This document shows positions 1-64,000 of a stretch of DNA of 64,000 bases, piece after piece. Every line of letters begins with the position of its first letter. The first letter of the stretch is position 1. Both the position numbers and the translations under genes were made by a program. Below the pieces are notes generated by a model, which was given only the letters and a program-made list of their open reading frames with translations, made no database searches and was not told where the DNA came from. The stretch comes from Armatimonadota bacterium (lineage in GTDB: Bacteria > Armatimonadota > Fimbriimonadia > Fimbriimonadales > GBS-DC), in the NCBI GenBank assembly GCA_013359125.1, contig JABWCR010000002.1, positions 62,001-126,000 on the forward strand, written 5' to 3'.

Positions 1-31
1 CATCTCCGCCGCCCGCAACGATCACAAACAT
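1..31 (-). CDS. TrkA-like NAD-binding protein, N-terminal fragment (runs off the window)
   Basis: Only the first ten codons are inside the window. They read MFVIVAGGGD, which is the opening beta strand and glycine-rich turn of a Rossmann (TrkA-N/RCK) domain. The ATG lies 9 nt after the stop of the upstream TrkA-type gene, and GGAG stands in that gap as a ribosome binding site. Two adjacent RCK genes in tandem are common for TrkA/KtrA/CeoBC potassium-uptake regulators. The family call rests on ten residues plus the neighbour. Confidence 0.55.
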   Translation of the reverse strand, partial: MFVIVAGGGD

Positions 32-40
32 TTCGATCTC

Positions 41-505
41 CTATTCGCTCATCAGCTGCTGTAGTTCTGGCAAAAAAGCGTTGTATTGGTCGATTGGGCC
101 GGACGGCTGCTCGGTCAACCAATCGCGCCAGAGACCCGCGACCATGGCCCCTGGCGTAATGGTAAAAATGCCTTGATTCCGATAGGCGTCGGCGCGAACG
201 GGGTCGTTGACTTTCGCCCCGACTCGTTTGACGCCATAAAGTTCGCGCGCCATCTGAGCGACCATCAGATTCGTGTTGTCGCCCTTTGTGCATGATACGA
301 AGGCCTCGGCGCCTTGTAGGCTCGCCTTCTGCAGGGTGTCTTCGTCCAGACCGTCGCCAACCACCACTTGGCACTTGTGCCGCTTGCCCAGACGGGTAAA
401 CGAGGTCGAATCGACATCGATCACGGTAACTTGGTGTCCCTTCTCGCTCATGATCAGAGCCAATGCCGATCCGCTCCGTCCGCATCCCAAGATGACTAAA
501 TGCAT
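41..505 (-). CDS. TrkA-family potassium uptake NAD-binding protein
   Basis: This is a 154-aa single Rossmann (TrkA-N, RCK_N) domain. The nucleotide-binding motif GCGRSGSAL is at about residues 7-15 and the acidic end of strand 2 (VIDVD) at about 28-32. RCK proteins bind NAD(H) or nucleotides at the cytoplasmic face and gate Trk/Ktr potassium channels. There is no C-terminal RCK_C (TrkA-C) domain, so this is the short type. The start has a good Shine-Dalgarno (GGAGGG), which overlaps the end of the universal stress gene. A second RCK gene begins 9 nt downstream. The membrane channel subunit is not in the window. Confidence 0.85.
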   Translation of the reverse strand: MHLVILGCGRSGSALALIMSEKGHQVTVIDVDSTSFTRLGKRHKCQVVVGDGLDEDTLQKASLQGAEAFVSCTKGDNTNLMVAQMARELYGVKRVGAKVNDPVRADAYRNQGIFTITPGAMVAGLWRDWLTEQPSGPIDQYNAFLPELQQLMSE

Positions 506-508
506 GCC

Positions 509-973
509 TTATCCCTCCTCAGGAAATCGCACAGCCCATACGCCGCACTGAGCGTTTCGCAGCACAATGTCCAGGTTGTCTCCCATTAGAGCCACACCAA
601 TCCCTTTTCGGCGCCCGGCTTCCATTACGATCACGTCTACCTTTGTGTCTTCCGCCCTTTGCAGGAGCGCTTTGGCAACTTGGTGCGAACGAATGACTTG
701 AGCGGCGCCTTCTATGCCAGCGTCGGTCATGATGGTTTTTGCGTTAGCGATCGCCGCTTCTGCTTGCGCCATGCCGGGCGGATTCGGATCGTCCGTCGAG
801 ACGGAACGGGGCAGTTCTAGGACGTGCACCGCCTCGATTTCAGCCCCTACTGCCATAGCGACCTCGCAAGCCAGTTCTAAGGTGCGGCGGTCGTTGGCAC
901 GGCCAGGCACTGCGACCAACAGCTTCTGGGGAAGGCTTTCTTCACCGGCGTCGCCAAAGCCAAGCAAACGCAT
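509..973 (-). CDS. Universal stress protein (UspA family)
   Basis: This is a 154-aa protein of the UspA fold. It has a first beta strand KLLVAVPG near residues 18-25 and a helix of RRTLELACEVA type. The C-terminal half (DVIVMEAGRRKGIGVALMGD) matches the usual G-2x-G-9x-G ATP-binding loop region, although the loop is not canonical. I chose the internal ATG at 973. A longer reading frame to 1192 would run over the divergent gene and has no Usp homology in that part. No Shine-Dalgarno is well placed, but TAAGAT lies 8 nt before the ATG, so the mRNA may be leaderless. Usp next to RCK proteins suggests joint control of potassium or osmotic transport. Confidence 0.8.
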   Translation of the reverse strand: MRLLGFGDAGEESLPQKLLVAVPGRANDRRTLELACEVAMAVGAEIEAVHVLELPRSVSTDDPNPPGMAQAEAAIANAKTIMTDAGIEGAAQVIRSHQVAKALLQRAEDTKVDVIVMEAGRRKGIGVALMGDNLDIVLRNAQCGVWAVRFPEEG

Positions 974-981
974 ACCTTTCA

Positions 982-987
982 ATCTTA
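982..987 (-). promoter_or_regulatory. Candidate -10 element for a leaderless usp-trkA transcript
   Basis: TAAGAT lies 8 nt upstream of the usp ATG on the minus strand. That spacing would place transcription initiation at or within a few bases of the start codon. It belongs to a set of similar hexamers in this window in front of genes that lack a Shine-Dalgarno. Confidence 0.4.
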
Positions 988-1030
988 CCCCAAGCCAGGA
1001 AGCGGGGTCTCTTTGGCGAAGAATCGAGCA

Positions 1031-2080
1031 ATGCAACTTGAGTTCGAAGCCTTCTCCGTAACGAAGAAAGTACCTCTCACCATCAGCCGCGGCACGACCG
1101 CACAGACTCATAATGTTTGGGTGCGAATCAGCGGCGAAAGCACTGAAGGTTGGGGCGAGGCTTCGCCGTTCGGCGTGGGCGACACGGCTCAATCGACCGA
1201 TCTCATCTTGTCCGAACTTGCGAGGTCGAGGCCGTTGGTCGGTTCGATCGAACCGTGGGAGATTTCAAGAACTGAAGGCCTACTGATCGGCGAGAAGGTG
1301 TGCTCTGCCGCTCGCACGGCTATCAATCTGGCGCAATGGGATTGGGTAGGGAAGAAGGCCGGATTGCCGGTCTGGAAAATGCTGGGCTTGGGCCGTAACA
1401 ATCTCGTCCCAACTAGCGTAACAATTGGCATAGGATCGCCCCAAGAGGCGATTGAGCGACTGGACAAGTGGCGTCAAGAAACATCTGCGGCGTCTCTGAA
1501 GATTAAATTAGGAAGCCCTGAAGGCACAAGCGCGGACAAGGCGATGATGGAGGCTCTGATCAAGGAAGCCGGAGACGGCATGGCGCTGCGAGTAGACGCG
1601 AACGGCGGTTGGTCTCTATCGGACGCGATCGAGATGTGCAACTGGCTGAAAGGGCGCGGGGTCGATTATGTCGAGCAGCCCCTCAAGCGCGGAAACGAGG
1701 AGGAACTGATCGATCTTAAGCGCTCCACATCGATGCCCATATACATCGACGAGAGCTGTTGGACCAAGGCCGACATCCTCGCCTATGCCGATCGGGTCGA
1801 TGGCATCAACATCAAACTCATGAAGTGCGGCGGAATCAGCGAGGCTTTGCGGATGGTCGCAGTGGCCAATGCGCTGGGCATCAAGGTGATGTACGGCTGC
1901 TATTCCGACACGTCGCTAGCCATATCGGGCGCGTCCCAAATCTCGTCGCTGGCAGATCATCTCGATCTGGACAGCCACTTGAACTTGGCCGACGACCCGT
2001 TTGAGGGAGTCTCTATGATCGATGGCCGAATTGTGCCGACCGACCGACCGGGCTTGGGGGTCGTAAGGCGTGAGAATTGA
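1031..2080 (+). CDS. Enolase-superfamily dipeptide epimerase / N-acetyl-D-Glu racemase (DgcA-like)
   Basis: This 349-aa protein belongs to the muconate-lactonising subgroup of the enolase superfamily. It carries the KxK base motif (KIK, about residues 157-159), the metal ligands D189 (RVDANGG), E215 (VEQP) and D240 (IDES), and the opposite catalytic lysine K262 (NIKLMKCGG). This set is typical of L-Ala-D/L-Glu epimerases and of the related N-acetyl-D-glutamate racemase DgcA. The gene overlaps the DUF1611 gene (DgcN family), which favours the DgcA role: conversion of N-acetyl-D-Glu to the L form. A TTG start at 1013 in the same frame is possible. I prefer the ATG, where homology begins. A role in recycling murein peptides remains an alternative. 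Confidence 0.85.
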   Translation: MQLEFEAFSVTKKVPLTISRGTTAQTHNVWVRISGESTEGWGEASPFGVGDTAQSTDLILSELARSRPLVGSIEPWEISRTEGLLIGEKVCSAARTAINLAQWDWVGKKAGLPVWKMLGLGRNNLVPTSVTIGIGSPQEAIERLDKWRQETSAASLKIKLGSPEGTSADKAMMEALIKEAGDGMALRVDANGGWSLSDAIEMCNWLKGRGVDYVEQPLKRGNEEELIDLKRSTSMPIYIDESCWTKADILAYADRVDGINIKLMKCGGISEALRMVAVANALGIKVMYGCYSDTSLAISGASQISSLADHLDLDSHLNLADDPFEGVSMIDGRIVPTDRPGLGVVRREN

Positions 2081-3116
2081 GCCTAATACAAAGTCGGCGA
2101 TCTTGTATCACGGCGGCTTCTTGGGTCCCTACGGCAAGACCGGCAATGCTCTGTTGCGCTACGCGGACTTTGACTTTGTGGCCGTCATCGATAGCGAGCG
2201 CGCAGGGCAATCGATCGAGGCTCTGAGCGGCATCCCGTGCAAGGCGCCCATAGTCGCCACGGTGGAAGAAGCGCTGGCCTATGGGCCCGAAGTTCTCTTT
2301 ATAGGCATTGCGCCGCCCGGCGGCACTCTGCCTGAGCCATGGCGTGCAGACATTGTGTCGGCGCTGAAGGGAGGCATGAGCCTAGTGAACGGCCTGCACG
2401 GCTCAATGGCGGAGGACCCTGAGTTCGCCGCGGCGCTTCAGCCCAATAGGTTCATTTGGGACTGTCGATTGCCGGAAAAGATATCGACCAACGGCTCGGG
2501 AGCGGCCAGAACGCTGGACTGTTTTCGCGTGCTGACCGTAGGCGCAGATATGGCGGCCGGCAAGATGACTACAAGCCTGCTGGTTCATCGCGCTCTGGTT
2601 GGAGAAGGCATATCGAGCCGCTTTCTGGCAACCGGACAGACCGGGATCATGATATGCGGCGAGGGGTTTCCTTTAGACGCCTATCGCGTCGATTTTGCAA
2701 GCGGGGCTGTGGAGACCTATGTCCGGCGCATGGCCGACTGCCGGGTGTTGAACATCGAAGGCCAGGGATCGCTGTTCAATCCAGCGTCTACGGCGACGTT
2801 GCCTCTGCTTCGAGGCGCTCAGCCGCAAGCGATGATTTACTGTACGCGGGCTTTTCAGACGCATTGCCGCCGATACGACCATGTGCCGATTCCGCCGCTT
2901 CCTGAGGCTATTCGAATTTGCGAGGAGGTTGCGTCCGCGGGCGGCTCGTTCGAACCGGGCAAGGTCTTAGGCATCGCGATCAACACGTTTGGTCTGGACG
3001 AGCAAGAGGCTCGGCGCGCAATCGACGAGGCTGAGAGCTCTACTGGACTTTGTGCAACCGACCCGGTTCGCTTTGGGGTTCGGGGCATCGTCGAAGCGAT
3101 CAAGGCGCAGCTCTGA
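2070..3116 (+). CDS. DUF1611 family protein, DgcN-like (candidate D-glutamate N-acetyltransferase)
   Basis: This 348-aa protein has the two-part DUF1611 layout: an N-terminal Rossmann-like half and a C-terminal P-loop half, with VGADMAAGKMTT (about residues 157-168) as its Walker A-like loop. The GTG start overlaps the last 11 nt of the epimerase gene, so the two are translationally coupled. DUF1611 members paired with an enolase-superfamily racemase have been described as DgcN, which N-acetylates D-glutamate for its catabolism. Family membership is clear from the sequence. The D-Glu role is inferred from that pairing and has not been tested here. Confidence 0.8.
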   Translation: MRIEPNTKSAILYHGGFLGPYGKTGNALLRYADFDFVAVIDSERAGQSIEALSGIPCKAPIVATVEEALAYGPEVLFIGIAPPGGTLPEPWRADIVSALKGGMSLVNGLHGSMAEDPEFAAALQPNRFIWDCRLPEKISTNGSGAARTLDCFRVLTVGADMAAGKMTTSLLVHRALVGEGISSRFLATGQTGIMICGEGFPLDAYRVDFASGAVETYVRRMADCRVLNIEGQGSLFNPASTATLPLLRGAQPQAMIYCTRAFQTHCRRYDHVPIPPLPEAIRICEEVASAGGSFEPGKVLGIAINTFGLDEQEARRAIDEAESSTGLCATDPVRFGVRGIVEAIKAQL

Positions 3117-3919
3117 TGTTCCAAGAGGTATCAGTCAGGTCGCAAGAAGGTCTTAAGAAAGACCTTGTGGCAGTCGAGGAGCCGCTCGCGATCACGCTTA
3201 TTCAGGAGCGCGCAGAGGGTTGCGAAGAGCATCCATTTGCCATCACCATGCGTACGCCGGGGAACGACTATGAGTTGGTCATGGGTCTCTTGTTCACAGA
3301 GGGCGTCGTATCGGCTGCCAGCGATGTTCAGGCAATGGCCTGCTTAGAGGGCGACGAGAATGTGATGACGGTGCGACTCCTGCCGAGCGTGGCCATAGAC
3401 CCAGATCTGTTTCGTCGCAGCGTTACGGCCACTTCCGCATGTGGGCTGTGCGGTCGCGTTGCAATCGACAACTTGTTGGCCGATTATCCTAAGGCCGTGT
3501 GGAGCCTTCCGCCCTTAAAGGCGTCTCTGCTTTGTCAATTGCCGTCCGTTGCTCAAGAAGCGCAGGAGCTGTTTCGGACCACGGCCTGCGCTCATTCGTC
3601 GGCTTTGTTCGACCCGCATGGTCGCTTGATCAAGCTCTTTGAAGACGTGGGCCGCCACAATGCCATGGACAAGTTGATCGGATGGGCGGCGATCAACGAC
3701 CAACTTCCGTTAGAAAACCGCATAGCCCTGTGCAGCGGAAGGCTGGCATTCGAGCTCGTTCAAAAGAGCGCGCGGGCCGGCATTCCGATCCTGGCTGCCG
3801 TCGGGGCGCCGACCTCGCTAGCGGTCGAATTAGCCGAGAGAACAGGCATTACGCTGGTTGGATTCTTGCGCCAAGACCGATTCAACGTCTATGCTCACAG
3901 CGAGAGAATCTCATGTTGA
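3116..3919 (+). CDS. fdhD: Formate dehydrogenase accessory sulfurtransferase FdhD
   Basis: This is a 267-aa FdhD. The sulfur-carrying CxxC is C109 and C112 in SACGLCGR, matching the Cys pair of E. coli FdhD. The conserved stretch LFEDVGRHNAMDKL follows at about residues 178-191. FdhD passes sulfur from IscS to the molybdenum bis-MGD cofactor of formate dehydrogenase. The ATG overlaps the stop codon of the DUF1611 gene (TGATG), and the end overlaps mobA. A longer frame from 3050 would lie inside the upstream gene and is rejected. No formate dehydrogenase subunit is present in the window, so the client enzyme lies elsewhere. Confidence 0.95.
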   Translation: MFQEVSVRSQEGLKKDLVAVEEPLAITLIQERAEGCEEHPFAITMRTPGNDYELVMGLLFTEGVVSAASDVQAMACLEGDENVMTVRLLPSVAIDPDLFRRSVTATSACGLCGRVAIDNLLADYPKAVWSLPPLKASLLCQLPSVAQEAQELFRTTACAHSSALFDPHGRLIKLFEDVGRHNAMDKLIGWAAINDQLPLENRIALCSGRLAFELVQKSARAGIPILAAVGAPTSLAVELAERTGITLVGFLRQDRFNVYAHSERISC

Positions 3920-4533
3920 GCCTGCGGTGCGCGATCCTCGCGGGCGGGCGCTCGTCGCGCCTCGGCCAAGACAAGCGATTTCTCTCGATCCGAGGTCGAA
4001 CTTGCTTTCAGCGGGCGTTGGACGCCGTTGCCGAGTTAGATCCTGCGCCATTCCTGCTGGTGCGGGACGAAGAGGATGCTCGGCAGTTAAAATGCGCGAC
4101 GTGTGCGATTCTTACAGACCCTTTGCCCGGCGAGGGGCCTTTGGCGGCGCTGGCCAACGCGCTGGACCGCCTGGACAAAGATTGGCTGCTGCTTCTGGCC
4201 GTGGACTATCCGCTTGTAACGCCTTTCTTCCTTAAGCGCATGACGACCTATGCCGAAAGAGACGGCAGAGATTCGCTCTGCATTGTGCCCTGCGAGGGAG
4301 AGATGCCGCATGTAACCTGCGCTCTCTATTCGAAGCTGACCGCACCTTCATGCCAGAAGTTTGTGGACGAAGGCGGGCGATCGATACAGCGATGGATACG
4401 CACCCTCTCGCCCATTTCGTTCGTCGATGAGTCGATTTGGGGCCGTTGGGGAGCGTACAAGCCGTTGCTCAATTTGAACACGGTCGCAGACCTTGAGGCG
4501 TTGGAAAGCCTAGACGAGCAAGGGTATACTTGA
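3913..4533 (+). CDS. mobA: Molybdenum cofactor guanylyltransferase MobA
   Basis: This 206-aa protein has the nucleotidyltransferase signature LAGGRSSRLGQDK at residues 9-21, which binds the guanine nucleotide and phosphate. The metal-binding segment AVDYPLV is at about 97-103. MobA transfers GMP to Mo-molybdopterin to form MGD. The start codon overlaps the fdhD stop, so the two cofactor-maturation genes are coupled. Sequence after about residue 120 is less conserved. A MobA-like nucleotidyltransferase of another pathway is possible but unlikely beside fdhD. Confidence 0.9.
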   Translation: MLSLRCAILAGGRSSRLGQDKRFLSIRGRTCFQRALDAVAELDPAPFLLVRDEEDARQLKCATCAILTDPLPGEGPLAALANALDRLDKDWLLLLAVDYPLVTPFFLKRMTTYAERDGRDSLCIVPCEGEMPHVTCALYSKLTAPSCQKFVDEGGRSIQRWIRTLSPISFVDESIWGRWGAYKPLLNLNTVADLEALESLDEQGYT

Positions 4534-4565
4534 ACCCAAATTCGAACCACGGAGGGCGTTTCGAC

Positions 4566-5156
4566 ATGAACCTTGAACAACGATTGCAAGATGCTATAGA
4601 GCCCTATCGACTTCTGAATCACCCGTTCTATCAGGCTTGGAGCGAAGGGACCTTGCCGATTGAAAAACTGCGCGTCTATGCGGAGGAGTACGGCGCCCTG
4701 GTTGGACTGCTACCGATGGGCTGGACCGTTCAAAACGACGAGGAAACCCAGCACGAGGAAGAGGAGCATATCGAACTGTGGGAAGAGTTTGCCCACGGCC
4801 TTGACACGCACGCTGGGGAAGGCACGATCGCCCAGACTAAGACCCTGGTGGAAACGACCAGACGGCTGTTCGGCAACCGGGCAACCGCGCTCGGGGCGCT
4901 TTATGCGTTCGAAGTGCAGCAGCCCGAGACAGCCTCGTCCAAACTAGACGGTTTGCGACAGTTCTATAGCCTGCCGACCGAGGTGGAGCCTTACTTTATC
5001 GAGCATAGCAAGAACCATCACGAGGCCGAGAAACTGATAGCCCGACTGACGCAGCTGAGCGATGAGGACCAGGCGATCGCGATCGCTGCTTGCGGCGAGA
5101 TGGCCAAGGCGCTCTACGACGCCCTGACCGGCATTCACGGCGAAGCTGCAGCCTGA
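4566..5156 (+). CDS. CADD-like haem-oxygenase-fold protein (TenA/PqqC superfamily)
   Basis: This 196-aa all-helical protein is of the TenA/PqqC type. Carboxylate and histidine pairs expected to bind a diiron centre are visible: EEHIELWEEF (about 67-76), FEVQQPE (about 116-122) and IEHSKNHHEAE (about 150-160). These match the CADD family, named putative folate metabolism proteins; chlamydial CADD makes p-aminobenzoate from its own tyrosine. The ATG at 4566 is chosen because GGAGG lies 10 nt upstream; the longer frame from 4530 has no such site. The 3' end overlaps the convergent ftcD gene by 22 bp. pABA synthesis here is inferred from the family. Confidence 0.75.
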   Translation: MNLEQRLQDAIEPYRLLNHPFYQAWSEGTLPIEKLRVYAEEYGALVGLLPMGWTVQNDEETQHEEEEHIELWEEFAHGLDTHAGEGTIAQTKTLVETTRRLFGNRATALGALYAFEVQQPETASSKLDGLRQFYSLPTEVEPYFIEHSKNHHEAEKLIARLTQLSDEDQAIAIAACGEMAKALYDALTGIHGEAAA

Positions 5157-6043
5157 GTCTCGATGATCTGTTGAGGGGCGATGCCAGCGTCTAGGCTCGC
5201 CCCCAAAGCCTTCGCCGCGTCTGTATCGAAAAGCACCCCGATCAATTCCGAACCCGTAACCGTGCCGCCCTGTCGCCACACCAACTCGCAGATTCTATGA
5301 AAGACGCTGGTTACGTTCGTGGCGTCCAAACGGGACAAATTCAGGGATATCTGGGCATGGCCTCGTTGGGGGAGCCAGACGCCGATCGCCCGAACGCCGG
5401 TCAGCTCTGGCTCGGTGTCTCGCAATTCTCGCACCTGCTTGGCCACTTCTTTAGCACACTGCAAGTCGTCTGCCGTTAAGTTCACGTTAAACGCGGCCAA
5501 CGGTCGGCGCACGCCCATTATGGTAGCGCCCGCCGTTGGATGTAAGCGCGATCCGCCATAGTCCGGCTTTCGCAAGCCGTTCAAGGTCTGACCGACCCAT
5601 CCTTCAAACTCGCCTTTGCGCAAAGTCGGCAGGTCGGCAATTCGTCCCGGTTTGGCGGATTGTTCATACAAATAGACTGGTGTGCCAACGTCCTTCGCAT
5701 AACGCTTGGCAATGCGATGAGACGCGATGACTGCTTCCTCTTCTCTTGCTGGATCAAATAACACGAACGGCATCACATCCAGCGCGCCGATCCTTGGATG
5801 CGCGCCTTCGTGCTTGTTAAGATCGATCATCTCTCGCGCAACCATGCCCGAGTCGATGACAGCCTTGGCAACGTGCCGCGCGAGGCCAGAATAGGCAAAG
5901 ACAGTGCGATTGTGATCGGCATCGGGCCATTCGCCATGAAACTCGACGCGATGGGACGCAATGGCGTCTCGGATTGCTTGGAGGACCTTTGGGCGACGGC
6001 CCTCTGAGAAGTTGGGGACGCATAGAAGGCGCAAACCCTTCAT
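5135..6043 (-). CDS. Glutamate formimidoyltransferase
   Basis: This 302-aa protein contains both halves of the formiminotransferase domain. The N-terminal half opens with LLCVPNFSEGR and includes the catalytic-His region NKHEGAHPRIGALDV (about 78-92). The C-terminal half begins near FNVNLTADD. The enzyme transfers the formimino group of N-formimino-L-glutamate, from histidine breakdown, to tetrahydrofolate. The C-terminal cyclodeaminase domain of mammalian FTCD is absent, as in many bacteria. No Shine-Dalgarno is seen, but TAAACT sits 7 nt before the ATG. No other hut gene is nearby. Confidence 0.9.
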   Translation of the reverse strand: MKGLRLLCVPNFSEGRRPKVLQAIRDAIASHRVEFHGEWPDADHNRTVFAYSGLARHVAKAVIDSGMVAREMIDLNKHEGAHPRIGALDVMPFVLFDPAREEEAVIASHRIAKRYAKDVGTPVYLYEQSAKPGRIADLPTLRKGEFEGWVGQTLNGLRKPDYGGSRLHPTAGATIMGVRRPLAAFNVNLTADDLQCAKEVAKQVRELRDTEPELTGVRAIGVWLPQRGHAQISLNLSRLDATNVTSVFHRICELVWRQGGTVTGSELIGVLFDTDAAKALGASLDAGIAPQQIIETQAAASP

Positions 6044-6050
6044 GCCGCCA

Positions 6051-6056
6051 AGTTTA
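6051..6056 (-). promoter_or_regulatory. Candidate -10 element for a leaderless formimidoyltransferase transcript
   Basis: TAAACT lies 7 nt upstream of the ATG at 6043, in the 21-bp gap after the HDOD gene. With no ribosome binding site there, this spacing fits initiation at the start codon itself. Confidence 0.35.
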
Positions 6057-6064
6057 CCAGCCTG

Positions 6065-6907
6065 TTATGCGGCCAGTCCTTGGAGAGGCGATTCGCTCAA
6101 CTCGGCTTCGCAGCCAATGATCACGGCTTGGAGCTGATTAGGGGTCAGTTTTAGGATTTCGAGAGTCCACTTTGGAGGCGCCGGCTCTTCTTCTTCGATC
6201 TGTTTCCTGACAAGATGGGCCGTCCAGTCCGCAAGTTGAGTAACGGCGGTCAGCCAGGGTTCTTCGAGCGCGGCAGGGTCATCCTCATGATGCTGTCCGA
6301 TCGCATTTGCAAGATTTTCGGGGAATCGCCAGTGGAGGCTGACCAAACGACCCAGCTCCGCATGTTCGCAAGTGAAAATCTCTTGCTCGGCGGGCAACGT
6401 CGGTACGCCTTGGGCGACCAGTTGCTCTACCAGATCGTAATCTTCGCCGCCATATCGATCCAGCAGCGGCTTGCCAATGTCGTGCAACAATCCGGCGGTG
6501 TAGGCCTCTTCGGGCGATGCTTCGTGAGATTGGGAGGCGATCAGCCGGGCGCACAATCCGACATCGATGGAGTGTCGCCACCACTGCCTTCTTCGAACGT
6601 TCTCTCGATCGGCCTTGCCTAAGAACAGCTCGAACATGCCAGCCGTGGTCGCGATGTGGCGTATTGTCTGAAAACCCAAGAAGACCACCGCTTCCTTAAT
6701 CGAAGCAATCTTTCGCGGCAGACTGTAGTAAGCCGAATTGACGGTGTTCAAGACGCGAGAAGACATGCCGGGGTCGATCGAGATGACGGCTTCCAATTCT
6801 TTGGCTGTGGCATGGGGATTGGACGTTAGGTCGATAACTTGATGAACGACCTGAGGCAGAACCGCAATGTCCCGGATCTGTGCGATTATCTTGTTGCCAT
6901 CGTTCAT
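6065..6907 (-). CDS. HDOD domain protein, last gene of the pilus operon
   Basis: This 280-aa protein is a complete HDOD domain: IAQIRDIAVLPQVVHQVIDL at the start, then SSRVLNTVNSAYYSLPRKIASI and VFLGFQTIRHIA. A degenerate HD-like segment follows (AGLLHDIGKPLLD at about 140-152, EHAELGRLVSLHW at about 185-197). HDOD proteins usually act in signalling and bind partners or nucleotides rather than hydrolyse substrates. The ATG has an AAGGAG site and lies 20 nt after the PilB-type ATPase gene, so it is co-transcribed with the pilus genes. A regulatory role in pilus function or surface sensing is inferred. A paralogue lies at 16289-17149. Confidence 0.85.
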   Translation of the reverse strand: MNDGNKIIAQIRDIAVLPQVVHQVIDLTSNPHATAKELEAVISIDPGMSSRVLNTVNSAYYSLPRKIASIKEAVVFLGFQTIRHIATTAGMFELFLGKADRENVRRRQWWRHSIDVGLCARLIASQSHEASPEEAYTAGLLHDIGKPLLDRYGGEDYDLVEQLVAQGVPTLPAEQEIFTCEHAELGRLVSLHWRFPENLANAIGQHHEDDPAALEEPWLTAVTQLADWTAHLVRKQIEEEEPAPPKWTLEILKLTPNQLQAVIIGCEAELSESPLQGLAA

Positions 6908-6927
6908 CTATGTGCTCCTTGGCAAAT

Positions 6928-8574
6928 CTATCCGCTGTAGATAACGCGGACAATCTCCTCGATCGTTGTTTCGCCCATCAGCGCTTTGCACAGCGCGTCG
7001 TACTTCAGCGGTCTCATGCCCGTTGCCAGCGCCGTTTCTCGTATGCTGTGCGCTGCAGAGTGCTTCAGTATCTGGTCCCTAATCTCGTCGTTGATCGTCA
7101 TCAGTTCGTGCAATCCCGTACGGCCCTTGTATCCCGTCCGCTTGCAGAAGTCGCATCCCGCGCCGCGATAGAGCTTGACTCGTTCGGGCGGATTGGGCAA
7201 GTCGAAACCCTGAGCGAGCAATTCATGGTAGGGGATTGTGTACTCTTCCTTGCATCGAGGGCAGATCGTTCGGGCCAGTCTTTGCGCCAGTACGGCGACC
7301 AAAGACGAAGCGATCATGAAGGGTTCGACGCCCATTTCGGTCAGGCGAGGCGGCGCGCTGGGGGCGTCGTTCGTATGCAAGGTAGACAGGACTAAGTGCC
7401 CGGTCAAAGCCGATTCGACCGCGATTGTCGCCGTCTCTTGGTCTCGCATCTCGCCGACCATGATGATATCGGGGTCTTGACGAAGCATGGCTCTCAAAGC
7501 CCGTCCGAAGGTCAAACCGGCCTTGTGGTTAACCTGCACCTGGTTGACGCCCGCAAGTTCATATTCGGCAGGATCCTCTGCTGTAATTATGTTGACCAAT
7601 CCGGTGTTAAGTTGCGAGAGAATTGAGTAAAGGGTTGTGGACTTTCCCGAACCTGTAGGGCCCGTTACCAAGATGATCCCATAGGTGCGCGCGCAGACCT
7701 CTTCTAATTTCGTCAGCGTGTCGCTCAAAAAGCCTAGCTTGCTCAGACCGATCCGTATGTTGCCTTTGTCCAGGACGCGCATGACGACTTTCTCGCCATA
7801 GAGACAAGGCAGGGTGGAGACGCGAAAATCATACTCGTGCCCATCGATCGTCGCGCTGATGCGATTGTCCTGAGGCACGCGCTTCTCGGCGATGTCCATT
7901 TCGGACATGATCTTGAATCGCGAAACGAGCGATGCCTGCACGCGCTTGGGCAGCACCATATTGTCCAGCATGACGCCATCGACGCGGTAGCGAACTTTGA
8001 CGCACTCTTTAGTCGGCTCGACGTGGATGTCGCTCGCGCCGTCCGCAATCGCCTGAGTGATGATCATGTTGGCCAGGCGGACAATTGGCGCGTCTTCGCC
8101 CAACTCTCGGAGTTCTTCGACGCTGAGCTCCTCTTCTTGCTCTTTGGTGATGGCGATCTCGTTGCTTGCAAACTCCTGCATCACCTGTTCGACGGCTTTG
8201 ACCACCGAGGCGTCGTTTCGGTAGTATTGGCGCTGGATGGCCTGTATATCCTCTTCGACAGCAATGTAGGCCTCGACCTCGCAACCGGTCAGAAGGCGGA
8301 TTTCGTCGATGGCAAAGATGTCGAGCGGCTTGGCCATGGCGACACAGAGCCGGTTGTCTTCGTGCTTGAAAGGAACGGCTTTGTACCGTCTGGAGGCTTC
8401 GGCCGAAAGGAGCTTGACGGCGCCTTCTTCGGCGCTCGTTTCGCTCGGATCGTAAAAGGGCACTCCCCAGTGCGCGCCCAGGGCGCGAGTGCGGTCTCGG
8501 TCTGTTATAAAGCCAAATTGCACGAGGATGTCGCCTATCGGTTGAGTGGCGCCTTCCTCGTGCTGTTTGGCCAA
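6928..8574 (-). CDS. pilB: Type IV pilus/type II secretion assembly ATPase (PilB/GspE family)
   Basis: This 548-aa hexameric ATPase energises pilus polymerisation. It has an N-terminal MshEN-type domain, Walker A GPTGSGKSTT (about 302-311), Asp and His boxes, the Walker B region IIMVGEMRD (about 370-378; GEIRD is usual), and a zinc tetracysteine CPRC...CDFC at about 446 and 481. The first standard start in frame is TTG at 8574. Homology to MshEN continues upstream (GELFVQLGLIDNDQLQQAL) to about 8634, where only CTG codons are available, so the true N-terminus is longer or the frame is shifted (see findings). The gene follows the secretin gene. Confidence 0.92.
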   Translation of the reverse strand: MAKQHEEGATQPIGDILVQFGFITDRDRTRALGAHWGVPFYDPSETSAEEGAVKLLSAEASRRYKAVPFKHEDNRLCVAMAKPLDIFAIDEIRLLTGCEVEAYIAVEEDIQAIQRQYYRNDASVVKAVEQVMQEFASNEIAITKEQEEELSVEELRELGEDAPIVRLANMIITQAIADGASDIHVEPTKECVKVRYRVDGVMLDNMVLPKRVQASLVSRFKIMSEMDIAEKRVPQDNRISATIDGHEYDFRVSTLPCLYGEKVVMRVLDKGNIRIGLSKLGFLSDTLTKLEEVCARTYGIILVTGPTGSGKSTTLYSILSQLNTGLVNIITAEDPAEYELAGVNQVQVNHKAGLTFGRALRAMLRQDPDIIMVGEMRDQETATIAVESALTGHLVLSTLHTNDAPSAPPRLTEMGVEPFMIASSLVAVLAQRLARTICPRCKEEYTIPYHELLAQGFDLPNPPERVKLYRGAGCDFCKRTGYKGRTGLHELMTINDEIRDQILKHSAAHSIRETALATGMRPLKYDALCKALMGETTIEEIVRVIYSG

Positions 8575-8700
8575 TGCCTGCTGCAGCTGGTCGTTGTCGA
8601 TCAGCCCGAGCTGAACAAAGAGTTCCCCTGTGTACAGTGTTTCATTCCCCCGTTCTTCTCCAAGGTTGGGCGCCGCCGGACGACGGCGCCCAGACCATAG

Positions 8701-10788
8701 TTACTCTCGCTCATCCGATATGAGCCTAACCGTGATCATGATGACGATCTCCGATTGGCCGCGCTCTTTGCTGTCTTTGCGGAACAGCTGGCCGATGATG
8801 GGCAGGTCGCCTAAGAGCGGCACCTTTTCCATCTTGCGAATCTCGTCTTCGCGTATGAGACCACCGATAACGATCGTCTCGCCATCCCGGATGCGGATGG
8901 TCGTGTTGGCAAATCGGCGCGCTACCTGTGGCAGGCTGCCGCCGCCGGGCACCTGAAGGAAGCCCGTGATAACGGACGCTTCGGGATGAAGATTGAGCGT
9001 GATGAGCGAATCTTCGTGCACCCTGGGCGCCGCCTGAAGGATTATTCCAGCATTGACCTTCCCAGTCTCAATATTAATTCCGGTCGAGGTCTGCTGGATC
9101 GATTTGACGTAGTTGATCTCGTCGCCGATGAAGATCGTGGCTTGGCGCCCGTCGAGCACGGCGACCTTAGGACTGGCCAACAGGCGATTGCGCTGATCGG
9201 TCATCATGGCATTGAGGGTCGCGTTGACTTGCCACGGAATCTTGATCAAGCCAAACCGAATGCCTTCATGGTTTCCAGAGACGTTCAGTTCGTTCGTCCA
9301 GGGAGCATAGTTGCTGTTGCTCGGGTTGAACTGCTTAAAGTCCCAATCGATGCCGATCTCGCTGAGCTTTCTGTCGATCAGATCGACGACTTTTGCCTCG
9401 ATCAAGACCTGAGGCACGCGCACATCGGCTTGCGCCAGCACGTTCAGCGCGCGCTCTACATCGCCGGTCGGGCCATAGAGGAGCAGCGTGCTGGGCGACT
9501 CCATACCGGGCGTTGCGGCCGTCGATGTGGAGGTTCCGCCCGATGGAGCGCCTGCGCTGGCCGATTGAGAAGAACCCGAAGCGCCTGCGGAGTCGCTACC
9601 GCCTTCCGACGATCCGGCGCTGCTGGTCATGGCCGATCCTCCGCCCAGAGTCGCATGGCTTACGAGCGGCATCGGACCCAAAGCGACCGAGACGGTCGGA
9701 ACCATCTGCTCGACGATTTTCTTCAGGTCGCGGGCGTCGGAGTACTTAACCCTGTAGGAGTGGGCGACAATCTGAGAATCGTCCGACACGGTGCGTTGAA
9801 ACTCCAACACGGCTTCGCGAGCGGCGACGACCGAATCTTTCGGGCCGGAGAGCACGATGTAGGGCATGGCCGACTTTTCGGGCACGCTTGATTTAACGCT
9901 CGGAAACTTAGCCGTTATGTAGTTTGCCACTTCGCCGGGAGACGTGTTGACCAAAGGGATCACATCGGTCAGCATCTCTACATTGGTTGGGATTGGGGAG
10001 CGCGAGAACTCGGCTATCGAACTTTCGGAGCCTACGATATAGGCGCTGTCCAACCGTCTGTAGTGGAACTTGCTCAGTCGTGCGACTAAGTTCAGCGCTT
10101 CATCGACCGTTACATTGGTCAGGCTGACGGTGATCTGCCCCTGAACTTCTGGGCTGGTTACAATGTTCACGCCCGATTGATAGGCAAGAGCCTTGAGGAC
10201 ATCGGTGATCTCGGCCCGAACAAATTCGAGCGAGATTCGAACATCGCTGGCGGTCGTCCTGTAATCAAACCGACTCGTGCGCGAAGCGACCGTCATGGGC
10301 TGGCTTGCTAAAATGGCAGCCGGCGGCTCGACGGGAGTCTGGGCAGCAATGACGGCCTCGCGCAATGGCTCGGCCAGGTTGGACGACTTGATGGGCTCTG
10401 CCCGCTGGGGCGGCGCTGGTTTGGCATTCTTGCCCAAAACGATCTGGTAGCCGTTGTCGACGGTGGTCAGCCGATAGGGCGTCTGGCCCTTAAGCGTCAG
10501 CACCAGCCGCACTTTAGGAGGCTTGTTGGTGTACCAACCATACCGATAGCTGGCAAGATGCGGGTCGTTCAATCGCTGGGTTTTGGGCTTGCCATCGAGC
10601 GACGCGCTAAAATCGACGACCAACAGGTTGCCTTTCATGGATGCGATGGTCGGCTTTGGCAGCGCCTTGCCTTCGATCGTAACGGCGCATCCGCCGTCCT
10701 TGCAACTGGTGTGAACGATCTTATCGACTTTCTGGGCGTTGGCGCACACGATGGCTGCCAACGCGATGAGTATGGCTATCGGCCTCAT
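8701..10788 (-). CDS. pilQ: Type IV pilus secretin (PilQ/GspD family)
   Basis: This 695-aa outer-membrane secretin has a signal peptide (residues 1-18, ending ANA) and an AMIN-like N-terminal region (about 22-120). Short secretin/TonB and N-type ring domains follow (about 185-380), then a Ser/Gly-rich low-complexity insert (about 385-430) and the C-terminal secretin barrel. The barrel includes the signature VPLLGDLPIIGQLFR near residues 660-674. AMIN domains anchor secretins to peptidoglycan in PilQ, which favours PilQ over GspD. A GGAGG site precedes the ATG. The gene overlaps the PilP-like gene by 4 nt. It forms the gated pore for the pilus made by the neighbouring genes. Confidence 0.93.
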   Translation of the reverse strand: MRPIAILIALAAIVCANAQKVDKIVHTSCKDGGCAVTIEGKALPKPTIASMKGNLLVVDFSASLDGKPKTQRLNDPHLASYRYGWYTNKPPKVRLVLTLKGQTPYRLTTVDNGYQIVLGKNAKPAPPQRAEPIKSSNLAEPLREAVIAAQTPVEPPAAILASQPMTVASRTSRFDYRTTASDVRISLEFVRAEITDVLKALAYQSGVNIVTSPEVQGQITVSLTNVTVDEALNLVARLSKFHYRRLDSAYIVGSESSIAEFSRSPIPTNVEMLTDVIPLVNTSPGEVANYITAKFPSVKSSVPEKSAMPYIVLSGPKDSVVAAREAVLEFQRTVSDDSQIVAHSYRVKYSDARDLKKIVEQMVPTVSVALGPMPLVSHATLGGGSAMTSSAGSSEGGSDSAGASGSSQSASAGAPSGGTSTSTAATPGMESPSTLLLYGPTGDVERALNVLAQADVRVPQVLIEAKVVDLIDRKLSEIGIDWDFKQFNPSNSNYAPWTNELNVSGNHEGIRFGLIKIPWQVNATLNAMMTDQRNRLLASPKVAVLDGRQATIFIGDEINYVKSIQQTSTGINIETGKVNAGIILQAAPRVHEDSLITLNLHPEASVITGFLQVPGGGSLPQVARRFANTTIRIRDGETIVIGGLIREDEIRKMEKVPLLGDLPIIGQLFRKDSKERGQSEIVIMITVRLISDERE

Positions 10789-11459
10789 TGTTTCCGGCCT
10801 CCTTGACTGTATTCTTCGGAACCTTCGTGCTCTTGGCCTGGGCGAAGCTCGAATCGTTCGCCATGGCCCGAAATCGTCACCGAACCGCGTTTGACTTCGA
10901 CCAGGCGATAGCCGTTTCCTAAACTGTCGCCTGGACGAGCAAAGCGGGTTGTTCCATCAGCGTTTCTGACGATGGCCAATGATTTAGGGCCCTGTACGAC
11001 GCCCTCGATCGTGGCTGAAAGTATAGGTTTGCTCGGCGGCTCTTCTACATTATTCGGGTCTGCCTCGCGCAGACCAAACGATCCGGTCAGCGGCGGCAAG
11101 GGCTGATCGATCCGGTATCCGCCGTTCGATCGGTTCGTTGCGACCGGTTCGTTATTCTCCGGTTGAACAGGCTTCAGCGAGAATCGACGATCCGGCTTGA
11201 AGGGGTCCTGCTGAGGCAACTGGGCGAGCATCGTTGCATTCATCAGATTCGCCCCATCGTTCGCGTCTGGCTTTTTGGAGGTATCCTCTGCGCTCTTTTC
11301 GGCCTTGTCGACAGGCGGATCGCCGCCCATGTTCTGATACTGCCAAAAGCCGACTGATAGAATGACGAGGGCAAGCGCGCCCAACAGCGCCAACGGAGGC
11401 TTCTTGCCTGCGTCGCCAGCTTCGCTTTTGCTTTTTAGTTTGTCAAGAAATCCAGCCAT
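10785..11459 (-). CDS. PilP-like pilus assembly protein
   Basis: This 224-aa protein has one N-terminal transmembrane segment (about 24-43) and a Pro/Asp/Lys-rich linker. A C-terminal beta domain (about 145-215) contains PILSATIEGVVQGPKSLAIV and RFARPGDSLGNGYRLVEV, the pattern of PilP/GspC homology-region domains. Such domains sit in the periplasm and link the inner-membrane PilMNO complex to the secretin. The strong AAGGAGG site and the position between PilO and PilQ agree. PilP is classically a lipoprotein; here a transmembrane anchor replaces the lipobox, which is closer to GspC. Confidence 0.8.
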   Translation of the reverse strand: MAGFLDKLKSKSEAGDAGKKPPLALLGALALVILSVGFWQYQNMGGDPPVDKAEKSAEDTSKKPDANDGANLMNATMLAQLPQQDPFKPDRRFSLKPVQPENNEPVATNRSNGGYRIDQPLPPLTGSFGLREADPNNVEEPPSKPILSATIEGVVQGPKSLAIVRNADGTTRFARPGDSLGNGYRLVEVKRGSVTISGHGERFELRPGQEHEGSEEYSQGGRKQ

Positions 11460-11462
11460 CGC

Positions 11463-12098
11463 CTATCCTCCTTGGCCGCTTGCATTGTCGTTTGCCGCTT
11501 GTTTGAAGATAATCGCCTTGACTTCCGTCGTTACTTCTAACTGAGGATTCCCGTCGCTGTCCGCGTCGGCCTTTGTCTGCACCGTTACACGCTGGACAGC
11601 GAGGATCTTAGGGAACTGATTGAGCGCTTTTAAGAACCGCATCGTGGCCCAGAAGTCTCCTTTGACCGCCACCGAGATAGTTTGCTCGTCGTACGGCTTT
11701 CTGACTTTGGGCGCGGTCTCGGTTTGGGCGTCGCCTTGCGGCGGCTTGGCCGTGGCCGCTTGGCTGACCGGCCTAACGGCTGCAATCCTCAAACCAACGC
11801 TGGTCGCCATCGCCTCCATCTGTTTGAGCAGGGTTGGCACGTATTCGCGCGGAGTAACGCCCTGTTCGAGATAGGCGATGTGGTCGTACAGACCGTTGAT
11901 GGTCGCGTTAAGGACCTTTAGCCGTTCTGGAGAGGCCTTGGCCGCGACCACCTCTTCGGATCGCTTTTTGTGCTCCTCCTGTGCGATTTTGATCTGATCG
12001 TAAGCCAAGTAGGAGACGCCGGCAGAAGCCAATAGCGTAACCAGGATCAGCCCGCCCAAGACTTTGAACATCGATTCGACAGACTTAGGATTTTTCAT
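11463..12098 (-). CDS. pilO: PilO-like inner-membrane pilus assembly protein
   Basis: This 211-aa protein has a transmembrane helix at about 12-32 followed by a coiled coil (about 33-75). A ferredoxin-like periplasmic domain follows, with QTISVAVKGDFWATMRFLKALNQFPKILAVQRVTV (about 130-164). This layout is PilO/GspM: it dimerises with PilN and aligns the inner-membrane platform with PilP. The start has an AAGGAGG site and overlaps the end of pilN by 14 nt. The C-terminus is short and polar. Confidence 0.85.
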   Translation of the reverse strand: MKNPKSVESMFKVLGGLILVTLLASAGVSYLAYDQIKIAQEEHKKRSEEVVAAKASPERLKVLNATINGLYDHIAYLEQGVTPREYVPTLLKQMEAMATSVGLRIAAVRPVSQAATAKPPQGDAQTETAPKVRKPYDEQTISVAVKGDFWATMRFLKALNQFPKILAVQRVTVQTKADADSDGNPQLEVTTEVKAIIFKQAANDNASGQGG

Positions 12099-12696
12099 GG
12101 GCGCCCTCCTTCTTGTCGTTGGCGACCGGCAGTTCGGTACCCTTGATCAGCGCGGACACTTCAAAGTCGACCGCGTTCGTCCAGGCGTCGAGCGTCTTCT
12201 CTTGCGTAAATTTGAGTTCGATCCGCTCCAAGTCAGGGCAATTGTTCAGTCGAAGCATGAACTCGCCGACCAACTGCTGAGAAGCCGCGGTGCCGCCAAG
12301 GGTCAGCGTGTAGGGCCCCGTACTGCCCGCCCGCTCGTTCGTCCTGATGGTGTGCAGCCACAAAAACTCAGGCGAGTTGAAGCTAATGTGGGTCAAGATT
12401 CGCTGCCATCGTCCGGTATCGCTTTGAGCGGCCACGAGCGTGGCTAATTGCGGGGTCAGCCGTGCGATCTCGCCTTCTAGTTTGGCGATTTGCTTTCTGG
12501 CCGGTTCCAATTCTTGCAGCTCGGCGTCGAGCGCGCGCGTCTTCGATTCGATGCCGGCTATAAAGAGCGCCGCAGAGAAGTATCCGCCAACCGCCAGCAC
12601 GACCATTCCCAGCCAAAGGAAGCCCATGATACGGGTTCGGCCCTGCTGTTTTCTGCGTTGAGCGCGCTCGTTCGCTATCAGGTTGATCATTGACAT
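12085..12696 (-). CDS. pilN: PilN-like inner-membrane pilus assembly protein
   Basis: This 203-aa protein starts with the conserved cytoplasmic INLIANERAQRR segment. In PilN the corresponding INLLP motif docks into PilM. A transmembrane helix (about 25-48), a coiled coil (about 50-85) and a periplasmic domain follow. The start is fixed by GAGGAG 7 nt upstream. It sits between pilM and pilO, as in characterised pilM-N-O-P-Q operons. The conserved INL motif and the position make the call secure although the periplasmic part is divergent. Confidence 0.87.
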   Translation of the reverse strand: MSMINLIANERAQRRKQQGRTRIMGFLWLGMVVLAVGGYFSAALFIAGIESKTRALDAELQELEPARKQIAKLEGEIARLTPQLATLVAAQSDTGRWQRILTHISFNSPEFLWLHTIRTNERAGSTGPYTLTLGGTAASQQLVGEFMLRLNNCPDLERIELKFTQEKTLDAWTNAVDFEVSALIKGTELPVANDKKEGAHEKS

Positions 12697-12708
12697 TCGA
12701 TACTCTCC

Positions 12709-13803
12709 TCAGGCGGCAGTTGCCAATTCCATGCTCGCGCCCATCGCGGCGCCGACCACCGTCGCATAGGCTGGTCCGATCGATTGACTTTCGGCGGTTA
12801 CTCTTGACGCATCGATGGCGGGACTGGCGAACGGGTTGAGAATTTCGGCCGGCAGGTTCAACTTGTGATGGAAGTAGTCGGCCACGCCGGCCATAAGGCT
12901 GCCTCCGCCGCCTAACAACAATCGATCGATCCGCGCGTCCTTGCCCGAATCGTCGGCCATCTGACTCTGATAGTAGTTCAGCGATCGGCGAATCTCCCGA
13001 ACCAGTTCGTCGAAAATCGGCTGGAGCAGTCGCAGGGGCGGATTTTCTTGCGGCGCGCCTCCGGGCGTTACCAACTCGCTCAAGTTGACCGACCTCTTGA
13101 CCTCGTCCGCTTCCTCAGGGCTATAGTGGAAGTAGTTTCGGATAGCCGTGCTCATTACTTCGCTTCCGATATTGATATAGCGAGTCAGAGCAAAAGCGCT
13201 CCCGTGCATCACGGTTACCTGCGTATGGTTGGCTCCAATGTCGATCAGCGCCAATCCGGCAGGGTTCTCGACATCGGTAGCCTGCAACTGAACGCTCCGC
13301 AAGAGCGCGAAGGGTTCGATCTCCACAACCTCGGGGTCTAGGCCGGCGATTCGGGCGGCCTGCAGTCGCGATTGAACGACCTCTCTCGGCGCGGCCACGA
13401 TCAGGGCTTCCATCTGGTCGGCATTGCGGCTGATTACGTCAAAGCCTACGTAATGCTCGCTGGTCGCGGTCGGCAAGTACCGGCTCGCTTCGTACTGAAT
13501 CGATTTAGCAAGCGCGTCGTTGGTCATGGACGGCAGTTTCACAGGCCGTGCAACGACCGCTGGACCGCCGACAGTAAGCGACACAGCGCCGCCTTTGAGC
13601 CCGATCTCCTGTATGGTCCGCTTGATAGCCGCGCCGACGGCCGGAGCATCGATAACAGTGCCCTCGCGAACCGTGTCTTGCGGGGTTGGACATTCGAGCG
13701 CCTCTTCGATGGTTCCGTCGCAGCGCATCTGGCAAAACTTGATCGAGTGCGAACCGACGTCGATCGAGATCGCGCCCTCTTTAGAAATCCACTTACGCAG
13801 CAT
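12709..13803 (-). CDS. pilM: PilM, actin-like pilus assembly ATPase
   Basis: This 364-aa protein has the actin/FtsA-like ATPase fold: phosphate-1 motif SIDVGSHSIKF near residue 16, phosphate-2 motif LALIDIGANHTQVTVM at about 190-205, and the adenosine loop LLLGGGGSLMAGVADYF at about 295-311. PilM binds the N-terminus of PilN on the cytoplasmic side. I take the ATG at 13803 because GGAGG lies 8 nt upstream; a GTG at 13812 is in frame but sits on that site. The start region overlaps the end of the HTH gene. Confidence 0.95.
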   Translation of the reverse strand: MLRKWISKEGAISIDVGSHSIKFCQMRCDGTIEEALECPTPQDTVREGTVIDAPAVGAAIKRTIQEIGLKGGAVSLTVGGPAVVARPVKLPSMTNDALAKSIQYEASRYLPTATSEHYVGFDVISRNADQMEALIVAAPREVVQSRLQAARIAGLDPEVVEIEPFALLRSVQLQATDVENPAGLALIDIGANHTQVTVMHGSAFALTRYINIGSEVMSTAIRNYFHYSPEEADEVKRSVNLSELVTPGGAPQENPPLRLLQPIFDELVREIRRSLNYYQSQMADDSGKDARIDRLLLGGGGSLMAGVADYFHHKLNLPAEILNPFASPAIDASRVTAESQSIGPAYATVVGAAMGASMELATAA

Positions 13804-14209
13804 TTGATTCACCTCCGCCGGTCGATTCCAGGTTTGCGCCCTCGTTTTGCATCATCCATTCTTCCAGCGCGCTCTTCATAAAACGCCATTTGCCGTCTAC
13901 CTGAAAAGCAGGAAGGGAACCGTTCTGAGCCAACGCTGAAACTTGTCCGGTCCGCAATCGCAAGAATCGAGAGGCTTCGGTCAATGTCATCACAGGGTGC
14001 ATCGTCTGGACGATTCGTCCCAAGACATCGCAGAGCTGCTCGGAGGTCAGCAGGCACTCAAACCGGACTAGTTGCTTGTTGGTCCCCGTCTCTTCGTCTG
14101 CCTGCACAGCGAACGATCCGACCGCCGCGCTCGGCTGAGGCACATAGGGTTCGGGCGCAGGCGGCGGATCAGACTGCGCTGCTCTTCTAATCGCATCGGC
14201 CAGATTCAT
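13793..14209 (-). CDS. Excisionase-like helix-turn-helix protein of the pilus operon
   Basis: This 138-aa protein has a proline-rich N-terminus (PPPAPEPYVPQPS, about 16-28) and a middle part of unknown fold. It ends in a MerR/excisionase-like winged HTH: TLTEASRFLRLRTGQVSALA, then the wing LPAFQVDGKWRFMKSALEEWM (about 80-125). Such domains bind DNA in BldC and excisionase proteins. The ATG at 14209 follows AAGGAG by 8 nt; the GTG at 14218 is too close to that site. Position between the ATPase and pilM suggests it controls pilus genes or links the machine to transcription. No recombinase lies nearby, so excision is unlikely. Confidence 0.75.
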   Translation of the reverse strand: MNLADAIRRAAQSDPPPAPEPYVPQPSAAVGSFAVQADEETGTNKQLVRFECLLTSEQLCDVLGRIVQTMHPVMTLTEASRFLRLRTGQVSALAQNGSLPAFQVDGKWRFMKSALEEWMMQNEGANLESTGGGESNAA

Positions 14210-14211
14210 CG

Positions 14212-15027
14212 CTACCACTCCTTCCCCTGAAAGTCGGATATCACCCCATGCATGGTAAACCCATCGATATGCTTTGCGCCCGAACTCATACCGATCATTA
14301 GGGCGTTGTCGGCCACTTGGCAGACCAGACGCGGATAGCCGCCCGTAAACTGATGCATCTCGAACAGCGCATCGGGCGTGAACGGTACTCGGTCTCCCGC
14401 ATATCCGGCCGTGCGCAGTCGGAATTCGATCAGATCCGTCGTTGCGTTTTGGTCCAGCGGCTTGATGGTGTGCTTGACCGCCATGCGCTGATGCAGGGCC
14501 GGCACTTTTTCGACCTTCTTCAGAAGTTCCAACTGACCGAGCAGCAGTAAGCTCAGCAAGAATTGGTCGTTCATCTGGCAGTTCAGCAAGAGCCTAAGTT
14601 CCTCAAACGTGTTCGATCCGCGGATTAAGTGCGCTTCGTCGATGATCAGCACGGCGCGCTGGCCATGTTCGTACATTTCGATCAACTTGGCATAGAGTTT
14701 CTGGACCAGTTCCTGTCTGTCTCTGGAATTGACCGGCGAGCCAAGTTGGCTCAAGATTTCGCGCATCAGTTGCGTCGGCGTCAGTACTGGATTAACGATC
14801 AGTGCGACTTTGAACGCGACCGGGTCTAAGAGTTCCAATAATTTGCGACTGAGAGTCGTCTTGCCCAGGCCGATGTCCCCGGCCAACAGCCCGGCCCCTC
14901 GATTGCGCGTCAGAGTGTAGTGCAGCATCATCAGCGCGTCTTCGTGCTCTTTAGACAGATACAGGAAGCGCGGATCGGGCGTTAGAGCAAAGGGCGGCTC
15001 CGACAACCCCCAATAGGCTTCGTACAT
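14212..15027 (-). CDS. ExeA/GspA-like AAA ATPase
   Basis: This 271-aa protein opens with MYEAYWGLSEPPFALTPDPR, the typical start of ExeA/GspA and related AAA-22 ATPases. It has Walker A GDIGLGKTTLS (about 49-59) and Walker B VLIIDEAHLI (about 127-136). ExeA with ExeB helps secretins cross peptidoglycan and assemble in Aeromonas. Here the transmembrane and peptidoglycan-binding C-terminal parts of ExeA are missing, so only the cytoplasmic ATPase remains. The ATG at 15027 is preferred over 15042 because GGGAGGAG lies upstream of it. It is the first gene of the pilM-pilB operon. Confidence 0.85.
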   Translation of the reverse strand: MYEAYWGLSEPPFALTPDPRFLYLSKEHEDALMMLHYTLTRNRGAGLLAGDIGLGKTTLSRKLLELLDPVAFKVALIVNPVLTPTQLMREILSQLGSPVNSRDRQELVQKLYAKLIEMYEHGQRAVLIIDEAHLIRGSNTFEELRLLLNCQMNDQFLLSLLLLGQLELLKKVEKVPALHQRMAVKHTIKPLDQNATTDLIEFRLRTAGYAGDRVPFTPDALFEMHQFTGGYPRLVCQVADNALMIGMSSGAKHIDGFTMHGVISDFQGKEW

Positions 15028-15124
15028 AGCGTCTCCTCCCAACGTTCGACTGATAGCCCTACTGCGGGCTCGCCATCAGGAGTTATCGGCAAGGATGCGA
15101 GGTATCTTAAGCGGAGACGGAGGT

Positions 15125-16126
15125 TTATCCGACAAGCTGCATCGCTCGAAGCCGCGACACAATGCGAGACTTGCGAACCGCGCCGGCATGAGCGGGCTCG
15201 GGAGGCGGGTAGGCGGGCAGTTCGAACAAGAGCCGATCAAACTCCCCATAGTAGGCTGGGACGATTTCTCTCATGCTGGCCATCCGACAAGCGCCGATCA
15301 GTTTCAAACAGGCTCCAAGGGACAGAGTTTCGGAGTGGACGGCCACGACCAAGGCTTCTTCTAACTCGCCTTTTATATCGGACGAGGCGATCGTTTGGCG
15401 CGCCTCGCGCTCGGCCAACGCGATCGAATCGACGATAGCCCGAATTTGGGCGACGGTCTCAGAGAGCTCCGATCGCCCGCTCAGCGCCGAGATTTGGACA
15501 AAACCTTGGACGGTGGCGCTGCCCTCGCCGTACAATCCCCTGGCCGTAGCGCCCAAGGTCTGTAGAGCCTGAATCCATCGCGAGGAACCGCCGGATCGAT
15601 GAAGTCCCGGCAAGTGAGCCATCAAGCCAAGGCGAGCGCCGCCTCCCAGATTGATCGGGGAAGCCGTCAAGTAGCCCAACTTTCGACTGTGCGCCCAATC
15701 CGTGCCGATGCGCTCCGAAAGATGCTCCCAATGGCTGATCGCGCGCTGAGCGGACCATCCGCGAAATGCCTTTTGAAGTCGCAGATGGTCTTCTTCGTTC
15801 GCCAGACCTGCCAACGACAGATCGGCGCTGGTCAGGATAGACCGTTCGGGCAGGGGATGCCAAAAGGCTGTTCCCGCTATTCGGGCGCCGACAAAATCAG
15901 CTCGTTCGTCCAAGGATGTCGCTTCGAGCGGCGTCTCTTTCAGAGGCCCAAATCGATCGCAAAGCCTCTCCGTAACGATGGCGCGCGAGGATCGAAGCTG
16001 TTCCGGGGTGGCCGAGTGAGGAAAGGGCAGATCGAGCAGATTTCGAGCGATTCTGACCCTTGTCGAGAGAACCACGTCCGATAACGCTCCCTCTTCTCCC
16101 AGCCACAGCGGCGATACGAGCGTCAT
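15125..16126 (-). CDS. McsB-like protein arginine kinase (phosphagen kinase fold)
   Basis: This 333-aa protein aligns with McsB through its length: ATP-binding STRVRIARN (21-29), LANEEDHLR (98-106), RKLGYLTASPINLGGG (148-163) and RGLYGEGSATVQGFVQIS (206-223). McsB phosphorylates arginines and marks proteins for ClpCP in Firmicutes. The conserved cysteine of the CPTN motif is Ser156 here, and GTG is GGG. The usual partners McsA, CtsR and ClpC are not adjacent. I start at the ATG at 16126, where homology begins; TAGAAT lies 8 nt before it and there is no Shine-Dalgarno. A longer frame to 16414 overlaps the divergent gene. Activity is uncertain. Confidence 0.82.
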   Translation of the reverse strand: MTLVSPLWLGEEGALSDVVLSTRVRIARNLLDLPFPHSATPEQLRSSRAIVTERLCDRFGPLKETPLEATSLDERADFVGARIAGTAFWHPLPERSILTSADLSLAGLANEEDHLRLQKAFRGWSAQRAISHWEHLSERIGTDWAHSRKLGYLTASPINLGGGARLGLMAHLPGLHRSGGSSRWIQALQTLGATARGLYGEGSATVQGFVQISALSGRSELSETVAQIRAIVDSIALAEREARQTIASSDIKGELEEALVVAVHSETLSLGACLKLIGACRMASMREIVPAYYGEFDRLLFELPAYPPPEPAHAGAVRKSRIVSRLRAMQLVG

Positions 16127-16134
16127 TCTACGGA

Positions 16135-16140
16135 ATTCTA
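16135..16140 (-). promoter_or_regulatory. Candidate -10 element for a leaderless mcsB-like transcript
   Basis: TAGAAT lies 8 nt upstream of the ATG at 16126 in the 162-bp gap between divergent genes. No ribosome binding site is seen, so initiation near the start codon is plausible. Confidence 0.4.
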
Positions 16141-16288
16141 CCCAAGCAGACGTCTGGGTAAAGAGGCGCCGTTCGATCGCCAAATATTGAAGGGTGAAGT
16201 CGGCTTCCGGCATCACGGGGCATCGCCTGACCGCCCTGAGGGTGGCCCTTGCCATGCCGGACGCCGATACGCGCGAAGGATGGGTTGA

Positions 16289-17149
16289 GTGAAACCGAAA
16301 GCGATTGAGGACAAAGTGAGGAGCAGCGTCGCGGCATTGAGACCATTGCCAGCGGCCGTGATGGAACTGTGGGAACTGGCCGATTCGCCCACTGCAACGG
16401 CAGAGCAAGTCCACGATGTGGTGCTGACAGATCCGGCCCTGACGGCCAAAGTGCTCCGTTTGGCCAATACGGCCTACTATGGGCTATCGAAGCAGGTCGA
16501 TACCATACGTCAGGCTGTGATCGTGCTTGGGATGCAGACGGTGAAGAATCTGGCGCTGGGGGTCGCGGCCTTTCACACGCTCAAGGGCGGCAAACGTTCG
16601 GCCATTCCCGAAGAAACCCTGTGGCGACATGCGATGGCCTGCGCATTGGTCTCGCAACGACTGGCCAAACACGTCTGTCTCTCTGCCCGCGATGTCGAAT
16701 CGGTTTTTATTGGCGGATTGTTGCACGATCTCGGGCTGATCTTTCTGACCTTCCACTTTGAGCAGGAGTATCACAAGGTGCAAAAGTTGGAGCGCCAGCG
16801 TCTTACGCGCGAACAGGCAGAGGCTAAGATCTTTGGCATCGACCACGTCGAAATCGGTCGTCTGATTTGCGCGCATTGGAACTTTCCCGAATCGCTGACC
16901 GCCATGATCGCACCTCCAGAAAGCGCTCTAGACGCCGGAGACCGACATCGAGAGATGGCCGGATGCGTCCAGTTGGCCGACTATTGGCTGCACCTCATCA
17001 ACGAGGCGCCGCCGGGGCTCTTCGCTATCGACGATCCAGTGCCCGAACTGTTGTCGTGGCCTAGGCTGAAGGAAGAAGAGCAAAGCGCTTTGATCGCCGA
17101 ATCCCTAGAGAACTTAGGCGCGATGCAGAGCGCGCTGACAGCCGCCTAA
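16289..17149 (+). CDS. HDOD domain protein (second copy)
   Basis: This 286-aa HDOD protein includes RPLPAAVMELWELADSP at the start, then TAKVLRLANTAYYGLSKQVDTIRQAVIVLGMQTVKNLALG. The HD-like segment is GGLLHDLGLIFLT (about 145-157) with DHVEIGRLICAHW (about 184-196). It is a paralogue of the protein at 6065-6907. The GTG start has GAAGGA upstream. HDOD proteins are signalling modules whose own catalytic activity is usually absent. The gene is alone, divergent from the mcsB-like gene, and its last 4 nt overlap the convergent dGTPase-like gene. Its partner cannot be told from the sequence. Confidence 0.85.
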   Translation: MKPKAIEDKVRSSVAALRPLPAAVMELWELADSPTATAEQVHDVVLTDPALTAKVLRLANTAYYGLSKQVDTIRQAVIVLGMQTVKNLALGVAAFHTLKGGKRSAIPEETLWRHAMACALVSQRLAKHVCLSARDVESVFIGGLLHDLGLIFLTFHFEQEYHKVQKLERQRLTREQAEAKIFGIDHVEIGRLICAHWNFPESLTAMIAPPESALDAGDRHREMAGCVQLADYWLHLINEAPPGLFAIDDPVPELLSWPRLKEEEQSALIAESLENLGAMQSALTAA

Positions 17150-18189
17150 GGCTGAGTCCAAGGACGCGGCAGAAAGAGCCGCTCGTAAATCTGGATGGCA
17201 TATCGATCGGTCATTCCGGCGATGTAGTCGCAGATTTTGATCTCGACCGACTCCTTCGATGTGGGAACGAAGCCTTCTGGAAGCGTTTCAGGATGCTGGA
17301 TGTAATGGCCAAACAGTCCGCCGATCAGACCTTCCGCTCGCTCTCGCTCGTTGACCACTTTGGGGTTCTGATAGACCGTTTCGAACATGAAAGTCTTCAT
17401 CTCGTTCATCGCCTCTAGCATGGGCGGGCTGAACGCGACCGTTCCTGCTTGTCGGCTGGTGTCGGTCAGATCGACGACCATGGCGGCGATGCGCTGGCTG
17501 TGGCCGTTTCCTAATCGTTCTTTCAGAGTCTTGGGCAGGTCGTCGTCAGACAGCAGGCCGGCCCGTTTCGCATCGTCCAGATCGTGATTGAGATAGGCGA
17601 TCCGATCGGATAGTCGGACGACTGCCGCTTCTGGGCTGCTCGCGCTCGCCGCCTCGTCTTGGCCGAGATCGGACGCGCCTTTAGAGTGCCCGGCAATGCC
17701 TTCTCGCGTTTCGTAAGTCAAGTTGAGACCCTTGCCATCGTTCTCAAGCGCGTCCACAACGCGCAAACTCTGTTCGTAATGCCGAAAGCCTCCCGTTTGA
17801 CCGTGCGCTTTCATCAGCGCGTCTAAGGCGGCCTCGCCGGTATGTCCAAAGGGCGGATGGCCAAGATCGTGTCCCAGAGCGATCGCCTCGGTCAGGTCTT
17901 CGTTAAGGCGCAGCGCTCTTGCAACCGTGCGAGCAATCTGAGCCACTTCCAGCGTGTGGGTCAGGCGGGTGCGGTAATGGTCTTCGCCCGGATCGAGAAA
18001 CACCTGCGTCTTATGTTTTAGCCTACGGAAGGCCTTGCAATGGACAATCCGGTCGCGATCGCGCTGAAAGGCGGTCCGAACCGGGCAGGGAGGCTCTTGC
18101 CGAACTCGCCCTCTGGACCGGCTGCTCTTGGTCGCCCAGTCGGACAGGAGTTGTTCTTCCAGCGCTTCGTTCTGCTCGCGGATGGTCAT
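17146..18189 (-). CDS. dGTPase-like dNTP triphosphohydrolase
   Basis: This 347-aa HD-superfamily protein has the conserved start FQRDRDRIVHCKAFRRLKHKTQVF (about 41-64), the metal-binding YRTRLTHTLEV histidine, ALGHDLGHPPFGHTGE (about 104-119) and a later Asp in AYLNHDLDDA. This matches the type 2 dGTPase-like (Dgt) proteins that remove triphosphate from dNTPs. The ATG overlaps the TGA of nusB, so the gene is translationally coupled to it. The real substrate range of this subfamily varies. Confidence 0.92.
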   Translation of the reverse strand: MTIREQNEALEEQLLSDWATKSSRSRGRVRQEPPCPVRTAFQRDRDRIVHCKAFRRLKHKTQVFLDPGEDHYRTRLTHTLEVAQIARTVARALRLNEDLTEAIALGHDLGHPPFGHTGEAALDALMKAHGQTGGFRHYEQSLRVVDALENDGKGLNLTYETREGIAGHSKGASDLGQDEAASASSPEAAVVRLSDRIAYLNHDLDDAKRAGLLSDDDLPKTLKERLGNGHSQRIAAMVVDLTDTSRQAGTVAFSPPMLEAMNEMKTFMFETVYQNPKVVNERERAEGLIGGLFGHYIQHPETLPEGFVPTSKESVEIKICDYIAGMTDRYAIQIYERLFLPRPWTQP

Positions 18190-18611
18190 TGGGCGCCGTT
18201 TTCGGTCGGCGTTTCGTCGGCGATAGCGCCCAACACGCCGTTCACAAATCGACCCGACTCTTCCGTGCCGTACTTCTTGGCCAGTTCCACGGCTTCGTTC
18301 AGGGCGACCGCTTTGGACAGATCCCTATTGAAGATCAGTTCGTAGGCGCCTATGCGGAGCACGTTTCGGTCGAGCACTGCCAAGCGATCCAAAGTCCAAT
18401 CCTTGAGCCGGTCGGAGATCCGCTTGTCCAACATGGCTCGATGTTCGCAGATTCCCATGACCAGTTCTCGCAGATATTCCTCGAGCGACGGCTCCAACTT
18501 GGCGACGGGGACGACCTCCTCCAAGGCTTCGACGGGGCTTTTGCCGGCGACCTCGATCTGATAGAGCGTCCGTAGCGCCCACTCTCGCGAAGGTCGTCTG
18601 TTCAGGCTCAT
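18186..18611 (-). CDS. nusB: Transcription antitermination factor NusB
   Basis: This is a 141-aa NusB. It starts with NRRPSREWALRTLYQIEVAG, and the C-terminal half carries the family signature VLRIGAYELIF...KAVALNEAVELAKKYG...RFVNGVLGAI. NusB with NusE binds boxA RNA and supports rRNA antitermination. It overlaps accC (ATGA) upstream and the dGTPase-like gene downstream. The efp-accB-accC-nusB order is a widely conserved bacterial arrangement, which supports the identity of its neighbours. Confidence 0.96.
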   Translation of the reverse strand: MSLNRRPSREWALRTLYQIEVAGKSPVEALEEVVPVAKLEPSLEEYLRELVMGICEHRAMLDKRISDRLKDWTLDRLAVLDRNVLRIGAYELIFNRDLSKAVALNEAVELAKKYGTEESGRFVNGVLGAIADETPTENGAQ

Positions 18612-19975
18612 CGGCGGGCCACTGCGTCGTCTGGCGCAAGCACAGAACGCGCGAAGTCCGTAGTCGCCTGGCCTGCAACGAAGCGCGGGTCCGTAATCAG
18701 CCTGATCAAGAACTCTCGACTAGTGCGGAAGCCTGTCAGTCGAGTCTCGTGCAGCGCGCGTTCGAGCCGAGCGATCGCCTGTTGACGATCCGGCGCCCGA
18801 ACGATGATCTTGGCTAACAACGGATCATAGAACGGAGGCATCGAATAGCCCGTGTAGAGGTGGCTGTCTACCCGTACCCCGGGTCCGCCCGGAGGAATCC
18901 ACTGGGTGACATCGCCGACCGAGGGCGCAAAATCGTTCTCCGGAGATTCAGAGGTCAGCCGCGCTTCGATCGCCCAGCCGTTGATCTTCAACTGAGACTG
19001 TTCGACGTCCAACTTCTCGCCGGCAGCGACACGAATCTGCGTTTGGACGATGTCAACTCCGGTGATCAGTTCGGTTACGGGGTGCTCCACTTGAAGCCGT
19101 GCGTTCATCTCGATAAAATAGACTTGCCCCTCGCCGTCCATCAGAAACTCGACCGTGCCGGCGTTCGTGTAGCCGACGGCCTTTGCCAATCGCACGGCTC
19201 CCTCTCCCAATTGAGCTCTCAAAGCAGATGAGACGGCGGGAGACGGCGCCTCTTCGATCATCTTCTGATGGCGCGGAGTCTGCACCGAGCATTCGCGCTC
19301 AAAAAGATGGATCGCATTGCCGTGCTGGTCGGCCATCAATTGAACTTCGATGTGCCGCGGATCAGAGATGTACTTCTCCAAATAGACGCTCGGCGACCCA
19401 AATGCAGACTGCGCTTCGTTCTGTGCGATTCTCAAGGCCGGTATCAGTTCGTCCCGTGCGAAAACTCGCCGGATTCCGCGTCCCCCGCCTCCCGCAGCCG
19501 CCTTGATCAAGACTGGATAGCCCAATTCGTCCGCCAGCTGGTACGCTTCGTCCTCGCTGTCCACCGGTCCGTCGGACCCGGGCAGCACGCTAACGCCGAC
19601 CGACCGCGCTATCTGCCGCGCAACGGCTTTGTCTCCGACCGAACCGATCGCCTTGGGAGGCGGACCGATGAAGACGATTCCAGTGCCTTCACAGGCTTCG
19701 GCGAAGCTTTCGCGTTCAGACAGATAGCCGTAGCCCGGGTGGATGGCTTCGCAACCCGTGATCTTGGCCGCCATCAGGATGTTGGGCAGATTGAGGTAAC
19801 TATCAGTGCTTGGCGGTAGGCCGACGCAGACCGATTCGTCCGCCATCTGAACGTGAAGCGAGTCCTTGTCTGCCGTGGAGTAAACTGCGACCGAACGGAT
19901 GCCCATCTCGCGGCAGGCGCGAATGATCCGCAGCGCGATCTCTCCTCGATTAGCGACAAGTATTTTCTTAAACAT
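18608..19975 (-). CDS. accC: Biotin carboxylase AccC
   Basis: This 455-aa biotin carboxylase is full length for AccC. The order is the N-terminal domain MFKKILVANRGEIALRI, the ATP-grasp glycine loop AAGGGGRGIR (about 161-170), and the catalytic segment EMNARLQVEHPVTE (about 289-302) carrying the Glu and Arg that carboxylate biotin. One oddity is the loop normally reading QRRHQK, which here is QTPRHQK with one extra residue. AccC carboxylates biotin on a carrier protein. The AccB-like gene in this operon has no biotinyl lysine, so the carrier is in question. No Shine-Dalgarno precedes the ATG. Confidence 0.93.
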   Translation of the reverse strand: MFKKILVANRGEIALRIIRACREMGIRSVAVYSTADKDSLHVQMADESVCVGLPPSTDSYLNLPNILMAAKITGCEAIHPGYGYLSERESFAEACEGTGIVFIGPPPKAIGSVGDKAVARQIARSVGVSVLPGSDGPVDSEDEAYQLADELGYPVLIKAAAGGGGRGIRRVFARDELIPALRIAQNEAQSAFGSPSVYLEKYISDPRHIEVQLMADQHGNAIHLFERECSVQTPRHQKMIEEAPSPAVSSALRAQLGEGAVRLAKAVGYTNAGTVEFLMDGEGQVYFIEMNARLQVEHPVTELITGVDIVQTQIRVAAGEKLDVEQSQLKINGWAIEARLTSESPENDFAPSVGDVTQWIPPGGPGVRVDSHLYTGYSMPPFYDPLLAKIIVRAPDRQQAIARLERALHETRLTGFRTSREFLIRLITDPRFVAGQATTDFARSVLAPDDAVARR

Positions 19976-19977
19976 GA

Positions 19978-20343
19978 TCAGTAGTTGGCGTGATCCGGAT
20001 TGGGGCAGCGCACGGAACCGTTACGATTGTCATAAAGGTAAGGCTGCTGTACGATTGGACAACTCAGCATCTCGTTCGGGAAGCGCAGAACCCGAAGAGA
20101 ATCGGGCGGCGCTTCGTCGGCATTGATTCTCTCTACTTGAATGCCCATTCGAATCTGGTTCAGGTTCTCCTTGCACTTGACCGACTCGGCGGCCTGCTTG
20201 GTCTCGGTAATTCGGCTGACGGGCTTTTCTCCAGGCTTGCGCTTCTTTCCGTCTGGTTGCCAATAGAGCCAGACCATCATGAGCGCCATCACTATCACAA
20301 GAGCAGCCATGGCGCCGATCAGGGAACTGCCGTTTTTTCTCAT
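19978..20343 (-). CDS. Degenerate pilin-like membrane protein between accB-like and accC
   Basis: This 121-aa protein has a short basic N-terminus (MRKNGSS), one hydrophobic helix (about 8-28) and a polar C-terminal domain. The segment SVKCKENLNQIRMGIQ resembles the CxxNLKQIGLA stretch that follows the first helix in DUF1559-type pilin-like proteins. The C-terminal CPI...CPNPDH also recalls them. The prepilin cleavage site would be G5-S6, but the conserved Glu5 of mature pilins is replaced by Gly. The ATG overlaps the AccB-like stop, so it is co-translated. I infer a pilin-derived membrane protein; its role in this operon is unknown. Confidence 0.6.
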   Translation of the reverse strand: MRKNGSSLIGAMAALVIVMALMMVWLYWQPDGKKRKPGEKPVSRITETKQAAESVKCKENLNQIRMGIQVERINADEAPPDSLRVLRFPNEMLSCPIVQQPYLYDNRNGSVRCPNPDHANY

Positions 20344-20798
20344 GACTCTTCGCCACCCGAGACCTCTATCACCGCGATCGGTTGTGCGAACTCGACGGGC
20401 GCATTGTCGGCTATTCGCCATTCGGTTAGAACACCGTCGGTGGGCGATGGCACGTCGATTTGAATGCCCATCGCCTCTATCGTGCCAAGGCTCTCTCCGC
20501 GCTTTATGGTTGCGCCCGGAGCAATTTTGGCCTGATAGAAGAATCCGACCAACGGCGATTGTGCTTCTACCAGAGCGCTGCCCGGCCAATCGACGCTGAG
20601 TTCGGTTTCTTCTACGGCAGCCGCTTCCATCGGAGCGTAGAAAAGGGGGGGCAACAGTTCGTGGCTTTCGTCATTGGCGCGTCTCAATCGAATTCGCCCT
20701 TCGGGGCCAGAGAGCGACACTTCGGTCAATCGCCGTCGAACCATCAGGTCCGCCAGGCGCTGTATTTCGTTCAACAATTCCGGGTTCAGATCTTCCAT
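20340..20798 (-). CDS. AccB-like biotin carboxyl carrier homologue lacking the biotinyl lysine
   Basis: This 152-aa protein has the AccB layout: an N-terminal helix (LLNEIQRLADLMVRRRLTEVSL), a linker rich in Pro, Ala and Glu, and a C-terminal biotinyl-type beta domain. That domain reads SPLVGFFYQA (81-90), GTIEAMGIQIDV (105-116) and PVEFAQPIAVIEV. In a working carrier the tetrapeptide is EAMK; here it is EAMG, with Gly111 at the lysine position. The codon is a clean GGC. The protein therefore cannot be biotinylated at the usual site. I chose the ATG at 20798; a TTG at 20807 is in frame. It overlaps the upstream membrane-protein gene and sits in the conserved efp-accB-accC-nusB position. Confidence 0.85.
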   Translation of the reverse strand: MEDLNPELLNEIQRLADLMVRRRLTEVSLSGPEGRIRLRRANDESHELLPPLFYAPMEAAAVEETELSVDWPGSALVEAQSPLVGFFYQAKIAPGATIKRGESLGTIEAMGIQIDVPSPTDGVLTEWRIADNAPVEFAQPIAVIEVSGGEES

Positions 20799-21901
20799 GA
20801 GAAGCAAGCGGTTTCGACCAGCCTCAAGAGATAGCTTAATAGAATCACGGCAAAGCAGACGTAGAGCAGCATCGCGGCCATTTCGTTTGCCTGCATCGAC
20901 GCTTGTACGGCCTCTGTGCTTCCCGTCGGCCCCGACGGACCGCCTGGCGTCAGCGAGATCTTTGCCAGGACGTTGTCAGCCGTCTGAAGCAATTTGAACA
21001 TGGAGCCCTTCAGCGAATCGTGCAACAGGTAGGCGCCGCCGATGATGCTTCCGACCGTTACGGGCGCCAAGAGCTGATACTTCTGCTTCTGGTGCTCGTT
21101 GTAGATGACGCACTCTTTGCACCGCTCCTTTTTTTCGAAATCGGAGAGTTGGCGATTGTAGGGAATGAATCGCACATTCATCTCTGGATCGGCGGCGGGC
21201 GCTTTGTTCATCATGGCGGTTACGATCGCCTTCTCCTCGCACATGCACCCGACGCGCTCGCGCCAACAAGTGCGTCGAGAATGGTAGATCGGGCATCGCT
21301 CGCGCACGTAGCTTCGGCAAAAGGGCAGTTGCCAGCATTTGCCCATAAACCGGGCGGTCGGCACTTCCTGTTGTTTGACGTCCTGCCCGACGCCCAACAC
21401 TTGATCCAACTCGGAGCCGTACTTTAACCGCCTGATCCCGCGATTGACCCCGTCGAACACAGCCAAGAAAACGCCAGGGATGAAGAGCACCCACGCCATG
21501 TTTTGCATCTGCCCAAATGCCAGATCGACCATCCGGTTGGAGCCGGACAGTTCGCCCTTGAACTGCGTGAGGGTGAAGGGAATTGCGAAGTAAAGCAGCA
21601 CGGCCACGACGATCATGAAGTAGCCGAGCGACGATTCGTCGATATAGAGCCAGCAGGCGCCCATGACCAAAAGCGCGCAGCCCATGATGCCCAACTTTCC
21701 GACGTTGTTGATCGTGTTGACGTTGTCGGGGCTTGCAGCGCTGGCTTCGTCTAGTCGACCGGTTACTAGCCAAAAGAGGAGGATCAGCAGCGCCAAGACG
21801 GAAAGCCCCGATCCGAAATAGACGAATCCTAAGGCGATGCTGCTGATGCGCTCCAATACTCGGGCCTGAGCGGCTTCTGCGGCGTACTTAGCAGGATCCA
21901 T
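20786..21901 (-). CDS. Cys-rich multi-pass membrane protein, unknown function
   Basis: This 371-aa protein is not one I recognise. It has hydrophobic helices at about 23-46, 69-86, 92-112, 134-149, 278-294 and 351-369. Between helices four and five is a basic soluble loop with eight cysteines at 189, 195, 203, 212, 219, 221, 261 and 264; the last two form CKEC. The cluster suggests a metal or Fe-S site, or disulfides if outside the cell. A Gly/Pro/Ser stretch (about 319-328) precedes the last helix. The gene lies between efp and the AccB-like gene and overlaps the latter, so it probably shares the operon's function. Confidence 0.8.
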   Translation of the reverse strand: MDPAKYAAEAAQARVLERISSIALGFVYFGSGLSVLALLILLFWLVTGRLDEASAASPDNVNTINNVGKLGIMGCALLVMGACWLYIDESSLGYFMIVVAVLLYFAIPFTLTQFKGELSGSNRMVDLAFGQMQNMAWVLFIPGVFLAVFDGVNRGIRRLKYGSELDQVLGVGQDVKQQEVPTARFMGKCWQLPFCRSYVRERCPIYHSRRTCWRERVGCMCEEKAIVTAMMNKAPAADPEMNVRFIPYNRQLSDFEKKERCKECVIYNEHQKQKYQLLAPVTVGSIIGGAYLLHDSLKGSMFKLLQTADNVLAKISLTPGGPSGPTGSTEAVQASMQANEMAAMLLYVCFAVILLSYLLRLVETACFSWKI

Positions 21902-21940
21902 ACCGATCTTTTCTATTCGACTGTAGGCCCGCTTTCCCTG

Positions 21941-22507
21941 CTAAGCCTTCTTGATGCGTTCGATATACAGCCCTTCGCGCGTGTTGACCTTAAGCAGGTC
22001 GCCGACGTTGATGTGAAACGGCACCTGGACGACCGCGCCCGTCTCCAGCGTGGCAGGCTTGTATCCGCCCGACGCCGTGTCGCCGCGAAAGTTGGGATCG
22101 GTCTCTTTGACCTCCAACTCCATGAACTCGGGAATTTCGGCGCCGACGATCTGGCCGTCGTGATTGAGGATTTGAACTTCCATCGATTCCTTCATATACT
22201 TTGAAACGTCTTCGAACAGGCTCTTAGGCACGTGCGCCTGGTCGTAGGATTCCAAGTCCATCAGTACATAGTCGTCCCCGTCTTCGTACAGGAGTTGCAT
22301 TTTCCTTCGCTCGATATACGCGCTTTCGAAACGCTCGCCCGACTTGAAAGTCCGCTCTCGGATGGCGCCGTCTCGCAGGCGCTTCAGTTTCACGCGCATG
22401 ATTGCGCTGCCCCGACCCTGATGCGACTGTTGATAATCAACGATCGTATTGATCTCGCCGTCTACAATAATGTTCAACCCGCTACGAAAATCGGCAGTAT
22501 CGACCAC
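21941..22507 (-). CDS. efp: Elongation factor P (arginine-tip form)
   Basis: This 188-aa EF-P has all three beta domains, including the C-terminal signature GDTASGGYKPATLETGAVVQVP (about 144-165). EF-P relieves ribosome stalling at proline runs. The loop that enters the peptidyl-transferase centre, usually PGKG with a modified lysine, reads QGRG here, with Arg at residue 32. Arg32 is the form rhamnosylated by EarP in other bacteria; the preceding proline is also lost. The GTG start has GGAGGA 7 nt upstream. The gene leads the accB-like/accC/nusB run, a conserved arrangement. Confidence 0.95.
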   Translation of the reverse strand: MVDTADFRSGLNIIVDGEINTIVDYQQSHQGRGSAIMRVKLKRLRDGAIRERTFKSGERFESAYIERRKMQLLYEDGDDYVLMDLESYDQAHVPKSLFEDVSKYMKESMEVQILNHDGQIVGAEIPEFMELEVKETDPNFRGDTASGGYKPATLETGAVVQVPFHINVGDLLKVNTREGLYIERIKKA

Positions 22508-22540
22508 TCAAATATCCTCCGCCAGAAGTATACCGCTTGG

Positions 22541-23761
22541 CTAAGAAACGATCGTTTCGCTCCTCTCAGGTCCGACCGACACGATGGATACGGGAACGCC
22601 CGTGCGCTCTTCGATAATCGACAAGTACCGCTGTGCGGCATCGGGCAGCGCTTCTCTCGATCGGATCCCTCGCAGGTCGTCTTTCCAGCCCTCCAACTCG
22701 ATGTAGACAGGACCGTTCGAACCGTGCTCGATGCACGCTTTCAATGGATCGATGCCCGACAGAACGTCAAGCCGTGTTATTGCCAACTCGGTCATGGTGT
22801 TGATCTCGGCAGAATACTTGAGCATCGGCAGGTCCAGCCACCCGCAGCGTCGGGGGCGGCCGGTTGTTGTTCCATACTCTTGACCCTGGTCTCGGATCCG
22901 TTCCCCGGTCGAATCCTTAAGTTCGGTTGCAAAGGGCCCTTCGCCTACTCGTGTGGTGTAGGCTTTCGCAACGCCAATAATTCTCTTCAGATGGCGCGGA
23001 CCAATCCCAGTGCCCAAACATGCGCCGGCGGCTATCGGGTGCGAGGAAGTTACAAAAGGATAGGCGCCATAGTCGATGTCCAGAAGCGTGCCTTGCGCTC
23101 CTTCCATGATAATGCGCTTGCCGGACCGTACTGCATCTAACAGGCGTGCAGGCACATCGATGGTCTGATCGCGAAAGCGCCGACCCAACGGCTCGTAAAT
23201 GTCCAGCATCGATTCGAGCGCGATGGGCGCATGGCCGTAAAGATGTTTTAGGATGGCGTTCTTCTGTTCGAGACTCTTTTCCAATCGGGCACGGAACCGG
23301 AGAGGGTCCACCAAATCTTCCATGCGCAGGCCAGATCTCGCGGCCTTGTCGGCGTACGTCGGGCCTATGCCGCGCTTGGTTGTTCCGAGCGGGCTAGAAC
23401 CTCTGCGCGACTCCTCCAACTCATCGATCATCGTGTGGTATCGGAGGATCAGGTGACAGCGCGAGCCGATTCGAAGATTAGAGGAATCGATCCCCTTGGC
23501 AGCGACAATGTCCAATTCCTGCGCCAAGTTGATCGGATCGACCGCCACGCCGTCGCCGATGACGGCTGTCGCATGGGGATGCAAGAGCCCGCAAGGAACC
23601 GTGTGGAATTTGAACTCCTGGTCCTTAAGCCAAACGGTGTGGCCCGCGTTGTTGCCTCCGCCGTAACGGACCACATAGTCTGCATCGCTGGCCAGGAAAT
23701 CGACTATCTTGCCCTTTGCCTCATCCCCCCATTGGGCGCCCACGACCACGGTAACAGCCAT
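22541..23761 (-). CDS. purA: Adenylosuccinate synthetase PurA
   Basis: This is a 406-aa PurA. The P-loop-like GAQWGDEAKGK is at about 8-18, with the catalytic Asp13 and Lys, and NNAGHTV with the catalytic His is at about 37-43. GTTKRGIGPTYADKAAR, the IMP-binding QGTLLDIDYGAYPFVTSS and the GTP-binding GRPRRCGWLDL are all present. The enzyme joins IMP and aspartate with GTP in AMP synthesis. No Shine-Dalgarno is seen; TACACT lies 9 nt before the ATG, so a leaderless transcript is possible, although pyrD ends only 23 nt upstream. It is about 20 residues shorter than typical PurA. Confidence 0.97.
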   Translation of the reverse strand: MAVTVVVGAQWGDEAKGKIVDFLASDADYVVRYGGGNNAGHTVWLKDQEFKFHTVPCGLLHPHATAVIGDGVAVDPINLAQELDIVAAKGIDSSNLRIGSRCHLILRYHTMIDELEESRRGSSPLGTTKRGIGPTYADKAARSGLRMEDLVDPLRFRARLEKSLEQKNAILKHLYGHAPIALESMLDIYEPLGRRFRDQTIDVPARLLDAVRSGKRIIMEGAQGTLLDIDYGAYPFVTSSHPIAAGACLGTGIGPRHLKRIIGVAKAYTTRVGEGPFATELKDSTGERIRDQGQEYGTTTGRPRRCGWLDLPMLKYSAEINTMTELAITRLDVLSGIDPLKACIEHGSNGPVYIELEGWKDDLRGIRSREALPDAAQRYLSIIEERTGVPVSIVSVGPERSETIVS

Positions 23762-23770
23762 AGGTAAGGA

Positions 23771-23776
23771 AGTGTA
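23771..23776 (-). promoter_or_regulatory. Candidate -10 element for leaderless purA
   Basis: TACACT lies 9 nt upstream of the purA ATG inside the 23-bp gap after pyrD. It would allow separate initiation for purA at its start codon. Confidence 0.3.
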
Positions 23777-23784
23777 CCCTGCGA

Positions 23785-24708
23785 CTAAGCGGGTTGCGCT
23801 TGGCCGATCAGTTCTGTAACGGTCGCGATCTTGCGCTCTGCCAGGTGCGCCGTCAATCCGTCCAGCGCCTCGATAGACGCGGTCGGCTGAACGTAGCTTC
23901 CGCTTCCTATCTGTACCGCGCTGGCACCGGCATAGATGAACTCCAGCGCATCTTGCCAGGCGATCGCTCCGCCAATACCGATAATCGGCGCCTTCAGCTC
24001 GGTCGCTGCCCGCCAGACGTGATAGAGCGCGATCGGTTTGATGGCTGGGCCGGACAATCCCCCTGTTCTATTGGCCAAGCGAAATCGACCGGTGAGCGGG
24101 TTGATGGCAATGCCTCGAACGGTGTTGATCAGGCTGAGAATCTGCGCTCCCGAGCGCAACGCCGTTTCGGCCAGCGGCACGATATCCGTTACATTGGGCG
24201 AAAGCTTAACGATTAAAGGCAGATCGGTTTCGCTTCTGACTGCGCTGACGACTAGGGCCAGCGATTCGGGGTCGACTCCAAACTCGATTCCGCCTCTCTC
24301 TTGGTTTGGGCACGACACGTTCAGTTCCAAAGCTACAAAACCACTGCGTCCGGCTAAACGACGGACGATCTCGACAAAGTCGCCGACCGTATCGCCGGCA
24401 ATGCTCACGATGACGGGGGCGCCGAGCGTTGCAACCTTGGGCAGCTTCTCCTGAATAAACATCTCGATGCCGTCGTTCTGAAGCCCGATGGCGTTCAAAA
24501 GCCCTGCAGGCGTTTCGACCACGCGCGGCGGTTCGTGGCCTGGACGGGGCGCCAGAGTGCAGCTTTTAGTAACGATCGCGCCTAATCGAGAGACATCGAT
24601 CAGGTCGGCGAACTCGATGCCGTAGCCAAAGGTGCCCGAGGCGACCATGATCGGATTGGGAAAGCGGAGCGGACCGATCTGTACGGCGAGGTCGGGAGCG
24701 GAACTCAT
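23785..24708 (-). CDS. pyrD: Dihydroorotate dehydrogenase, class 1B-like
   Basis: This 307-aa FMN enzyme has a TIM-barrel start (LAVQIGPLRFPNPIMVASGTFGYG). The catalytic cysteine is in LNVSCPNQERGG (about 128-139), and FMN and substrate residues lie in KLSPNVTDI, INTVRGIAI and GIGGA. Cysteine as base places it in class 1. Class 1B enzymes work with the Fe-S/FAD subunit PyrK, which is not adjacent here. It oxidises dihydroorotate in pyrimidine synthesis. No ribosome binding site is visible; CATAAT/TAATAT lies 4-6 nt before the ATG. Confidence 0.93.
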   Translation of the reverse strand: MSSAPDLAVQIGPLRFPNPIMVASGTFGYGIEFADLIDVSRLGAIVTKSCTLAPRPGHEPPRVVETPAGLLNAIGLQNDGIEMFIQEKLPKVATLGAPVIVSIAGDTVGDFVEIVRRLAGRSGFVALELNVSCPNQERGGIEFGVDPESLALVVSAVRSETDLPLIVKLSPNVTDIVPLAETALRSGAQILSLINTVRGIAINPLTGRFRLANRTGGLSGPAIKPIALYHVWRAATELKAPIIGIGGAIAWQDALEFIYAGASAVQIGSGSYVQPTASIEALDGLTAHLAERKIATVTELIGQAQPA

Positions 24709-24712
24709 GCCG

Positions 24713-24720
24713 ATATTATG
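24713..24720 (-). promoter_or_regulatory. Candidate -10 region for leaderless pyrD
   Basis: On the minus strand CATAATAT lies just before the pyrD ATG (4-6 nt spacing depending on register). It lies immediately downstream of the terminator of the preceding gene, as expected for a new transcription unit. Confidence 0.35.
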
Positions 24721-24732
24721 GCGCGGAAGGCG

Positions 24733-24768
24733 AAAAAATGGGATAAGGGGGGCTCAACCCCTTATCCC
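24733..24768 (-). terminator. Intrinsic terminator after the UPF0182 gene
   Basis: A perfect 11-bp inverted repeat (24740-24750 with 24758-24768, loop of 7) is followed on the minus strand by ATTTTTT. The hairpin plus U-run is a standard Rho-independent terminator for leftward transcription from the UPF0182 gene, about 85 nt after its stop. The rest of the gap (24769-24853) holds a 13-bp A/T-rich palindrome at 24793-24805 and a weaker flanking repeat (ACTCAA/TTGAGT) of unknown meaning. Confidence 0.85.
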
Positions 24769-24853
24769 GATGTTGCTCTACTCAACCGCATGGGTATATT
24801 ATACCGGATTGAGTCAATGGGTTAAACGAGTATTTCAAAAAAATCGGCGAGCA

Positions 24854-27613
24854 TCACCGATTCAGGGCACGCTCCAGTTCTTTAAGCCGCCGGCCCAGTT
24901 CTTCAAAATCGCCGCTCTTCATCGCATCCTTCACGCGGGTTAGCGCTTTCTTGGCATCCTCTAAGGCGTTGCCAGAGGAGGGTTGCGCCGTTGGTCTGGT
25001 CGCCGTCGCGACGGGCGCCGCGCCCGTGCCGAGCAGTTGTTGCAAGCCCTCGCCGACCGTGTTCGTCATAACGACTCGATTGCCCGCGCCCAAAATGATC
25101 TTCTTCAATTCAGGGATCGCCGTCTCATTCGAGGCTTTAAGATAAAGCGGCTCGATGTAGAGGGCAGAGCGTCCCATGGGGATGACCAGCATATGTCCGC
25201 GCACCACCTCGCTCACCTGCTGGTTCCACAGGTTCAATTGTTGCGAAATCACCGGGTGTTGGCTGATGCGCGCCTCTACCTGCACGGGGCCATAGACCAG
25301 CCGTTCTTTCGGAAATCGGTAGAGAAGCACCTGGCCGTAGTGTTCGGGATCGCACCGCGCGGCCAACCAGGCGACCATATTGCCGCGCCCTAGCGGCGTA
25401 AATGGCAGAATCAAGATATATTCGGCCTTTGGCTCGCCCGGAAGCTGAGCGATCACATAGTACGGCTCCATCATTTGTGGCTGAGCGCCTTGGAAAAGTT
25501 CTTGAGCGATCGTCCAGGCATCCTCTTTGTTAAAGAAGACTCTTGGATCGGTCATGTGATACAACTGGAGCATGACCGACTGAACCGTAAAGAGGCTCTG
25601 GGGATAGCGGAGATGCTCCGCCAATTCCCTGGGCATCTCTGAGATCGGCTTAAACAACTTCGGGAACATCTTGCGGTAGGCTTTGAGCATCGGGTCCGTT
25701 TCATCGACCATGTATGCCTCTACCTGGCCAGTGTAGGCGTCGATCGTAACCTTGACCGAGTTGCGCAAGTAGTTGAACGAGGGCGCCGCGCGCTCGTTTT
25801 GCCGAAACGGTTTGCTATAAGGATAAGCGTCTGTGTGCGTGAAGGCGTCCCACATCCAGGTGATCCCGCCATTGAAAATGACGGGATAGGGATCGTCGTC
25901 AAAAAGCAGGTAGGGGAAGACGGCCCGCACCCGCTCGCCGATCTGTCGCCTAAAGAGCAGTCTCGATTCGGAGGTCAGATCGCGAGAGAGCAGGATGTTG
26001 GCGTCGCTGAGTCGCAGGGAGAACATCGTTCTCACCAAAGCGCTACTGAGGGGGGCGCCCCCGTCGGCGCCATACGTTGTGTAGGCGTTGTCTTCCTGTC
26101 CTTCTCCTACCAAAAGCGGATAGTCGAGTTCTTTCAGCTTGGATCGGACGATACTGTATCGCCAGGTGTTCTCGCCAAAGTAAATCGCCGGATTCTCGAC
26201 ATCGATGTCTTCTGGAGACTGTGGCGGTAGATCCTTGATCAAGAAAACGGGCTGGCCTTCTTCCGTCGCCTCGTTGACGCGATTGAGGACCAATCCATAG
26301 CCGTGCGTGTACAGCAGATGCAGGTTTTGCCACTTTTGCGCTTGCGGCGGCAGGCCCTCGGTGTTCAACTCTCGCACGGCCATTGTAACTTGCCGGAGCT
26401 TTCCATCAATCTTGTAACGATCGACGTCGATGTCCATAAATCGGTAGTAGGGTTTGAGCGCTTGGAGGCTGTTGTAAACCTGCTTAAGCGGCCGATAGTC
26501 CCACAGTCGGATGTTCTCGATAGTCTCTGGCGCGGTTGCAAGGTCGCTTGCGGCGATCTCCGTCTGGATGTTCATTTGAGACACTTTGAACCGCTCCAGA
26601 CCGTACGCTTGTCGCGTCATTTTCAAGTGGGTCTCGATGAACTCGCCTTCTCGCTCCAACTGATTGGGCACAACGTTAAAGCGCTGAATCATGCTGGGAT
26701 AGGCGCCCAAACCCAGAATGACCGCGACCAGCGCCGCGACAGCGGATACCGCCGGAAGGATGAACAGTCGTCCCACCTTGATGTTGACCAGGCAGAGAAC
26801 CGCGGTTAGACCCAGCAGACCGATCACGATGTTTAGAGCGGGCAGACTCGCGTGTATATCGGCGTAGCCTGCGCCATAGAACTGATCGTGATCGCTGAAC
26901 AAGAAGTCATAGCGCATCAGGCTCACTCGCGCTGTTACCGCAGCAAAAAAGAGCGCGGCCAGTGACAGCAAGTGCGGCCTCACCATTGCTGCGAGCGTTG
27001 GCAGCCCCCCCAACCATCCGAGCGCCCGATTGAAGTAGTAGTAGACCCCTGTGGCGATCAGCGCTACCAACAGCACGAAGGCGATCGAGCCGTAGAGCTG
27101 CTTCAAGAAGGGCAATTTAAAGAGGTAAAAGCCCAAGTCCTGATTGAACAAAGGATCTGTCTCACCTACGACCACGGCGCTCTTGAAAAGCAGAAAATCC
27201 TGCCAGCCCGAAACGGCGGTCAGGCCGAACATGAGGCCGACAAACAGCGCCGCGCCCATCATGCCCCAATAGGCTGCTTTCTTGATCGTGCGCGCAAACC
27301 GTGCGAGCTTCACTTGATCGAGTTTGGACGACAACAGGATGTCGAATCCGGCCACTCGGTTGGCGATGAGCAGGTTGAGAATCACTATTGCCGCGAATCC
27401 AAGACCGAAGATCAGAAAGAGCGTCCACTTGGCACCCATGATGGTCGAAAAGACATCAGGACGGTTGACATCGGTCGAGAACCATACCCAGTCGGTATAG
27501 ACGCGCACCATTACCCCGCCAAAAATCATGAGAAACAGCCCGAGAGCAATAAAAAGGATGCAACCAATGCCGCATCCTTTTGGCTCTTGCGCAGTTCGGC
27601 GAGGATTAGCCAT
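24854..27613 (-). CDS. UPF0182 family membrane protein
   Basis: This 919-aa protein has the UPF0182 layout: about seven transmembrane helices in the first 310 residues, then a large extracytoplasmic domain. Family landmarks include NQLEREGEFIETHLKMTRQAYGLE (about 313-336), YTHGYGLV and DPYPVIFNGGITWMWDAFTHTDAYPYS. A proline/threonine-rich linker (about 858-880) and a short C-terminal coiled coil follow. The function of the family is not known. The ATG follows the stop of the glycosidase-like gene by 6 nt, so the two are coupled. A clear terminator follows the gene. Confidence 0.93.
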   Translation of the reverse strand: MANPRRTAQEPKGCGIGCILFIALGLFLMIFGGVMVRVYTDWVWFSTDVNRPDVFSTIMGAKWTLFLIFGLGFAAIVILNLLIANRVAGFDILLSSKLDQVKLARFARTIKKAAYWGMMGAALFVGLMFGLTAVSGWQDFLLFKSAVVVGETDPLFNQDLGFYLFKLPFLKQLYGSIAFVLLVALIATGVYYYFNRALGWLGGLPTLAAMVRPHLLSLAALFFAAVTARVSLMRYDFLFSDHDQFYGAGYADIHASLPALNIVIGLLGLTAVLCLVNIKVGRLFILPAVSAVAALVAVILGLGAYPSMIQRFNVVPNQLEREGEFIETHLKMTRQAYGLERFKVSQMNIQTEIAASDLATAPETIENIRLWDYRPLKQVYNSLQALKPYYRFMDIDVDRYKIDGKLRQVTMAVRELNTEGLPPQAQKWQNLHLLYTHGYGLVLNRVNEATEEGQPVFLIKDLPPQSPEDIDVENPAIYFGENTWRYSIVRSKLKELDYPLLVGEGQEDNAYTTYGADGGAPLSSALVRTMFSLRLSDANILLSRDLTSESRLLFRRQIGERVRAVFPYLLFDDDPYPVIFNGGITWMWDAFTHTDAYPYSKPFRQNERAAPSFNYLRNSVKVTIDAYTGQVEAYMVDETDPMLKAYRKMFPKLFKPISEMPRELAEHLRYPQSLFTVQSVMLQLYHMTDPRVFFNKEDAWTIAQELFQGAQPQMMEPYYVIAQLPGEPKAEYILILPFTPLGRGNMVAWLAARCDPEHYGQVLLYRFPKERLVYGPVQVEARISQHPVISQQLNLWNQQVSEVVRGHMLVIPMGRSALYIEPLYLKASNETAIPELKKIILGAGNRVVMTNTVGEGLQQLLGTGAAPVATATRPTAQPSSGNALEDAKKALTRVKDAMKSGDFEELGRRLKELERALNR

Positions 27614-27619
27614 TGTTGG

Positions 27620-29029
27620 TTAGACCGCCATCACCACGGGCTCGCTCTCCACGCCCGCTTTGTTGATGGCATAGACGGCGGCTTGCGATGCGGGGATGGT
27701 CGGCAGCGCTACAAGCTCCTTTTGATTGCCAGGGAAGAGAAAGAGCTGCTGTTGATTCCGGTGGAAGGCTTGGACGGCCCAAAGGAACGGCTCGCCCCCG
27801 TTGCCGCCGACGCGCAACTGGAGCGGCGAGCGATCTTCAAGTTTGACATAGGGCCTGCCGGGCCGCTTCTCGCCGAGCCAGGGATAGGCCAAATTGAGAG
27901 CAGGCTGTGCGTAAGAGGTTGCCTGAATCTTTTCGGAAATCCCGCCTCTATTTTGCAGAAAGACCTTCATGCTAAAGTGGATGACGCCATGGGAGCCTTT
28001 GGTTCGGCGGCTCACTTCGATCTGGTTGAGCGGTTCTTCTACCGGATAAGATCGCGCTGTGCCGTCCTCGACCAAGCTGGTGAATAGACCCGGCACCATG
28101 TTCCTCTGCTTGCGGTTCTGCTCGATCCACCATTTTAGAAGCTCTGGAAAGGCCTGCTTGGGCGCTTCGATCTTCCAGTAAAGCTGGGGCGCGAAGTAGT
28201 CGAGCCAGCCGTTCTCCAGCCAAATCTTTGAGTCGGCGTACAACTCTAGGTACGGGTCGAAGCCGCTGACGCTGGGCGGGTGGCCGGGACGCCAGATTCC
28301 AAACGGGCTGATCCCCACCTTTACATGTTTCTTGACGCCCTTGACTCGATCGTACATCTCCTTCACGAACCGATTGATATTGTCCCTTCGCCAATCGTCT
28401 CGGCTCAATTTGCCCCCTTTTCGTTGATACGCCGCCCAGCTGGGATCGTCGGGGAACGGGATGATCGCCCCTTTCGAGTCCCTCTCTTTATAAGGATAGA
28501 AGTAGTCGTCGATGTGAACCCCGTCCAAGTCGTATCGCGAGACAACGTCTAAAACCACGTCCAAACTGTGTTTCTGCGCGTCCGGTTCGCCTGGATCCAG
28601 CCATAAGTACCGGCCATAGGTTTTGCAAATGCGCGATTTCGTCCGACTCACGTGCGTCGGCCCGGGCTGGGACTTGCTTTCGTAATGTCTGGCTCTGAAC
28701 GGATTGAACCAGGCATGAAGCTCGATCCCTCGCTTGTGCGCCTCGTCGATCGCGAAGGCCAAGGGGTCGTAATCGTCGCTCGGCGGCTGGCCTTGCGTGC
28801 CGGTCAGAAAGTCGGACCAAGGCTCCAGTTTTGATTTGTACAGAGCGTCGCACGCTGGACGTATCTGAAAGATAACCGTGTTTAGGTTTAGCTGCGCGCA
28901 CTTGTCCATGATGGCCAACAGCTCGGCGCGCTGATTTGCGGCTTGCAGGGCAGGCTTGGTCGGCCAGTCGATGTTCGCGACGGTGGCCACCCAAACGCCT
29001 CTAAACTCTCGATTTAACGGAGGAACCAT
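27620..29029 (-). CDS. GHL10-type glycoside-hydrolase-like protein (DUF187, YngK-like)
   Basis: This 469-aa protein is a GHL10 TIM barrel. It starts with REFRGVWVATVANIDWP (about 7-23) and contains TVIFQIRPACDALY, ELHAWFNPFRAR, DVVSRYDLDGVHIDDYFYP (about 168-186) with the acidic pair, KVGISPFGIWRPG and WLDYFAPQLYW. A C-terminal beta domain follows (about 375-469). The fold is that of glycosidases, and some relatives act on cell-wall or other glycans; the substrate is not predictable. I start at the ATG at 29029 (GAAGAG upstream). A longer frame overlaps the ABC permease, and no signal peptide is seen from this start. Confidence 0.85.
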   Translation of the reverse strand: MVPPLNREFRGVWVATVANIDWPTKPALQAANQRAELLAIMDKCAQLNLNTVIFQIRPACDALYKSKLEPWSDFLTGTQGQPPSDDYDPLAFAIDEAHKRGIELHAWFNPFRARHYESKSQPGPTHVSRTKSRICKTYGRYLWLDPGEPDAQKHSLDVVLDVVSRYDLDGVHIDDYFYPYKERDSKGAIIPFPDDPSWAAYQRKGGKLSRDDWRRDNINRFVKEMYDRVKGVKKHVKVGISPFGIWRPGHPPSVSGFDPYLELYADSKIWLENGWLDYFAPQLYWKIEAPKQAFPELLKWWIEQNRKQRNMVPGLFTSLVEDGTARSYPVEEPLNQIEVSRRTKGSHGVIHFSMKVFLQNRGGISEKIQATSYAQPALNLAYPWLGEKRPGRPYVKLEDRSPLQLRVGGNGGEPFLWAVQAFHRNQQQLFLFPGNQKELVALPTIPASQAAVYAINKAGVESEPVVMAV

Positions 29030-29088
29030 AATCTCTTCAACCTCGCTCGATACTCCTTCCAATGCGTCTTCTTTCGACGGCTCTGGGG

Positions 29089-30402
29089 CTATCCCTTCAA
29101 GCCGGTAAGCGTTACACCCTGAATGAAGTAGCGCTGAGTAAAGAAGAAGAGCGCGACCACGGGAGACATGACCATGGTGCACGCCGCCATCAACATGCCC
29201 GGCTCGCCCCCGTGATCGGTTTGGAACAGCTGAAGGGCATAGGCTACAGGCATCTTTTCTGGGCTGTTGATGTAGATGAGCGGCCCCATGAAGTTGTTCC
29301 AAGCGCCCAAGAAGGTCATGATGGTGATGGCGGCCATAGCGGGCTTGATTAAGGGCAAGGCGACCCTCCAGTAGATGCCGAACGGCGTGCAACCGTCCAG
29401 CTTGGCCGCTTCCTCCAATTCAAGCGGGATCGTCATCATAAATTGCCGAAACAGAAACACAGAGAAGGCGCTGGCAAAGAAGGCAGGAACCCAAAGCGGA
29501 TTGAGCGTATCGACCCATCCCAGCGAACGAAAGATCAGGAATACAGGAAGCATCGTTACTGCGCCGGGCAGCATCATCGTCGCCATCATCAGGGCGAACA
29601 TCGCGTCCCGCCCCGGAAAGCGCAGACGCGCAAAGCCAAAGGCGACCATGGAGCTGGAAAGCACGATCCCAATAATGTTGAGCACGGCCAAAACCAGCGT
29701 ATTGCGCAAGAAAGCCCAGCCTTTCTCGGCTTCTTCGGGCAGAAAGCGCAAGGCATCGCGGTAGTTCTCCCATCGCAGGCCGACTTTGCGTATCGGTGTG
29801 ATTTCGGAGCGCAATCGAACGATCTCCTCGCCTGCATTGGGGTCGGGCGGCAGGATTCGCAATCTCTGCTCGCCGCTTTCCAAGTTCTCCAACACAGCGG
29901 CCTCTGCCGGACGACCGTCCACATGCACGATGGAAATGGGATAGCGCTGATCGCCGATCTGCCTCTCGATCTGGCGCTTCGGAACCCAGACTGGCGGGAA
30001 CTTGGACATGTCGATGTCTTCTTTGAACGAGGTAACGATCAGCCATGCGAAGGGCACCGAGAAGACGGCGGCGCCCGACGCGAGCGCTAAGTGCAATCCG
30101 GCGCTTCGGAGAGCTTTGCCAAAAGGACGCCGCCACAATCGAATGCCGACTCGCGCCATTCGCGCACGGGCGACCCAGTAGGCCGCATAGACAGTTGCGA
30201 GCAGGCCAACGTCCAACAAAAGTTGCCTGTACGGCTGCTCGGCTACGAACTGGGCGACTACGAGAGAGAGAGCGCATCCTGCGAACAGTGTGGCAAGGGC
30301 GGAGAGCAAACGAAACCGAATCGCTATTTGCGCAACCGCTAGGCCGCGCCAGAGAGCGACGTAGAAGAGCGCAACCGCCGCTATCCATCCAATGGCCGCC
30401 AT
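29089..30402 (-). CDS. Carbohydrate ABC transporter permease (MalG type) with extra N-terminal helices
   Basis: This 437-aa permease has the inner-membrane EAA loop EEAAKLDGCTPFGIYWRVALPLIKPA (about 328-353), which binds the ATPase, and the typical MalG C-terminus ending in LTGLKG. MalG proteins are usually about 280 aa. Here there are about three additional hydrophobic segments before residue 95. An insert of about 85 residues (about 135-220) between the usual first and second helices is probably extracytoplasmic. No binding protein, partner permease or ATPase is adjacent. The neighbouring GHL10 protein suggests glycan import, but the substrate is unknown. Confidence 0.88.
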   Translation of the reverse strand: MAAIGWIAAVALFYVALWRGLAVAQIAIRFRLLSALATLFAGCALSLVVAQFVAEQPYRQLLLDVGLLATVYAAYWVARARMARVGIRLWRRPFGKALRSAGLHLALASGAAVFSVPFAWLIVTSFKEDIDMSKFPPVWVPKRQIERQIGDQRYPISIVHVDGRPAEAAVLENLESGEQRLRILPPDPNAGEEIVRLRSEITPIRKVGLRWENYRDALRFLPEEAEKGWAFLRNTLVLAVLNIIGIVLSSSMVAFGFARLRFPGRDAMFALMMATMMLPGAVTMLPVFLIFRSLGWVDTLNPLWVPAFFASAFSVFLFRQFMMTIPLELEEAAKLDGCTPFGIYWRVALPLIKPAMAAITIMTFLGAWNNFMGPLIYINSPEKMPVAYALQLFQTDHGGEPGMLMAACTMVMSPVVALFFFTQRYFIQGVTLTGLKG

Positions 30403-30459
30403 GCTGGTTTATTCTTCTGACTGGGCGCTCGTCGTCCTGCAGGATTGGCATCCCCTTCG

Positions 30460-30465
30460 TATAAA
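30460..30465 (+). promoter_or_regulatory. Candidate -10 element for a leaderless trans-sulfuration enzyme transcript
   Basis: TATAAA lies 9 nt upstream of the ATG at 30475. No Shine-Dalgarno is present, and the gap to the divergent permease is only 72 bp. Confidence 0.45.
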
Positions 30466-30474
30466 TGACGCCCC

Positions 30475-31590
30475 ATGACCGACCCCGAATTGTGCTTCTT
30501 AGAAAGCGATAATTACCCTTACCGCGCCATTGTGCCCCCGATAGTCCAGTCCTCGCTTTTCACTTGGGACGATCTCGAGCAGTTTCTAAAAAGGGGCGAG
30601 TTAGAAGGCTGGGACTATACTCGCGTGGGCAATCCGACGATCGACGTTGCGGAACGGATCATTGCCCAGGCGGAGGGAGCGGAGAAGTGCATGCTGTTTG
30701 CTTCGGGGATGGCGGCGGTGAGCGCTGCGGTATTGGCTTGCGTGAAGTCCGGGGATCATGTGGTCGCCGTTGAAACGTGCTATGGCCCGACGAGGGAGTT
30801 CTTGACCGACTATCTGTCGCGGTTTGGGGTAACGGTCGAGTTTGTGTCGGGCGAATATCCAGAAAAGTTTCGAAAGCCGGCCAAGCTCTACTATCTGGAA
30901 AGCCCTTCGAGCATCTTCTTCAACTTGCAGGACATCCAACAGGTTGCGGCAGTTGCCAAGGAGACCGGCGCGCTGGTTGTGATCGACAATAGTTGGGCGA
31001 CGCCGCTCTATCAAAACCCGATCTCAATGGGAGTCGATTTGGTAATTCACTCCACCAGCAAGTACCTGGGCGGGCATAGCGACATCATGGGCGGGGCGGT
31101 GGCGGGCCGCAGGGAGTTGATGGAGAAGGTAGGCGTTGAAAGACGGACCCTTGGGGGATGCGCCGATCCGTTTGCGGCCTATCTGCTGATTAGGGGACTG
31201 AGGACGCTGCCGGTGCGAATGGCTCGGCATCAGGAGACGGGTTTGGCGCTGGCTTCGGCCTTGGCAGAGCGCCCTTATGTAGACGCCGTCAATCATCCGG
31301 GGTTGGAATCGCATCCGCAATTTGAATTGGGCAAGCGTCAGATGAGGGGCTATTCTGGCCTGTTCAGCTTCTGGCTGAAGCCTGCGTCGAGAGAGAGCGT
31401 TGTCAGGGCGATCAACTCGCTCAGGCGCTTTCGCATAGGTCCCAGTTGGGGCGGGCCGGAGAGTTTGGTCGTGGCATTTCCAGAGGAGCAGCCGCCCCAT
31501 CGCTGGGTGGTTCGGCTCTCTGTGGGGCTTGAGCCGGCGAGCGCGCTGTTGGACGATCTCGATGCCGCGTTTGACGGATTTGGGGCATGA
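30475..31590 (+). CDS. Cys/Met-metabolism PLP enzyme (cystathionine gamma-synthase/lyase family)
   Basis: This 371-aa fold-type I PLP enzyme has YTRVGNPT (about 48-55), which reaches the cofactor phosphate of the partner subunit. It also has the substrate-tyrosine segment ETCYGPTREFL (about 99-109), VVIDNSWATPLYQNP, and the Schiff-base lysine in HSTSKYLGGHSDIMGG (about 191-206). The family covers cystathionine gamma-synthase, gamma- and beta-lyases and sulfhydrylases; sequence alone does not decide which. The gene is monocistronic: a divergent permease lies upstream and an inverted-repeat element starts at its stop codon. Confidence 0.9.
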   Translation: MTDPELCFLESDNYPYRAIVPPIVQSSLFTWDDLEQFLKRGELEGWDYTRVGNPTIDVAERIIAQAEGAEKCMLFASGMAAVSAAVLACVKSGDHVVAVETCYGPTREFLTDYLSRFGVTVEFVSGEYPEKFRKPAKLYYLESPSSIFFNLQDIQQVAAVAKETGALVVIDNSWATPLYQNPISMGVDLVIHSTSKYLGGHSDIMGGAVAGRRELMEKVGVERRTLGGCADPFAAYLLIRGLRTLPVRMARHQETGLALASALAERPYVDAVNHPGLESHPQFELGKRQMRGYSGLFSFWLKPASRESVVRAINSLRRFRIGPSWGGPESLVVAFPEEQPPHRWVVRLSVGLEPASALLDDLDAAFDGFGA

Positions 31591-31805
31591 TTCGTACTCA
31601 CAATTGTGCTACAAATCGAAAAAATCCCGTTCAGAGCGCTTAAGCGAGATGCAACTCTGCCCTTCCGGGCGGCACAATCCGCAAGAAGCGCCAGGCAGAA
31701 GCCGGGCGTTCCGATCACCGGCTCGCGGGGACGCTCGCCCTCCCGGTGGTTTAGGTCTAATGAACGGGATTTTTTCATAATGTAGCACAAAATTGAGTAC
31801 GAATT
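31590..31805. repeat. 216-bp palindromic repeat element (MITE/REP-like)
   Basis: The two ends are near-identical in opposite orientation over about 44 nt. The left arm is 31590-31633 and the right arm 31761-31805, sharing ATTCGTACTCA, TTGTGCTACA and GAAAAAATCCCGTTCA with a few mismatches. The middle is GC-rich and has its own hairpin (CACCGG at 31716-31721 with CCGGTG at 31743-31748). There is no transposase reading frame. It fills the gap between two convergent genes and could also form a long RNA hairpin that ends transcription from both sides. It looks like a non-autonomous mobile or dispersed repeat. Confidence 0.8.
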
Positions 31806-31903
31806 CTCCAAGTACCGCCGGCGTCCTCGCTGGCCCTCGACGCTTCGACGGCCAAGAGAAGACAAACCCGCGACACCTGCGAGTGTAGCGGGATCCCAAA
31901 GCC

Positions 31904-32440
31904 TCACTCCGCTAACAGGGCAGTAAGCAGCTTGTCGATTGCTTTAGCGGTGCGGTCGTCGTTTAGTTTGCCGTTCTCATCGAACTTGTCGGCGGCGAAG
32001 GAGACGAAAACTTCGGCGCTCGTGATCGCGACAAGGTCCAGAAAGACAAAGCACTGCCGCAGGTGATATTGGCAACGCGCGCCGCCCAACATGCCCGGCG
32101 AGGCGCTCATGATGGCTGCTTTCTTGTTGGCAAAGGGGTTCGGGCGCGGTCGGCTGGCCCAGTCGATCGCGTTCTTTAGAACTCCGGGGATGCTGTAGTT
32201 GTATTCCGGAGTTATGAAGAGGTATCGATCGGCCCAGGCGACTTGTCTATTGAGGCGTTGCACGGACTCGGGCAGGGGATCGGCATCGATATCCTGGTTG
32301 TAGAGCGGCAGGTCCCCGATCTCGGCCACTTGAACCTCGGCGCGGCTACCAATAGCCTCCAGGGCATGGTTGGTCAGCATTCGGTTGAAGGACGCCTTTC
32401 GCAGGCTGCCGCAAAACAGGAGTATCTTCATGGCGGGCAT
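31904..32440 (-). CDS. NADPH-dependent FMN reductase family protein
   Basis: This 178-aa flavodoxin-like reductase has KILLFCGSLRKASFNRML (about 5-22), where the phosphate of FMN binds, and YLFITPEYNYSIPGVLKNAIDW (about 73-94), the family hallmark. It also has SASPGMLGGARCQYHLRQ (about 112-129). Enzymes of this family reduce FMN, azo compounds, quinones or chromate with NAD(P)H. The start has AAAGG upstream; a second ATG three codons in is possible. It is divergent from the respiratory operon and convergent with the trans-sulfuration enzyme gene. Confidence 0.9.
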   Translation of the reverse strand: MPAMKILLFCGSLRKASFNRMLTNHALEAIGSRAEVQVAEIGDLPLYNQDIDADPLPESVQRLNRQVAWADRYLFITPEYNYSIPGVLKNAIDWASRPRPNPFANKKAAIMSASPGMLGGARCQYHLRQCFVFLDLVAITSAEVFVSFAADKFDENGKLNDDRTAKAIDKLLTALLAE

Positions 32441-32481
32441 TTTACCTTTTCAAGCGTGCGAAGACTTTTCGCGCCAGGGGC

Positions 32482-32511
32482 TTGACAAAGCCGAATCTCT
32501 GTGGGTAATAT
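32482..32511 (+). promoter_or_regulatory. Sigma70-type promoter of the respiratory operon
   Basis: A perfect -35 TTGACA (32482-32487) and a -10 TAATAT (32506-32511) are separated by 18 bp. They point toward the alternative complex III operon and would give a leader of about 240 nt before actA. Confidence 0.7.
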
Positions 32512-32555
32512 CGCTACCGTCTGCATTCGGCGCCCCCATGGAAGCCTGTAAGGGT

Positions 32556-32591
32556 TTGCTCGGAGCAACAGTTTGTGATAAAATTCACAAA
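32556..32591 (+). promoter_or_regulatory. CRP/FNR-like palindrome over a second possible promoter
   Basis: TTTGTGA (32572-32578), six bases, then TCACAAA (32585-32591) form a perfect 7+6+7 palindrome that matches the TGTGA-N6-TCACA pattern of CRP-family sites. The spacer holds TAAAAT (32579-32584), a plausible -10. TTGCTC (32556-32561) lies 17 bp before it as a possible -35. TTGCT-CGG-AGCAA is itself a small palindrome. A CRP/FNR-family regulator binding here would cover that -10 and could repress it. Confidence 0.5.
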
Positions 32592-32760
32592 GGCCGACCG
32601 GCAGGAAACGGATTTCTGTCGCAGAAGAAGGAGACGATAGGCCGGCGGCGAATGGGTTTCGGCAATGGGCTTTTGAGATCGCATGGAAGCGATCGATGCA
32701 GACCGACGGAGCGGTTGAGGCAGGACCGCTTCTAGTTTAGAAAAATAGGGAGGCGGGCCG
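32592..32760 (+). other. Leader of the respiratory operon, no gene found
   Basis: No open frame is convincing here, and I recognise no known riboswitch. A 6-bp hairpin GATCGC/GCGATC with a six-base loop lies at 32677-32694. The Shine-Dalgarno GGGAGGCGGG just before 32761 serves actA. With the upstream promoter this makes a long untranslated leader. Confidence 0.5.
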
Positions 32761-33417
32761 ATGCCTCAGATCTTTCCTGAAAGCAGCAACACGATAGCGA
32801 GGGCGAGTTTAGTCGGCGGAATCCTGCTGGTGGCGGGCACGCTGGTTACCGGTTCGCAAATCACCCGCCACAGTTTTGGCACCGACGCCAAGGTTGCTAT
32901 CGAGCAGCCCATCCCTTTTAGCCACAAGCACCACGCCAACGAGCTAGGCATCGACTGCCGCTACTGCCACACTACGGTTGAGACTTCCAAGTTTGCCGGC
33001 ATCCCCCCGACCGAGACGTGCATGAGCTGCCACTCGCAGATTTGGACGAACAGTCCCTTGTTGGAGCAGTTGCGCAACAGCCTGAAGGACAATAAGCCGA
33101 TCGAGTGGACACGGGTGAATCGACTGCCCGATTTCGTCTACTTCGACCACTCCATCCATGTGAACAAGGGGATCAGCTGCTTCACCTGTCATGGGGATGT
33201 GCAGGAGATGCAACTGACCTATAAGAACGAGCCGTTCTTTATGAAGTTTTGTCTCGATTGCCACCGCGAGCCGGAGCTTTTCATTCGGCCCAAGGATCAA
33301 GTCTTGAACTGGAAGTACAAGGCAGAGGTCAACCAGCGCGAGTTGGGCGAGCGGCTGGTGCACGATTTCGACATCAAGAAGGGGCAGCTAACGGATTGCT
33401 GGACGTGCCATCGCTAA
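32761..33417 (+). CDS. actA: Alternative complex III subunit ActA, pentahaem cytochrome c
   Basis: This 218-aa protein has one N-terminal membrane helix (about 14-32) and five CxxCH haem sites starting at Cys66, 87, 140, 164 and 213. Five haems and a membrane anchor are the hallmark of ActA. The subunit passes electrons from the quinol-oxidising core to cytochrome c or directly to the oxidase. The start has a strong Shine-Dalgarno. It is the first of six act genes in the canonical order A-B-C-D-E-F, followed by cox genes. Confidence 0.95.
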   Translation: MPQIFPESSNTIARASLVGGILLVAGTLVTGSQITRHSFGTDAKVAIEQPIPFSHKHHANELGIDCRYCHTTVETSKFAGIPPTETCMSCHSQIWTNSPLLEQLRNSLKDNKPIEWTRVNRLPDFVYFDHSIHVNKGISCFTCHGDVQEMQLTYKNEPFFMKFCLDCHREPELFIRPKDQVLNWKYKAEVNQRELGERLVHDFDIKKGQLTDCWTCHR

Positions 33418-33433
33418 TGGATAGGATGCGAGA

Positions 33434-36424
33434 ATGAGCGACAAGACCACGTTGCAGGCGCTAAGGGACAAGTTGGCAGGGAAGCAGCCAGGAGGCTATT
33501 GGCGAAGCTTAGAAGAGCTGGCCGGGTCGGAGGAGCTCGCCCGATACGCCGACGACGAGTTTCCGCATCGCGAATCGCTGGTCAACGGTATGGATCGGCG
33601 TTCGTTCGTCAAACTGATGGGCGCATCTGTGGCGCTGGCCGGGTTGGCGGGATGTCGCCGTTTGCCGGCCGACCACATTGTCCCCTATGTTCGCCATCCA
33701 GAGGAGATCGTTCCGGGCAAAGCGCTTTACTATGCGAGTTCGTTCGTTCTGGGCGGCTATGCATTGGGCGTGCTGGTAGAGAGCCACGAAGGGCGCCCGA
33801 CCAAGATCGAGGGAAATCCGATTCATCCTGCCAGCCTGGGTTCGACCGAAGTTTTTTCTCAGGCTTCCATCTTGAATCTGTACGATCCCGACCGGGCGCA
33901 GGCGATCAAACAGTTTGGCACCACGCGGTCGATGGCGCAGATGATGAGCGCATTGCGCGGCGCCTTGGCGCGGCAGATGGACAAGAAGGGCGCCGGACTG
34001 CGCATTTTGACGGAGACGGTCAGCTCGCCCACCTTGGCACGGCTGATTGATAACTTCTTGGTCGAATACCCCGAGGGTCGATGGATTCAGTACGATCCGG
34101 TTAACGAGGATAACCTGTGGGTCGGGATGAAGGCGGCTTATGGTCGGTACGTTCAACCGGTCTACGATTTTACCAAGCCCAAGGTCATTCTATCGGTCGA
34201 TTGCGACTTTATGGTCGAACTTCCGGGCAGCGTGCGCTACAGTCGAGATTTTTCCGCACAGCGCCAGATTAGGGACGACAAGCACGACATGCCGAGGCTT
34301 TATGCGCTCAAATCCGCTCCAAACGTTACCGCTTCGCTTGCGGATCACAAGCTCACTGTAAAGCCTTCAGAGGCGGAGGCTATCGTATGGTCGGTTGCCG
34401 CGGCGATGGGGATGTCGGTCAACGCGCCCTCGACCGAACATCAGGGCTGGGCTTCGGCTGTCGCCAGCGATTTGCGAGCAGCGGGCGCCGAGGCGTTGGT
34501 GATCGCAGGGCCGCGGTGCTCGCCTCAAACGCAGACTTTGGTCATGCAGATGAACGAGGCGCTGGGCGCGATGGGAAATACGGTTCGCCTGGTCGAACCT
34601 GTGCTGCCCAAAGTCGAAGAGCAAACAGCGTCGATGATGGCATTAGCCCAAGAGATGCGGGCGGGAACGGTCGATTGCCTGATAATGTTGGGCGGAAATC
34701 CGGCCTACAATGCGCCCGCAGATGCCGAGTTTGCACAGTCGCTCGAGACGATTTCTAAGAAGGACGGCGCCTTTACTCTTCGCTTGGGAATGCACGACGA
34801 CGAAACAGCCGGGATCAGCCAATGGGTGGCGCCCGACGCGCACTACTTAGAGTCGTGGAGCGATGCCGTGGCGTTTGACGGCACTGTTTCGCTCGTTCAA
34901 CCTCTTATCGAGCCGCTGTATAGCGCAGTCTCGCCCCTCGATCTGTTCTGTGCGATCGAAGGCAAAGGCCGCACGGCTTACGATGCGGTCAAGGACTATT
35001 GGAAGGCGGCGATGCCTCGCGCAGATTTCGATAAGTTCTGGCGAAAGTGCGTTCACGATGGCATGATCGCCGGTACGAGCGCCAAGGTTGCGAGCGTGTC
35101 TGCAAGCGGAGGTGCCCAGCCGCCCAAGTTGAACCAAGGGATGGAGCTGATCTTGGCTGCCGATCCGACAGTCTACGACGGTCGATATGCCAACAACGGC
35201 TGGCTGCAGGAATTGTCGAAGCCTGTTACGAGCCTTTGTTGGGACAACGCCTGCCTCCTCGGCGTTCGAAAAGCGCAAGAGTTGGGAATCGAGAATCAGA
35301 CGATGGTCAACCTTAAAGTCGGAGAGCGCTCGGTAAAGGCCGCTGCTTTTGTCGTGCCGGGCCATCCGAACGAGGCCGTAACGCTTCATTTGGGATACGG
35401 GCGTCGGCGCGGCGGAGAGGTAGCGGTCGGCTACGGATTTGACGCTTATGCGGTGAGGAATTCCGACCATCCTTGGGCTGCGCCGGTAGAGGTTGAGAAG
35501 ATCGGCGGCGAGTATCTTTTGGCCTTTACGACCAACCACAACGTGATCTGGCACGGTCAAAAAGGCGAGGACACGCAGTTTGGCCGAGACATTATTAGAA
35601 CGCACGATTTGCACGGCGAGCACGACGACAGCGGACATCACGGCCATCATGGCGAACTGCGATCGATGTATCCCGAGCGCGAGTGGGACGGCTACAAATG
35701 GGCGATGGTGATCGATACCAACCTGTGCAACGGATGCAACGCCTGCGTGATGGCTTGCCAAGCCGAGAACAACATCAACATTGTTGGAAAGGATGAAGTC
35801 CGCCGCCATCGCGAGATGCAGTGGATACGGATCGATCGCTACTATCAGGGCGACGTGGACAATCCGGAGACGTATCACGTGCCTTTGCCGTGTATGCATT
35901 GCGAACAGGCGCCGTGCGAGCCTGTTTGTCCGGTGGCGGCGACGGTCCACAGCGCAGAGGGTCTCAATCAAATGGTCTACAACCGATGCGTAGGCACTCG
36001 GTATTGCTCCAACAACTGTCCTTACAAAGTTCGCCGCTTCAACTACTTCAAGTACGGCTATTTGAAAGACAAGTACGATCTGGAGCTTCCGGTTTTGAAG
36101 CTGATGCGCAATCCAAACGTTACCGTGCGCGGCCGAGGCGTGATGGAGAAGTGCACCTACTGCGTGCAGCGCATCAACGCGGGACGAATCGAAGCGAAAA
36201 AGGCGAACCGTCGGCTCAAGGATCACGAGGTCGTTACCGCGTGCCAGCAGGCATGTCCGACCAAGGCGATCGAGTTTGGCGACATGGCCGATCCTGAGAG
36301 CGCGGTCAGCAAGCTGCGGGCGCAAGAGCAGCACTACTCGCTGCTCGAGGATTTGGGCACCAAGCCGCGCACGACTTATCTCGGGCGATATCGCAACAAC
36401 AACACCGAACTGGAGAAGGCATAA
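33434..36424 (+). CDS. actB: Alternative complex III subunit ActB (molybdopterin-like and Fe-S parts fused)
   Basis: This 996-aa protein begins with a Tat-type segment DRRSFVKLMGASVALAGLAGC (about 53-73). A long region (about 90-700) resembles molybdopterin oxidoreductases but lacks a cofactor in known ActB proteins. The C-terminal third has four cysteine groups for Fe-S clusters: CNGCNACVMAC (near 765), CMHCEQAPCEPVCP (near 820), CVGTRYCSNNCP (near 853) and CTYC...CQQACP (near 907-935). A histidine-rich linker (DSGHHGHHGEL, near 733) separates the halves. It is the Fe-S electron path of the complex. It lies 16 nt after actA and 2 nt before actC. Confidence 0.95.
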   Translation: MSDKTTLQALRDKLAGKQPGGYWRSLEELAGSEELARYADDEFPHRESLVNGMDRRSFVKLMGASVALAGLAGCRRLPADHIVPYVRHPEEIVPGKALYYASSFVLGGYALGVLVESHEGRPTKIEGNPIHPASLGSTEVFSQASILNLYDPDRAQAIKQFGTTRSMAQMMSALRGALARQMDKKGAGLRILTETVSSPTLARLIDNFLVEYPEGRWIQYDPVNEDNLWVGMKAAYGRYVQPVYDFTKPKVILSVDCDFMVELPGSVRYSRDFSAQRQIRDDKHDMPRLYALKSAPNVTASLADHKLTVKPSEAEAIVWSVAAAMGMSVNAPSTEHQGWASAVASDLRAAGAEALVIAGPRCSPQTQTLVMQMNEALGAMGNTVRLVEPVLPKVEEQTASMMALAQEMRAGTVDCLIMLGGNPAYNAPADAEFAQSLETISKKDGAFTLRLGMHDDETAGISQWVAPDAHYLESWSDAVAFDGTVSLVQPLIEPLYSAVSPLDLFCAIEGKGRTAYDAVKDYWKAAMPRADFDKFWRKCVHDGMIAGTSAKVASVSASGGAQPPKLNQGMELILAADPTVYDGRYANNGWLQELSKPVTSLCWDNACLLGVRKAQELGIENQTMVNLKVGERSVKAAAFVVPGHPNEAVTLHLGYGRRRGGEVAVGYGFDAYAVRNSDHPWAAPVEVEKIGGEYLLAFTTNHNVIWHGQKGEDTQFGRDIIRTHDLHGEHDDSGHHGHHGELRSMYPEREWDGYKWAMVIDTNLCNGCNACVMACQAENNINIVGKDEVRRHREMQWIRIDRYYQGDVDNPETYHVPLPCMHCEQAPCEPVCPVAATVHSAEGLNQMVYNRCVGTRYCSNNCPYKVRRFNYFKYGYLKDKYDLELPVLKLMRNPNVTVRGRGVMEKCTYCVQRINAGRIEAKKANRRLKDHEVVTACQQACPTKAIEFGDMADPESAVSKLRAQEQHYSLLEDLGTKPRTTYLGRYRNNNTELEKA

Positions 36425-36426
36425 GC

Positions 36427-37827
36427 ATGGCCGCTCAACCTGCCAGCGTGATTGACGGGCCAATGATCGAGGGTCAGCAGACCTATGGCACGATCACCGA
36501 GCACATAGGCGATATTCCGGCTAAAAGCCCGCCTGCGCCGTGGTATTTCGGCGCCGCGTTTGGGTTTGGATTGCTGGGAGTCATGGTGCTGACCATCGGC
36601 TCCTTGCTGTACAACGGTATCGGCATTTGGGGCGTTAACGTACCGGTCGGCTGGGGCTTTGACATTATCAACTTTGTCTGGTGGATCGGAATCGGACACG
36701 CGGGCACGCTGATTTCGGCGATTCTGTTGCTGCTGCGGCAGCAATGGCGCACGTCGATCAACCGTTTTGCCGAGACGATGACGCTCTTTGCAGTCATGTG
36801 CGCCGGTCTGTTCCCGCTGTTGCACACAGGTCGTCCGTGGGTGGCTTATTGGCTGGTGCCCTACCCCAACATCATGGCGGTCTGGCCCAACTTTCGCAGC
36901 CCTCTGGTGTGGGACGTTTTTGCGGTTACGACCTACCTGACCGTGTCGGCGCTGTTCTGGTACGTTGGATTGATCCCCGACCTTGCGACGATGCGCGACC
37001 GCGCAAAGAGCAAAGTGAAGCAGGTTGTAACGGGGATGCTGGCGATGGGCTGGCGCAACTCCGCCGCGCACTGGTTCCGATACGAGACGGCCTATCTGCT
37101 CTTGGCGGGACTGTCGACTCCGCTGGTCATCTCGGTGCACTCTATCGTTAGCTTAGACTTTGCGGTTTCACTGATGCCCGGTTGGCACACGACCATTTTC
37201 CCGCCTTACTTTGTTGCGGGCGCGATTTACTCGGGCTTTGCGATGGTGCTGACCTTTATGATCCCCGTCCGTCGATGGTACAAGATGGAGAACTTTGTAA
37301 CCATGAAGCACATCGACTGGATGGCCAAGGTGATGCTGGCGACCGGTTTGATCGTGCTGTACGGCTATGGGATGGAAGCGTTTATGGCTTGGTACAGCGG
37401 CAGCCTTTGGGAAGAACTGATGTTTGAGAACCGGACGACCGGTCGATTTGGGCTGTCCTACTGGCTCCTGATTCTGTGCAACGGCGTCATCCCGCAACTG
37501 TTGTGGCTCCCGCGATTTAGGCATCATATGGGCGTACTGTTCTTCATCTCGCTGGTGATCAACGTCGGGATGTGGCTGGAGCGGTTCGTGATCGTCGTAA
37601 CCAGTCTGCATCACGACTTTCTGCCCTCGTCTTGGGGCATGTACTATCCGACGATTTGGGATCTTGGGATGTTTGCGGGCACCATCGGGTTCTTTACCTT
37701 CATGATGTTCTTGTTCCTCCGATTCTTGCCCATGATCGCCGTGTTCGAGATGCGCGATCTGTGGCACAAAGTCAAGCCAGACGGGCACGGCGATCGCCAT
37801 GCGCCGGTTCCGACGGGGAAGAGCTGA
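36427..37827 (+). CDS. actC: Alternative complex III subunit ActC (NrfD-like quinol-binding)
   Basis: This 466-aa integral membrane protein has about ten helices and belongs to the NrfD/PsrC family. Landmarks include GWGFDIINFVWWIGIGHAGTLISAIL (about 76-101), with the His and acidic residues near the quinol site, and SVHSIVSLDFAVSLMPGWHTTIFPPYFVAGA (about 236-266). Homologues bind menaquinol and may translocate protons. It starts 2 nt after actB. The first 40 residues are soluble. Confidence 0.95.
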   Translation: MAAQPASVIDGPMIEGQQTYGTITEHIGDIPAKSPPAPWYFGAAFGFGLLGVMVLTIGSLLYNGIGIWGVNVPVGWGFDIINFVWWIGIGHAGTLISAILLLLRQQWRTSINRFAETMTLFAVMCAGLFPLLHTGRPWVAYWLVPYPNIMAVWPNFRSPLVWDVFAVTTYLTVSALFWYVGLIPDLATMRDRAKSKVKQVVTGMLAMGWRNSAAHWFRYETAYLLLAGLSTPLVISVHSIVSLDFAVSLMPGWHTTIFPPYFVAGAIYSGFAMVLTFMIPVRRWYKMENFVTMKHIDWMAKVMLATGLIVLYGYGMEAFMAWYSGSLWEELMFENRTTGRFGLSYWLLILCNGVIPQLLWLPRFRHHMGVLFFISLVINVGMWLERFVIVVTSLHHDFLPSSWGMYYPTIWDLGMFAGTIGFFTFMMFLFLRFLPMIAVFEMRDLWHKVKPDGHGDRHAPVPTGKS

Positions 37828-37828
37828 A

Positions 37829-38362
37829 ATGAGCGAAGCTATCTACGGACTGATTGCAGAGTTTAAGGACGAGCACGACCTGATGAGCGCGGCCGAACGT
37901 GTGCGCGAGCAGGGTTACAAGCGCGTCGATGCCTTTTCGCCGTTCCCGATCCATGGTTTGGCAGAGACTTTAGGCATCGACGACCATCGCGTGCCCTTGA
38001 TCGTAACCTTCGCCGCCTTGGCCGGCGCGGCGGGCGGCTTCTTAATGCAGTACTGGATCTCGGTTGTGGACTATCCGCTCAATATCGGCGGGCGGCCCGA
38101 TCTGAGCTGGCCGTACTTCATTCCGATTACCTTCGAGTGCATGGTGCTGAGCGCGGCGTTCGGAGCCGTGTTAGGCATGTTGGGACTGAACGGACTTCCT
38201 CAGCCGCATCATCCCCTGTTCGACGCCCCTAACTTCGATCGCGCCTCGAACGACCGGTTCTTTATCTGTATAGAATCGAAGGACCCCAAGTTTGAGCGAG
38301 AGCAGACGGAGGCGTTTCTGAAGACCTTGAATGCCGAGAACGTTGCCGAGGTGAGCTTATGA
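37829..38362 (+). CDS. actD: Alternative complex III subunit ActD (DUF3341)
   Basis: This 177-aa protein has a cytoplasmic N-terminal alpha/beta part (IYGLIAEFKDEHDLMSAAERVREQGYKRVDAFSPFPIHGL) and two membrane helices (about 56-78 and 97-122). The C-terminal part includes NDRFFICIESKDPKF (about 147-161). This is the DUF3341 layout. ActD is a small membrane subunit of unclear role. The ATG lies 1 nt after the actC stop and the end overlaps actE. A longer frame from 37799 lies inside actC and is rejected. Confidence 0.93.
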   Translation: MSEAIYGLIAEFKDEHDLMSAAERVREQGYKRVDAFSPFPIHGLAETLGIDDHRVPLIVTFAALAGAAGGFLMQYWISVVDYPLNIGGRPDLSWPYFIPITFECMVLSAAFGAVLGMLGLNGLPQPHHPLFDAPNFDRASNDRFFICIESKDPKFEREQTEAFLKTLNAENVAEVSL

Positions 38363-38991
38363 GGCGATTGGTCGCCACCGTGGGCAGTGTCTTGATCGTG
38401 GCTGGATTGACGGGTTGCCACACCGACATGTGGGTTCAGCCAAGGGTCAAAACACTCTCAAAAAGCGACTTCTTCAAGGACGGTTCGTCGGCTCGGATGC
38501 CAGTCAAGAACACGGTTGCATGGGGCAACTTGCGGGAAGACGAGGCTTACTACACGGGCAAGCTTCCGACCGGCAAGTACGTTCAGGAGCTTCCGTTCGA
38601 ACTAACGAAAGATGTTCTGCTACGGGGTCGGGAGCGATACGACGTCTTTTGCGCGCCGTGCCACGGCAAAGTCGGGGACGGCCAAGGCATGATCGCTCAG
38701 AGAGGTTTCAATCAGAAGAGGCCGGTGGCCACGCTCCATCAAGATCGTCTTCGGCAGGCCCAGTTGGGCTACTTCTTCGAGACGATTACGAACGGATTTG
38801 GCGTGATGTATTCCTATGCGTCCAGAATTCCGGTTGAGGATCGCTGGAAGATCGCGGCCTACATTCGAGCGTTACAACTGAGTCAGAATGCGACCTATGC
38901 CGACGTGCCGCAAGAGGTGTTGCCCGAACTGATCGAGAAGGGCAAGGTCGATCTAACGCCCAAGAAGGAGGCGCCTGCCAGTGACCACTAA
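38359..38991 (+). CDS. actE: Alternative complex III subunit ActE, monohaem cytochrome c lipoprotein
   Basis: This 210-aa protein has a lipoprotein signal peptide with lipobox GLTGC (Cys20). One haem site, FCAPCH, is at residues 97-102, and a Met in the following domain is probably the sixth ligand. ActE is the membrane-anchored monohaem cytochrome c of the complex and hands electrons to the oxidase. It overlaps actD by 4 nt (ATGA) and actF by 11 nt. Confidence 0.93.
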   Translation: MRRLVATVGSVLIVAGLTGCHTDMWVQPRVKTLSKSDFFKDGSSARMPVKNTVAWGNLREDEAYYTGKLPTGKYVQELPFELTKDVLLRGRERYDVFCAPCHGKVGDGQGMIAQRGFNQKRPVATLHQDRLRQAQLGYFFETITNGFGVMYSYASRIPVEDRWKIAAYIRALQLSQNATYADVPQEVLPELIEKGKVDLTPKKEAPASDH

Positions 38992-40153
38992 TGCGGCGAT
39001 GGGCCGGCTGGAAGGCCTCAAGAAGACGGGAGTCATGCTGGGTTTGGCAGGCATTGCAGGCTGCGTGGTCGGGATTGCTACTAACCGAGAAGGCTTCTTC
39101 CAGTCCTATTTGATCGGCTTTTCGTTTTGGGCGATCTTGACGATGGGCTTCATCGGGCTTGCAATGCTGCAGCACACAGTGCGCGCGTCGTGGCTGACGC
39201 CCATAGAGCGGATGATCGAAGCGGGCGCATTTTGCTTGCCTATTCTCATCGTCAGTTGGGCTGTCTTGTTGGCCGGACTGCCCATGATGTACGAATGGGC
39301 GGTTCCCGAAAAACTGAACGCGAATCCGTATATCAAGCACAAGGAGCCGTTTCTGAACCAGGGCGCGTTCATCGGCGGATCGTTGCTCTACTTTGCGATC
39401 ATTGCGTTTTTCTTAGCCATGACGAGAGGATTGGCCGACAAGTACGATGCGACGGGCGACCCCAAATGGCGCCAGAAGCGAATCCAACTGGGCGCGATCA
39501 GCTTAGTGCCGGTCGTGCTGGCCATCACGTTCGCTTCGTTTCATTGGATGATGTCGCTCGATGCGGACTGGTTCTCCACCATGTACGGGGTCATTGTGCT
39601 GGTGTCGGGCGCGTTAGGCGCTTTGGGTCTTTGCTATTTCTTGTTAGGCAGGTACTCCCATCTCGAGCCATTCAATCAATTTGTAGACAAGAAACGGATG
39701 CGCGACTTGGGCAACTTTATCCTCGCGCTGAGCATCTTTTGGAGCTACGTTTCGTTCTCTCAATACCTGATCATCTATGCGGGCAATCTGCCGGAAGAGG
39801 TCGGCTACTTCTTGCGGCGCCAAGACCGAGGCTGGTACGCTATAGGCACGGCGCTGATGATCGCGCAGTTTGCAATTCCAATGTTGCTGTTGATGCCGAA
39901 TCCGATCAAAAAGAACCCAAGATCGCTTGGATGGGTCGGGCTATGGATTTTCTTTGTGCGCCTGTTAGAGACTTATTGGTTGATCGCTGGCTCTTCTTCA
40001 ATTGGTCGAGACTTAGGCGTCCATTGGATGGATTTCGCTGCGCTGTTAGGTATCGGCGGCATCTGGATGGCGATGTTTGCGAACAACCTGCAAAAGCGGC
40101 CGCTGATGCCCGCGCCGGAAACTCCCGTAAAGGAGGCGCTTGAGCATGCATAA
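38981..40153 (+). CDS. actF: Alternative complex III subunit ActF (second NrfD-like subunit)
   Basis: This 390-aa protein has about ten membrane helices. Landmarks are GFSFWAILTMGFIGLAMLQHTVRASWLTPIERMIEA (about 46-81), FASFHWMMSLDADWFSTMYG (about 185-204) and FWSYVSFSQYLIIYAGNLPEE (about 254-274). These are the ActF pattern. It pairs with ActC in the membrane core. The GTG start overlaps the actE end; an in-frame ATG seven codons downstream is a possible alternative. Confidence 0.93.
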   Translation: MTTNAAMGRLEGLKKTGVMLGLAGIAGCVVGIATNREGFFQSYLIGFSFWAILTMGFIGLAMLQHTVRASWLTPIERMIEAGAFCLPILIVSWAVLLAGLPMMYEWAVPEKLNANPYIKHKEPFLNQGAFIGGSLLYFAIIAFFLAMTRGLADKYDATGDPKWRQKRIQLGAISLVPVVLAITFASFHWMMSLDADWFSTMYGVIVLVSGALGALGLCYFLLGRYSHLEPFNQFVDKKRMRDLGNFILALSIFWSYVSFSQYLIIYAGNLPEEVGYFLRRQDRGWYAIGTALMIAQFAIPMLLLMPNPIKKNPRSLGWVGLWIFFVRLLETYWLIAGSSSIGRDLGVHWMDFAALLGIGGIWMAMFANNLQKRPLMPAPETPVKEALEHA

Positions 40154-40565
40154 GCCTGCGACCAATGAAGCCGAGTTGCAGTTGGCCGCCGAATTGGGCT
40201 ATCAGCCAGAAGAGCCGCCTGTCCGCTCCATCGCCGTCTTTACAGCAGGGCTGTTCATCGTGGTCATTGTTACAACCATCATCACCTACTTTATCTACTT
40301 GATGATAATGCCCGATTTTAGCAAGCCGATAGCTAACCAAACGCAGTTGCCGGCGCCTAAGACGACGCCTCCGCCGCCCGTTCTGCAGACCGACCCGATC
40401 AAGGACATTAACGAACTCAACGCGGAAGCAGATAGGCTATTGCATTCGATGGAAATTATCGACAGCAACGCGGGCGTGGTGCGGATTCCGATCGAGCGCG
40501 CCATCGACGTGATCGTCGAGAACGGCCTTCCAGTCCCTCCAGAAGTAGAGGCGCCGGCGCAATGA
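40146..40565 (+). CDS. Small single-pass membrane protein of the respiratory operon
   Basis: This 139-aa protein has a soluble N-terminus, one helix (about 28-54) and a proline-rich stretch (KTTPPPPVLQTDP). A C-terminal domain follows, with DINELNAEADRLLHSMEIIDSNAGVVRIPIERAIDVI. Similar small proteins are often found between act and cox genes, but I know no function. GGAGG 8 nt before the ATG at 40146 fixes the start; the TTG at 40140 is less likely. It overlaps the Sco gene by 4 nt. A role in joining complex III to the oxidase is a guess from position and topology. Confidence 0.75.
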   Translation: MHKPATNEAELQLAAELGYQPEEPPVRSIAVFTAGLFIVVIVTTIITYFIYLMIMPDFSKPIANQTQLPAPKTTPPPPVLQTDPIKDINELNAEADRLLHSMEIIDSNAGVVRIPIERAIDVIVENGLPVPPEVEAPAQ

Positions 40566-41380
40566 AAAACTTAACAATTTTTGCCGTAATGGCTATGTTC
40601 GCAATGGGACATGCCCAGTTTTGGAACGGCAAAGCCCGTCCCTTGCCACCGACCAAAGAAGTGGAGCAGAACGTCGACATTGTACAGAATCTGGGCGGCC
40701 TGATCCCTCTCGATGCGGAGTTCACCGACTCGGACGGCCAGAAAGTGAAGATTGGCGATCTGCTACAGGGCAAACCGGCGCTGCTCACCCCGGTCTACTA
40801 TAACTGCCCGAACCTGTGCACGGAAACGCTCAATCGGACGGTGCACGCGCTACAAAAGGTCGAACTCCGGCCGGGCGACGACTACAATATCATCACCTAT
40901 AGCATCGCGCCGACGGAGACGCCCGAGTTGGCCGCCAAAAAGAAAGAGAATTATGTGGGACTGCTCAAGAAGGAGGGAGCCGAGCGAGGTTGGCGCTTCT
41001 TGGTCGGCAGTCAGGAGTCTATCAAGGCGGTTTCCGACGCAGTAGGGTTCAAATATCTTTACCTGGAGAAGCAAGATCTTTACGCTCACAAACCGGCTCT
41101 CATCTTTCTGACCCCGGACGGCAAGATTTCGCGCTACTTCTTGGGCTTGCTCTACAACCCGCGGGACGTGCGCCTTTCTCTGGTCGAGGCATCGAACAAC
41201 AAGATCGGCCAACTGTCGGACAAGTGGCAGCTGTTCTGTTACGTGTACGATCCGGAGTCGGGCACTTATGGCTTTGCGGTGATGCGGGCGCTGCGCATCG
41301 GCGGCGTCATGACTATCATCGCTATGGCCGGGATGATCTTCTATTTCTCGAGGCGCAAGCCAGGCGGTGCAGGAGCTTAG
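40562..41380 (+). CDS. Sco1/SenC-type copper chaperone for cytochrome oxidase
   Basis: This 272-aa protein has an N-terminal signal or anchor (MKNLTIFAVMAMFAMGHAQ) and a thioredoxin-like Sco domain. The copper ligands Cys82 and Cys86 are in NCPNLC, and the His in LYAHKPALIFL is near residue 174. A C-terminal membrane helix lies at about 241-262. Sco proteins deliver copper to, or reduce, the CuA site of subunit II. The gene sits just before coxB and overlaps the upstream small gene. The extra C-terminal anchor is a variation seen in other act-cox operons. Confidence 0.93.
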   Translation: MKNLTIFAVMAMFAMGHAQFWNGKARPLPPTKEVEQNVDIVQNLGGLIPLDAEFTDSDGQKVKIGDLLQGKPALLTPVYYNCPNLCTETLNRTVHALQKVELRPGDDYNIITYSIAPTETPELAAKKKENYVGLLKKEGAERGWRFLVGSQESIKAVSDAVGFKYLYLEKQDLYAHKPALIFLTPDGKISRYFLGLLYNPRDVRLSLVEASNNKIGQLSDKWQLFCYVYDPESGTYGFAVMRALRIGGVMTIIAMAGMIFYFSRRKPGGAGA

Positions 41381-41381
41381 C

Positions 41382-42347
41382 ATGGGATTTCCGTTTTTGC
41401 CAGAGCAGGCGTCGGACTTTGCGGTCGAACTGGATCTGTGGTTCTGGATCATCACCGCGCTATCTACGTTCTTTACGGTGCTGGTCTTTGCCCTGCTCGT
41501 TGTGTTCGTGGTTCGCTACCGAAAGGGCTCTGCTGCCAGCCGAGAGAACGCTCACGACCACGACACGAGGCTGGAGCTTTCATGGACCGTCCCGCTGGTG
41601 GTCTTGGGATTGGTCGTGTTTTGGTACACCGCGAAGCTGTACGCCCATGCCTATGCGCCCGGACCGCCCGACGCCCAAGAAATCTACGTTGTCGGCAAGC
41701 AGTGGATGTGGCATCTCCAGCATCCAAACGGCATTCGAGAAAACAACCAGCTTCATCTTCAAGTCGGCCAGCCGGTCAAGTTCGTCATGATCTCGCAAGA
41801 CGTGATCCATAGCTTCTATATCCCTGCATTCAGGATCAAGAAAGATGTTCTGCCTGGCCGCTTCAACGAAGTGTGGGTAACGCCCACCAAGACTGGCAAG
41901 TTCCATCTGTTTTGCACCGAGTTTTGCGGCACCGAGCACAGCAAGATGGGCGGGTTTGTCTACGTCATGGAGCCTGCAGAGTTTGAAAAGTGGCAACAGA
42001 CCGAGCTTTTTGGCGCGGCCGCATCGGCCACGTCGATGGAAGCGGCCGGTCAGGCGCTGTACGAACAGTTGGGCTGCAACACCTGCCACACGGGAGAAAG
42101 CACCGCCCGATGCCCCACGCTCGAGGGCATTTTTGGCAAAGAGATCGAGCTAGCCGATGGCCGCAAAGTCATGGTCGACACTGAGTATGTTCGGGAATCG
42201 ATTCTGGATCCGAATGCGAAGATCGTCAAAGGGTATCAGCCGATCATGCCGCAGTACGGCACTCAGTTGGACGAGGAGAAGGTGCTGCAGTTAATCGCTT
42301 ACATTCGATCGCTATCGAAGGCGGGCGACGGAGGAGAGAAGAAATGA
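41382..42347 (+). CDS. coxB: Cytochrome c oxidase subunit II with fused cytochrome c domain
   Basis: This 321-aa protein has two N-terminal helices (about 20-45 and 68-87). The CuA domain includes the His of [15 protein letters not shown] and the ligand group [13 protein letters not shown] (about 181-193). A C-terminal cytochrome c domain carries CNTCH (about 232-236) and a late Met (QPIMPQYG). A fused haem c on subunit II defines a caa3-type oxidase. The ATG at 41382 follows GGAG; a TTG upstream would overlap the Sco gene. Confidence 0.95.
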
Positions 42348-44005
42348 GCGCCGCAAGCAACGGCCACGGGCACAGCAAGGGCAACTATCTATCGGAGCAC
42401 CCGATCGCTTCGTGGTTGCTGACCACCGATCACAAACGGATCGGCATACTCTATTTAATCTCCATCAGCGTGTTTTTTGGCATTGGCGCCTTGTTTGCCG
42501 CACTCGTCCGCATGGAGCTGATTACGCCGCAGGGCGACTTAATGAGCGCCGACAACTACAATCGCGCCTTTACGCTCCACGGCGTGATGATGATCTTTTT
42601 CTTTCTCATCCCCAGCATACCGGCGGTGTTGGGCAATTTCTGTCTTCCGTTGATGATCGGCGCCAAAGACGTTGCATTCCCGCGGCTAAATCTGCTCTCT
42701 TGGTACATGTTTGTAATTGGCGGAAGCCTTGCAGTCGTCGCAACGGTCCGCGGCGGGATCGATACCGGCTGGACGTTCTATCCGCCCTACAGTTCGACCT
42801 ATGCCCACGGGCAGGTGTCGTTAGCGTTGGTCGGCGTGTTTATCAACGGGTTCTCATCGATTTTCACGGGAATCAACTTCCTGGTGACCATTCACAAGAT
42901 GCGCGCTCCCGGCCTCACTTGGTTCCGCTTGCCCTTGTTTGTCTGGGCCCAATACGCCACCAGTTTTATTATCGTGTTCGGAACGCCCGTGGTCGCGATC
43001 ACGCTCGCGCTGGTTTTAGTCGAAAGGATTTTGAGAGTCGGCATCTTCGATCCCGCGCTTGGCGGCGACCCGATTCTGTTCCAACACTTGTTTTGGTTCT
43101 ATTCGCATCCCGCGGTCTATATCATGATTCTGCCGGCGATGGGCGTCATCAGCGAGATAATCTCGACTTTCTCTCGCAAGCGGATTTTTGGATATGAGTT
43201 CGTAGCTTTCTCCAGCATGGCGATCGCGATCGTAGGCTTCTTGGTCTGGGGGCATCATCTCTTTACGACCGGCCAGAGCATCTATGCCGGCATGGTTTTC
43301 TCAATCCTGAGCTTTCTAGTCGCGGTGCCGTCGGCCGTCAAGACGTTCAACTGGCTGACTACAATGTACAAGGGGCAGGTCGTGCTCCGCGCTCCAATGC
43401 TCTATGGGCTCGGATTTATCGGTCTATTCACTATCGGCGGTCTGACCGGGCTGTTCCTATCTTCTATGGGCGTCGATATTCACCTGCAGGAGACCTACTT
43501 CGTGGTCGCTCACTTCCACTATGTAATGGTCGGCGGAGCGATCATGGGCTACTTGGGAGGCATCCATTACTGGTGGCCTAAGATGTTTGGCCGAATGTAT
43601 CCCGAGACGTGGGCCAAGATTGCCGCGCTCATCGTGTTCGTCGGCTTTAACTTGACTTTCTTTCCGCAGTTCATCGTGGGCAACTTGGGGATGCCGCGAC
43701 GCTACTGGGCTTATCCAGAAGAGTGGCAAGTCTGGCATCTTCTATCGACGGCGGGCGCATCGATCTTGGGAGTGGGCTACTTCTTGCCCAGCGTCTATTT
43801 GGTCTGGTCGATCTTCAAAGGCAAGCCGGCCGGCAACAATCCTTGGGGCGCGTCAGGGTTAGAATGGACGACCGAATCGCCGCCCATCACGCACAACTTT
43901 CACGAGACGCCGATCGTTACGAAAGAAGCCTATACCTATGACGACGTGCCCGACATGATCGAAGAGGACGACCAGCCGGAGCGAAAGGAGCCAGCGCATG
44001 TCTGA
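42344..44005 (+). CDS. coxA: Cytochrome c oxidase subunit I (A2-type)
   Basis: This 553-aa haem-copper oxidase catalytic subunit has 12 helices. The low-spin haem His is in [15 protein letters not shown] (about 77-91). The CuB ligands lie in [14 protein letters not shown] (about 249-262) and in [12 protein letters not shown] (about 301-312). The haem a3 and low-spin ligands lie in [11 protein letters not shown] (about 387-397). YSHP in place of the usual GHPEV glutamate is the A2-type marker. It reduces oxygen and pumps protons. GGAGG precedes the ATG, which overlaps coxB by 4 nt. Confidence 0.97.
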
Positions 44006-44654
44006 CCAGACTCATCCCCTCTATCTGGGGCACCACTTCGAGGATATCGAGCAGCAGAACGAATCCTACTCGGTCGGGATGTGGGCGTTTCTCGTTACGG
44101 AGATCATGTTCTTTGGCGCGCTGTTCGCCAGCTACTTCATCTATCGCTGGATGAATCAGCACGAGTTCCATGTGCTGTCGCACCACTTGGATTGGAGACT
44201 CGGATTTGTCAACACCCTGATCCTGCTGACCTCCAGTTTGACGATGGCCTTAGGCGTGAAAGCGGCGATGCGCAACGACCGACGCAAGCAGATCGGCATG
44301 ATCCTGGCCACTATCGCTTGTGGCGGCGGCTTCCTAGTCGTCAAATACTTTGAATACACCGACAAATTCAAACACGGGCTTGCGCCGGGAGTCAACTTTA
44401 GCTATCCGTATGCGGACGACGGCGCGCCCATTGCGCACATGTTCTACTGCATCTACTTCTTTATGACCGGACTGCACGCCCTCCACGTCGTCATCGGTAT
44501 GATCGTGATGGCCTGCCTGATCGCCTGGATCAAGAAAAATCCGATGAAAGAACAGGACTTCATGCCGACCGAAATGACCGGACTCTACTGGCACTTTGTG
44601 GACATCGTTTGGATCTTCCTCTACCCGCTGCTCTATCTCATTCCGGGGAAATAA
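43998..44654 (+). CDS. coxC: Cytochrome c oxidase subunit III
   Basis: This 218-aa subunit III has about five hydrophobic segments, as in bacterial short forms. Landmarks are [25 protein letters not shown] (about 29-53), [19 protein letters not shown] and [19 protein letters not shown] (about 197-215), which are family signatures. It stabilises proton uptake by subunit I. The GGAG-led ATG overlaps coxA by 8 nt. Confidence 0.95.
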
Positions 44655-44658
44655 ATAC

Positions 44659-44979
44659 ATGGCTGGCAAAACGCATCAACCTCACTATCTGGACGACAAG
44701 ACCTACTTCATGGTCTTTGGAGCGCTCATGGTCTTTCTATTCTTGACCGTGGGTGCGGCGCAAGTGGACCTTGGGGCGGCCGTCAACAACGTCATTGCCT
44801 TGGCCATTGCAATCATCAAGGCCTATATTGTCGTTAAGTTCTTCATGGGCGTCAAGATGGCAACCAAGCTGACGTTTCTTTGGGCGGTTGCGGGTTTTGT
44901 CTGTCTGCTGATCTTGTTCGGCCTGGCGTTCAGCGATTACGGCTCGCGCGGCTGGGTCGATCATAATCCGGGCTGGTAG
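44659..44979 (+). CDS. Cytochrome c oxidase subunit IV (prokaryotic COX4/CtaF type)
   Basis: This 106-aa protein has three helices (about 18-36, 41-61 and 70-92). The segment NVIALAIAIIKAYIVVKFFMGVK (about 44-66) is the signature of bacterial oxidase subunit IV. It starts 4 nt after coxC and ends the operon. A longer frame from 44596 lies inside coxC and is rejected. Confidence 0.92.
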   Translation: MAGKTHQPHYLDDKTYFMVFGALMVFLFLTVGAAQVDLGAAVNNVIALAIAIIKAYIVVKFFMGVKMATKLTFLWAVAGFVCLLILFGLAFSDYGSRGWVDHNPGW

Positions 44980-45021
44980 AGAATTTGATTTTCGGCAGGT
45001 TCAAACCGGCAAAAACCGGGT

Positions 45022-45027
45022 TATACT
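45022..45027 (+). promoter_or_regulatory. Candidate -10 of the sigH-like gene, with an inverted repeat upstream
   Basis: TATACT lies 9 nt before the ATG at 45037, with TTCAAA (45000-45005) as a weak -35 at 16 bp. Between them AACCGG-CAAAAA-CCGGGTT forms an imperfect inverted repeat (45004-45022), which could be an operator. No Shine-Dalgarno is present, so the mRNA may be nearly leaderless. Confidence 0.45.
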
Positions 45028-45036
45028 CTCTTCGCA

Positions 45037-45645
45037 ATGAATTTAACAGGGCCTCTGTGGCCCTACCTATTAGAAGCGGAAGAGAGCGTCATATCGCGAG
45101 CGCAGAAAGGAGATTCAGGAGCGACGGAGTACATGCTCTATCGCTACAAGAATCTGGTTCGCCAACTGGTAAAGCCTTACTTCTTGGTCGGAGCCGAAAA
45201 GGACGACTTGATCCAAGTAGGCATGATCGGGCTGTGGCAAGCGATCATGGACTTTCGAGAGGAGAAGCAGTCCTGTTTCTCTGCCTTCGCACGCATCTGC
45301 ATCACTCGCCATGTGCTGTCAGCCGTAAAGGGCGCTCTTCGCTTCCATCATCAACCGCTAAATACTTGCGTCCTGTTCGGGACGGAGCCGGACGGATGGC
45401 CCGACCTGAGCGATCGGATCGCGGACAGGTCGATGGCGCCCGAGAGAGTTTTGATCGAGAGCGAGCGCCGTGCCGAGCTGGAGCAGCGGCTGAGCGATCG
45501 ATTGAGCGCTTTTGAGCGAGAAGTTTTAGACCGTTACTGTATTGGCAAATCGTACTGCGAGATCTCTAGCGAATTGCGCTGCTCGACAAAAGCAGTGGAC
45601 AATGCGCTGATGCGAATCAAGCGGAAAGTGGCACGGCAGGCTTAG
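45037..45645 (+). CDS. SigH (Spo0H)-like RNA polymerase sigma factor
   Basis: This 202-aa sigma70-family protein has region 2 in residues about 20-90, including LVKPYFLVGAEKDDLIQVGMIGLWQAIMDF, and region 4 in about 145-198, with LSAFEREVLDRYCIGKSYCEISSELRCSTKAVDNALMRIKRK. Both match Bacillus SigH closely, notably the YFLxGA-D-DDxxQ-GMIGL stretch. SigH-type factors direct post-exponential genes in Firmicutes. There is no anti-sigma gene beside it. The gene is alone, between the respiratory operon and citrate synthase. Its regulon here is unknown. Confidence 0.88.
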   Translation: MNLTGPLWPYLLEAEESVISRAQKGDSGATEYMLYRYKNLVRQLVKPYFLVGAEKDDLIQVGMIGLWQAIMDFREEKQSCFSAFARICITRHVLSAVKGALRFHHQPLNTCVLFGTEPDGWPDLSDRIADRSMAPERVLIESERRAELEQRLSDRLSAFEREVLDRYCIGKSYCEISSELRCSTKAVDNALMRIKRKVARQA

Positions 45646-45709
45646 GCGCTATCGGGTATCATTTGACCCACAGATCAACCCCTTGGCGGGCTATTGACAG
45701 GAGGGTCGT

Positions 45710-46855
45710 ATGCCTGACGCAGAATCCATTGTGCCCTACCGTCCCGGATTGGAAGGCGTAACAGCCGGCATATCGGGCGTTTCAGACATAGTTGCGGAAG
45801 AGAATAAGCTTCTCTATCGAGGCTACGATATCCGAGAGTTGGCCGAAAACTCCGAATTTGAAGAAGTCGCCTATCTGGTGCTCTATGGCGAGCTGCCCAA
45901 TGCAACGCAACTTTCTCAGTTCAAGGCCGAACTGGTCGCCAATCGCGAGGTTCCCGAACACGTTTATCAAGCGCTGAGAGCCTTGCCGAAAGAGGCTGCG
46001 CAAAACATGATGTCGGTACTCCAAATGGGCGTTGCGGCATTGGGGGCGACAGAACCCTTGGCCAGAGACAACTCTCACGAAGCCAACCTGAAGAAAGCGA
46101 TCAAACTGACCGGGCAGATGGCCACTTTGGTCGCCAACGGCTATCGTGCGGTAAGCGGTAAAGCAACTGTGCCTGGCGATCCGAACTTAGGCCATGCGGC
46201 CAACTTTCTCTATATGCTTCATGGCGAAAAGCCAAACGATCTGTTCGCCAAGGTGATGAACCTGACGTTCATCCTCTATGCCGAGCACGGCTACAACGCT
46301 TCGACGTTCACGGCTCGCGTGGTCGCTTCTACCTTGGCAGGGCTTCATTCAGCCGTTGCGGCCGCCATCGGCGCGCTGCACGGCAACCTGCACGGCGGCG
46401 CCAACGAAGCCGTCATGGACGATATGCTGTCCATTGGAACCTCCGATAGAGCGGAAGGCTGGGTGCGCGAGCGATTGGCGTCCAAACACCGAATCATGGG
46501 ATTTGGCCACCGCGAATATAAGACCGGCGATACGCGGGCGGCCATCCTAGGAACCTATGTCGATCAGTTGGCCGAACTGACGGGCAAGAGCGACTTGGCA
46601 AAGATGCAGCGAATTATGCGCGAAACGGTGCTGAACGAGAAAGGCTTGCATCCAAACGTGGACTTTCCCGCCGCACCGATCTATTATATGATGGATATCC
46701 CGATTCCGCTCTACACGCCGATCTTTGCAGCTGCTCGCATAACCGGTTGGAGCGCGCACGTGATCGAACAGCACGATGGCAATCGGCTGATTCGACCTCG
46801 CAGCGATTACAACGGACCGGCGCCCCGCCCCTATGTGCCCATAGCGCAACGATAA
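45710..46855 (+). CDS. Citrate synthase
   Basis: This 381-aa type II citrate synthase, of the short Gram-positive/archaeal-like length, has GYDIRELAENSEFEEVAYLVLYGELP at the start. The active-site His segments are AAAIGALHGNLHGGANEAV (about 218-236) and IMGFGHREYKTGD (about 263-275). An Asp lies in HPNVDFPAAPIYYMMDI (about 313-329). It joins acetyl-CoA and oxaloacetate. CAGGAGG precedes the ATG. A 2-methylcitrate synthase cannot be excluded from sequence, but no prp genes are nearby. The next gene begins directly at its stop codon. Confidence 0.93.
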   Translation: MPDAESIVPYRPGLEGVTAGISGVSDIVAEENKLLYRGYDIRELAENSEFEEVAYLVLYGELPNATQLSQFKAELVANREVPEHVYQALRALPKEAAQNMMSVLQMGVAALGATEPLARDNSHEANLKKAIKLTGQMATLVANGYRAVSGKATVPGDPNLGHAANFLYMLHGEKPNDLFAKVMNLTFILYAEHGYNASTFTARVVASTLAGLHSAVAAAIGALHGNLHGGANEAVMDDMLSIGTSDRAEGWVRERLASKHRIMGFGHREYKTGDTRAAILGTYVDQLAELTGKSDLAKMQRIMRETVLNEKGLHPNVDFPAAPIYYMMDIPIPLYTPIFAAARITGWSAHVIEQHDGNRLIRPRSDYNGPAPRPYVPIAQR

Positions 46856-49240
46856 ATGGTCAACGGCAATTCTCGCACGGGCAAAGTGGGCGTTATCGGC
46901 GCAGGCTCGATGGGATCGGGCCTCGCGGCCCATTTCGCCAATTGCGGTTGGCAGGTCGAACTGTTGGATCAAGGCGAAATCGCTCAACAAGCGCTTGAAA
47001 AGATCGTAAAGACAGGGTTGCTCTATGATCCTGCTTGGGCAGCGCGCATTGTGCCCGGAAACGCTGAAAGCGATCTAGGCCGGCTTGCCGACGCCGATTG
47101 GGTCGTCGAAGCGATTATCGAACAGATTGAGCCCAAACGACAACTCTTTTCTCGATTGGCGGACGTAGTGTCGGGCGACTGTCTGCTGGCTACCAACACC
47201 TCAGGGCTTGGCATCGCAGAAATGTCGTCGCATCTGCCCGAAAGCGCGCGAGAGCGGTTTCTAGGCGCGCACTTCTTCAATCCTCCCCGACAGATGGCGC
47301 TTTTGGAACTCATCCCTACGGACGAATCCACGGCCCAGGTCGTCGATGGCTTTTGGAGCTTTGCCGAGAACGTATTGGGCAAACGAGTAGTGCAGGCCAA
47401 GGATAGGCCGGGCTTCATCACAACGCGCATCGGCATTTATGCGCTGGCCGCGTCATTGTCGGCGGCGGAACGGCTGGGCATCGCACCCGAAGAGGCCGAC
47501 ATGCTGATGGGGCCGCTCATCGGTCGGCCTCGAAGCGGCGTCTTCCGTCTGGCCGACTTGGTCGGATTGGACATCATTGCCAGCATTATTCGTAATCAGA
47601 CCGAGCGTTTGCCCAACGACTTCTTCTTGCAGGCGTTCTCACTGCCCAGCACGCTTCAGAAACTGATCGATTCGGGTCGATTGGGCGAGAAGAGCGGCGC
47701 AGGATTCTATCAGAAGGAAGGCAAGACGATTCGAACGCTCGATTTTGCTTCGATGGAGTACCGAGACCGTATCGAGGCCAATGTGCCGATGGACCCCGAC
47801 TTGCACAAGGCGCCGCTACCCGAGCGAATCAAGGCGGCGCTCTTTCTGCCATCGCCCTACGGAGATTTTGTGCGCGAGGCTTTGATGCTGCCGATCGCCT
47901 ACGCCGCCGAGTATGCCGAGGAGATCGCATGGGACATACCATCCATCGATCAAGCGATGCGGCTGGGCTACAACTGGCAATTGGGTCCGTTTGAGTATTG
48001 GGACGCGATCGCGTCGGGCGTTTGGGAGGATCAAATCGGCCTATTGGCCAATCGACCGAACATCTCTGGATTGGACGCCGCTTTGGAGATTCTAAGCCAA
48101 CTGCCCGCCGCGCCTCAAAAGGCGCCCGATGTCATCGAGGCGATGCGCCGCGAAGGCTACGATGCGTTCTACCGTCGCGAAGACGGCGTCGCGCGCTACT
48201 TCGACTTTGCCGGCCACATGGCCGAAAAAGACATCGAGTACGACTTTATCGTTATCGACGACCTAAAGGCTTCTGGGGCTGAAATTGAGGCGACCAAAGA
48301 AGCGTCCGCCATCGATCTGGACGACCAGGTGATGCTGATCGAGTTCCATACCAAGGCTAACGCGCTGACGCCCGAATTGATCGCCTTTACCGCGTCCTGT
48401 ATAGAACGGGCAGAGCGCGAGTTTGACGCCGTCGTGATCGGCAATCAAGGCTCCATGTTCTCCGCCGGATTCAATCTGAAACTTTTCTTGGATTCGATGG
48501 AAAAGGCCGACTGGTCCGGCATGGAACGGATGCTGAAGGAGCTCCAAGGCGCCGTCTTGAAACTCAAGTATGCCAAGGTGCCGGTCGTTGCCGCGGTGCA
48601 GGGCATGGCGCTCGGCGGCGGATGCGAGGTGATGCTGCATTGCGCTCAGAGCGTAGCGCACGCCGAAGCGAACATCGGCTTAGTCGAGCCTTTGGTAGGC
48701 TTAATGCCGGCTGGCGGCGGCACAACCCTGTTGACCGACCGCGCGATAGCCGTCGCCGCGCAGGACGAGGATCCGTTCGCCCATCTAAAGCAGATATTTG
48801 CCGTTCTTAGCCAAGGCAAGCGGTCGTCCAATGCGCGCGAGGCTAAGCATTTAGGTTACTTGACGGCAAACGACGGTATCTCGATGAGCGCGGACCGGTT
48901 GTTGTTCCATGCCAAGATGCGCGCGATCGGCTTGGCGCACGGCGCCTATCGCGTGCCGGATCGCAGACCTATGAGGGCATTGGGCGAAGATGCTTTTGCG
49001 AGGTTGATGATGGAAGTGCATTGGGCGCGAGAGGCCCAGCAAATTAGCGAACACGACGCCTTGATCGCCGAAAAGATCGCTTTTGTGATGAGCGGCGGGC
49101 GAGTGAAGGGCGCTGTGGACGCAAGCGAAGAGTACTTCCACGAACTGGAGCGCCAGGTTTTTGTCGAACTCTGCCAGACCGAAGCGACCAAAGCCCGGAT
49201 CGAGCACATGCTTGCTACCGGCAAGCCCCTGCGCAACTAA
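46856..49240 (+). CDS. FadN-like 3-hydroxyacyl-CoA dehydrogenase/enoyl-CoA hydratase (copy 1)
   Basis: This 794-aa protein has the FadN domain order. The NAD-binding hydroxyacyl-CoA dehydrogenase half comes first (VGVIGAGSMG at 11-20; catalytic His in LGAHFFNPPR, about 138-147; then two C-terminal dehydrogenase domains). The crotonase domain follows (about 490-700) with the oxyanion loops SAGFNLKLFL and GMALGGGCEVMLH, and an acidic residue in LVEPLVGLMPAGGG. It catalyses two steps of beta-oxidation. It starts right at the citrate synthase stop with no clear Shine-Dalgarno. A second copy is at 54992-57367. Confidence 0.92.
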   Translation: MVNGNSRTGKVGVIGAGSMGSGLAAHFANCGWQVELLDQGEIAQQALEKIVKTGLLYDPAWAARIVPGNAESDLGRLADADWVVEAIIEQIEPKRQLFSRLADVVSGDCLLATNTSGLGIAEMSSHLPESARERFLGAHFFNPPRQMALLELIPTDESTAQVVDGFWSFAENVLGKRVVQAKDRPGFITTRIGIYALAASLSAAERLGIAPEEADMLMGPLIGRPRSGVFRLADLVGLDIIASIIRNQTERLPNDFFLQAFSLPSTLQKLIDSGRLGEKSGAGFYQKEGKTIRTLDFASMEYRDRIEANVPMDPDLHKAPLPERIKAALFLPSPYGDFVREALMLPIAYAAEYAEEIAWDIPSIDQAMRLGYNWQLGPFEYWDAIASGVWEDQIGLLANRPNISGLDAALEILSQLPAAPQKAPDVIEAMRREGYDAFYRREDGVARYFDFAGHMAEKDIEYDFIVIDDLKASGAEIEATKEASAIDLDDQVMLIEFHTKANALTPELIAFTASCIERAEREFDAVVIGNQGSMFSAGFNLKLFLDSMEKADWSGMERMLKELQGAVLKLKYAKVPVVAAVQGMALGGGCEVMLHCAQSVAHAEANIGLVEPLVGLMPAGGGTTLLTDRAIAVAAQDEDPFAHLKQIFAVLSQGKRSSNAREAKHLGYLTANDGISMSADRLLFHAKMRAIGLAHGAYRVPDRRPMRALGEDAFARLMMEVHWAREAQQISEHDALIAEKIAFVMSGGRVKGAVDASEEYFHELERQVFVELCQTEATKARIEHMLATGKPLRN

Positions 49241-49974
49241 TCCCGCCGTCCGGTCAGCCGATCAAGAAAACGCAGAGTTGGGTTCGTATCTATTATCTCA
49301 CTGATCGACTTGCGCTCGGCGACGATGTGAAGCGCAAGCAGGGAGATGAGCGCGACCGCCATAGACCAGGTCGGTGTCGTGAGGAGCGCGGCGCCTAACG
49401 ATGCTCCTAACAGGTTGCTCCCCGTGTCACCCAGCATCCAACGGCCCGCACGATCGAACGGATAGAGCAATACTGCCGTAACCCACAAGTAGGCGTTCCA
49501 AGGCATCCACAGAGCGAAGGCGCCAAGAGGCAGATAGAACGACAAAGCCCTGCCAGGACGAAGATCGAGCAAGTTCATGGCATTAGCACAGAGCGCTACC
49601 AATGGCATGGCGATCCAAACAGCCGCTCCCTCGACCGCATGGAACGCAAGGCAAATAGATAGACCCAGACCACCGGTCAGTTTCAACAGACCGGTCGTGA
49701 GCCTGCCCTCTGTCAGCGCCTTCAGGTGGCCGCGCAGACCTTTGGGCGAGTTTCCGCCGAACAGGTCGTCGATCAGTCCCAAGAGGCCAAATCCGAGCAG
49801 CGCCATCCAACTGAGATCTCCCCGTCCATTGATGAACCAACCGACCCCGGCCGCGCACAACACAGCCAACCCCATCGCGGGGAAAACGCGATCTCCGCGA
49901 TAGTTGGGCCGCCGCCACCCAGCGCCCCAATGAACCGCGGCCGCAACCGCGACCGAGCAAACACAGACGATCAG
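49237..49974 (-). CDS. MraY/WecA-like phospho-sugar transferase, start unresolved
   Basis: This membrane protein of about 246 aa has the polyprenyl-phosphate sugar-1-phosphate transferase motifs: acidic pair in LLGLIDDLFGG (about 69-79), NAMNLLDL (about 126-133) and the metal-binding GDTGSNLLGASLG (about 179-191). It is shorter than MraY and lacks some of its helices. Homology begins just downstream of the glycosyltransferase stop, where the frame has no ATG, GTG or TTG. I mark the CTG at 49974. The first ATG, at 49875, would remove the first helix. It probably loads a sugar onto undecaprenyl phosphate for an envelope polymer. Confidence 0.72.
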   Translation of the reverse strand: MIVCVCSVAVAAAVHWGAGWRRPNYRGDRVFPAMGLAVLCAAGVGWFINGRGDLSWMALLGFGLLGLIDDLFGGNSPKGLRGHLKALTEGRLTTGLLKLTGGLGLSICLAFHAVEGAAVWIAMPLVALCANAMNLLDLRPGRALSFYLPLGAFALWMPWNAYLWVTAVLLYPFDRAGRWMLGDTGSNLLGASLGAALLTTPTWSMAVALISLLALHIVAERKSISEIIDTNPTLRFLDRLTGRRD

Positions 49975-50642
49975 GGTGATATTCTTACCCCTCGAATAGC
50001 GCGTCGGATGGCAAGGTATTGTCGTCCGCGATGCAGAAAGCCCTTCAGCGTCTTGCCTAACTCTCGATGCCGAATGTCGATCGGTATTTCTCCCACAGCG
50101 AAGCCCATCGATAGCGCGTCGTCCGTCAGGCCGACCTCTAAGCCATATTCTGGCGCCACGCCCTTGAGCGACTGGACCAAGCGATTCGACAAACAGCGCT
50201 GACCGCTCAACGGCGCTGCGAATCGGGCGCCATGCTTCCGTAGCAAGTAGTTCCTCGCCATTCGTGCGGCGAGTCCAAACCCGCCTTTCCTGGTGGAAGG
50301 CGGCGCGCCGACCGCCATGTCTAATTTGCCGCTGAGCACAGGTTGGATGAGCGCCTTGACCGCCGATGCAGTTTCTCCCAAGTCCGCGTCTACCAGCAAG
50401 CAACAGTCATATTTGCCTATGGCCCGAAGACCTCGCCAAACAGCGGTTGCTTTGCCCGGAGGCAGATCGGGATCGTGCAGTCGGATGACCGTTGCTCCGG
50501 CCTTTTCGGCCCATGTTGCCGTATCGTCCGAACTGTGGTCGTCCACCACTAAGACTTGCAAATCGCCGAGCGCCGCTATCGTCTGGACAATCGTAGCCGC
50601 TTCGTTTCGAGCGGGCACAATTGCTACGAACTCATGGCTCAA
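49971..50642 (-). CDS. Family 2 glycosyltransferase
   Basis: This 223-aa GT-A fold enzyme starts with FVAIVPARNEAATIVQTI (about 4-21), followed by LVVDDHSSDDTA (about 31-42) and the DxD-like LLVDADLGE (about 82-90). No membrane helix is present at the C-terminus. I choose the TTG at 50642 because the upstream gene ends at 50632 and homology begins there. It probably extends a lipid-linked sugar together with the MraY-like enzyme downstream. The sugar is unknown. Confidence 0.85.
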   Translation of the reverse strand: MSHEFVAIVPARNEAATIVQTIAALGDLQVLVVDDHSSDDTATWAEKAGATVIRLHDPDLPPGKATAVWRGLRAIGKYDCCLLVDADLGETASAVKALIQPVLSGKLDMAVGAPPSTRKGGFGLAARMARNYLLRKHGARFAAPLSGQRCLSNRLVQSLKGVAPEYGLEVGLTDDALSMGFAVGEIPIDIRHRELGKTLKGFLHRGRQYLAIRRAIRGVRISP

Positions 50643-51396
50643 TCTCGGCCCCTGGGTTTGCCAGCGCCTCGACAAGCAGAGCGCGACCTGTGTTGAGGTC
50701 CACCGCCGAAACAGAGGGAATGCGGAGCGACTTCAGATTGGATGGTTCCTTGCAAACAAGAGGCTCCGCACCGACCACAAAGATACCAGAGTCGATGAGA
50801 ACCTGGACGGCAGCGCGCTCCTTGGTCGCCAACTGCGTCAAATCGTCATCCGGCGACAGACGGTCAAACCCGCCGACCACGATCACCGCGTCGGGCCTGC
50901 CGTTTATTCGACCACTAATCGCGATGCCTGCTCGACGGTGCAGATAAGACATGCTGGATTGGGGCGCGCCGGAGAGCGCCGTTGCGAGATTCGTCCATAC
51001 GAGGCGCTCTTCGTCTGGCAAAAGCTCGCGCAGTCCGACCCGTATGATCGCGTCGGCGCGTCCTCCCGCGGCCTCGATGGCTCGTTCGACGGATGTTGTG
51101 GCCTCATCGTAATCGCCCGTCTGAACGATCGCGAGGCGACGGCCGCTGAGATGTCTGCCAGAAAAGGAGGCGGGCGCATCCAGTTGATTCACAGCCTCGC
51201 GATACCGGTCGATCTGATTGCGCAGGTCTTGAGTCTCGTTCGCGCGCTCGTCAATGCGCTTTTCTAACTCGGTCAGGCGATTCTTCAGATAATCGGGCAC
51301 TGTGGGCGACAGATAGAGCGCGCCTAGCATCAGCCCGATCGCCAAGCAAAGCAGGCACGCCGAGAGGCTGGCCACGTGATAGCGCCAATCGCTCAC
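50632..51396 (-). CDS. MctB/SteB-like membrane-anchored protein (DUF3186)
   Basis: This 254-aa protein has one N-terminal helix (about 9-29, SLSACLLCLAIGLMLGALYL), a coiled coil (about 35-65) and an extracytoplasmic alpha/beta domain. That domain includes RLAIVQTGDYDEATTSVERAIEAAGGR and the C-terminal VDLNTGRALLVEAL. This is the layout of the copper transporter MctB and the corynebacterial SteB. In Mycobacterium (Rv1697-Rv1698) and Corynebacterium it also lies directly after steA. The GTG overlaps the steA stop (GTGA), so the two are coupled. A structural role with SteA is more likely than copper transport. Confidence 0.82.
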   Translation of the reverse strand: MSDWRYHVASLSACLLCLAIGLMLGALYLSPTVPDYLKNRLTELEKRIDERANETQDLRNQIDRYREAVNQLDAPASFSGRHLSGRRLAIVQTGDYDEATTSVERAIEAAGGRADAIIRVGLRELLPDEERLVWTNLATALSGAPQSSMSYLHRRAGIAISGRINGRPDAVIVVGGFDRLSPDDDLTQLATKERAAVQVLIDSGIFVVGAEPLVCKEPSNLKSLRIPSVSAVDLNTGRALLVEALANPGAEIEP

Positions 51397-52550
51397 AGTC
51401 GCCACCAGTTCCGCACAAGTTTCACGATGAACTGCCCAGTGGGCGAGAAGGCCAGCGCCACCGCCACGGGACAGAGCGCGGCCAAGAACAGCCATACGAT
51501 CTCGCGCGCTTGCTTGCGAACCGAGTAAAGCCGCCCCACGCCCTTAGCGTCAACCAGCCGCGAGCCGACCTTCAGCCGGACCAAGAACGTGCTGGCCATG
51601 CCCGAACGCCCTTTGTCCAAAAACTCTTCCAGCGCAAAGCGACATCCGACGGTTACAATCAACGGGCAGTCCAATTCGTAAGCGATCAGCATAGCCAAAT
51701 CTTCGCTCGTTCCCAGCGATCGAACGACCAGCGCATCTAAGTGTTTTTCTTCGGCTACGGCCATCCCTGGCGAGGGACGATCTTCCTGAGAATAACCGTG
51801 CACCCAAATCCGGGCACCGCACCGAAGGGCTTGATCGGAAACACTGTCTAAATCCCCGACGATTAGGTCTGGTCGTATCCCAATATCGAGCAGCGCCTGC
51901 GCGGCGCCGTCCACCGCAATGATGGCCGGGCGCGAATCCTGCATATAGCGACGAAGTGCCGCCAAATCTTCTTTGAAGCCGGGCCCCCGAGCCACGACCA
52001 CCGCGTGGCGCCTGGCCAAATGAACAAGAGGCTCCGGCAGAGGCAACGGCTCTAGGATCGGTCGCCATTCTTGCTCCAACAGGTTCAGCGTGTTTTTTGC
52101 GAATGCTTCTAGCTCGGCCCCTACATTGGCTTTGGCGGTCTCGATCTGACGATCCACATCTGAAACAGTAACTCGATTCCCTTTGCATTGTCTGCCGCCT
52201 CCATACAGGACGGCATCGCCTTCGATCGCTACTCGGTCGCCTTCTTTGATAGAATTGAAAAACTCATCGCCCAACTCGTCGATCAGAGGAATTTTGCTAT
52301 CCAAGAGCATTCGAGCGCCGTAGGCCGGGTAACGACCGGTAATGGAGCGTGCCGCATTGAGCACGGCCGATACGCCCGCATCGATCAGGCTTCGCGCGGC
52401 GACGGAATCGAGATCGGCGTGATGAATGAGCGCAATGTCTCCCCGCCGGAGCCGCTGAACAAGCCGTTTGGTCCGCTCGTCAACCTTAACTCGACCAGAT
52501 ATGCGCGACGGAACCTTTGTCGTTGTCTCGGTCGTCTTTGTTAGCGCCAT
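51393..52550 (-). CDS. SteA-like putative cytokinetic ring protein
   Basis: This 385-aa protein begins with a domain containing RGDIALIHHADLDSVAARSLIDAGVSAVLNAARSITGRYPA (about 36-75). A thiamin-pyrophosphokinase-like domain follows, with AIIAVDGAAQALLDIGIRPDLIVGDLDSVSD (about 193-223). A C-terminal helix (about 350-372) anchors it. This is the SteA family. SteA with SteB locates to the division septum in Corynebacterium and supports cell separation. The catalytic residues of thiamin pyrophosphokinase are only partly kept. AGGGGG precedes the ATG, and TACAAT further upstream may be the -10. Confidence 0.85.
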   Translation of the reverse strand: MALTKTTETTTKVPSRISGRVKVDERTKRLVQRLRRGDIALIHHADLDSVAARSLIDAGVSAVLNAARSITGRYPAYGARMLLDSKIPLIDELGDEFFNSIKEGDRVAIEGDAVLYGGGRQCKGNRVTVSDVDRQIETAKANVGAELEAFAKNTLNLLEQEWRPILEPLPLPEPLVHLARRHAVVVARGPGFKEDLAALRRYMQDSRPAIIAVDGAAQALLDIGIRPDLIVGDLDSVSDQALRCGARIWVHGYSQEDRPSPGMAVAEEKHLDALVVRSLGTSEDLAMLIAYELDCPLIVTVGCRFALEEFLDKGRSGMASTFLVRLKVGSRLVDAKGVGRLYSVRKQAREIVWLFLAALCPVAVALAFSPTGQFIVKLVRNWWRL

Positions 52551-52582
52551 AGCGCCCCCTGCGATATTGTAGCGCCTGAGTG

Positions 52583-52588
52583 TATAAT
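52583..52588 (+). promoter_or_regulatory. -10 element of the tRNA gene
   Basis: A consensus TATAAT ends 8 nt before the first base of the tRNA, as expected for direct initiation just upstream. I see no good -35. Confidence 0.55.
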
Positions 52589-52596
52589 CGGAGCGA

Positions 52597-52668
52597 GGGC
52601 CCGTAGCTCAAGGGCAGAGCAGGCGGCTCATAACCGCTTGGTTGGGGGTTCGAATCCCTCCGGGCCCA
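52597..52668 (+). tRNA. tRNA with CAU anticodon, probably tRNA-Ile2 (lysidine type)
   Basis: A complete cloverleaf of 72 nt is present: acceptor GGGCCCG/CGGGCCC with A73, D stem GCTC/GAGC, anticodon stem GGCGG/CCGCT with anticodon CAT at 52629-52631, T stem GGGGG/CCCTC and loop TTCGAAT. CCA is not encoded. The anticodon arm AGGCGGCTCATAACCGCTTG is very close to E. coli tRNA-Ile2. The acceptor has C4-G69 and C5-G68, which TilS recognises in that species. Elongator tRNA-Met is the alternative. A protein gene begins 24 nt downstream on the same strand. Confidence 0.93.
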
Positions 52669-52679
52669 CTCTCTTCGGG

Positions 52680-52685
52680 TATCCT
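52680..52685 (+). promoter_or_regulatory. Candidate -10 between the tRNA and the downstream secreted protein gene
   Basis: TATCCT lies 7 nt before the GTG at 52693. It could start a leaderless mRNA. Alternatively, tRNA 3' processing of a joint transcript would leave a short leader. Confidence 0.3.
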
Positions 52686-52692
52686 TTTGAGC

Positions 52693-54948
52693 GTGAATCG
52701 TTGCCTCCTGTCCCTCGTCCTGCTGGTTGCGGCCTCCAGTTTGTTCGCACAACCCGTCTCCCAGGGCATCGCCGTCGAAATGGACGAGAAATTAGGGCTT
52801 AGCATCGATAAAGCCCGGTCGATCGGATCGACCTGCGTGGTCGTCAAAGTTCCGGCAAGCATTAGTCCAGAACTCTGGAAAGTCGCGATCGAAACGCTCG
52901 AATCGCGAAACCTGGGCTATTGGCTTTGGCTCCCAGACAGTTCGGCGCGCAATGCCGAAGGTTGGATCTGCCAACCCGAGCGCTATCGCCAGAACCCAGA
53001 TCCAAAGGGCGTCTACAAGTTTCGGTCGGACACAGCCTCTCGCGCTTTAGCCTTCATTGTAGAAAAGCGAAGCGGCGATCTACGACGCAACATCGAGATT
53101 GAGTTAAAGGACGGCGAGGCCGCGTTTGGCGCTAGCGCCGACAACGAATTAGACGTAGCGCTTTACTATCCGTTCGGCGTCAGTCAGATGCCCGACTTCT
53201 GGGCCAAGCACGACGCGCACCGCGACCGATTAGCGCTGCTGCTACAGTCCAAGAGGCCCTCCAGGAGCCTTCTAGGCTGGATCAACGCCTCTCCGTCGCT
53301 CCCGTCTCAAGATCATTGGCGGGTGTTTCCCAACAGCCCAGAGTTTCAGCTGGATTGGGAGTCCTACCTGCGCGGCAAATATCAGGATGTGTCGGGATTG
53401 AACTTTGCCTGGAGGACGGACGTAGAGTTCAAAACGCATCGCGAGGCGGCGCAACGCTTTCCCCTGTGGGCCAACAAGCGAGGCGTTGCGGCTTTATGGA
53501 AGATCGGCGAGCGGCCCGTTCATGTGGATCAGGCGCGCACGCAGTTCTGGACCGATTATCACGATTTTCTAAGAATGCGATGCGAGACGGCCTACCGTTC
53601 GATGCAGAAGTTTTTGAACGCGCCCTGTCTGAGTTGGATGGAGTTGACCGACGGTTCCGATCTGTCTCCTTCTCCCGCTTGGTTGCCGCGCGATCGGGAC
53701 GGCGCCGCCGTCTACATACCGTCCAATGTACGAGACCATTGGTTTGCCGCCTTGTCGCAAGCCGCCGGATCAATGGCCGACATGAAGGGTCAGCGTTTGG
53801 CGATAATCGAAACCGCAACCGCCACTAGCGCATTGGTCCAGACCTTAGCCGGCGTTGGCTTCTCGACGATCGTTTGGGAATCGAAGCCGGAAGACGCGAT
53901 CGGAGATGCCCTGTCTGTAACTCCGACTGCTCGCCAGCCCGTGGCAGAGGCTTTCCCCATTTCGGCTTGGACGCCCGTCGAGCCTCAACTGATGGACGAT
54001 GGCCGGTGGCTCGTGCCGTCTCAAACAGCTGTCGGAGGCAGACTGATCTGGATAGACGGCGTGTACGGTTACTGGACGATGGTTCAAACGGACGTAGGAC
54101 CGCGGGTCCGGCTCTGCTTATGGACAAATAGAGAATCGAAGCAGCTCGTGCTGAAGTTCGGCGATAAGACGCCCATCTTCGCTTCGATGGCCGACGGCAC
54201 GGCCGCTCAAGCGACTGTGCGGGGCGACCGGGTTACGGTCATGATTGGCTCGAGACCTACATTCCTTACTGGTTTTACCGCCTTGCCTTTGTGCGAGACA
54301 GCCATCGAAGATTTGGCGGCGCGGTTCAAACGGGCTGAGGAAACTGCATCGAATCTTAAGCGCGATCTATCCGTTCAGCGGTTCGGCTACAAGCAGGCCA
54401 TGCAAACCTATTCAAAGAGCCCGCTCTCAGGCTTCGAGTTAGTGCGCCAAGCGGTCGAATCGGCCGAGCGCGCAGTCAGAAACTACGTCTGGTTAGAAGC
54501 GGAGAATGCACGGGATCACAATTTTGGCTCCTCGCGCGACTGGGCTGCGATTTCGGGCGGCGCCAGCTTGTGGCTAAAGTCCTCCATCCTCCCGACCGGT
54601 GGATACGACTACGCCAACTACAGTTTCAGCGCTCCTTATGACGGCGACTATGCGATCTGGGTTGCGGCCGCAGGGCTGTCGAGAGAGCTAGAATGGAGCG
54701 TTCAGCCCGATCCCAAAAACGAGGCGTCGAGCGGGGCCGAAGGTCGCTATTCTCCAAACGGAGACAAGGGCGCCAAGTACGCCGGGCGCTATGTTTGGCA
54801 CCGAATCGGATCGGCGCGCATCCGACCCGGATCGCACGAGCTAACCTTGCGCTTCAAGGCGAACGGCGAGCGATACATCGAATTGGATGCCATCCTGATC
54901 GCGCCGAACGGCATCGTTCCGACCGGCGCATCACAACCAAGGCCTTAA
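52693..54948 (+). CDS. Secreted glycoside-hydrolase-like protein with C-terminal beta module
   Basis: This 751-aa protein has a signal peptide (about residues 1-19, VAASSLFAQ). The catalytic-type region (about 20-400) includes FQLDWESYLRGKYQDVSGLNFAW and FWTDYHDFLRMRCETAYRSM, which recall GH42-type beta-galactosidases. The region after residue 430 includes a coiled helical stretch (about 540-590). The C-terminal domain (VWLEAENARDHNF to IELDAILIAPNG, about 605-740) resembles CBM35/CBM6 carbohydrate-binding modules. The GTG at 52693 is chosen because the signal peptide begins there; there is no Shine-Dalgarno. Active-site residues cannot be assigned, so the activity is open. Confidence 0.65.
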   Translation: MNRCLLSLVLLVAASSLFAQPVSQGIAVEMDEKLGLSIDKARSIGSTCVVVKVPASISPELWKVAIETLESRNLGYWLWLPDSSARNAEGWICQPERYRQNPDPKGVYKFRSDTASRALAFIVEKRSGDLRRNIEIELKDGEAAFGASADNELDVALYYPFGVSQMPDFWAKHDAHRDRLALLLQSKRPSRSLLGWINASPSLPSQDHWRVFPNSPEFQLDWESYLRGKYQDVSGLNFAWRTDVEFKTHREAAQRFPLWANKRGVAALWKIGERPVHVDQARTQFWTDYHDFLRMRCETAYRSMQKFLNAPCLSWMELTDGSDLSPSPAWLPRDRDGAAVYIPSNVRDHWFAALSQAAGSMADMKGQRLAIIETATATSALVQTLAGVGFSTIVWESKPEDAIGDALSVTPTARQPVAEAFPISAWTPVEPQLMDDGRWLVPSQTAVGGRLIWIDGVYGYWTMVQTDVGPRVRLCLWTNRESKQLVLKFGDKTPIFASMADGTAAQATVRGDRVTVMIGSRPTFLTGFTALPLCETAIEDLAARFKRAEETASNLKRDLSVQRFGYKQAMQTYSKSPLSGFELVRQAVESAERAVRNYVWLEAENARDHNFGSSRDWAAISGGASLWLKSSILPTGGYDYANYSFSAPYDGDYAIWVAAAGLSRELEWSVQPDPKNEASSGAEGRYSPNGDKGAKYAGRYVWHRIGSARIRPGSHELTLRFKANGERYIELDAILIAPNGIVPTGASQPRP

Positions 54949-54991
54949 GACAGGAACCAATGCCAAACCAAAGAAAAGACGAGGGAAACGA

Positions 54992-57367
54992 ATGATCGAC
55001 GAACATAAGACGACCGGGTTCGCCGTGGTTTTGGGCGCCGGCACGATGGGCGCGCAAATCGCGGCGCACTTGGCGAACGTCGGGTGGCGCGCGCTGTTGC
55101 TCGACATCCCGGGCGGCGAGCCAACCCCAGACGAAGCGGCAAAGGGTCTGACTGCAACCAGCCCAGAAGTTCGAAATCGTCCCGCTATTCAAGGGCTTGC
55201 CAAAGCAAAGAAACTCAAACCCGCGCCGTTCTATCATGAAAAGTTTGCCGATCGCATCCAGTTTGGCAATTTTGACGACGACCTGCCTAAAATCAAGGAC
55301 GCCGATTGGGTGATCGAAGCCATCGTCGAACGGTCGGACATCAAAAGACAGATGTGGGACAAGGTACAGCAGCACGCAGGCCCCCAAACGTATCTCAGCA
55401 CAAACACATCCGGTCTCTCCGTCTCCGAGATGACAGAGGGCTGCAGCGAAGAGATTCGCGCCCGGTTCTTTGGAGCGCACTTCTTCAATCCGCCTCGATA
55501 TTTGAAACTGCTTGAACTGATTCCTCTCGATCAAACCGCGCAAGATACGATGGACCGTGCGGTCGGTTTTGGCGAAAAGGTATTGGGCAAGAGGGTCGTG
55601 ATCGCACGGGACACCCCCGGTTTTATCGGCAACCGCTTGGGCATCTATTCGATGATGAGCGTGTTTCAGGCGGTCAAAGAGTTTGATATGACCGTCGAAG
55701 AGGTCGATGCGCTGACGGGGCCTCTGATCGGGCGACCGCGCAGCGCGACCTTCCGATTGGCCGACATCGTTGGCCTGGACGTGCTTGCCAGCGTTGCGAG
55801 CCATCAGCGCGAAAGGCTCGAAACGCCAGAAGAAAAGGCCGCGTTCGAACTTCCCGAAGTCGTGCAGACTATGCTTGCCGAAGGTCGATTGGGCGAGAAG
55901 AGCGGAGCCGGTTTCTTTCGACGCCTAAAGGACGGCACGATAGAAGCGATGGACCTGAAAACGGGCGAATACCGACCGCGCCAAAAGCCGCGATTCGACC
56001 ATTTCGCCGAAATCGAAAAACTGCCCCTTAAGGAGCGCATCAAAGCCCTGATCGCGCACGACAGCCGAGAAGGGAAGTTTTTGTGGCGATTGTTCAGCGA
56101 CGGTTTGTGCTACGCCCTGACGCATGGACCCAGCCTGTGCGACGACCCCGAGCCGATCGACAATGCGATCAAATGGGGCTTTGGATGGGAGATGGGGCCG
56201 ATCGAAACATTGGACGCCATCGGCCCGCGCGCGTTCGCCGAACGCCTGGATGTCGTTCCGCCAACGCTTCAGCAACTGTTTAATTCGGGTCGCGAGACGT
56301 TCTATCAAGGCGATACGGTCTACTCTTGGTCGATCGGCGGCGCCCGGCAGATCGACCTCTCGCCCGAGTTTATGACGCCGGGGATCATGGCCGAAAAGCG
56401 CCCCAAACTTCTTGGCAACGCCGACGCCTCGCTGTACGACTTGGGCGACGACGTTTTTTGCGCGGCGATCCATTCCAAAATGAACACCCTCGGCCCCTCC
56501 GTAATGGAGACGATCCTGAAAGGCGCCGACAAAGCCGAACAGGAAGGCCGCGGCTTGGTGATAACGGGACTGGGCGACCACTTTAGCGTTGGATTCAACC
56601 TACAACTGTTCCTGATGATGATCGGCGCGGGCGAGTGGGACGAGGTCGCAAACGGCGCCCATGCTTTTCAGCAAAGTTTGTTGCGCCTTCGCTACGCCAA
56701 GGTTCCAATCGTCAGCGCCGTTTTTGGCTATACGTTGGGCGGCGCGTGCGAACTGGCCATGCACAGTTCGAGCGTCGTAGCTTCGGCGGAAACCTACATG
56801 GGGCTGCCGGAAGTCGGAGTCGGCATTATTCCTGGCGGCGGCGGCGCGAGTACCATGCTTCATCGCGCCTTAAAAGACCTTCCGGCAGACGCCGATCCCT
56901 ATCCAGCAGTGCGCAAGATCATTGAGACTTTAGGATTTGGCAAGGTGGGCACGAGCGCGTTCGAAGCGCAAGAGTACGGATTCCTGCGCCCGGGCTTGGA
57001 TCAGATCGTGATCAATCCCGATCGCGTTTTGTGGGGCGCCAAGCAAGCTGCCATCAACCTGTACGAAGCAGGCTATCAGCCGCCCGAACCGCCAAAGGTC
57101 ATGGCGCATGGCGACGGCCTCTATAGCCGACTCTATGTCGAGCTTTACAATCTCAAGACCGGCGGTATGATGTCCGATCACGACTTCCTCATCCTTTCGG
57201 AACTGGCATGGATACTGTCCGGCGGCGACGGCGCCAGCGCAAAACCGATGCCCGAAGCCTACTTCTATCGGCTTGAGGTCATCGTAAACGCCAAACTGGC
57301 GCAACAGCCCAAGACCTGGGAAAGAATGAAGCACATGCTGGAGAAGGGCAAACCCCTTCGCAATTAA
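54992..57367 (+). CDS. fadN: FadN-like 3-hydroxyacyl-CoA dehydrogenase/enoyl-CoA hydratase (copy 2)
   Basis: This 791-aa protein has the same domain order as copy 1. It has the NAD loop VVLGAGTMGAQ (about 12-22), the catalytic His segment FGAHFFNPPRYLKLLE (about 160-175) and GFIGNRLGIY. A C-terminal crotonase domain carries SVGFNLQLFL, GYTLGGACELAMH and the acidic LPEVGVGIIPGGGG (about 608-621). It heads a fadN-fadA-etf-acd operon, like fadNAE of Bacillus. GAGGG precedes the ATG. It hydrates enoyl-CoA and oxidises the hydroxyacyl-CoA in fatty-acid breakdown. Confidence 0.94.
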   Translation: MIDEHKTTGFAVVLGAGTMGAQIAAHLANVGWRALLLDIPGGEPTPDEAAKGLTATSPEVRNRPAIQGLAKAKKLKPAPFYHEKFADRIQFGNFDDDLPKIKDADWVIEAIVERSDIKRQMWDKVQQHAGPQTYLSTNTSGLSVSEMTEGCSEEIRARFFGAHFFNPPRYLKLLELIPLDQTAQDTMDRAVGFGEKVLGKRVVIARDTPGFIGNRLGIYSMMSVFQAVKEFDMTVEEVDALTGPLIGRPRSATFRLADIVGLDVLASVASHQRERLETPEEKAAFELPEVVQTMLAEGRLGEKSGAGFFRRLKDGTIEAMDLKTGEYRPRQKPRFDHFAEIEKLPLKERIKALIAHDSREGKFLWRLFSDGLCYALTHGPSLCDDPEPIDNAIKWGFGWEMGPIETLDAIGPRAFAERLDVVPPTLQQLFNSGRETFYQGDTVYSWSIGGARQIDLSPEFMTPGIMAEKRPKLLGNADASLYDLGDDVFCAAIHSKMNTLGPSVMETILKGADKAEQEGRGLVITGLGDHFSVGFNLQLFLMMIGAGEWDEVANGAHAFQQSLLRLRYAKVPIVSAVFGYTLGGACELAMHSSSVVASAETYMGLPEVGVGIIPGGGGASTMLHRALKDLPADADPYPAVRKIIETLGFGKVGTSAFEAQEYGFLRPGLDQIVINPDRVLWGAKQAAINLYEAGYQPPEPPKVMAHGDGLYSRLYVELYNLKTGGMMSDHDFLILSELAWILSGGDGASAKPMPEAYFYRLEVIVNAKLAQQPKTWERMKHMLEKGKPLRN

Positions 57368-57377
57368 GGAGACCACG

Positions 57378-58556
57378 ATGCAAGACGCTTATATAGTTGC
57401 TTCGGTAAGAACGGCGATCGGAAAAGCGCCCCGCGGCGCGCTGCGAAACGTGCGACCGGACGATTTAGGCGCATTTGCGCTTCAAGGCGCTTTGGCGCAA
57501 GTTCCCGGTCTCGACCCTAAGGAGATAGAGGACGTCGTCTTTGGCTGCGCAATGCCAGAGGGCGAGCAGGGCATGAACGTAGCCCGGATCAGTGTGCTGC
57601 GAGCCGGTTGGCCTATCGATGTGGCCGCCGCGACGGTCAATCGCATGTGCGCCTCGGGTCTGGAGGCCATTGCGATCGCGGCTCAGCGCGTTCAAACGGG
57701 CCAATGCGATGTCGCCGTCGGTGGCGGAACGGAGAGCATGTCGATGATCCCCATGGGCGGAACCATTTTCAAACCAAACCCGACGCTTGCTCGCAACTAT
57801 CCCGATTCCTATCTGGGCATGGGGCTGACTGCCGAGAAACTGGTCAATGAGTACGGCATAACCCGCGAGGAGCAGGACGAGTTCTCCTACAACAGCCATA
57901 TGAAGGCGGTCTCCGCTCAAGATTCCGGCGCATTCGAAGGCGAGATTTGGACGGTGCAAACGACCGAGCGCGACTACGGCCCGGACGGCTATCCAAAGGA
58001 GAAAGAAGTTATTCTTAAGCAGGACGAAGGACCTCGGCGCGATACAACCATCGAAGCGCTGGCGAAGCTTAAGCCAGCATTCTTGAGCGACGGCACCGTA
58101 ACGGCGGGCAACAGTTCTCAACGGAGCGACGGCGCCGCTGCGACGATTCTGATGAGCGAGAGCAAGATGAACGCTCTCGGACTGAAACCGATCGCACGAT
58201 TGGTCTCCTATGCGCTTGCGGGCGTTCCGCCGGAAACGATGGGCATCGGCCCTGCGTTTGCAATCCCCAAAGCGCTGGAGAAAGCGGGCAAAAAGGTCGA
58301 GGACATCGACTTGTTCGAGGTGAACGAGGCGTTTGCCGCTCAGGTGCTGGCCGTGTTGCGACAGTTCCCCCTGCCGACCGAACGACTGAACGTCAATGGC
58401 GGTGCCGTTGCACTCGGTCATCCATTGGGCTGTACAGGCGCCCGGCAGACAGCGACTCTCTTGAACGCGTTGCGAAAGAGAGGCGGGAAGTGGGGCGTCG
58501 TTAGCATGTGTGTGGGAGGCGGCATGGGCGCCGCGGCGGTGTACGAACTGTTATGA
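57378..58556 (+). CDS. fadA: Acetyl-CoA acyltransferase (thiolase)
   Basis: This 392-aa thiolase has the nucleophile Cys91 in [11 protein letters not shown], the active-site His in [17 protein letters not shown] (about 339-355), and the second Cys in [11 protein letters not shown] (about 376-386). It cleaves 3-ketoacyl-CoA in the last step of beta-oxidation. GGAG lies before the ATG and the gene starts 10 nt after fadN. Its stop overlaps the next small gene by 4 nt. Confidence 0.96.
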
Positions 58557-58840
58557 AACACAAAGGCGACACGGCGATCGACAACCTCTCCGCTGCATTT
58601 GGTCGAATGTTGATCGCGCTGTATGCAGCCGAAAAGTGGGCCGTTACTTTAGAAGACCGCGAAGAGGCGGCCAGGGCGATCCGCATGTCCGAAGCGATGG
58701 AAGCGGAGGCCATGGCCGCGTTTGGACGAGATAGCGTTGCGCCCCTCTTGAGGCAATTGGTGCGCGAAACGGGCGATTTAGCCGCAATTAGACGCTATCT
58801 AACCATGCCGGACCGCACAAGATCGCATCACTATGCATAG
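58553..58840 (+). CDS. Small protein of unknown function in the beta-oxidation operon
   Basis: I do not recognise this 95-aa protein. It is mostly helical and charged: an N-terminal amphipathic helix (DNLSAAFGRMLIALYAAEKW) and an acidic/basic helix (LEDREEAARAIRMSEAMEAEAMAAF), with no membrane segment. The ATG overlaps the thiolase stop (ATGA), so it is translated with the thiolase, and etfB starts 13 nt later. A small partner or regulator of thiolase or ETF is possible. Confidence 0.65.
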   Translation: MKHKGDTAIDNLSAAFGRMLIALYAAEKWAVTLEDREEAARAIRMSEAMEAEAMAAFGRDSVAPLLRQLVRETGDLAAIRRYLTMPDRTRSHHYA

Positions 58841-58853
58841 GGAGGCTGACTGA

Positions 58854-59603
58854 ATGAAGGTGTTGACGCCGATCAAGCGCGTGCCCGATCCGTTTGCCAA
58901 GGTAACGCCCGGACCGGACGGACGATCCGTCGTTGTAGATGGCGAGAAGCACGTTATCAACCCATTCTGCGAGATCGCGCTTGAGGAAGCGATTCGACTC
59001 AAAGAAGCCGGCATGGCCACCGAAGTTGTAGCCGTAACGGTTGGAGGCGCAGAAGCTGCCGAGCAGCTTCGAACTGCGCTGGCAATGGGCGCCGACCGAG
59101 CCGTCCATATCCAAGTTGACGAGACGCTCGATCCGCCCGCGATCGCAAAGCTCTTGGCCGCCTTCGCAAAGCGCGAGTCGCCTCAAATTATTCTATTAGG
59201 TAAGCAGGCCGTCGATTTGGATAACAATGCGGTCGGTCAATACCTCGCCGCCTATTTGGGAGTCCCCCAAGCGACCTTTGCCTCCAAAATTGAAATCAGC
59301 GGAAGCGAAGCGACGGTTGCAAGGGAAACCGACAGCGGCATCGAAACCATCCGAGTCGCCTTGCCTGCCGTCATTACAACCGATCTGCGGTTGAACGAGC
59401 CTCGGTACGTTTCGCTCACAGGCATAGTTCGAGCAAGAAGCAAGCCGTTGGAAACGCTCTCGCCGGCCGACTTGGGCGTGTCGGTGCAAGCCAGCGTGCG
59501 CCTGATAAGCGTCGAGGCTCCCCCCAAGCGACAGGGCGGTCGCAAAGTCGCCTCTGTATCCGAACTTGTTCAAGCCCTCAAGGAAGAAGCAAAGGCTATC
59601 TAA
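58854..59603 (+). CDS. etfB: Electron transfer flavoprotein beta subunit
   Basis: This 249-aa EtfB starts with MKVLTPIKRVPDPFAKV. It has INPFCEIALEEAIRLKE (about 40-56) and GKQAVDLDNNAVGQYLAAYLG (about 116-136), the family signature, which includes the AMP-binding region and the loop contacting the dehydrogenase. With EtfA it carries electrons from acyl-CoA dehydrogenase. GGGAGG lies 8 nt before the ATG. Confidence 0.96.
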   Translation: MKVLTPIKRVPDPFAKVTPGPDGRSVVVDGEKHVINPFCEIALEEAIRLKEAGMATEVVAVTVGGAEAAEQLRTALAMGADRAVHIQVDETLDPPAIAKLLAAFAKRESPQIILLGKQAVDLDNNAVGQYLAAYLGVPQATFASKIEISGSEATVARETDSGIETIRVALPAVITTDLRLNEPRYVSLTGIVRARSKPLETLSPADLGVSVQASVRLISVEAPPKRQGGRKVASVSELVQALKEEAKAI

Positions 59604-59617
59604 TCACGGAGAGATCA

Positions 59618-60553
59618 ATGAGAGTTCTCATTTTAGCGGAGAGCGATGGACAAATCGTATCGGAGAAAACCCTTCCCAGCATCGCCTTTGCGCAATCGAT
59701 AGGGGCCGAGTTCGACATTCTGGCATTCGGAGAACAGGGCATCGACCGCCTGCAAGGCTATGGCGCAGGCCGCGCGATCGTTGTTCAGAACGCCGGTCCG
59801 CCGCTGTCCGGCGCTTACGCAAAGACGATCGCTCTCGTCGCCGAGCCGTACGACATCGTTGTGGGTACGACTTCGACTTATACTCGCGATGTTCTGGCGC
59901 GGGCGGCAGCCTTGCTGGATTGGCCGATAGTGAGCGATGTCATACAGTTTGAAGCCAGCGAGAGAGTTAGGGTCAAACGTCCGATCTATTCGGCCAACCT
60001 GATCGGCACGTTCGAAATCGACGCGCCAAGATTCGCCATGACCGCTCGCGGTCCGGCATGGGGCAAGCCCGAATCGCGCAGCGGCGAATCGCAAATCGAA
60101 CGCATTTCCTTACAAAGCGATTCGGACGGCACCCGATACATTGGATTGGAGCAAGGCGCGCAGGGCAGACCCGACTTGACGCAGGCTCGGGTCGTCGTGT
60201 CGGGCGGACGACCCTTAAAAGATGCAGAAACTTTCGAGAAGCTTATTGGCGGACTCGCCGACGTGCTGGGCGGCGCTGTGGGCGCAACGCGCGCCGCCGT
60301 CGATTCTGGAATCGCTCCAAACGACCTGCAGGTTGGTCAAACGGGCAAGACGGTTGCGCCGGAGCTCTATATCGCTGTGGCCGTCTCTGGGTCCGTGCAG
60401 CACCTGGCCGGAATGAAAGATTCGAAAGTCATCGTCGCCATCAACACCGACCCAGAAGCGCCCATCTACGATGTGGCCGACTTCGGCTTAGTGATGGACC
60501 TCTATCAAGCGGTACCCGAGATGATCGAGGAACTCAAACGTTTAAGAGGCTAA
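59618..60553 (+). CDS. etfA: Electron transfer flavoprotein alpha subunit
   Basis: This 311-aa EtfA has the N-terminal alpha/beta domain and the C-terminal FAD domain. The FAD domain shows [10 protein letters not shown] (about 190-199), [20 protein letters not shown] (about 240-259) and [24 protein letters not shown], the standard FAD-binding pattern. CGGAGAG precedes the ATG. It ends exactly at the start of the membrane Fe-S oxidoreductase gene, which is its likely electron acceptor. Confidence 0.97.
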
Positions 60554-62527
60554 ATGGACTGGTCCGAATATACGCGCAATACTTATATTGGAATTAGTTC
60601 TCTCGAAAAAGCGCTCTTTTACATCCTGATCTTCTCTTCTATCGGCTATGTCGCCCTTTGGTATCGCGGTCGCGCTCGCCTGTGGAAACAGGGCCAGGCC
60701 GTGTCGGACGATCGCCCGTGGCATAAGCGATTCCGAACGATGCGGCGGTTCTCTCTAGAGCAACGAAAACTGCCGAGGCACAAGTTCGGCGGCCTCTTTC
60801 ACATTCCGATGTACATCGGCTTCATCGTCCTCTTCATCGGCACGACTCTGCTCTTTATCAACGAGACGACCGAGCGCGTCGGATTCAAGTTCCATAAGGG
60901 ATTGTATTTTGCCGTTTACGAGGTGACTCTCGATCTTTTTGGCTTGGGCGTCTTGTTCGGCTGCCTGCTAGCGCTTTATCGCCGTATTGTTCAGAAGCCG
61001 CCATCGCTCAGCCGCGCTCCCGCCGACCTGGTCAGCGTTCTCTTACTCTTCGTCATTGTGCTGACGGGGTATGCGCTCGAATCGGCGCGCATAGTCGTAG
61101 ATAGCACACCGCCTCAAGTTGCGGCATGGTCATTTGTCGGCAACGCTTTTGCGCCTGCCTTCATGGGCCTATCGGTTGATGGTTACGGCGTGATCTGGTG
61201 GATTCATGCCGTCCTTATTGCCGCATGGATCGTTTCCCTCGCATTTGGAAGGACGCGGCACATTTTGCTGGCGCCCGTGGTCGCCTATTTCAAACCCGCT
61301 ATCCAGGCCAACGTCCCGCCCAACGTCGATATCGAGCAAGTAGAGCAGGGAGGTGCAATCGGTGTCAATGCCCTCTCCCAATTCTCGCGCTGGCATCTGA
61401 TGAGCCTTGACGCCTGCATGGGCTGCGGTCGGTGCGAACGCGCCTGTCCCGCCACAGCCACGGGCAAAACGCTCAACCCGAAGCTCATAGTTGAGAAGCT
61501 TCGAGACGCAATGACAAAGGGCAGCGGCGATGATTTGACCCATGTGATCAGCGACGACGAGCTCTTTGCCTGCACGACGTGCGGCGCCTGTCGAGAGGAG
61601 TGCCCCGTATTGATCGAGCATCCCATCATGATTATGGAAATGCGACGGCACCGGGTAACCGAAGGCAATCTGCGCGGTACGCCTGCAGGCGCTTTGCAAC
61701 GGATCGGCAGCCAGGGCAATCCGTGGGGTCTGCCGCCCGCCGATCGCGCAAAGTGGGCAGACGGCCTCGACATTCCAACGGTCGCCGAAAACCCGAACTT
61801 TGACATTCTCTTTTGGGTTGGGTGCGCAGGCGCATACGATCCACGCGGACAGCAAACCGCGCGCGCCATTGCAACGCTCCTGACCAAGGCAGGCGTCAAT
61901 TTTGCTGTGCTGGGCCCTAAAGAAAAGTGCACGGGCGATACGCCGCGACGGCTTGGCGAAGACTTGCTTTTCCAAGACCTGGCCATGCAAAACGTCGAGA
62001 CCTTGAATGCTGCCAAGGTCAAGCGAATCGTTGCGATGTGCCCGCACTGTATGCACACGATCAAGAACGAGTTCGGAGCATTCGGCGGGCAGTACGAAGT
62101 TCTCCATCACACGCAACTATTGGCGGAACTCATCGAACAAGGCAAACTTCCAGCGCCCCAAGACGGCGGCAAGACGATTACGTACCACGATCCCTGCTAT
62201 CTGGCGCGGGTCAATGGCATCCACGCGGCGCCTCGGCGAGCGTTGAGCGGCATGAAGCTGAACATCATAGAGGCGCCGCGCTCTAAGGATAAGACTTTCT
62301 GCTGCGGCGCCGGCGGCGGTCGGATGTGGACCGAAGAACCGCCCAGCCAGCGACCGGGAGTTCAGCGCGCCGACGAACTGCTGGCGACGAACGCCGAAAC
62401 GGTCGCGGTCGGCTGTCCTTTCTGCATGATCATGATCTCTGACAGCGTCAAAGCCAAGAGCGAAACCACTCAGGTCAAAGATATTGCCGAACTGATCCTG
62501 GAACAAATCGAGACACCTGTGCGATAA
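60554..62527 (+). CDS. Membrane Fe-S ETF:menaquinone oxidoreductase (EtfD-like, HdrD-related)
   Basis: This 657-aa protein has an N-terminal NarI-like membrane domain with about five helices (to about residue 255). Two 4Fe-4S motifs follow: CMGCGRCERACPA (about 291-303) and CTTCGACREECPV (about 340-352). Two CCG domains include CPHCMHTIKNE (about 496-506) and CCGAGGGRMW (about 583-592). The layout is that of EtfD-type proteins, which take electrons from EtfBA and reduce menaquinone. Its place directly after etfA strongly supports this over a general Hdr-type role. Confidence 0.92.
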   Translation: MDWSEYTRNTYIGISSLEKALFYILIFSSIGYVALWYRGRARLWKQGQAVSDDRPWHKRFRTMRRFSLEQRKLPRHKFGGLFHIPMYIGFIVLFIGTTLLFINETTERVGFKFHKGLYFAVYEVTLDLFGLGVLFGCLLALYRRIVQKPPSLSRAPADLVSVLLLFVIVLTGYALESARIVVDSTPPQVAAWSFVGNAFAPAFMGLSVDGYGVIWWIHAVLIAAWIVSLAFGRTRHILLAPVVAYFKPAIQANVPPNVDIEQVEQGGAIGVNALSQFSRWHLMSLDACMGCGRCERACPATATGKTLNPKLIVEKLRDAMTKGSGDDLTHVISDDELFACTTCGACREECPVLIEHPIMIMEMRRHRVTEGNLRGTPAGALQRIGSQGNPWGLPPADRAKWADGLDIPTVAENPNFDILFWVGCAGAYDPRGQQTARAIATLLTKAGVNFAVLGPKEKCTGDTPRRLGEDLLFQDLAMQNVETLNAAKVKRIVAMCPHCMHTIKNEFGAFGGQYEVLHHTQLLAELIEQGKLPAPQDGGKTITYHDPCYLARVNGIHAAPRRALSGMKLNIIEAPRSKDKTFCCGAGGGRMWTEEPPSQRPGVQRADELLATNAETVAVGCPFCMIMISDSVKAKSETTQVKDIAELILEQIETPVR

Positions 62528-62545
62528 TAGAGAACGGAGGACACC

Positions 62546-64000
62546 ATGAGTCTAACACTGCGCGGCGGCGAGTTCATTATCAAAGATTGCGACCCATCAC
62601 AAACCTTTACGCCAGAAGACCTAACCAGCGAAGATCACTTGATCGCACAGGCGGCTGAAGACTTTATTCGAGGCGAAGTGATGACCCAGTACGACGCGAT
62701 CGAGAGCCAGGCCGACGGGGTCATGATCGGACTGCTCAAGAAAGCGGGCCAGTTAGGCTTGATGGCAGGCGGACTGCCCGAGGCTTTTGGCGGCGCGGGT
62801 TTAAGCAAAGCGACCACCACGCTCGTCAGCGAGCGCATCAGCATCCAGCCGAGTTTCGCCGTCTCGCTGGGCGCCCACATAGGCATCGGCACCCTGCCCA
62901 TCCTCTTCTTCGGCACGCCCGAACAGAAGAGAAAGTACATTCCAAAACTGGGAAGCGGCGAGCAGATCGCGGCCTTCAGCTTGAGCGAGGCCGAGTGCGG
63001 TTCCGACCCCCTCAGCGCCAAGACAAAGGCGACCCTCTCGCCCGATGGAACCAAGTATCTGCTGAACGGCGCCAAAATGTGGACCACTAACGGCGGATTT
63101 GCAGATGTCTTCATCGTCTTTGCCAAGATCGATGGAGAGCAGTTCACCGCATTCATTGTTGAGCGCAACTTTCCGGGAGTCTCGGTTGGGCGAGAAGAGC
63201 ACAAATTAGGCATCAAGGGCAGCTCGACTCGGCGCGTCATCCTTGAGAACGCCGAGGTGCCTATCGAAAATGTCTTGGGCGAGATCGGCAAAGGGCATCG
63301 CATCGCGTTCGGAGTGCTCAACATCGGTCGCTTCAAACTGGCAGCCAGCGCGCTCGGCGTCTCAAAAGAGGCGCTTCGCATCGCTGTTCGATATGCCAAG
63401 GAGCGCAAACAGTTTGGGCGAGAAATCGCCTCGTTTGGCATGATCCAGCAGAAAATCGCCGATATGGCCACCAAGGTCTACGTGCTAGAGAGCGCGATCT
63501 ACCGCACGGCGGGTCTGCTCGATAGCGTCTTCCATGACATCGATGCCTCCGCGCCGGATGCCAACGATAACTATCGCCGTGCGGACGAAGAGTATCCCGT
63601 CGAATGCGCAATCATGAAGGTGTTCGGCTCCGAGGTCCTTGATTTTGTGGTCGATGAAAACCTCCAGATTCATGGCGGCTTTGGGTTTACCGAGGAGTTT
63701 CCTGCGGCGCGAATGTACCGAGATGCGCGGATCAACCGCATTTTTGAAGGAACGAACGAGATCAACCGCTTGCTCTCTCTGGGGATGCTGATGAAGCGCG
63801 CGCTGAAAGGCCACCTGCCGGGATTAATGGAGGCGGCGCAAGCCATTCGCTCGGAGTTGAATACGCCGCAGATGCCAGCCCCAGACCCGACGGAACCGAT
63901 CGAAATCGTCGCCAAGCAGGTCGGCGGAATGAAGAAGGCCGCATTGATGACAGCGGGCATGGCGGTCGAGACCTTGGGCGCGACGATCGAGAACGAACAA
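62546..64000 (+). CDS. fadE: Acyl-CoA dehydrogenase (FadE-like), 3' end beyond the window
   Basis: The frame is open from the ATG at 62546 (CGGAGG upstream) to the window end, giving 485 codons without a stop. It has AAFSLSEAECGSDP (about 143-156), WTTNGGFADVFIVFAK (about 179-194), RKQFGREIASFGMIQQKIADMA (about 287-308) and the catalytic Glu in RIFEGTNEINR (about 396-406). The family length for this FadE type is near 590 aa, so about 100 residues are missing. It starts beta-oxidation and passes electrons to the EtfBA encoded upstream. Confidence 0.95.
   Translation, partial: MSLTLRGGEFIIKDCDPSQTFTPEDLTSEDHLIAQAAEDFIRGEVMTQYDAIESQADGVMIGLLKKAGQLGLMAGGLPEAFGGAGLSKATTTLVSERISIQPSFAVSLGAHIGIGTLPILFFGTPEQKRKYIPKLGSGEQIAAFSLSEAECGSDPLSAKTKATLSPDGTKYLLNGAKMWTTNGGFADVFIVFAKIDGEQFTAFIVERNFPGVSVGREEHKLGIKGSSTRRVILENAEVPIENVLGEIGKGHRIAFGVLNIGRFKLAASALGVSKEALRIAVRYAKERKQFGREIASFGMIQQKIADMATKVYVLESAIYRTAGLLDSVFHDIDASAPDANDNYRRADEEYPVECAIMKVFGSEVLDFVVDENLQIHGGFGFTEEFPAARMYRDARINRIFEGTNEINRLLSLGMLMKRALKGHLPGLMEAAQAIRSELNTPQMPAPDPTEPIEIVAKQVGGMKKAALMTAGMAVETLGATIENEQ

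Follow-up and report, generated by a model that had tools for sequence, protein, structure and literature searches.

Fatty-acid synthesis starts with acetyl-CoA carboxylase (ACC), and the locus described here raises the question of what an AccB-like protein encoded beside its biotin carboxylase gene, accC, might do without the lysine to which biotin is normally attached. The gene lies within a 64,000-nucleotide stretch of an Armatimonadota genome (hereafter the window; contig JABWCR010000002.1, assembly GCA_013359125.1), and a sequence-only reading had described its product as an AccB homologue with EAMG in place of EAMK, the glycine (Gly111) being encoded by GGC. Translation of the frame confirmed this description (...GTIEAMGIQID...). 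We refer to this paralogue of AccB, the biotin carboxyl carrier protein (BCCP), as AccB2, and to the normal carrier as AccB1.

A biotinyl fold without its attachment residue

AccB2 matches the Pfam family Biotin_lipoyl over residues 80-144 (E 1.5e-9, 38 bits against a cut-off of 22.1). Its match to the BCCP profile TIGR00531 spans residues 9-145 and scores 36.8 bits, under the cut-off of 115.2, although AccB1 of the same genome also falls short of that value, at 97.8 bits. A structure model was built with AlphaFold2 from an alignment of 13 sequences; mean pLDDT is 75.6, most of the barrel exceeds 90, and a linker around residues 43-68 is disordered. When the model was compared with solved structures using Foldseek, the E. 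coli biotinyl domain (1bdo) was among the best matches (E 1.1e-5) and chain G of 4hr7, a BCCP chain in the structure of the complex that E. coli BCCP forms with biotin carboxylase (BC), matched with an rmsd of 1.3 Å. No plant BADC appeared in a search of solved structures. The protein thus resembles AccB in its predicted N-terminal helix, C-terminal barrel and fold matches, as well as in its place in the accC operon, and it has the biotinyl barrel expected of a functional BCCP. It differs from one on three counts: the EAMK-type lysine, the TIGR00531 score and the thumb insertion, which is shorter, with a G85-G95 spacing of 10 against 17 in 74/74 AccB1 sequences. As modelled, AccB2 retains the biotinyl fold without the attachment residue.

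On the minus strand of the window the genes are ordered efp - membrane protein - AccB2 - small protein - accC - nusB (Table 1). The membrane protein gene shares 13 bp with the start of AccB2, the stop codon of AccB2 runs into the ATG of the small protein (ATGA), and the accC stop is overlapped by nusB, so these overlaps indicate a single, tightly packed operon. The order is conserved across Armatimonadota. An efp-accB-accC-nusB locus had been named in the sequence-only reading; that order holds, with the qualification that genes for the membrane protein and the small protein intervene and flank AccB2. The membrane protein matches no Pfam family above cut-off and has eight cysteines (C189, C195, C203, C212, C219, C221, C261 and C264) that are invariant in 40 homologues, a pattern suggestive of a metal or Fe-S site. 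The small protein also lacks a Pfam match; its residues C56, C94, C112 and H117 are conserved in 55 homologues.

Table 1. Features of the AccB2 locus (window positions) and of the AccB1 gene (genome coordinates).
Feature	Position	Strand	Basis
Elongation factor P (EFP), head of the conserved gene order	21941..22507	-	TIGR00038, 229 bits, above cut-off
Membrane protein, 371 aa, without family	20786..21901	-	Profile search, homologue alignment, adjacency
AccB2, AccB/BCCP paralogue without the lysine, 152 aa	20340..20798	-	Translation, Pfam match, orthologues
AccB-type N-terminal helix and hairpin, residues 6-39 (predicted)	20682..20783	-	pLDDT about 67-76; TIGR00531 match from residue 9
Biotinyl barrel, residues 76-146, lysine-less hairpin, short thumb (predicted)	20361..20573	-	AlphaFold2, Foldseek, G-G spacing
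Gly111 codon GGC at the biotinylated-lysine position (EAMG vs EAMK)	20466..20468	-	Translation and aligned column
Small protein, hydrophobic N-terminal segment	19978..20343	-	Sequence, homologue alignment
AccC, biotin carboxylase of acetyl-CoA carboxylase type	18608..19975	-	TIGR00514, 639 bits (cut-off 626.5)
NusB	18186..18611	-	Naming in the sequence-only reading; conserved order; homologues beside AccC
AccB1 (normal AccB), 162-aa frame, EAMK and FYRGPSPNDPPY thumb	G000:C1:110188-110574		Genome search

Two AccB paralogues and repeated change of the lysine

The assembly to which the window belongs (2.82 Mb in 47 contigs, listed as 100% complete) contains nine biotinyl/lipoyl-type matches. Among the proteins that it encodes are AccB1, which has EAMK, and a propionyl-type BCCP, also with EAMK, on contig C4; the latter adjoins a second AccC-like protein (G000:C4:111212-113061). 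BirA and AccD are both found in the genome. Since AccB1, BirA and AccD are all present, a normal biotin-dependent ACC is possible without biotin on AccB2. The suggestion that AccB2 had replaced the normal accB is therefore wrong as worded, because the accC locus holds AccB2 while a functional AccB is encoded elsewhere, and the EAMK-bearing AccB1 on another contig rules out AccB2 as a substitute for a sole AccB. A biotin-independent AccC complex, likewise proposed from the sequence, is unsupported given BirA, AccD and AccB1, and a biotin-free ACC was rejected on the presence of the first two.

The window protein was matched in 16/18 genomes of its family; besides the window genome itself, these comprise 14 near-full-length matches of 33-41% identity and a fragment in G010. 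All of these relatives have glycine at the lysine column, as VLGI. The relatives with AccB2 are Armatimonadota (Armatimonadetes bacterium DC, HRbin15, Fimbriimonadales KatS3mg016/018 and others), and among the orthologues retrieved from named genomes in this group 12/12 share glycine, encoded by GGC or GGT, so its presence at the site is not a matter of chance. We counted nothing in favour of a sequencing error or a mutation confined to one genome, and we give this explanation almost no credence, given that independent assemblies carry glycine in every family orthologue; the comparison likewise excludes the case of relatives with EAMK at this locus. The order to which the window belongs forms one group of 24 tree rows (support 99), 0/24 of which have lysine, and so the loss there is old; glycine itself is kept at the site throughout nearly the whole order.

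Across the phylum, an AccB-like match was obtained in 283/291 genomes, and almost all of the genomes sampled retain the second AccB paralogue next to accC. From panel searches and fetched genome regions we drew a set of 74 AccB1 and 86 AccB2 sequences (the window included), with one of each per genome, AccB2 being assigned mainly by its EFP, membrane protein and AccC neighbours and in a few cases by sequence. For 16 of the AccB2 genomes no AccB1 is listed, the AccB1 regions there being uncollected. AccB1 is uniform, with lysine in 74/74 sequences and a thumb G-G spacing that is always 17, and it is seldom near accC. In AccB2 the spacing ranges from 9 to 17 and the residue at the site is Gly in 39, Lys in 25, Arg in 10, Asp in 3, Thr in 3, and Ser, His and Asn in 2 each, such that 61/86 lack lysine. 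The two paralogues fall on opposite sides of a single branch of the AccB tree, with an SH-aLRT of 88 (the threshold for a starred branch is 95).

Within AccB2, the AccB tree requires at least 11 changes between lysine and other residues, and a tree of AccC, NusB and EFP (72 genomes, 780 columns), which is better resolved, requires at least 14; starred, that is, well-supported, branches force 10 of these. The parsimony counts leave the direction of change unfixed, and loss is the natural direction because AccB1 and E. coli AccB carry lysine. The recurrence of loss across the phylum suggests that the biotin site was already dispensable beforehand. The lysine-bearing AccB2 proteins (25/86) may still be biotinylated.

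Recurrent loss of the key residue in AccB2 alone is also what a functionless, decaying duplicate of AccB1 would show. Among the closer pairs of the 12 lysine-less orthologues from named genomes, pairwise dN/dS is 0.06-0.26, with dN lower in the barrel, which indicates purifying selection on the lysine-less protein; this range, with retention across the phylum and of glycine through nearly a whole order, makes decay highly improbable, and AccB2 was rejected as a pseudogene on the dN/dS values.

Linkage to accC, the membrane protein and ACC

Two genomes (G150 and G151) are without AccB1, AccB2, the membrane protein, an ACC-type AccC and a full AccD, and have kept EFP and NusB. This joint absence of AccB2 and ACC represents one event in one reduced genus. 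The two genomes (family f3, genus g37) are reduced to 1.5 Mb at 97% completeness and are apparently ACC-less; they still have BirA and a propionyl-type BCCP. AccB2 also seemed to be absent from G016, G243 and G258, but EFP is missing there too, and in G016 also NusB, so that an assembly gap is the probable cause; we set these three genomes aside, which leaves G150/G151 as the informative cases.

The operon has come apart in two ways. Other genera of the window's family have AccB2 parted from accC and, in most, beside the membrane protein; in f3, the order's largest family, it is the membrane protein that lies elsewhere, AccB2 having remained next to the small protein and accC. Splits on opposite sides of AccB2 imply that neither neighbour alone is an obligate genetic partner, and the separation from accC in the window's family implies that AccC is possibly not the sole partner. 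The breaks between AccB2 and accC in that family are at L060-L070 and L324-L326; the operon of the window genome is intact.

One reading of this pattern is that AccB2 works chiefly with the eight-cysteine membrane protein, its barrel docking the carboxylase or some other partner at the membrane, and that the link with accC is secondary. The two genes overlap in the window, the split in the window's family kept them adjacent with accC-nusB elsewhere, and both are missing from G150/G151 despite the presence of EFP; the opposite split in f3, however, leaves AccB2 with the small protein and accC, and in G017 AccB2 and the membrane protein are on separate contigs. We regard a role centred on the membrane protein as unlikely.

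E. coli AccB is a proposed autoregulator of its own operon, an activity ascribed to its N-terminal part. AccB2 might similarly regulate its operon with no need of biotin, for which its location in the accC operon and the dispensability of the lysine would speak. Yet it is the barrel and not the N-terminal part that is better conserved in AccB2, and the protein persists apart from accC in the window's family, and so autoregulation appears less likely still than a chief partnership with the membrane protein.

A proposed non-catalytic subunit and its counterparts

Our preferred reading, to which we assign a probability of roughly 60%, places AccB2 in the biotin-carboxylase subcomplex of ACC as a non-catalytic subunit that would bind AccC and/or AccB1. 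It draws on several observations: the predicted barrel lacks the lysine, selection on the protein is purifying, its gene overlaps its neighbours in the accC operon and AccB1 is encoded separately; AccB2 also occurs phylum-wide, its lysine has changed repeatedly, and it is absent together with ACC. AccB2 would keep the AccB fold while being unable to hold biotin at the usual site and, made together with AccC, would associate with AccC and/or biotinylated AccB1. It might then serve as a scaffold by taking up part of the BCCP positions, or it might compete with AccB1 and so lower activity; present data favour neither. AccB2 thus probably now serves acetyl-CoA carboxylase as a structural or regulatory component.

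The closest parallel is with plants, where BADC (biotin/lipoyl attachment domain-containing protein) interacts with BC and BCCP and has been termed either a 'glue' or an inhibitor (PMC11926652, PMC7712654); this non-catalytic subunit has been described as unique to plant ACC (PMC11926652). Like Arabidopsis BADC1-3, AccB2 is related to BCCP through its biotinyl domain but lacks the biotinylation motif, and its genome also encodes a separate, biotinylatable BCCP (AccB1) as well as BirA. Unlike BADC, it is bacterial and encoded in the accC operon, and its lysine has changed many times within one phylum in which lysine-bearing members persist. By analogy, AccB2 most likely resembles BADC in its way of working, through what we propose to be convergence. 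A bacterial BADC counterpart, as first suggested from the sequence, is hence the best-supported reading: the lysine-less domain, AccB1 and the accC operon speak for it, and binding to AccC or AccB1 is the part that we infer. A structural role of the kind proposed for AccB2 is also known for a BCCP region in Chloroflexus aurantiacus BC1, a fused BC-BCCP protein whose BCCP-region beta-hairpin is required for the tetramer and for effective activity, although there the BCCP is fused to BC, keeps EAMKM and is biotinylated (PMC11077971). No report of a lysine-less bacterial BCCP was found in the open-access literature, which is weak evidence, as subscription papers and preprints lie mostly outside that coverage and our sequence comparison covered Armatimonadota.

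More tentatively, and at rather less than even odds, the ACC of Armatimonadota could be a five-subunit enzyme in which an obligate, non-biotinylated AccB2 stands beside biotinylated AccB1. This would be an independently evolved BADC system whose biotin site was lost at least 10 times because the role of AccB2 was already structural, and the eight-cysteine membrane protein would possibly be a further partner.

If the subunit reading is correct, AccB2 would allow the passage from carrier protein to structural part to be studied, and a pseudo-carrier spread across a phylum would offer natural lysine-bearing and lysine-less relatives in which scaffold and inhibitor can be compared. For annotation, caution is due with the accC-operon gene of Armatimonadota that is called AccB by its position, since it is mostly not a biotin carrier. 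Lysine-bearing and lysine-less AccB2 occur within one family in the pairs L255/L247 (f21), L316/L253 (f12) and L317/L291 (f35).
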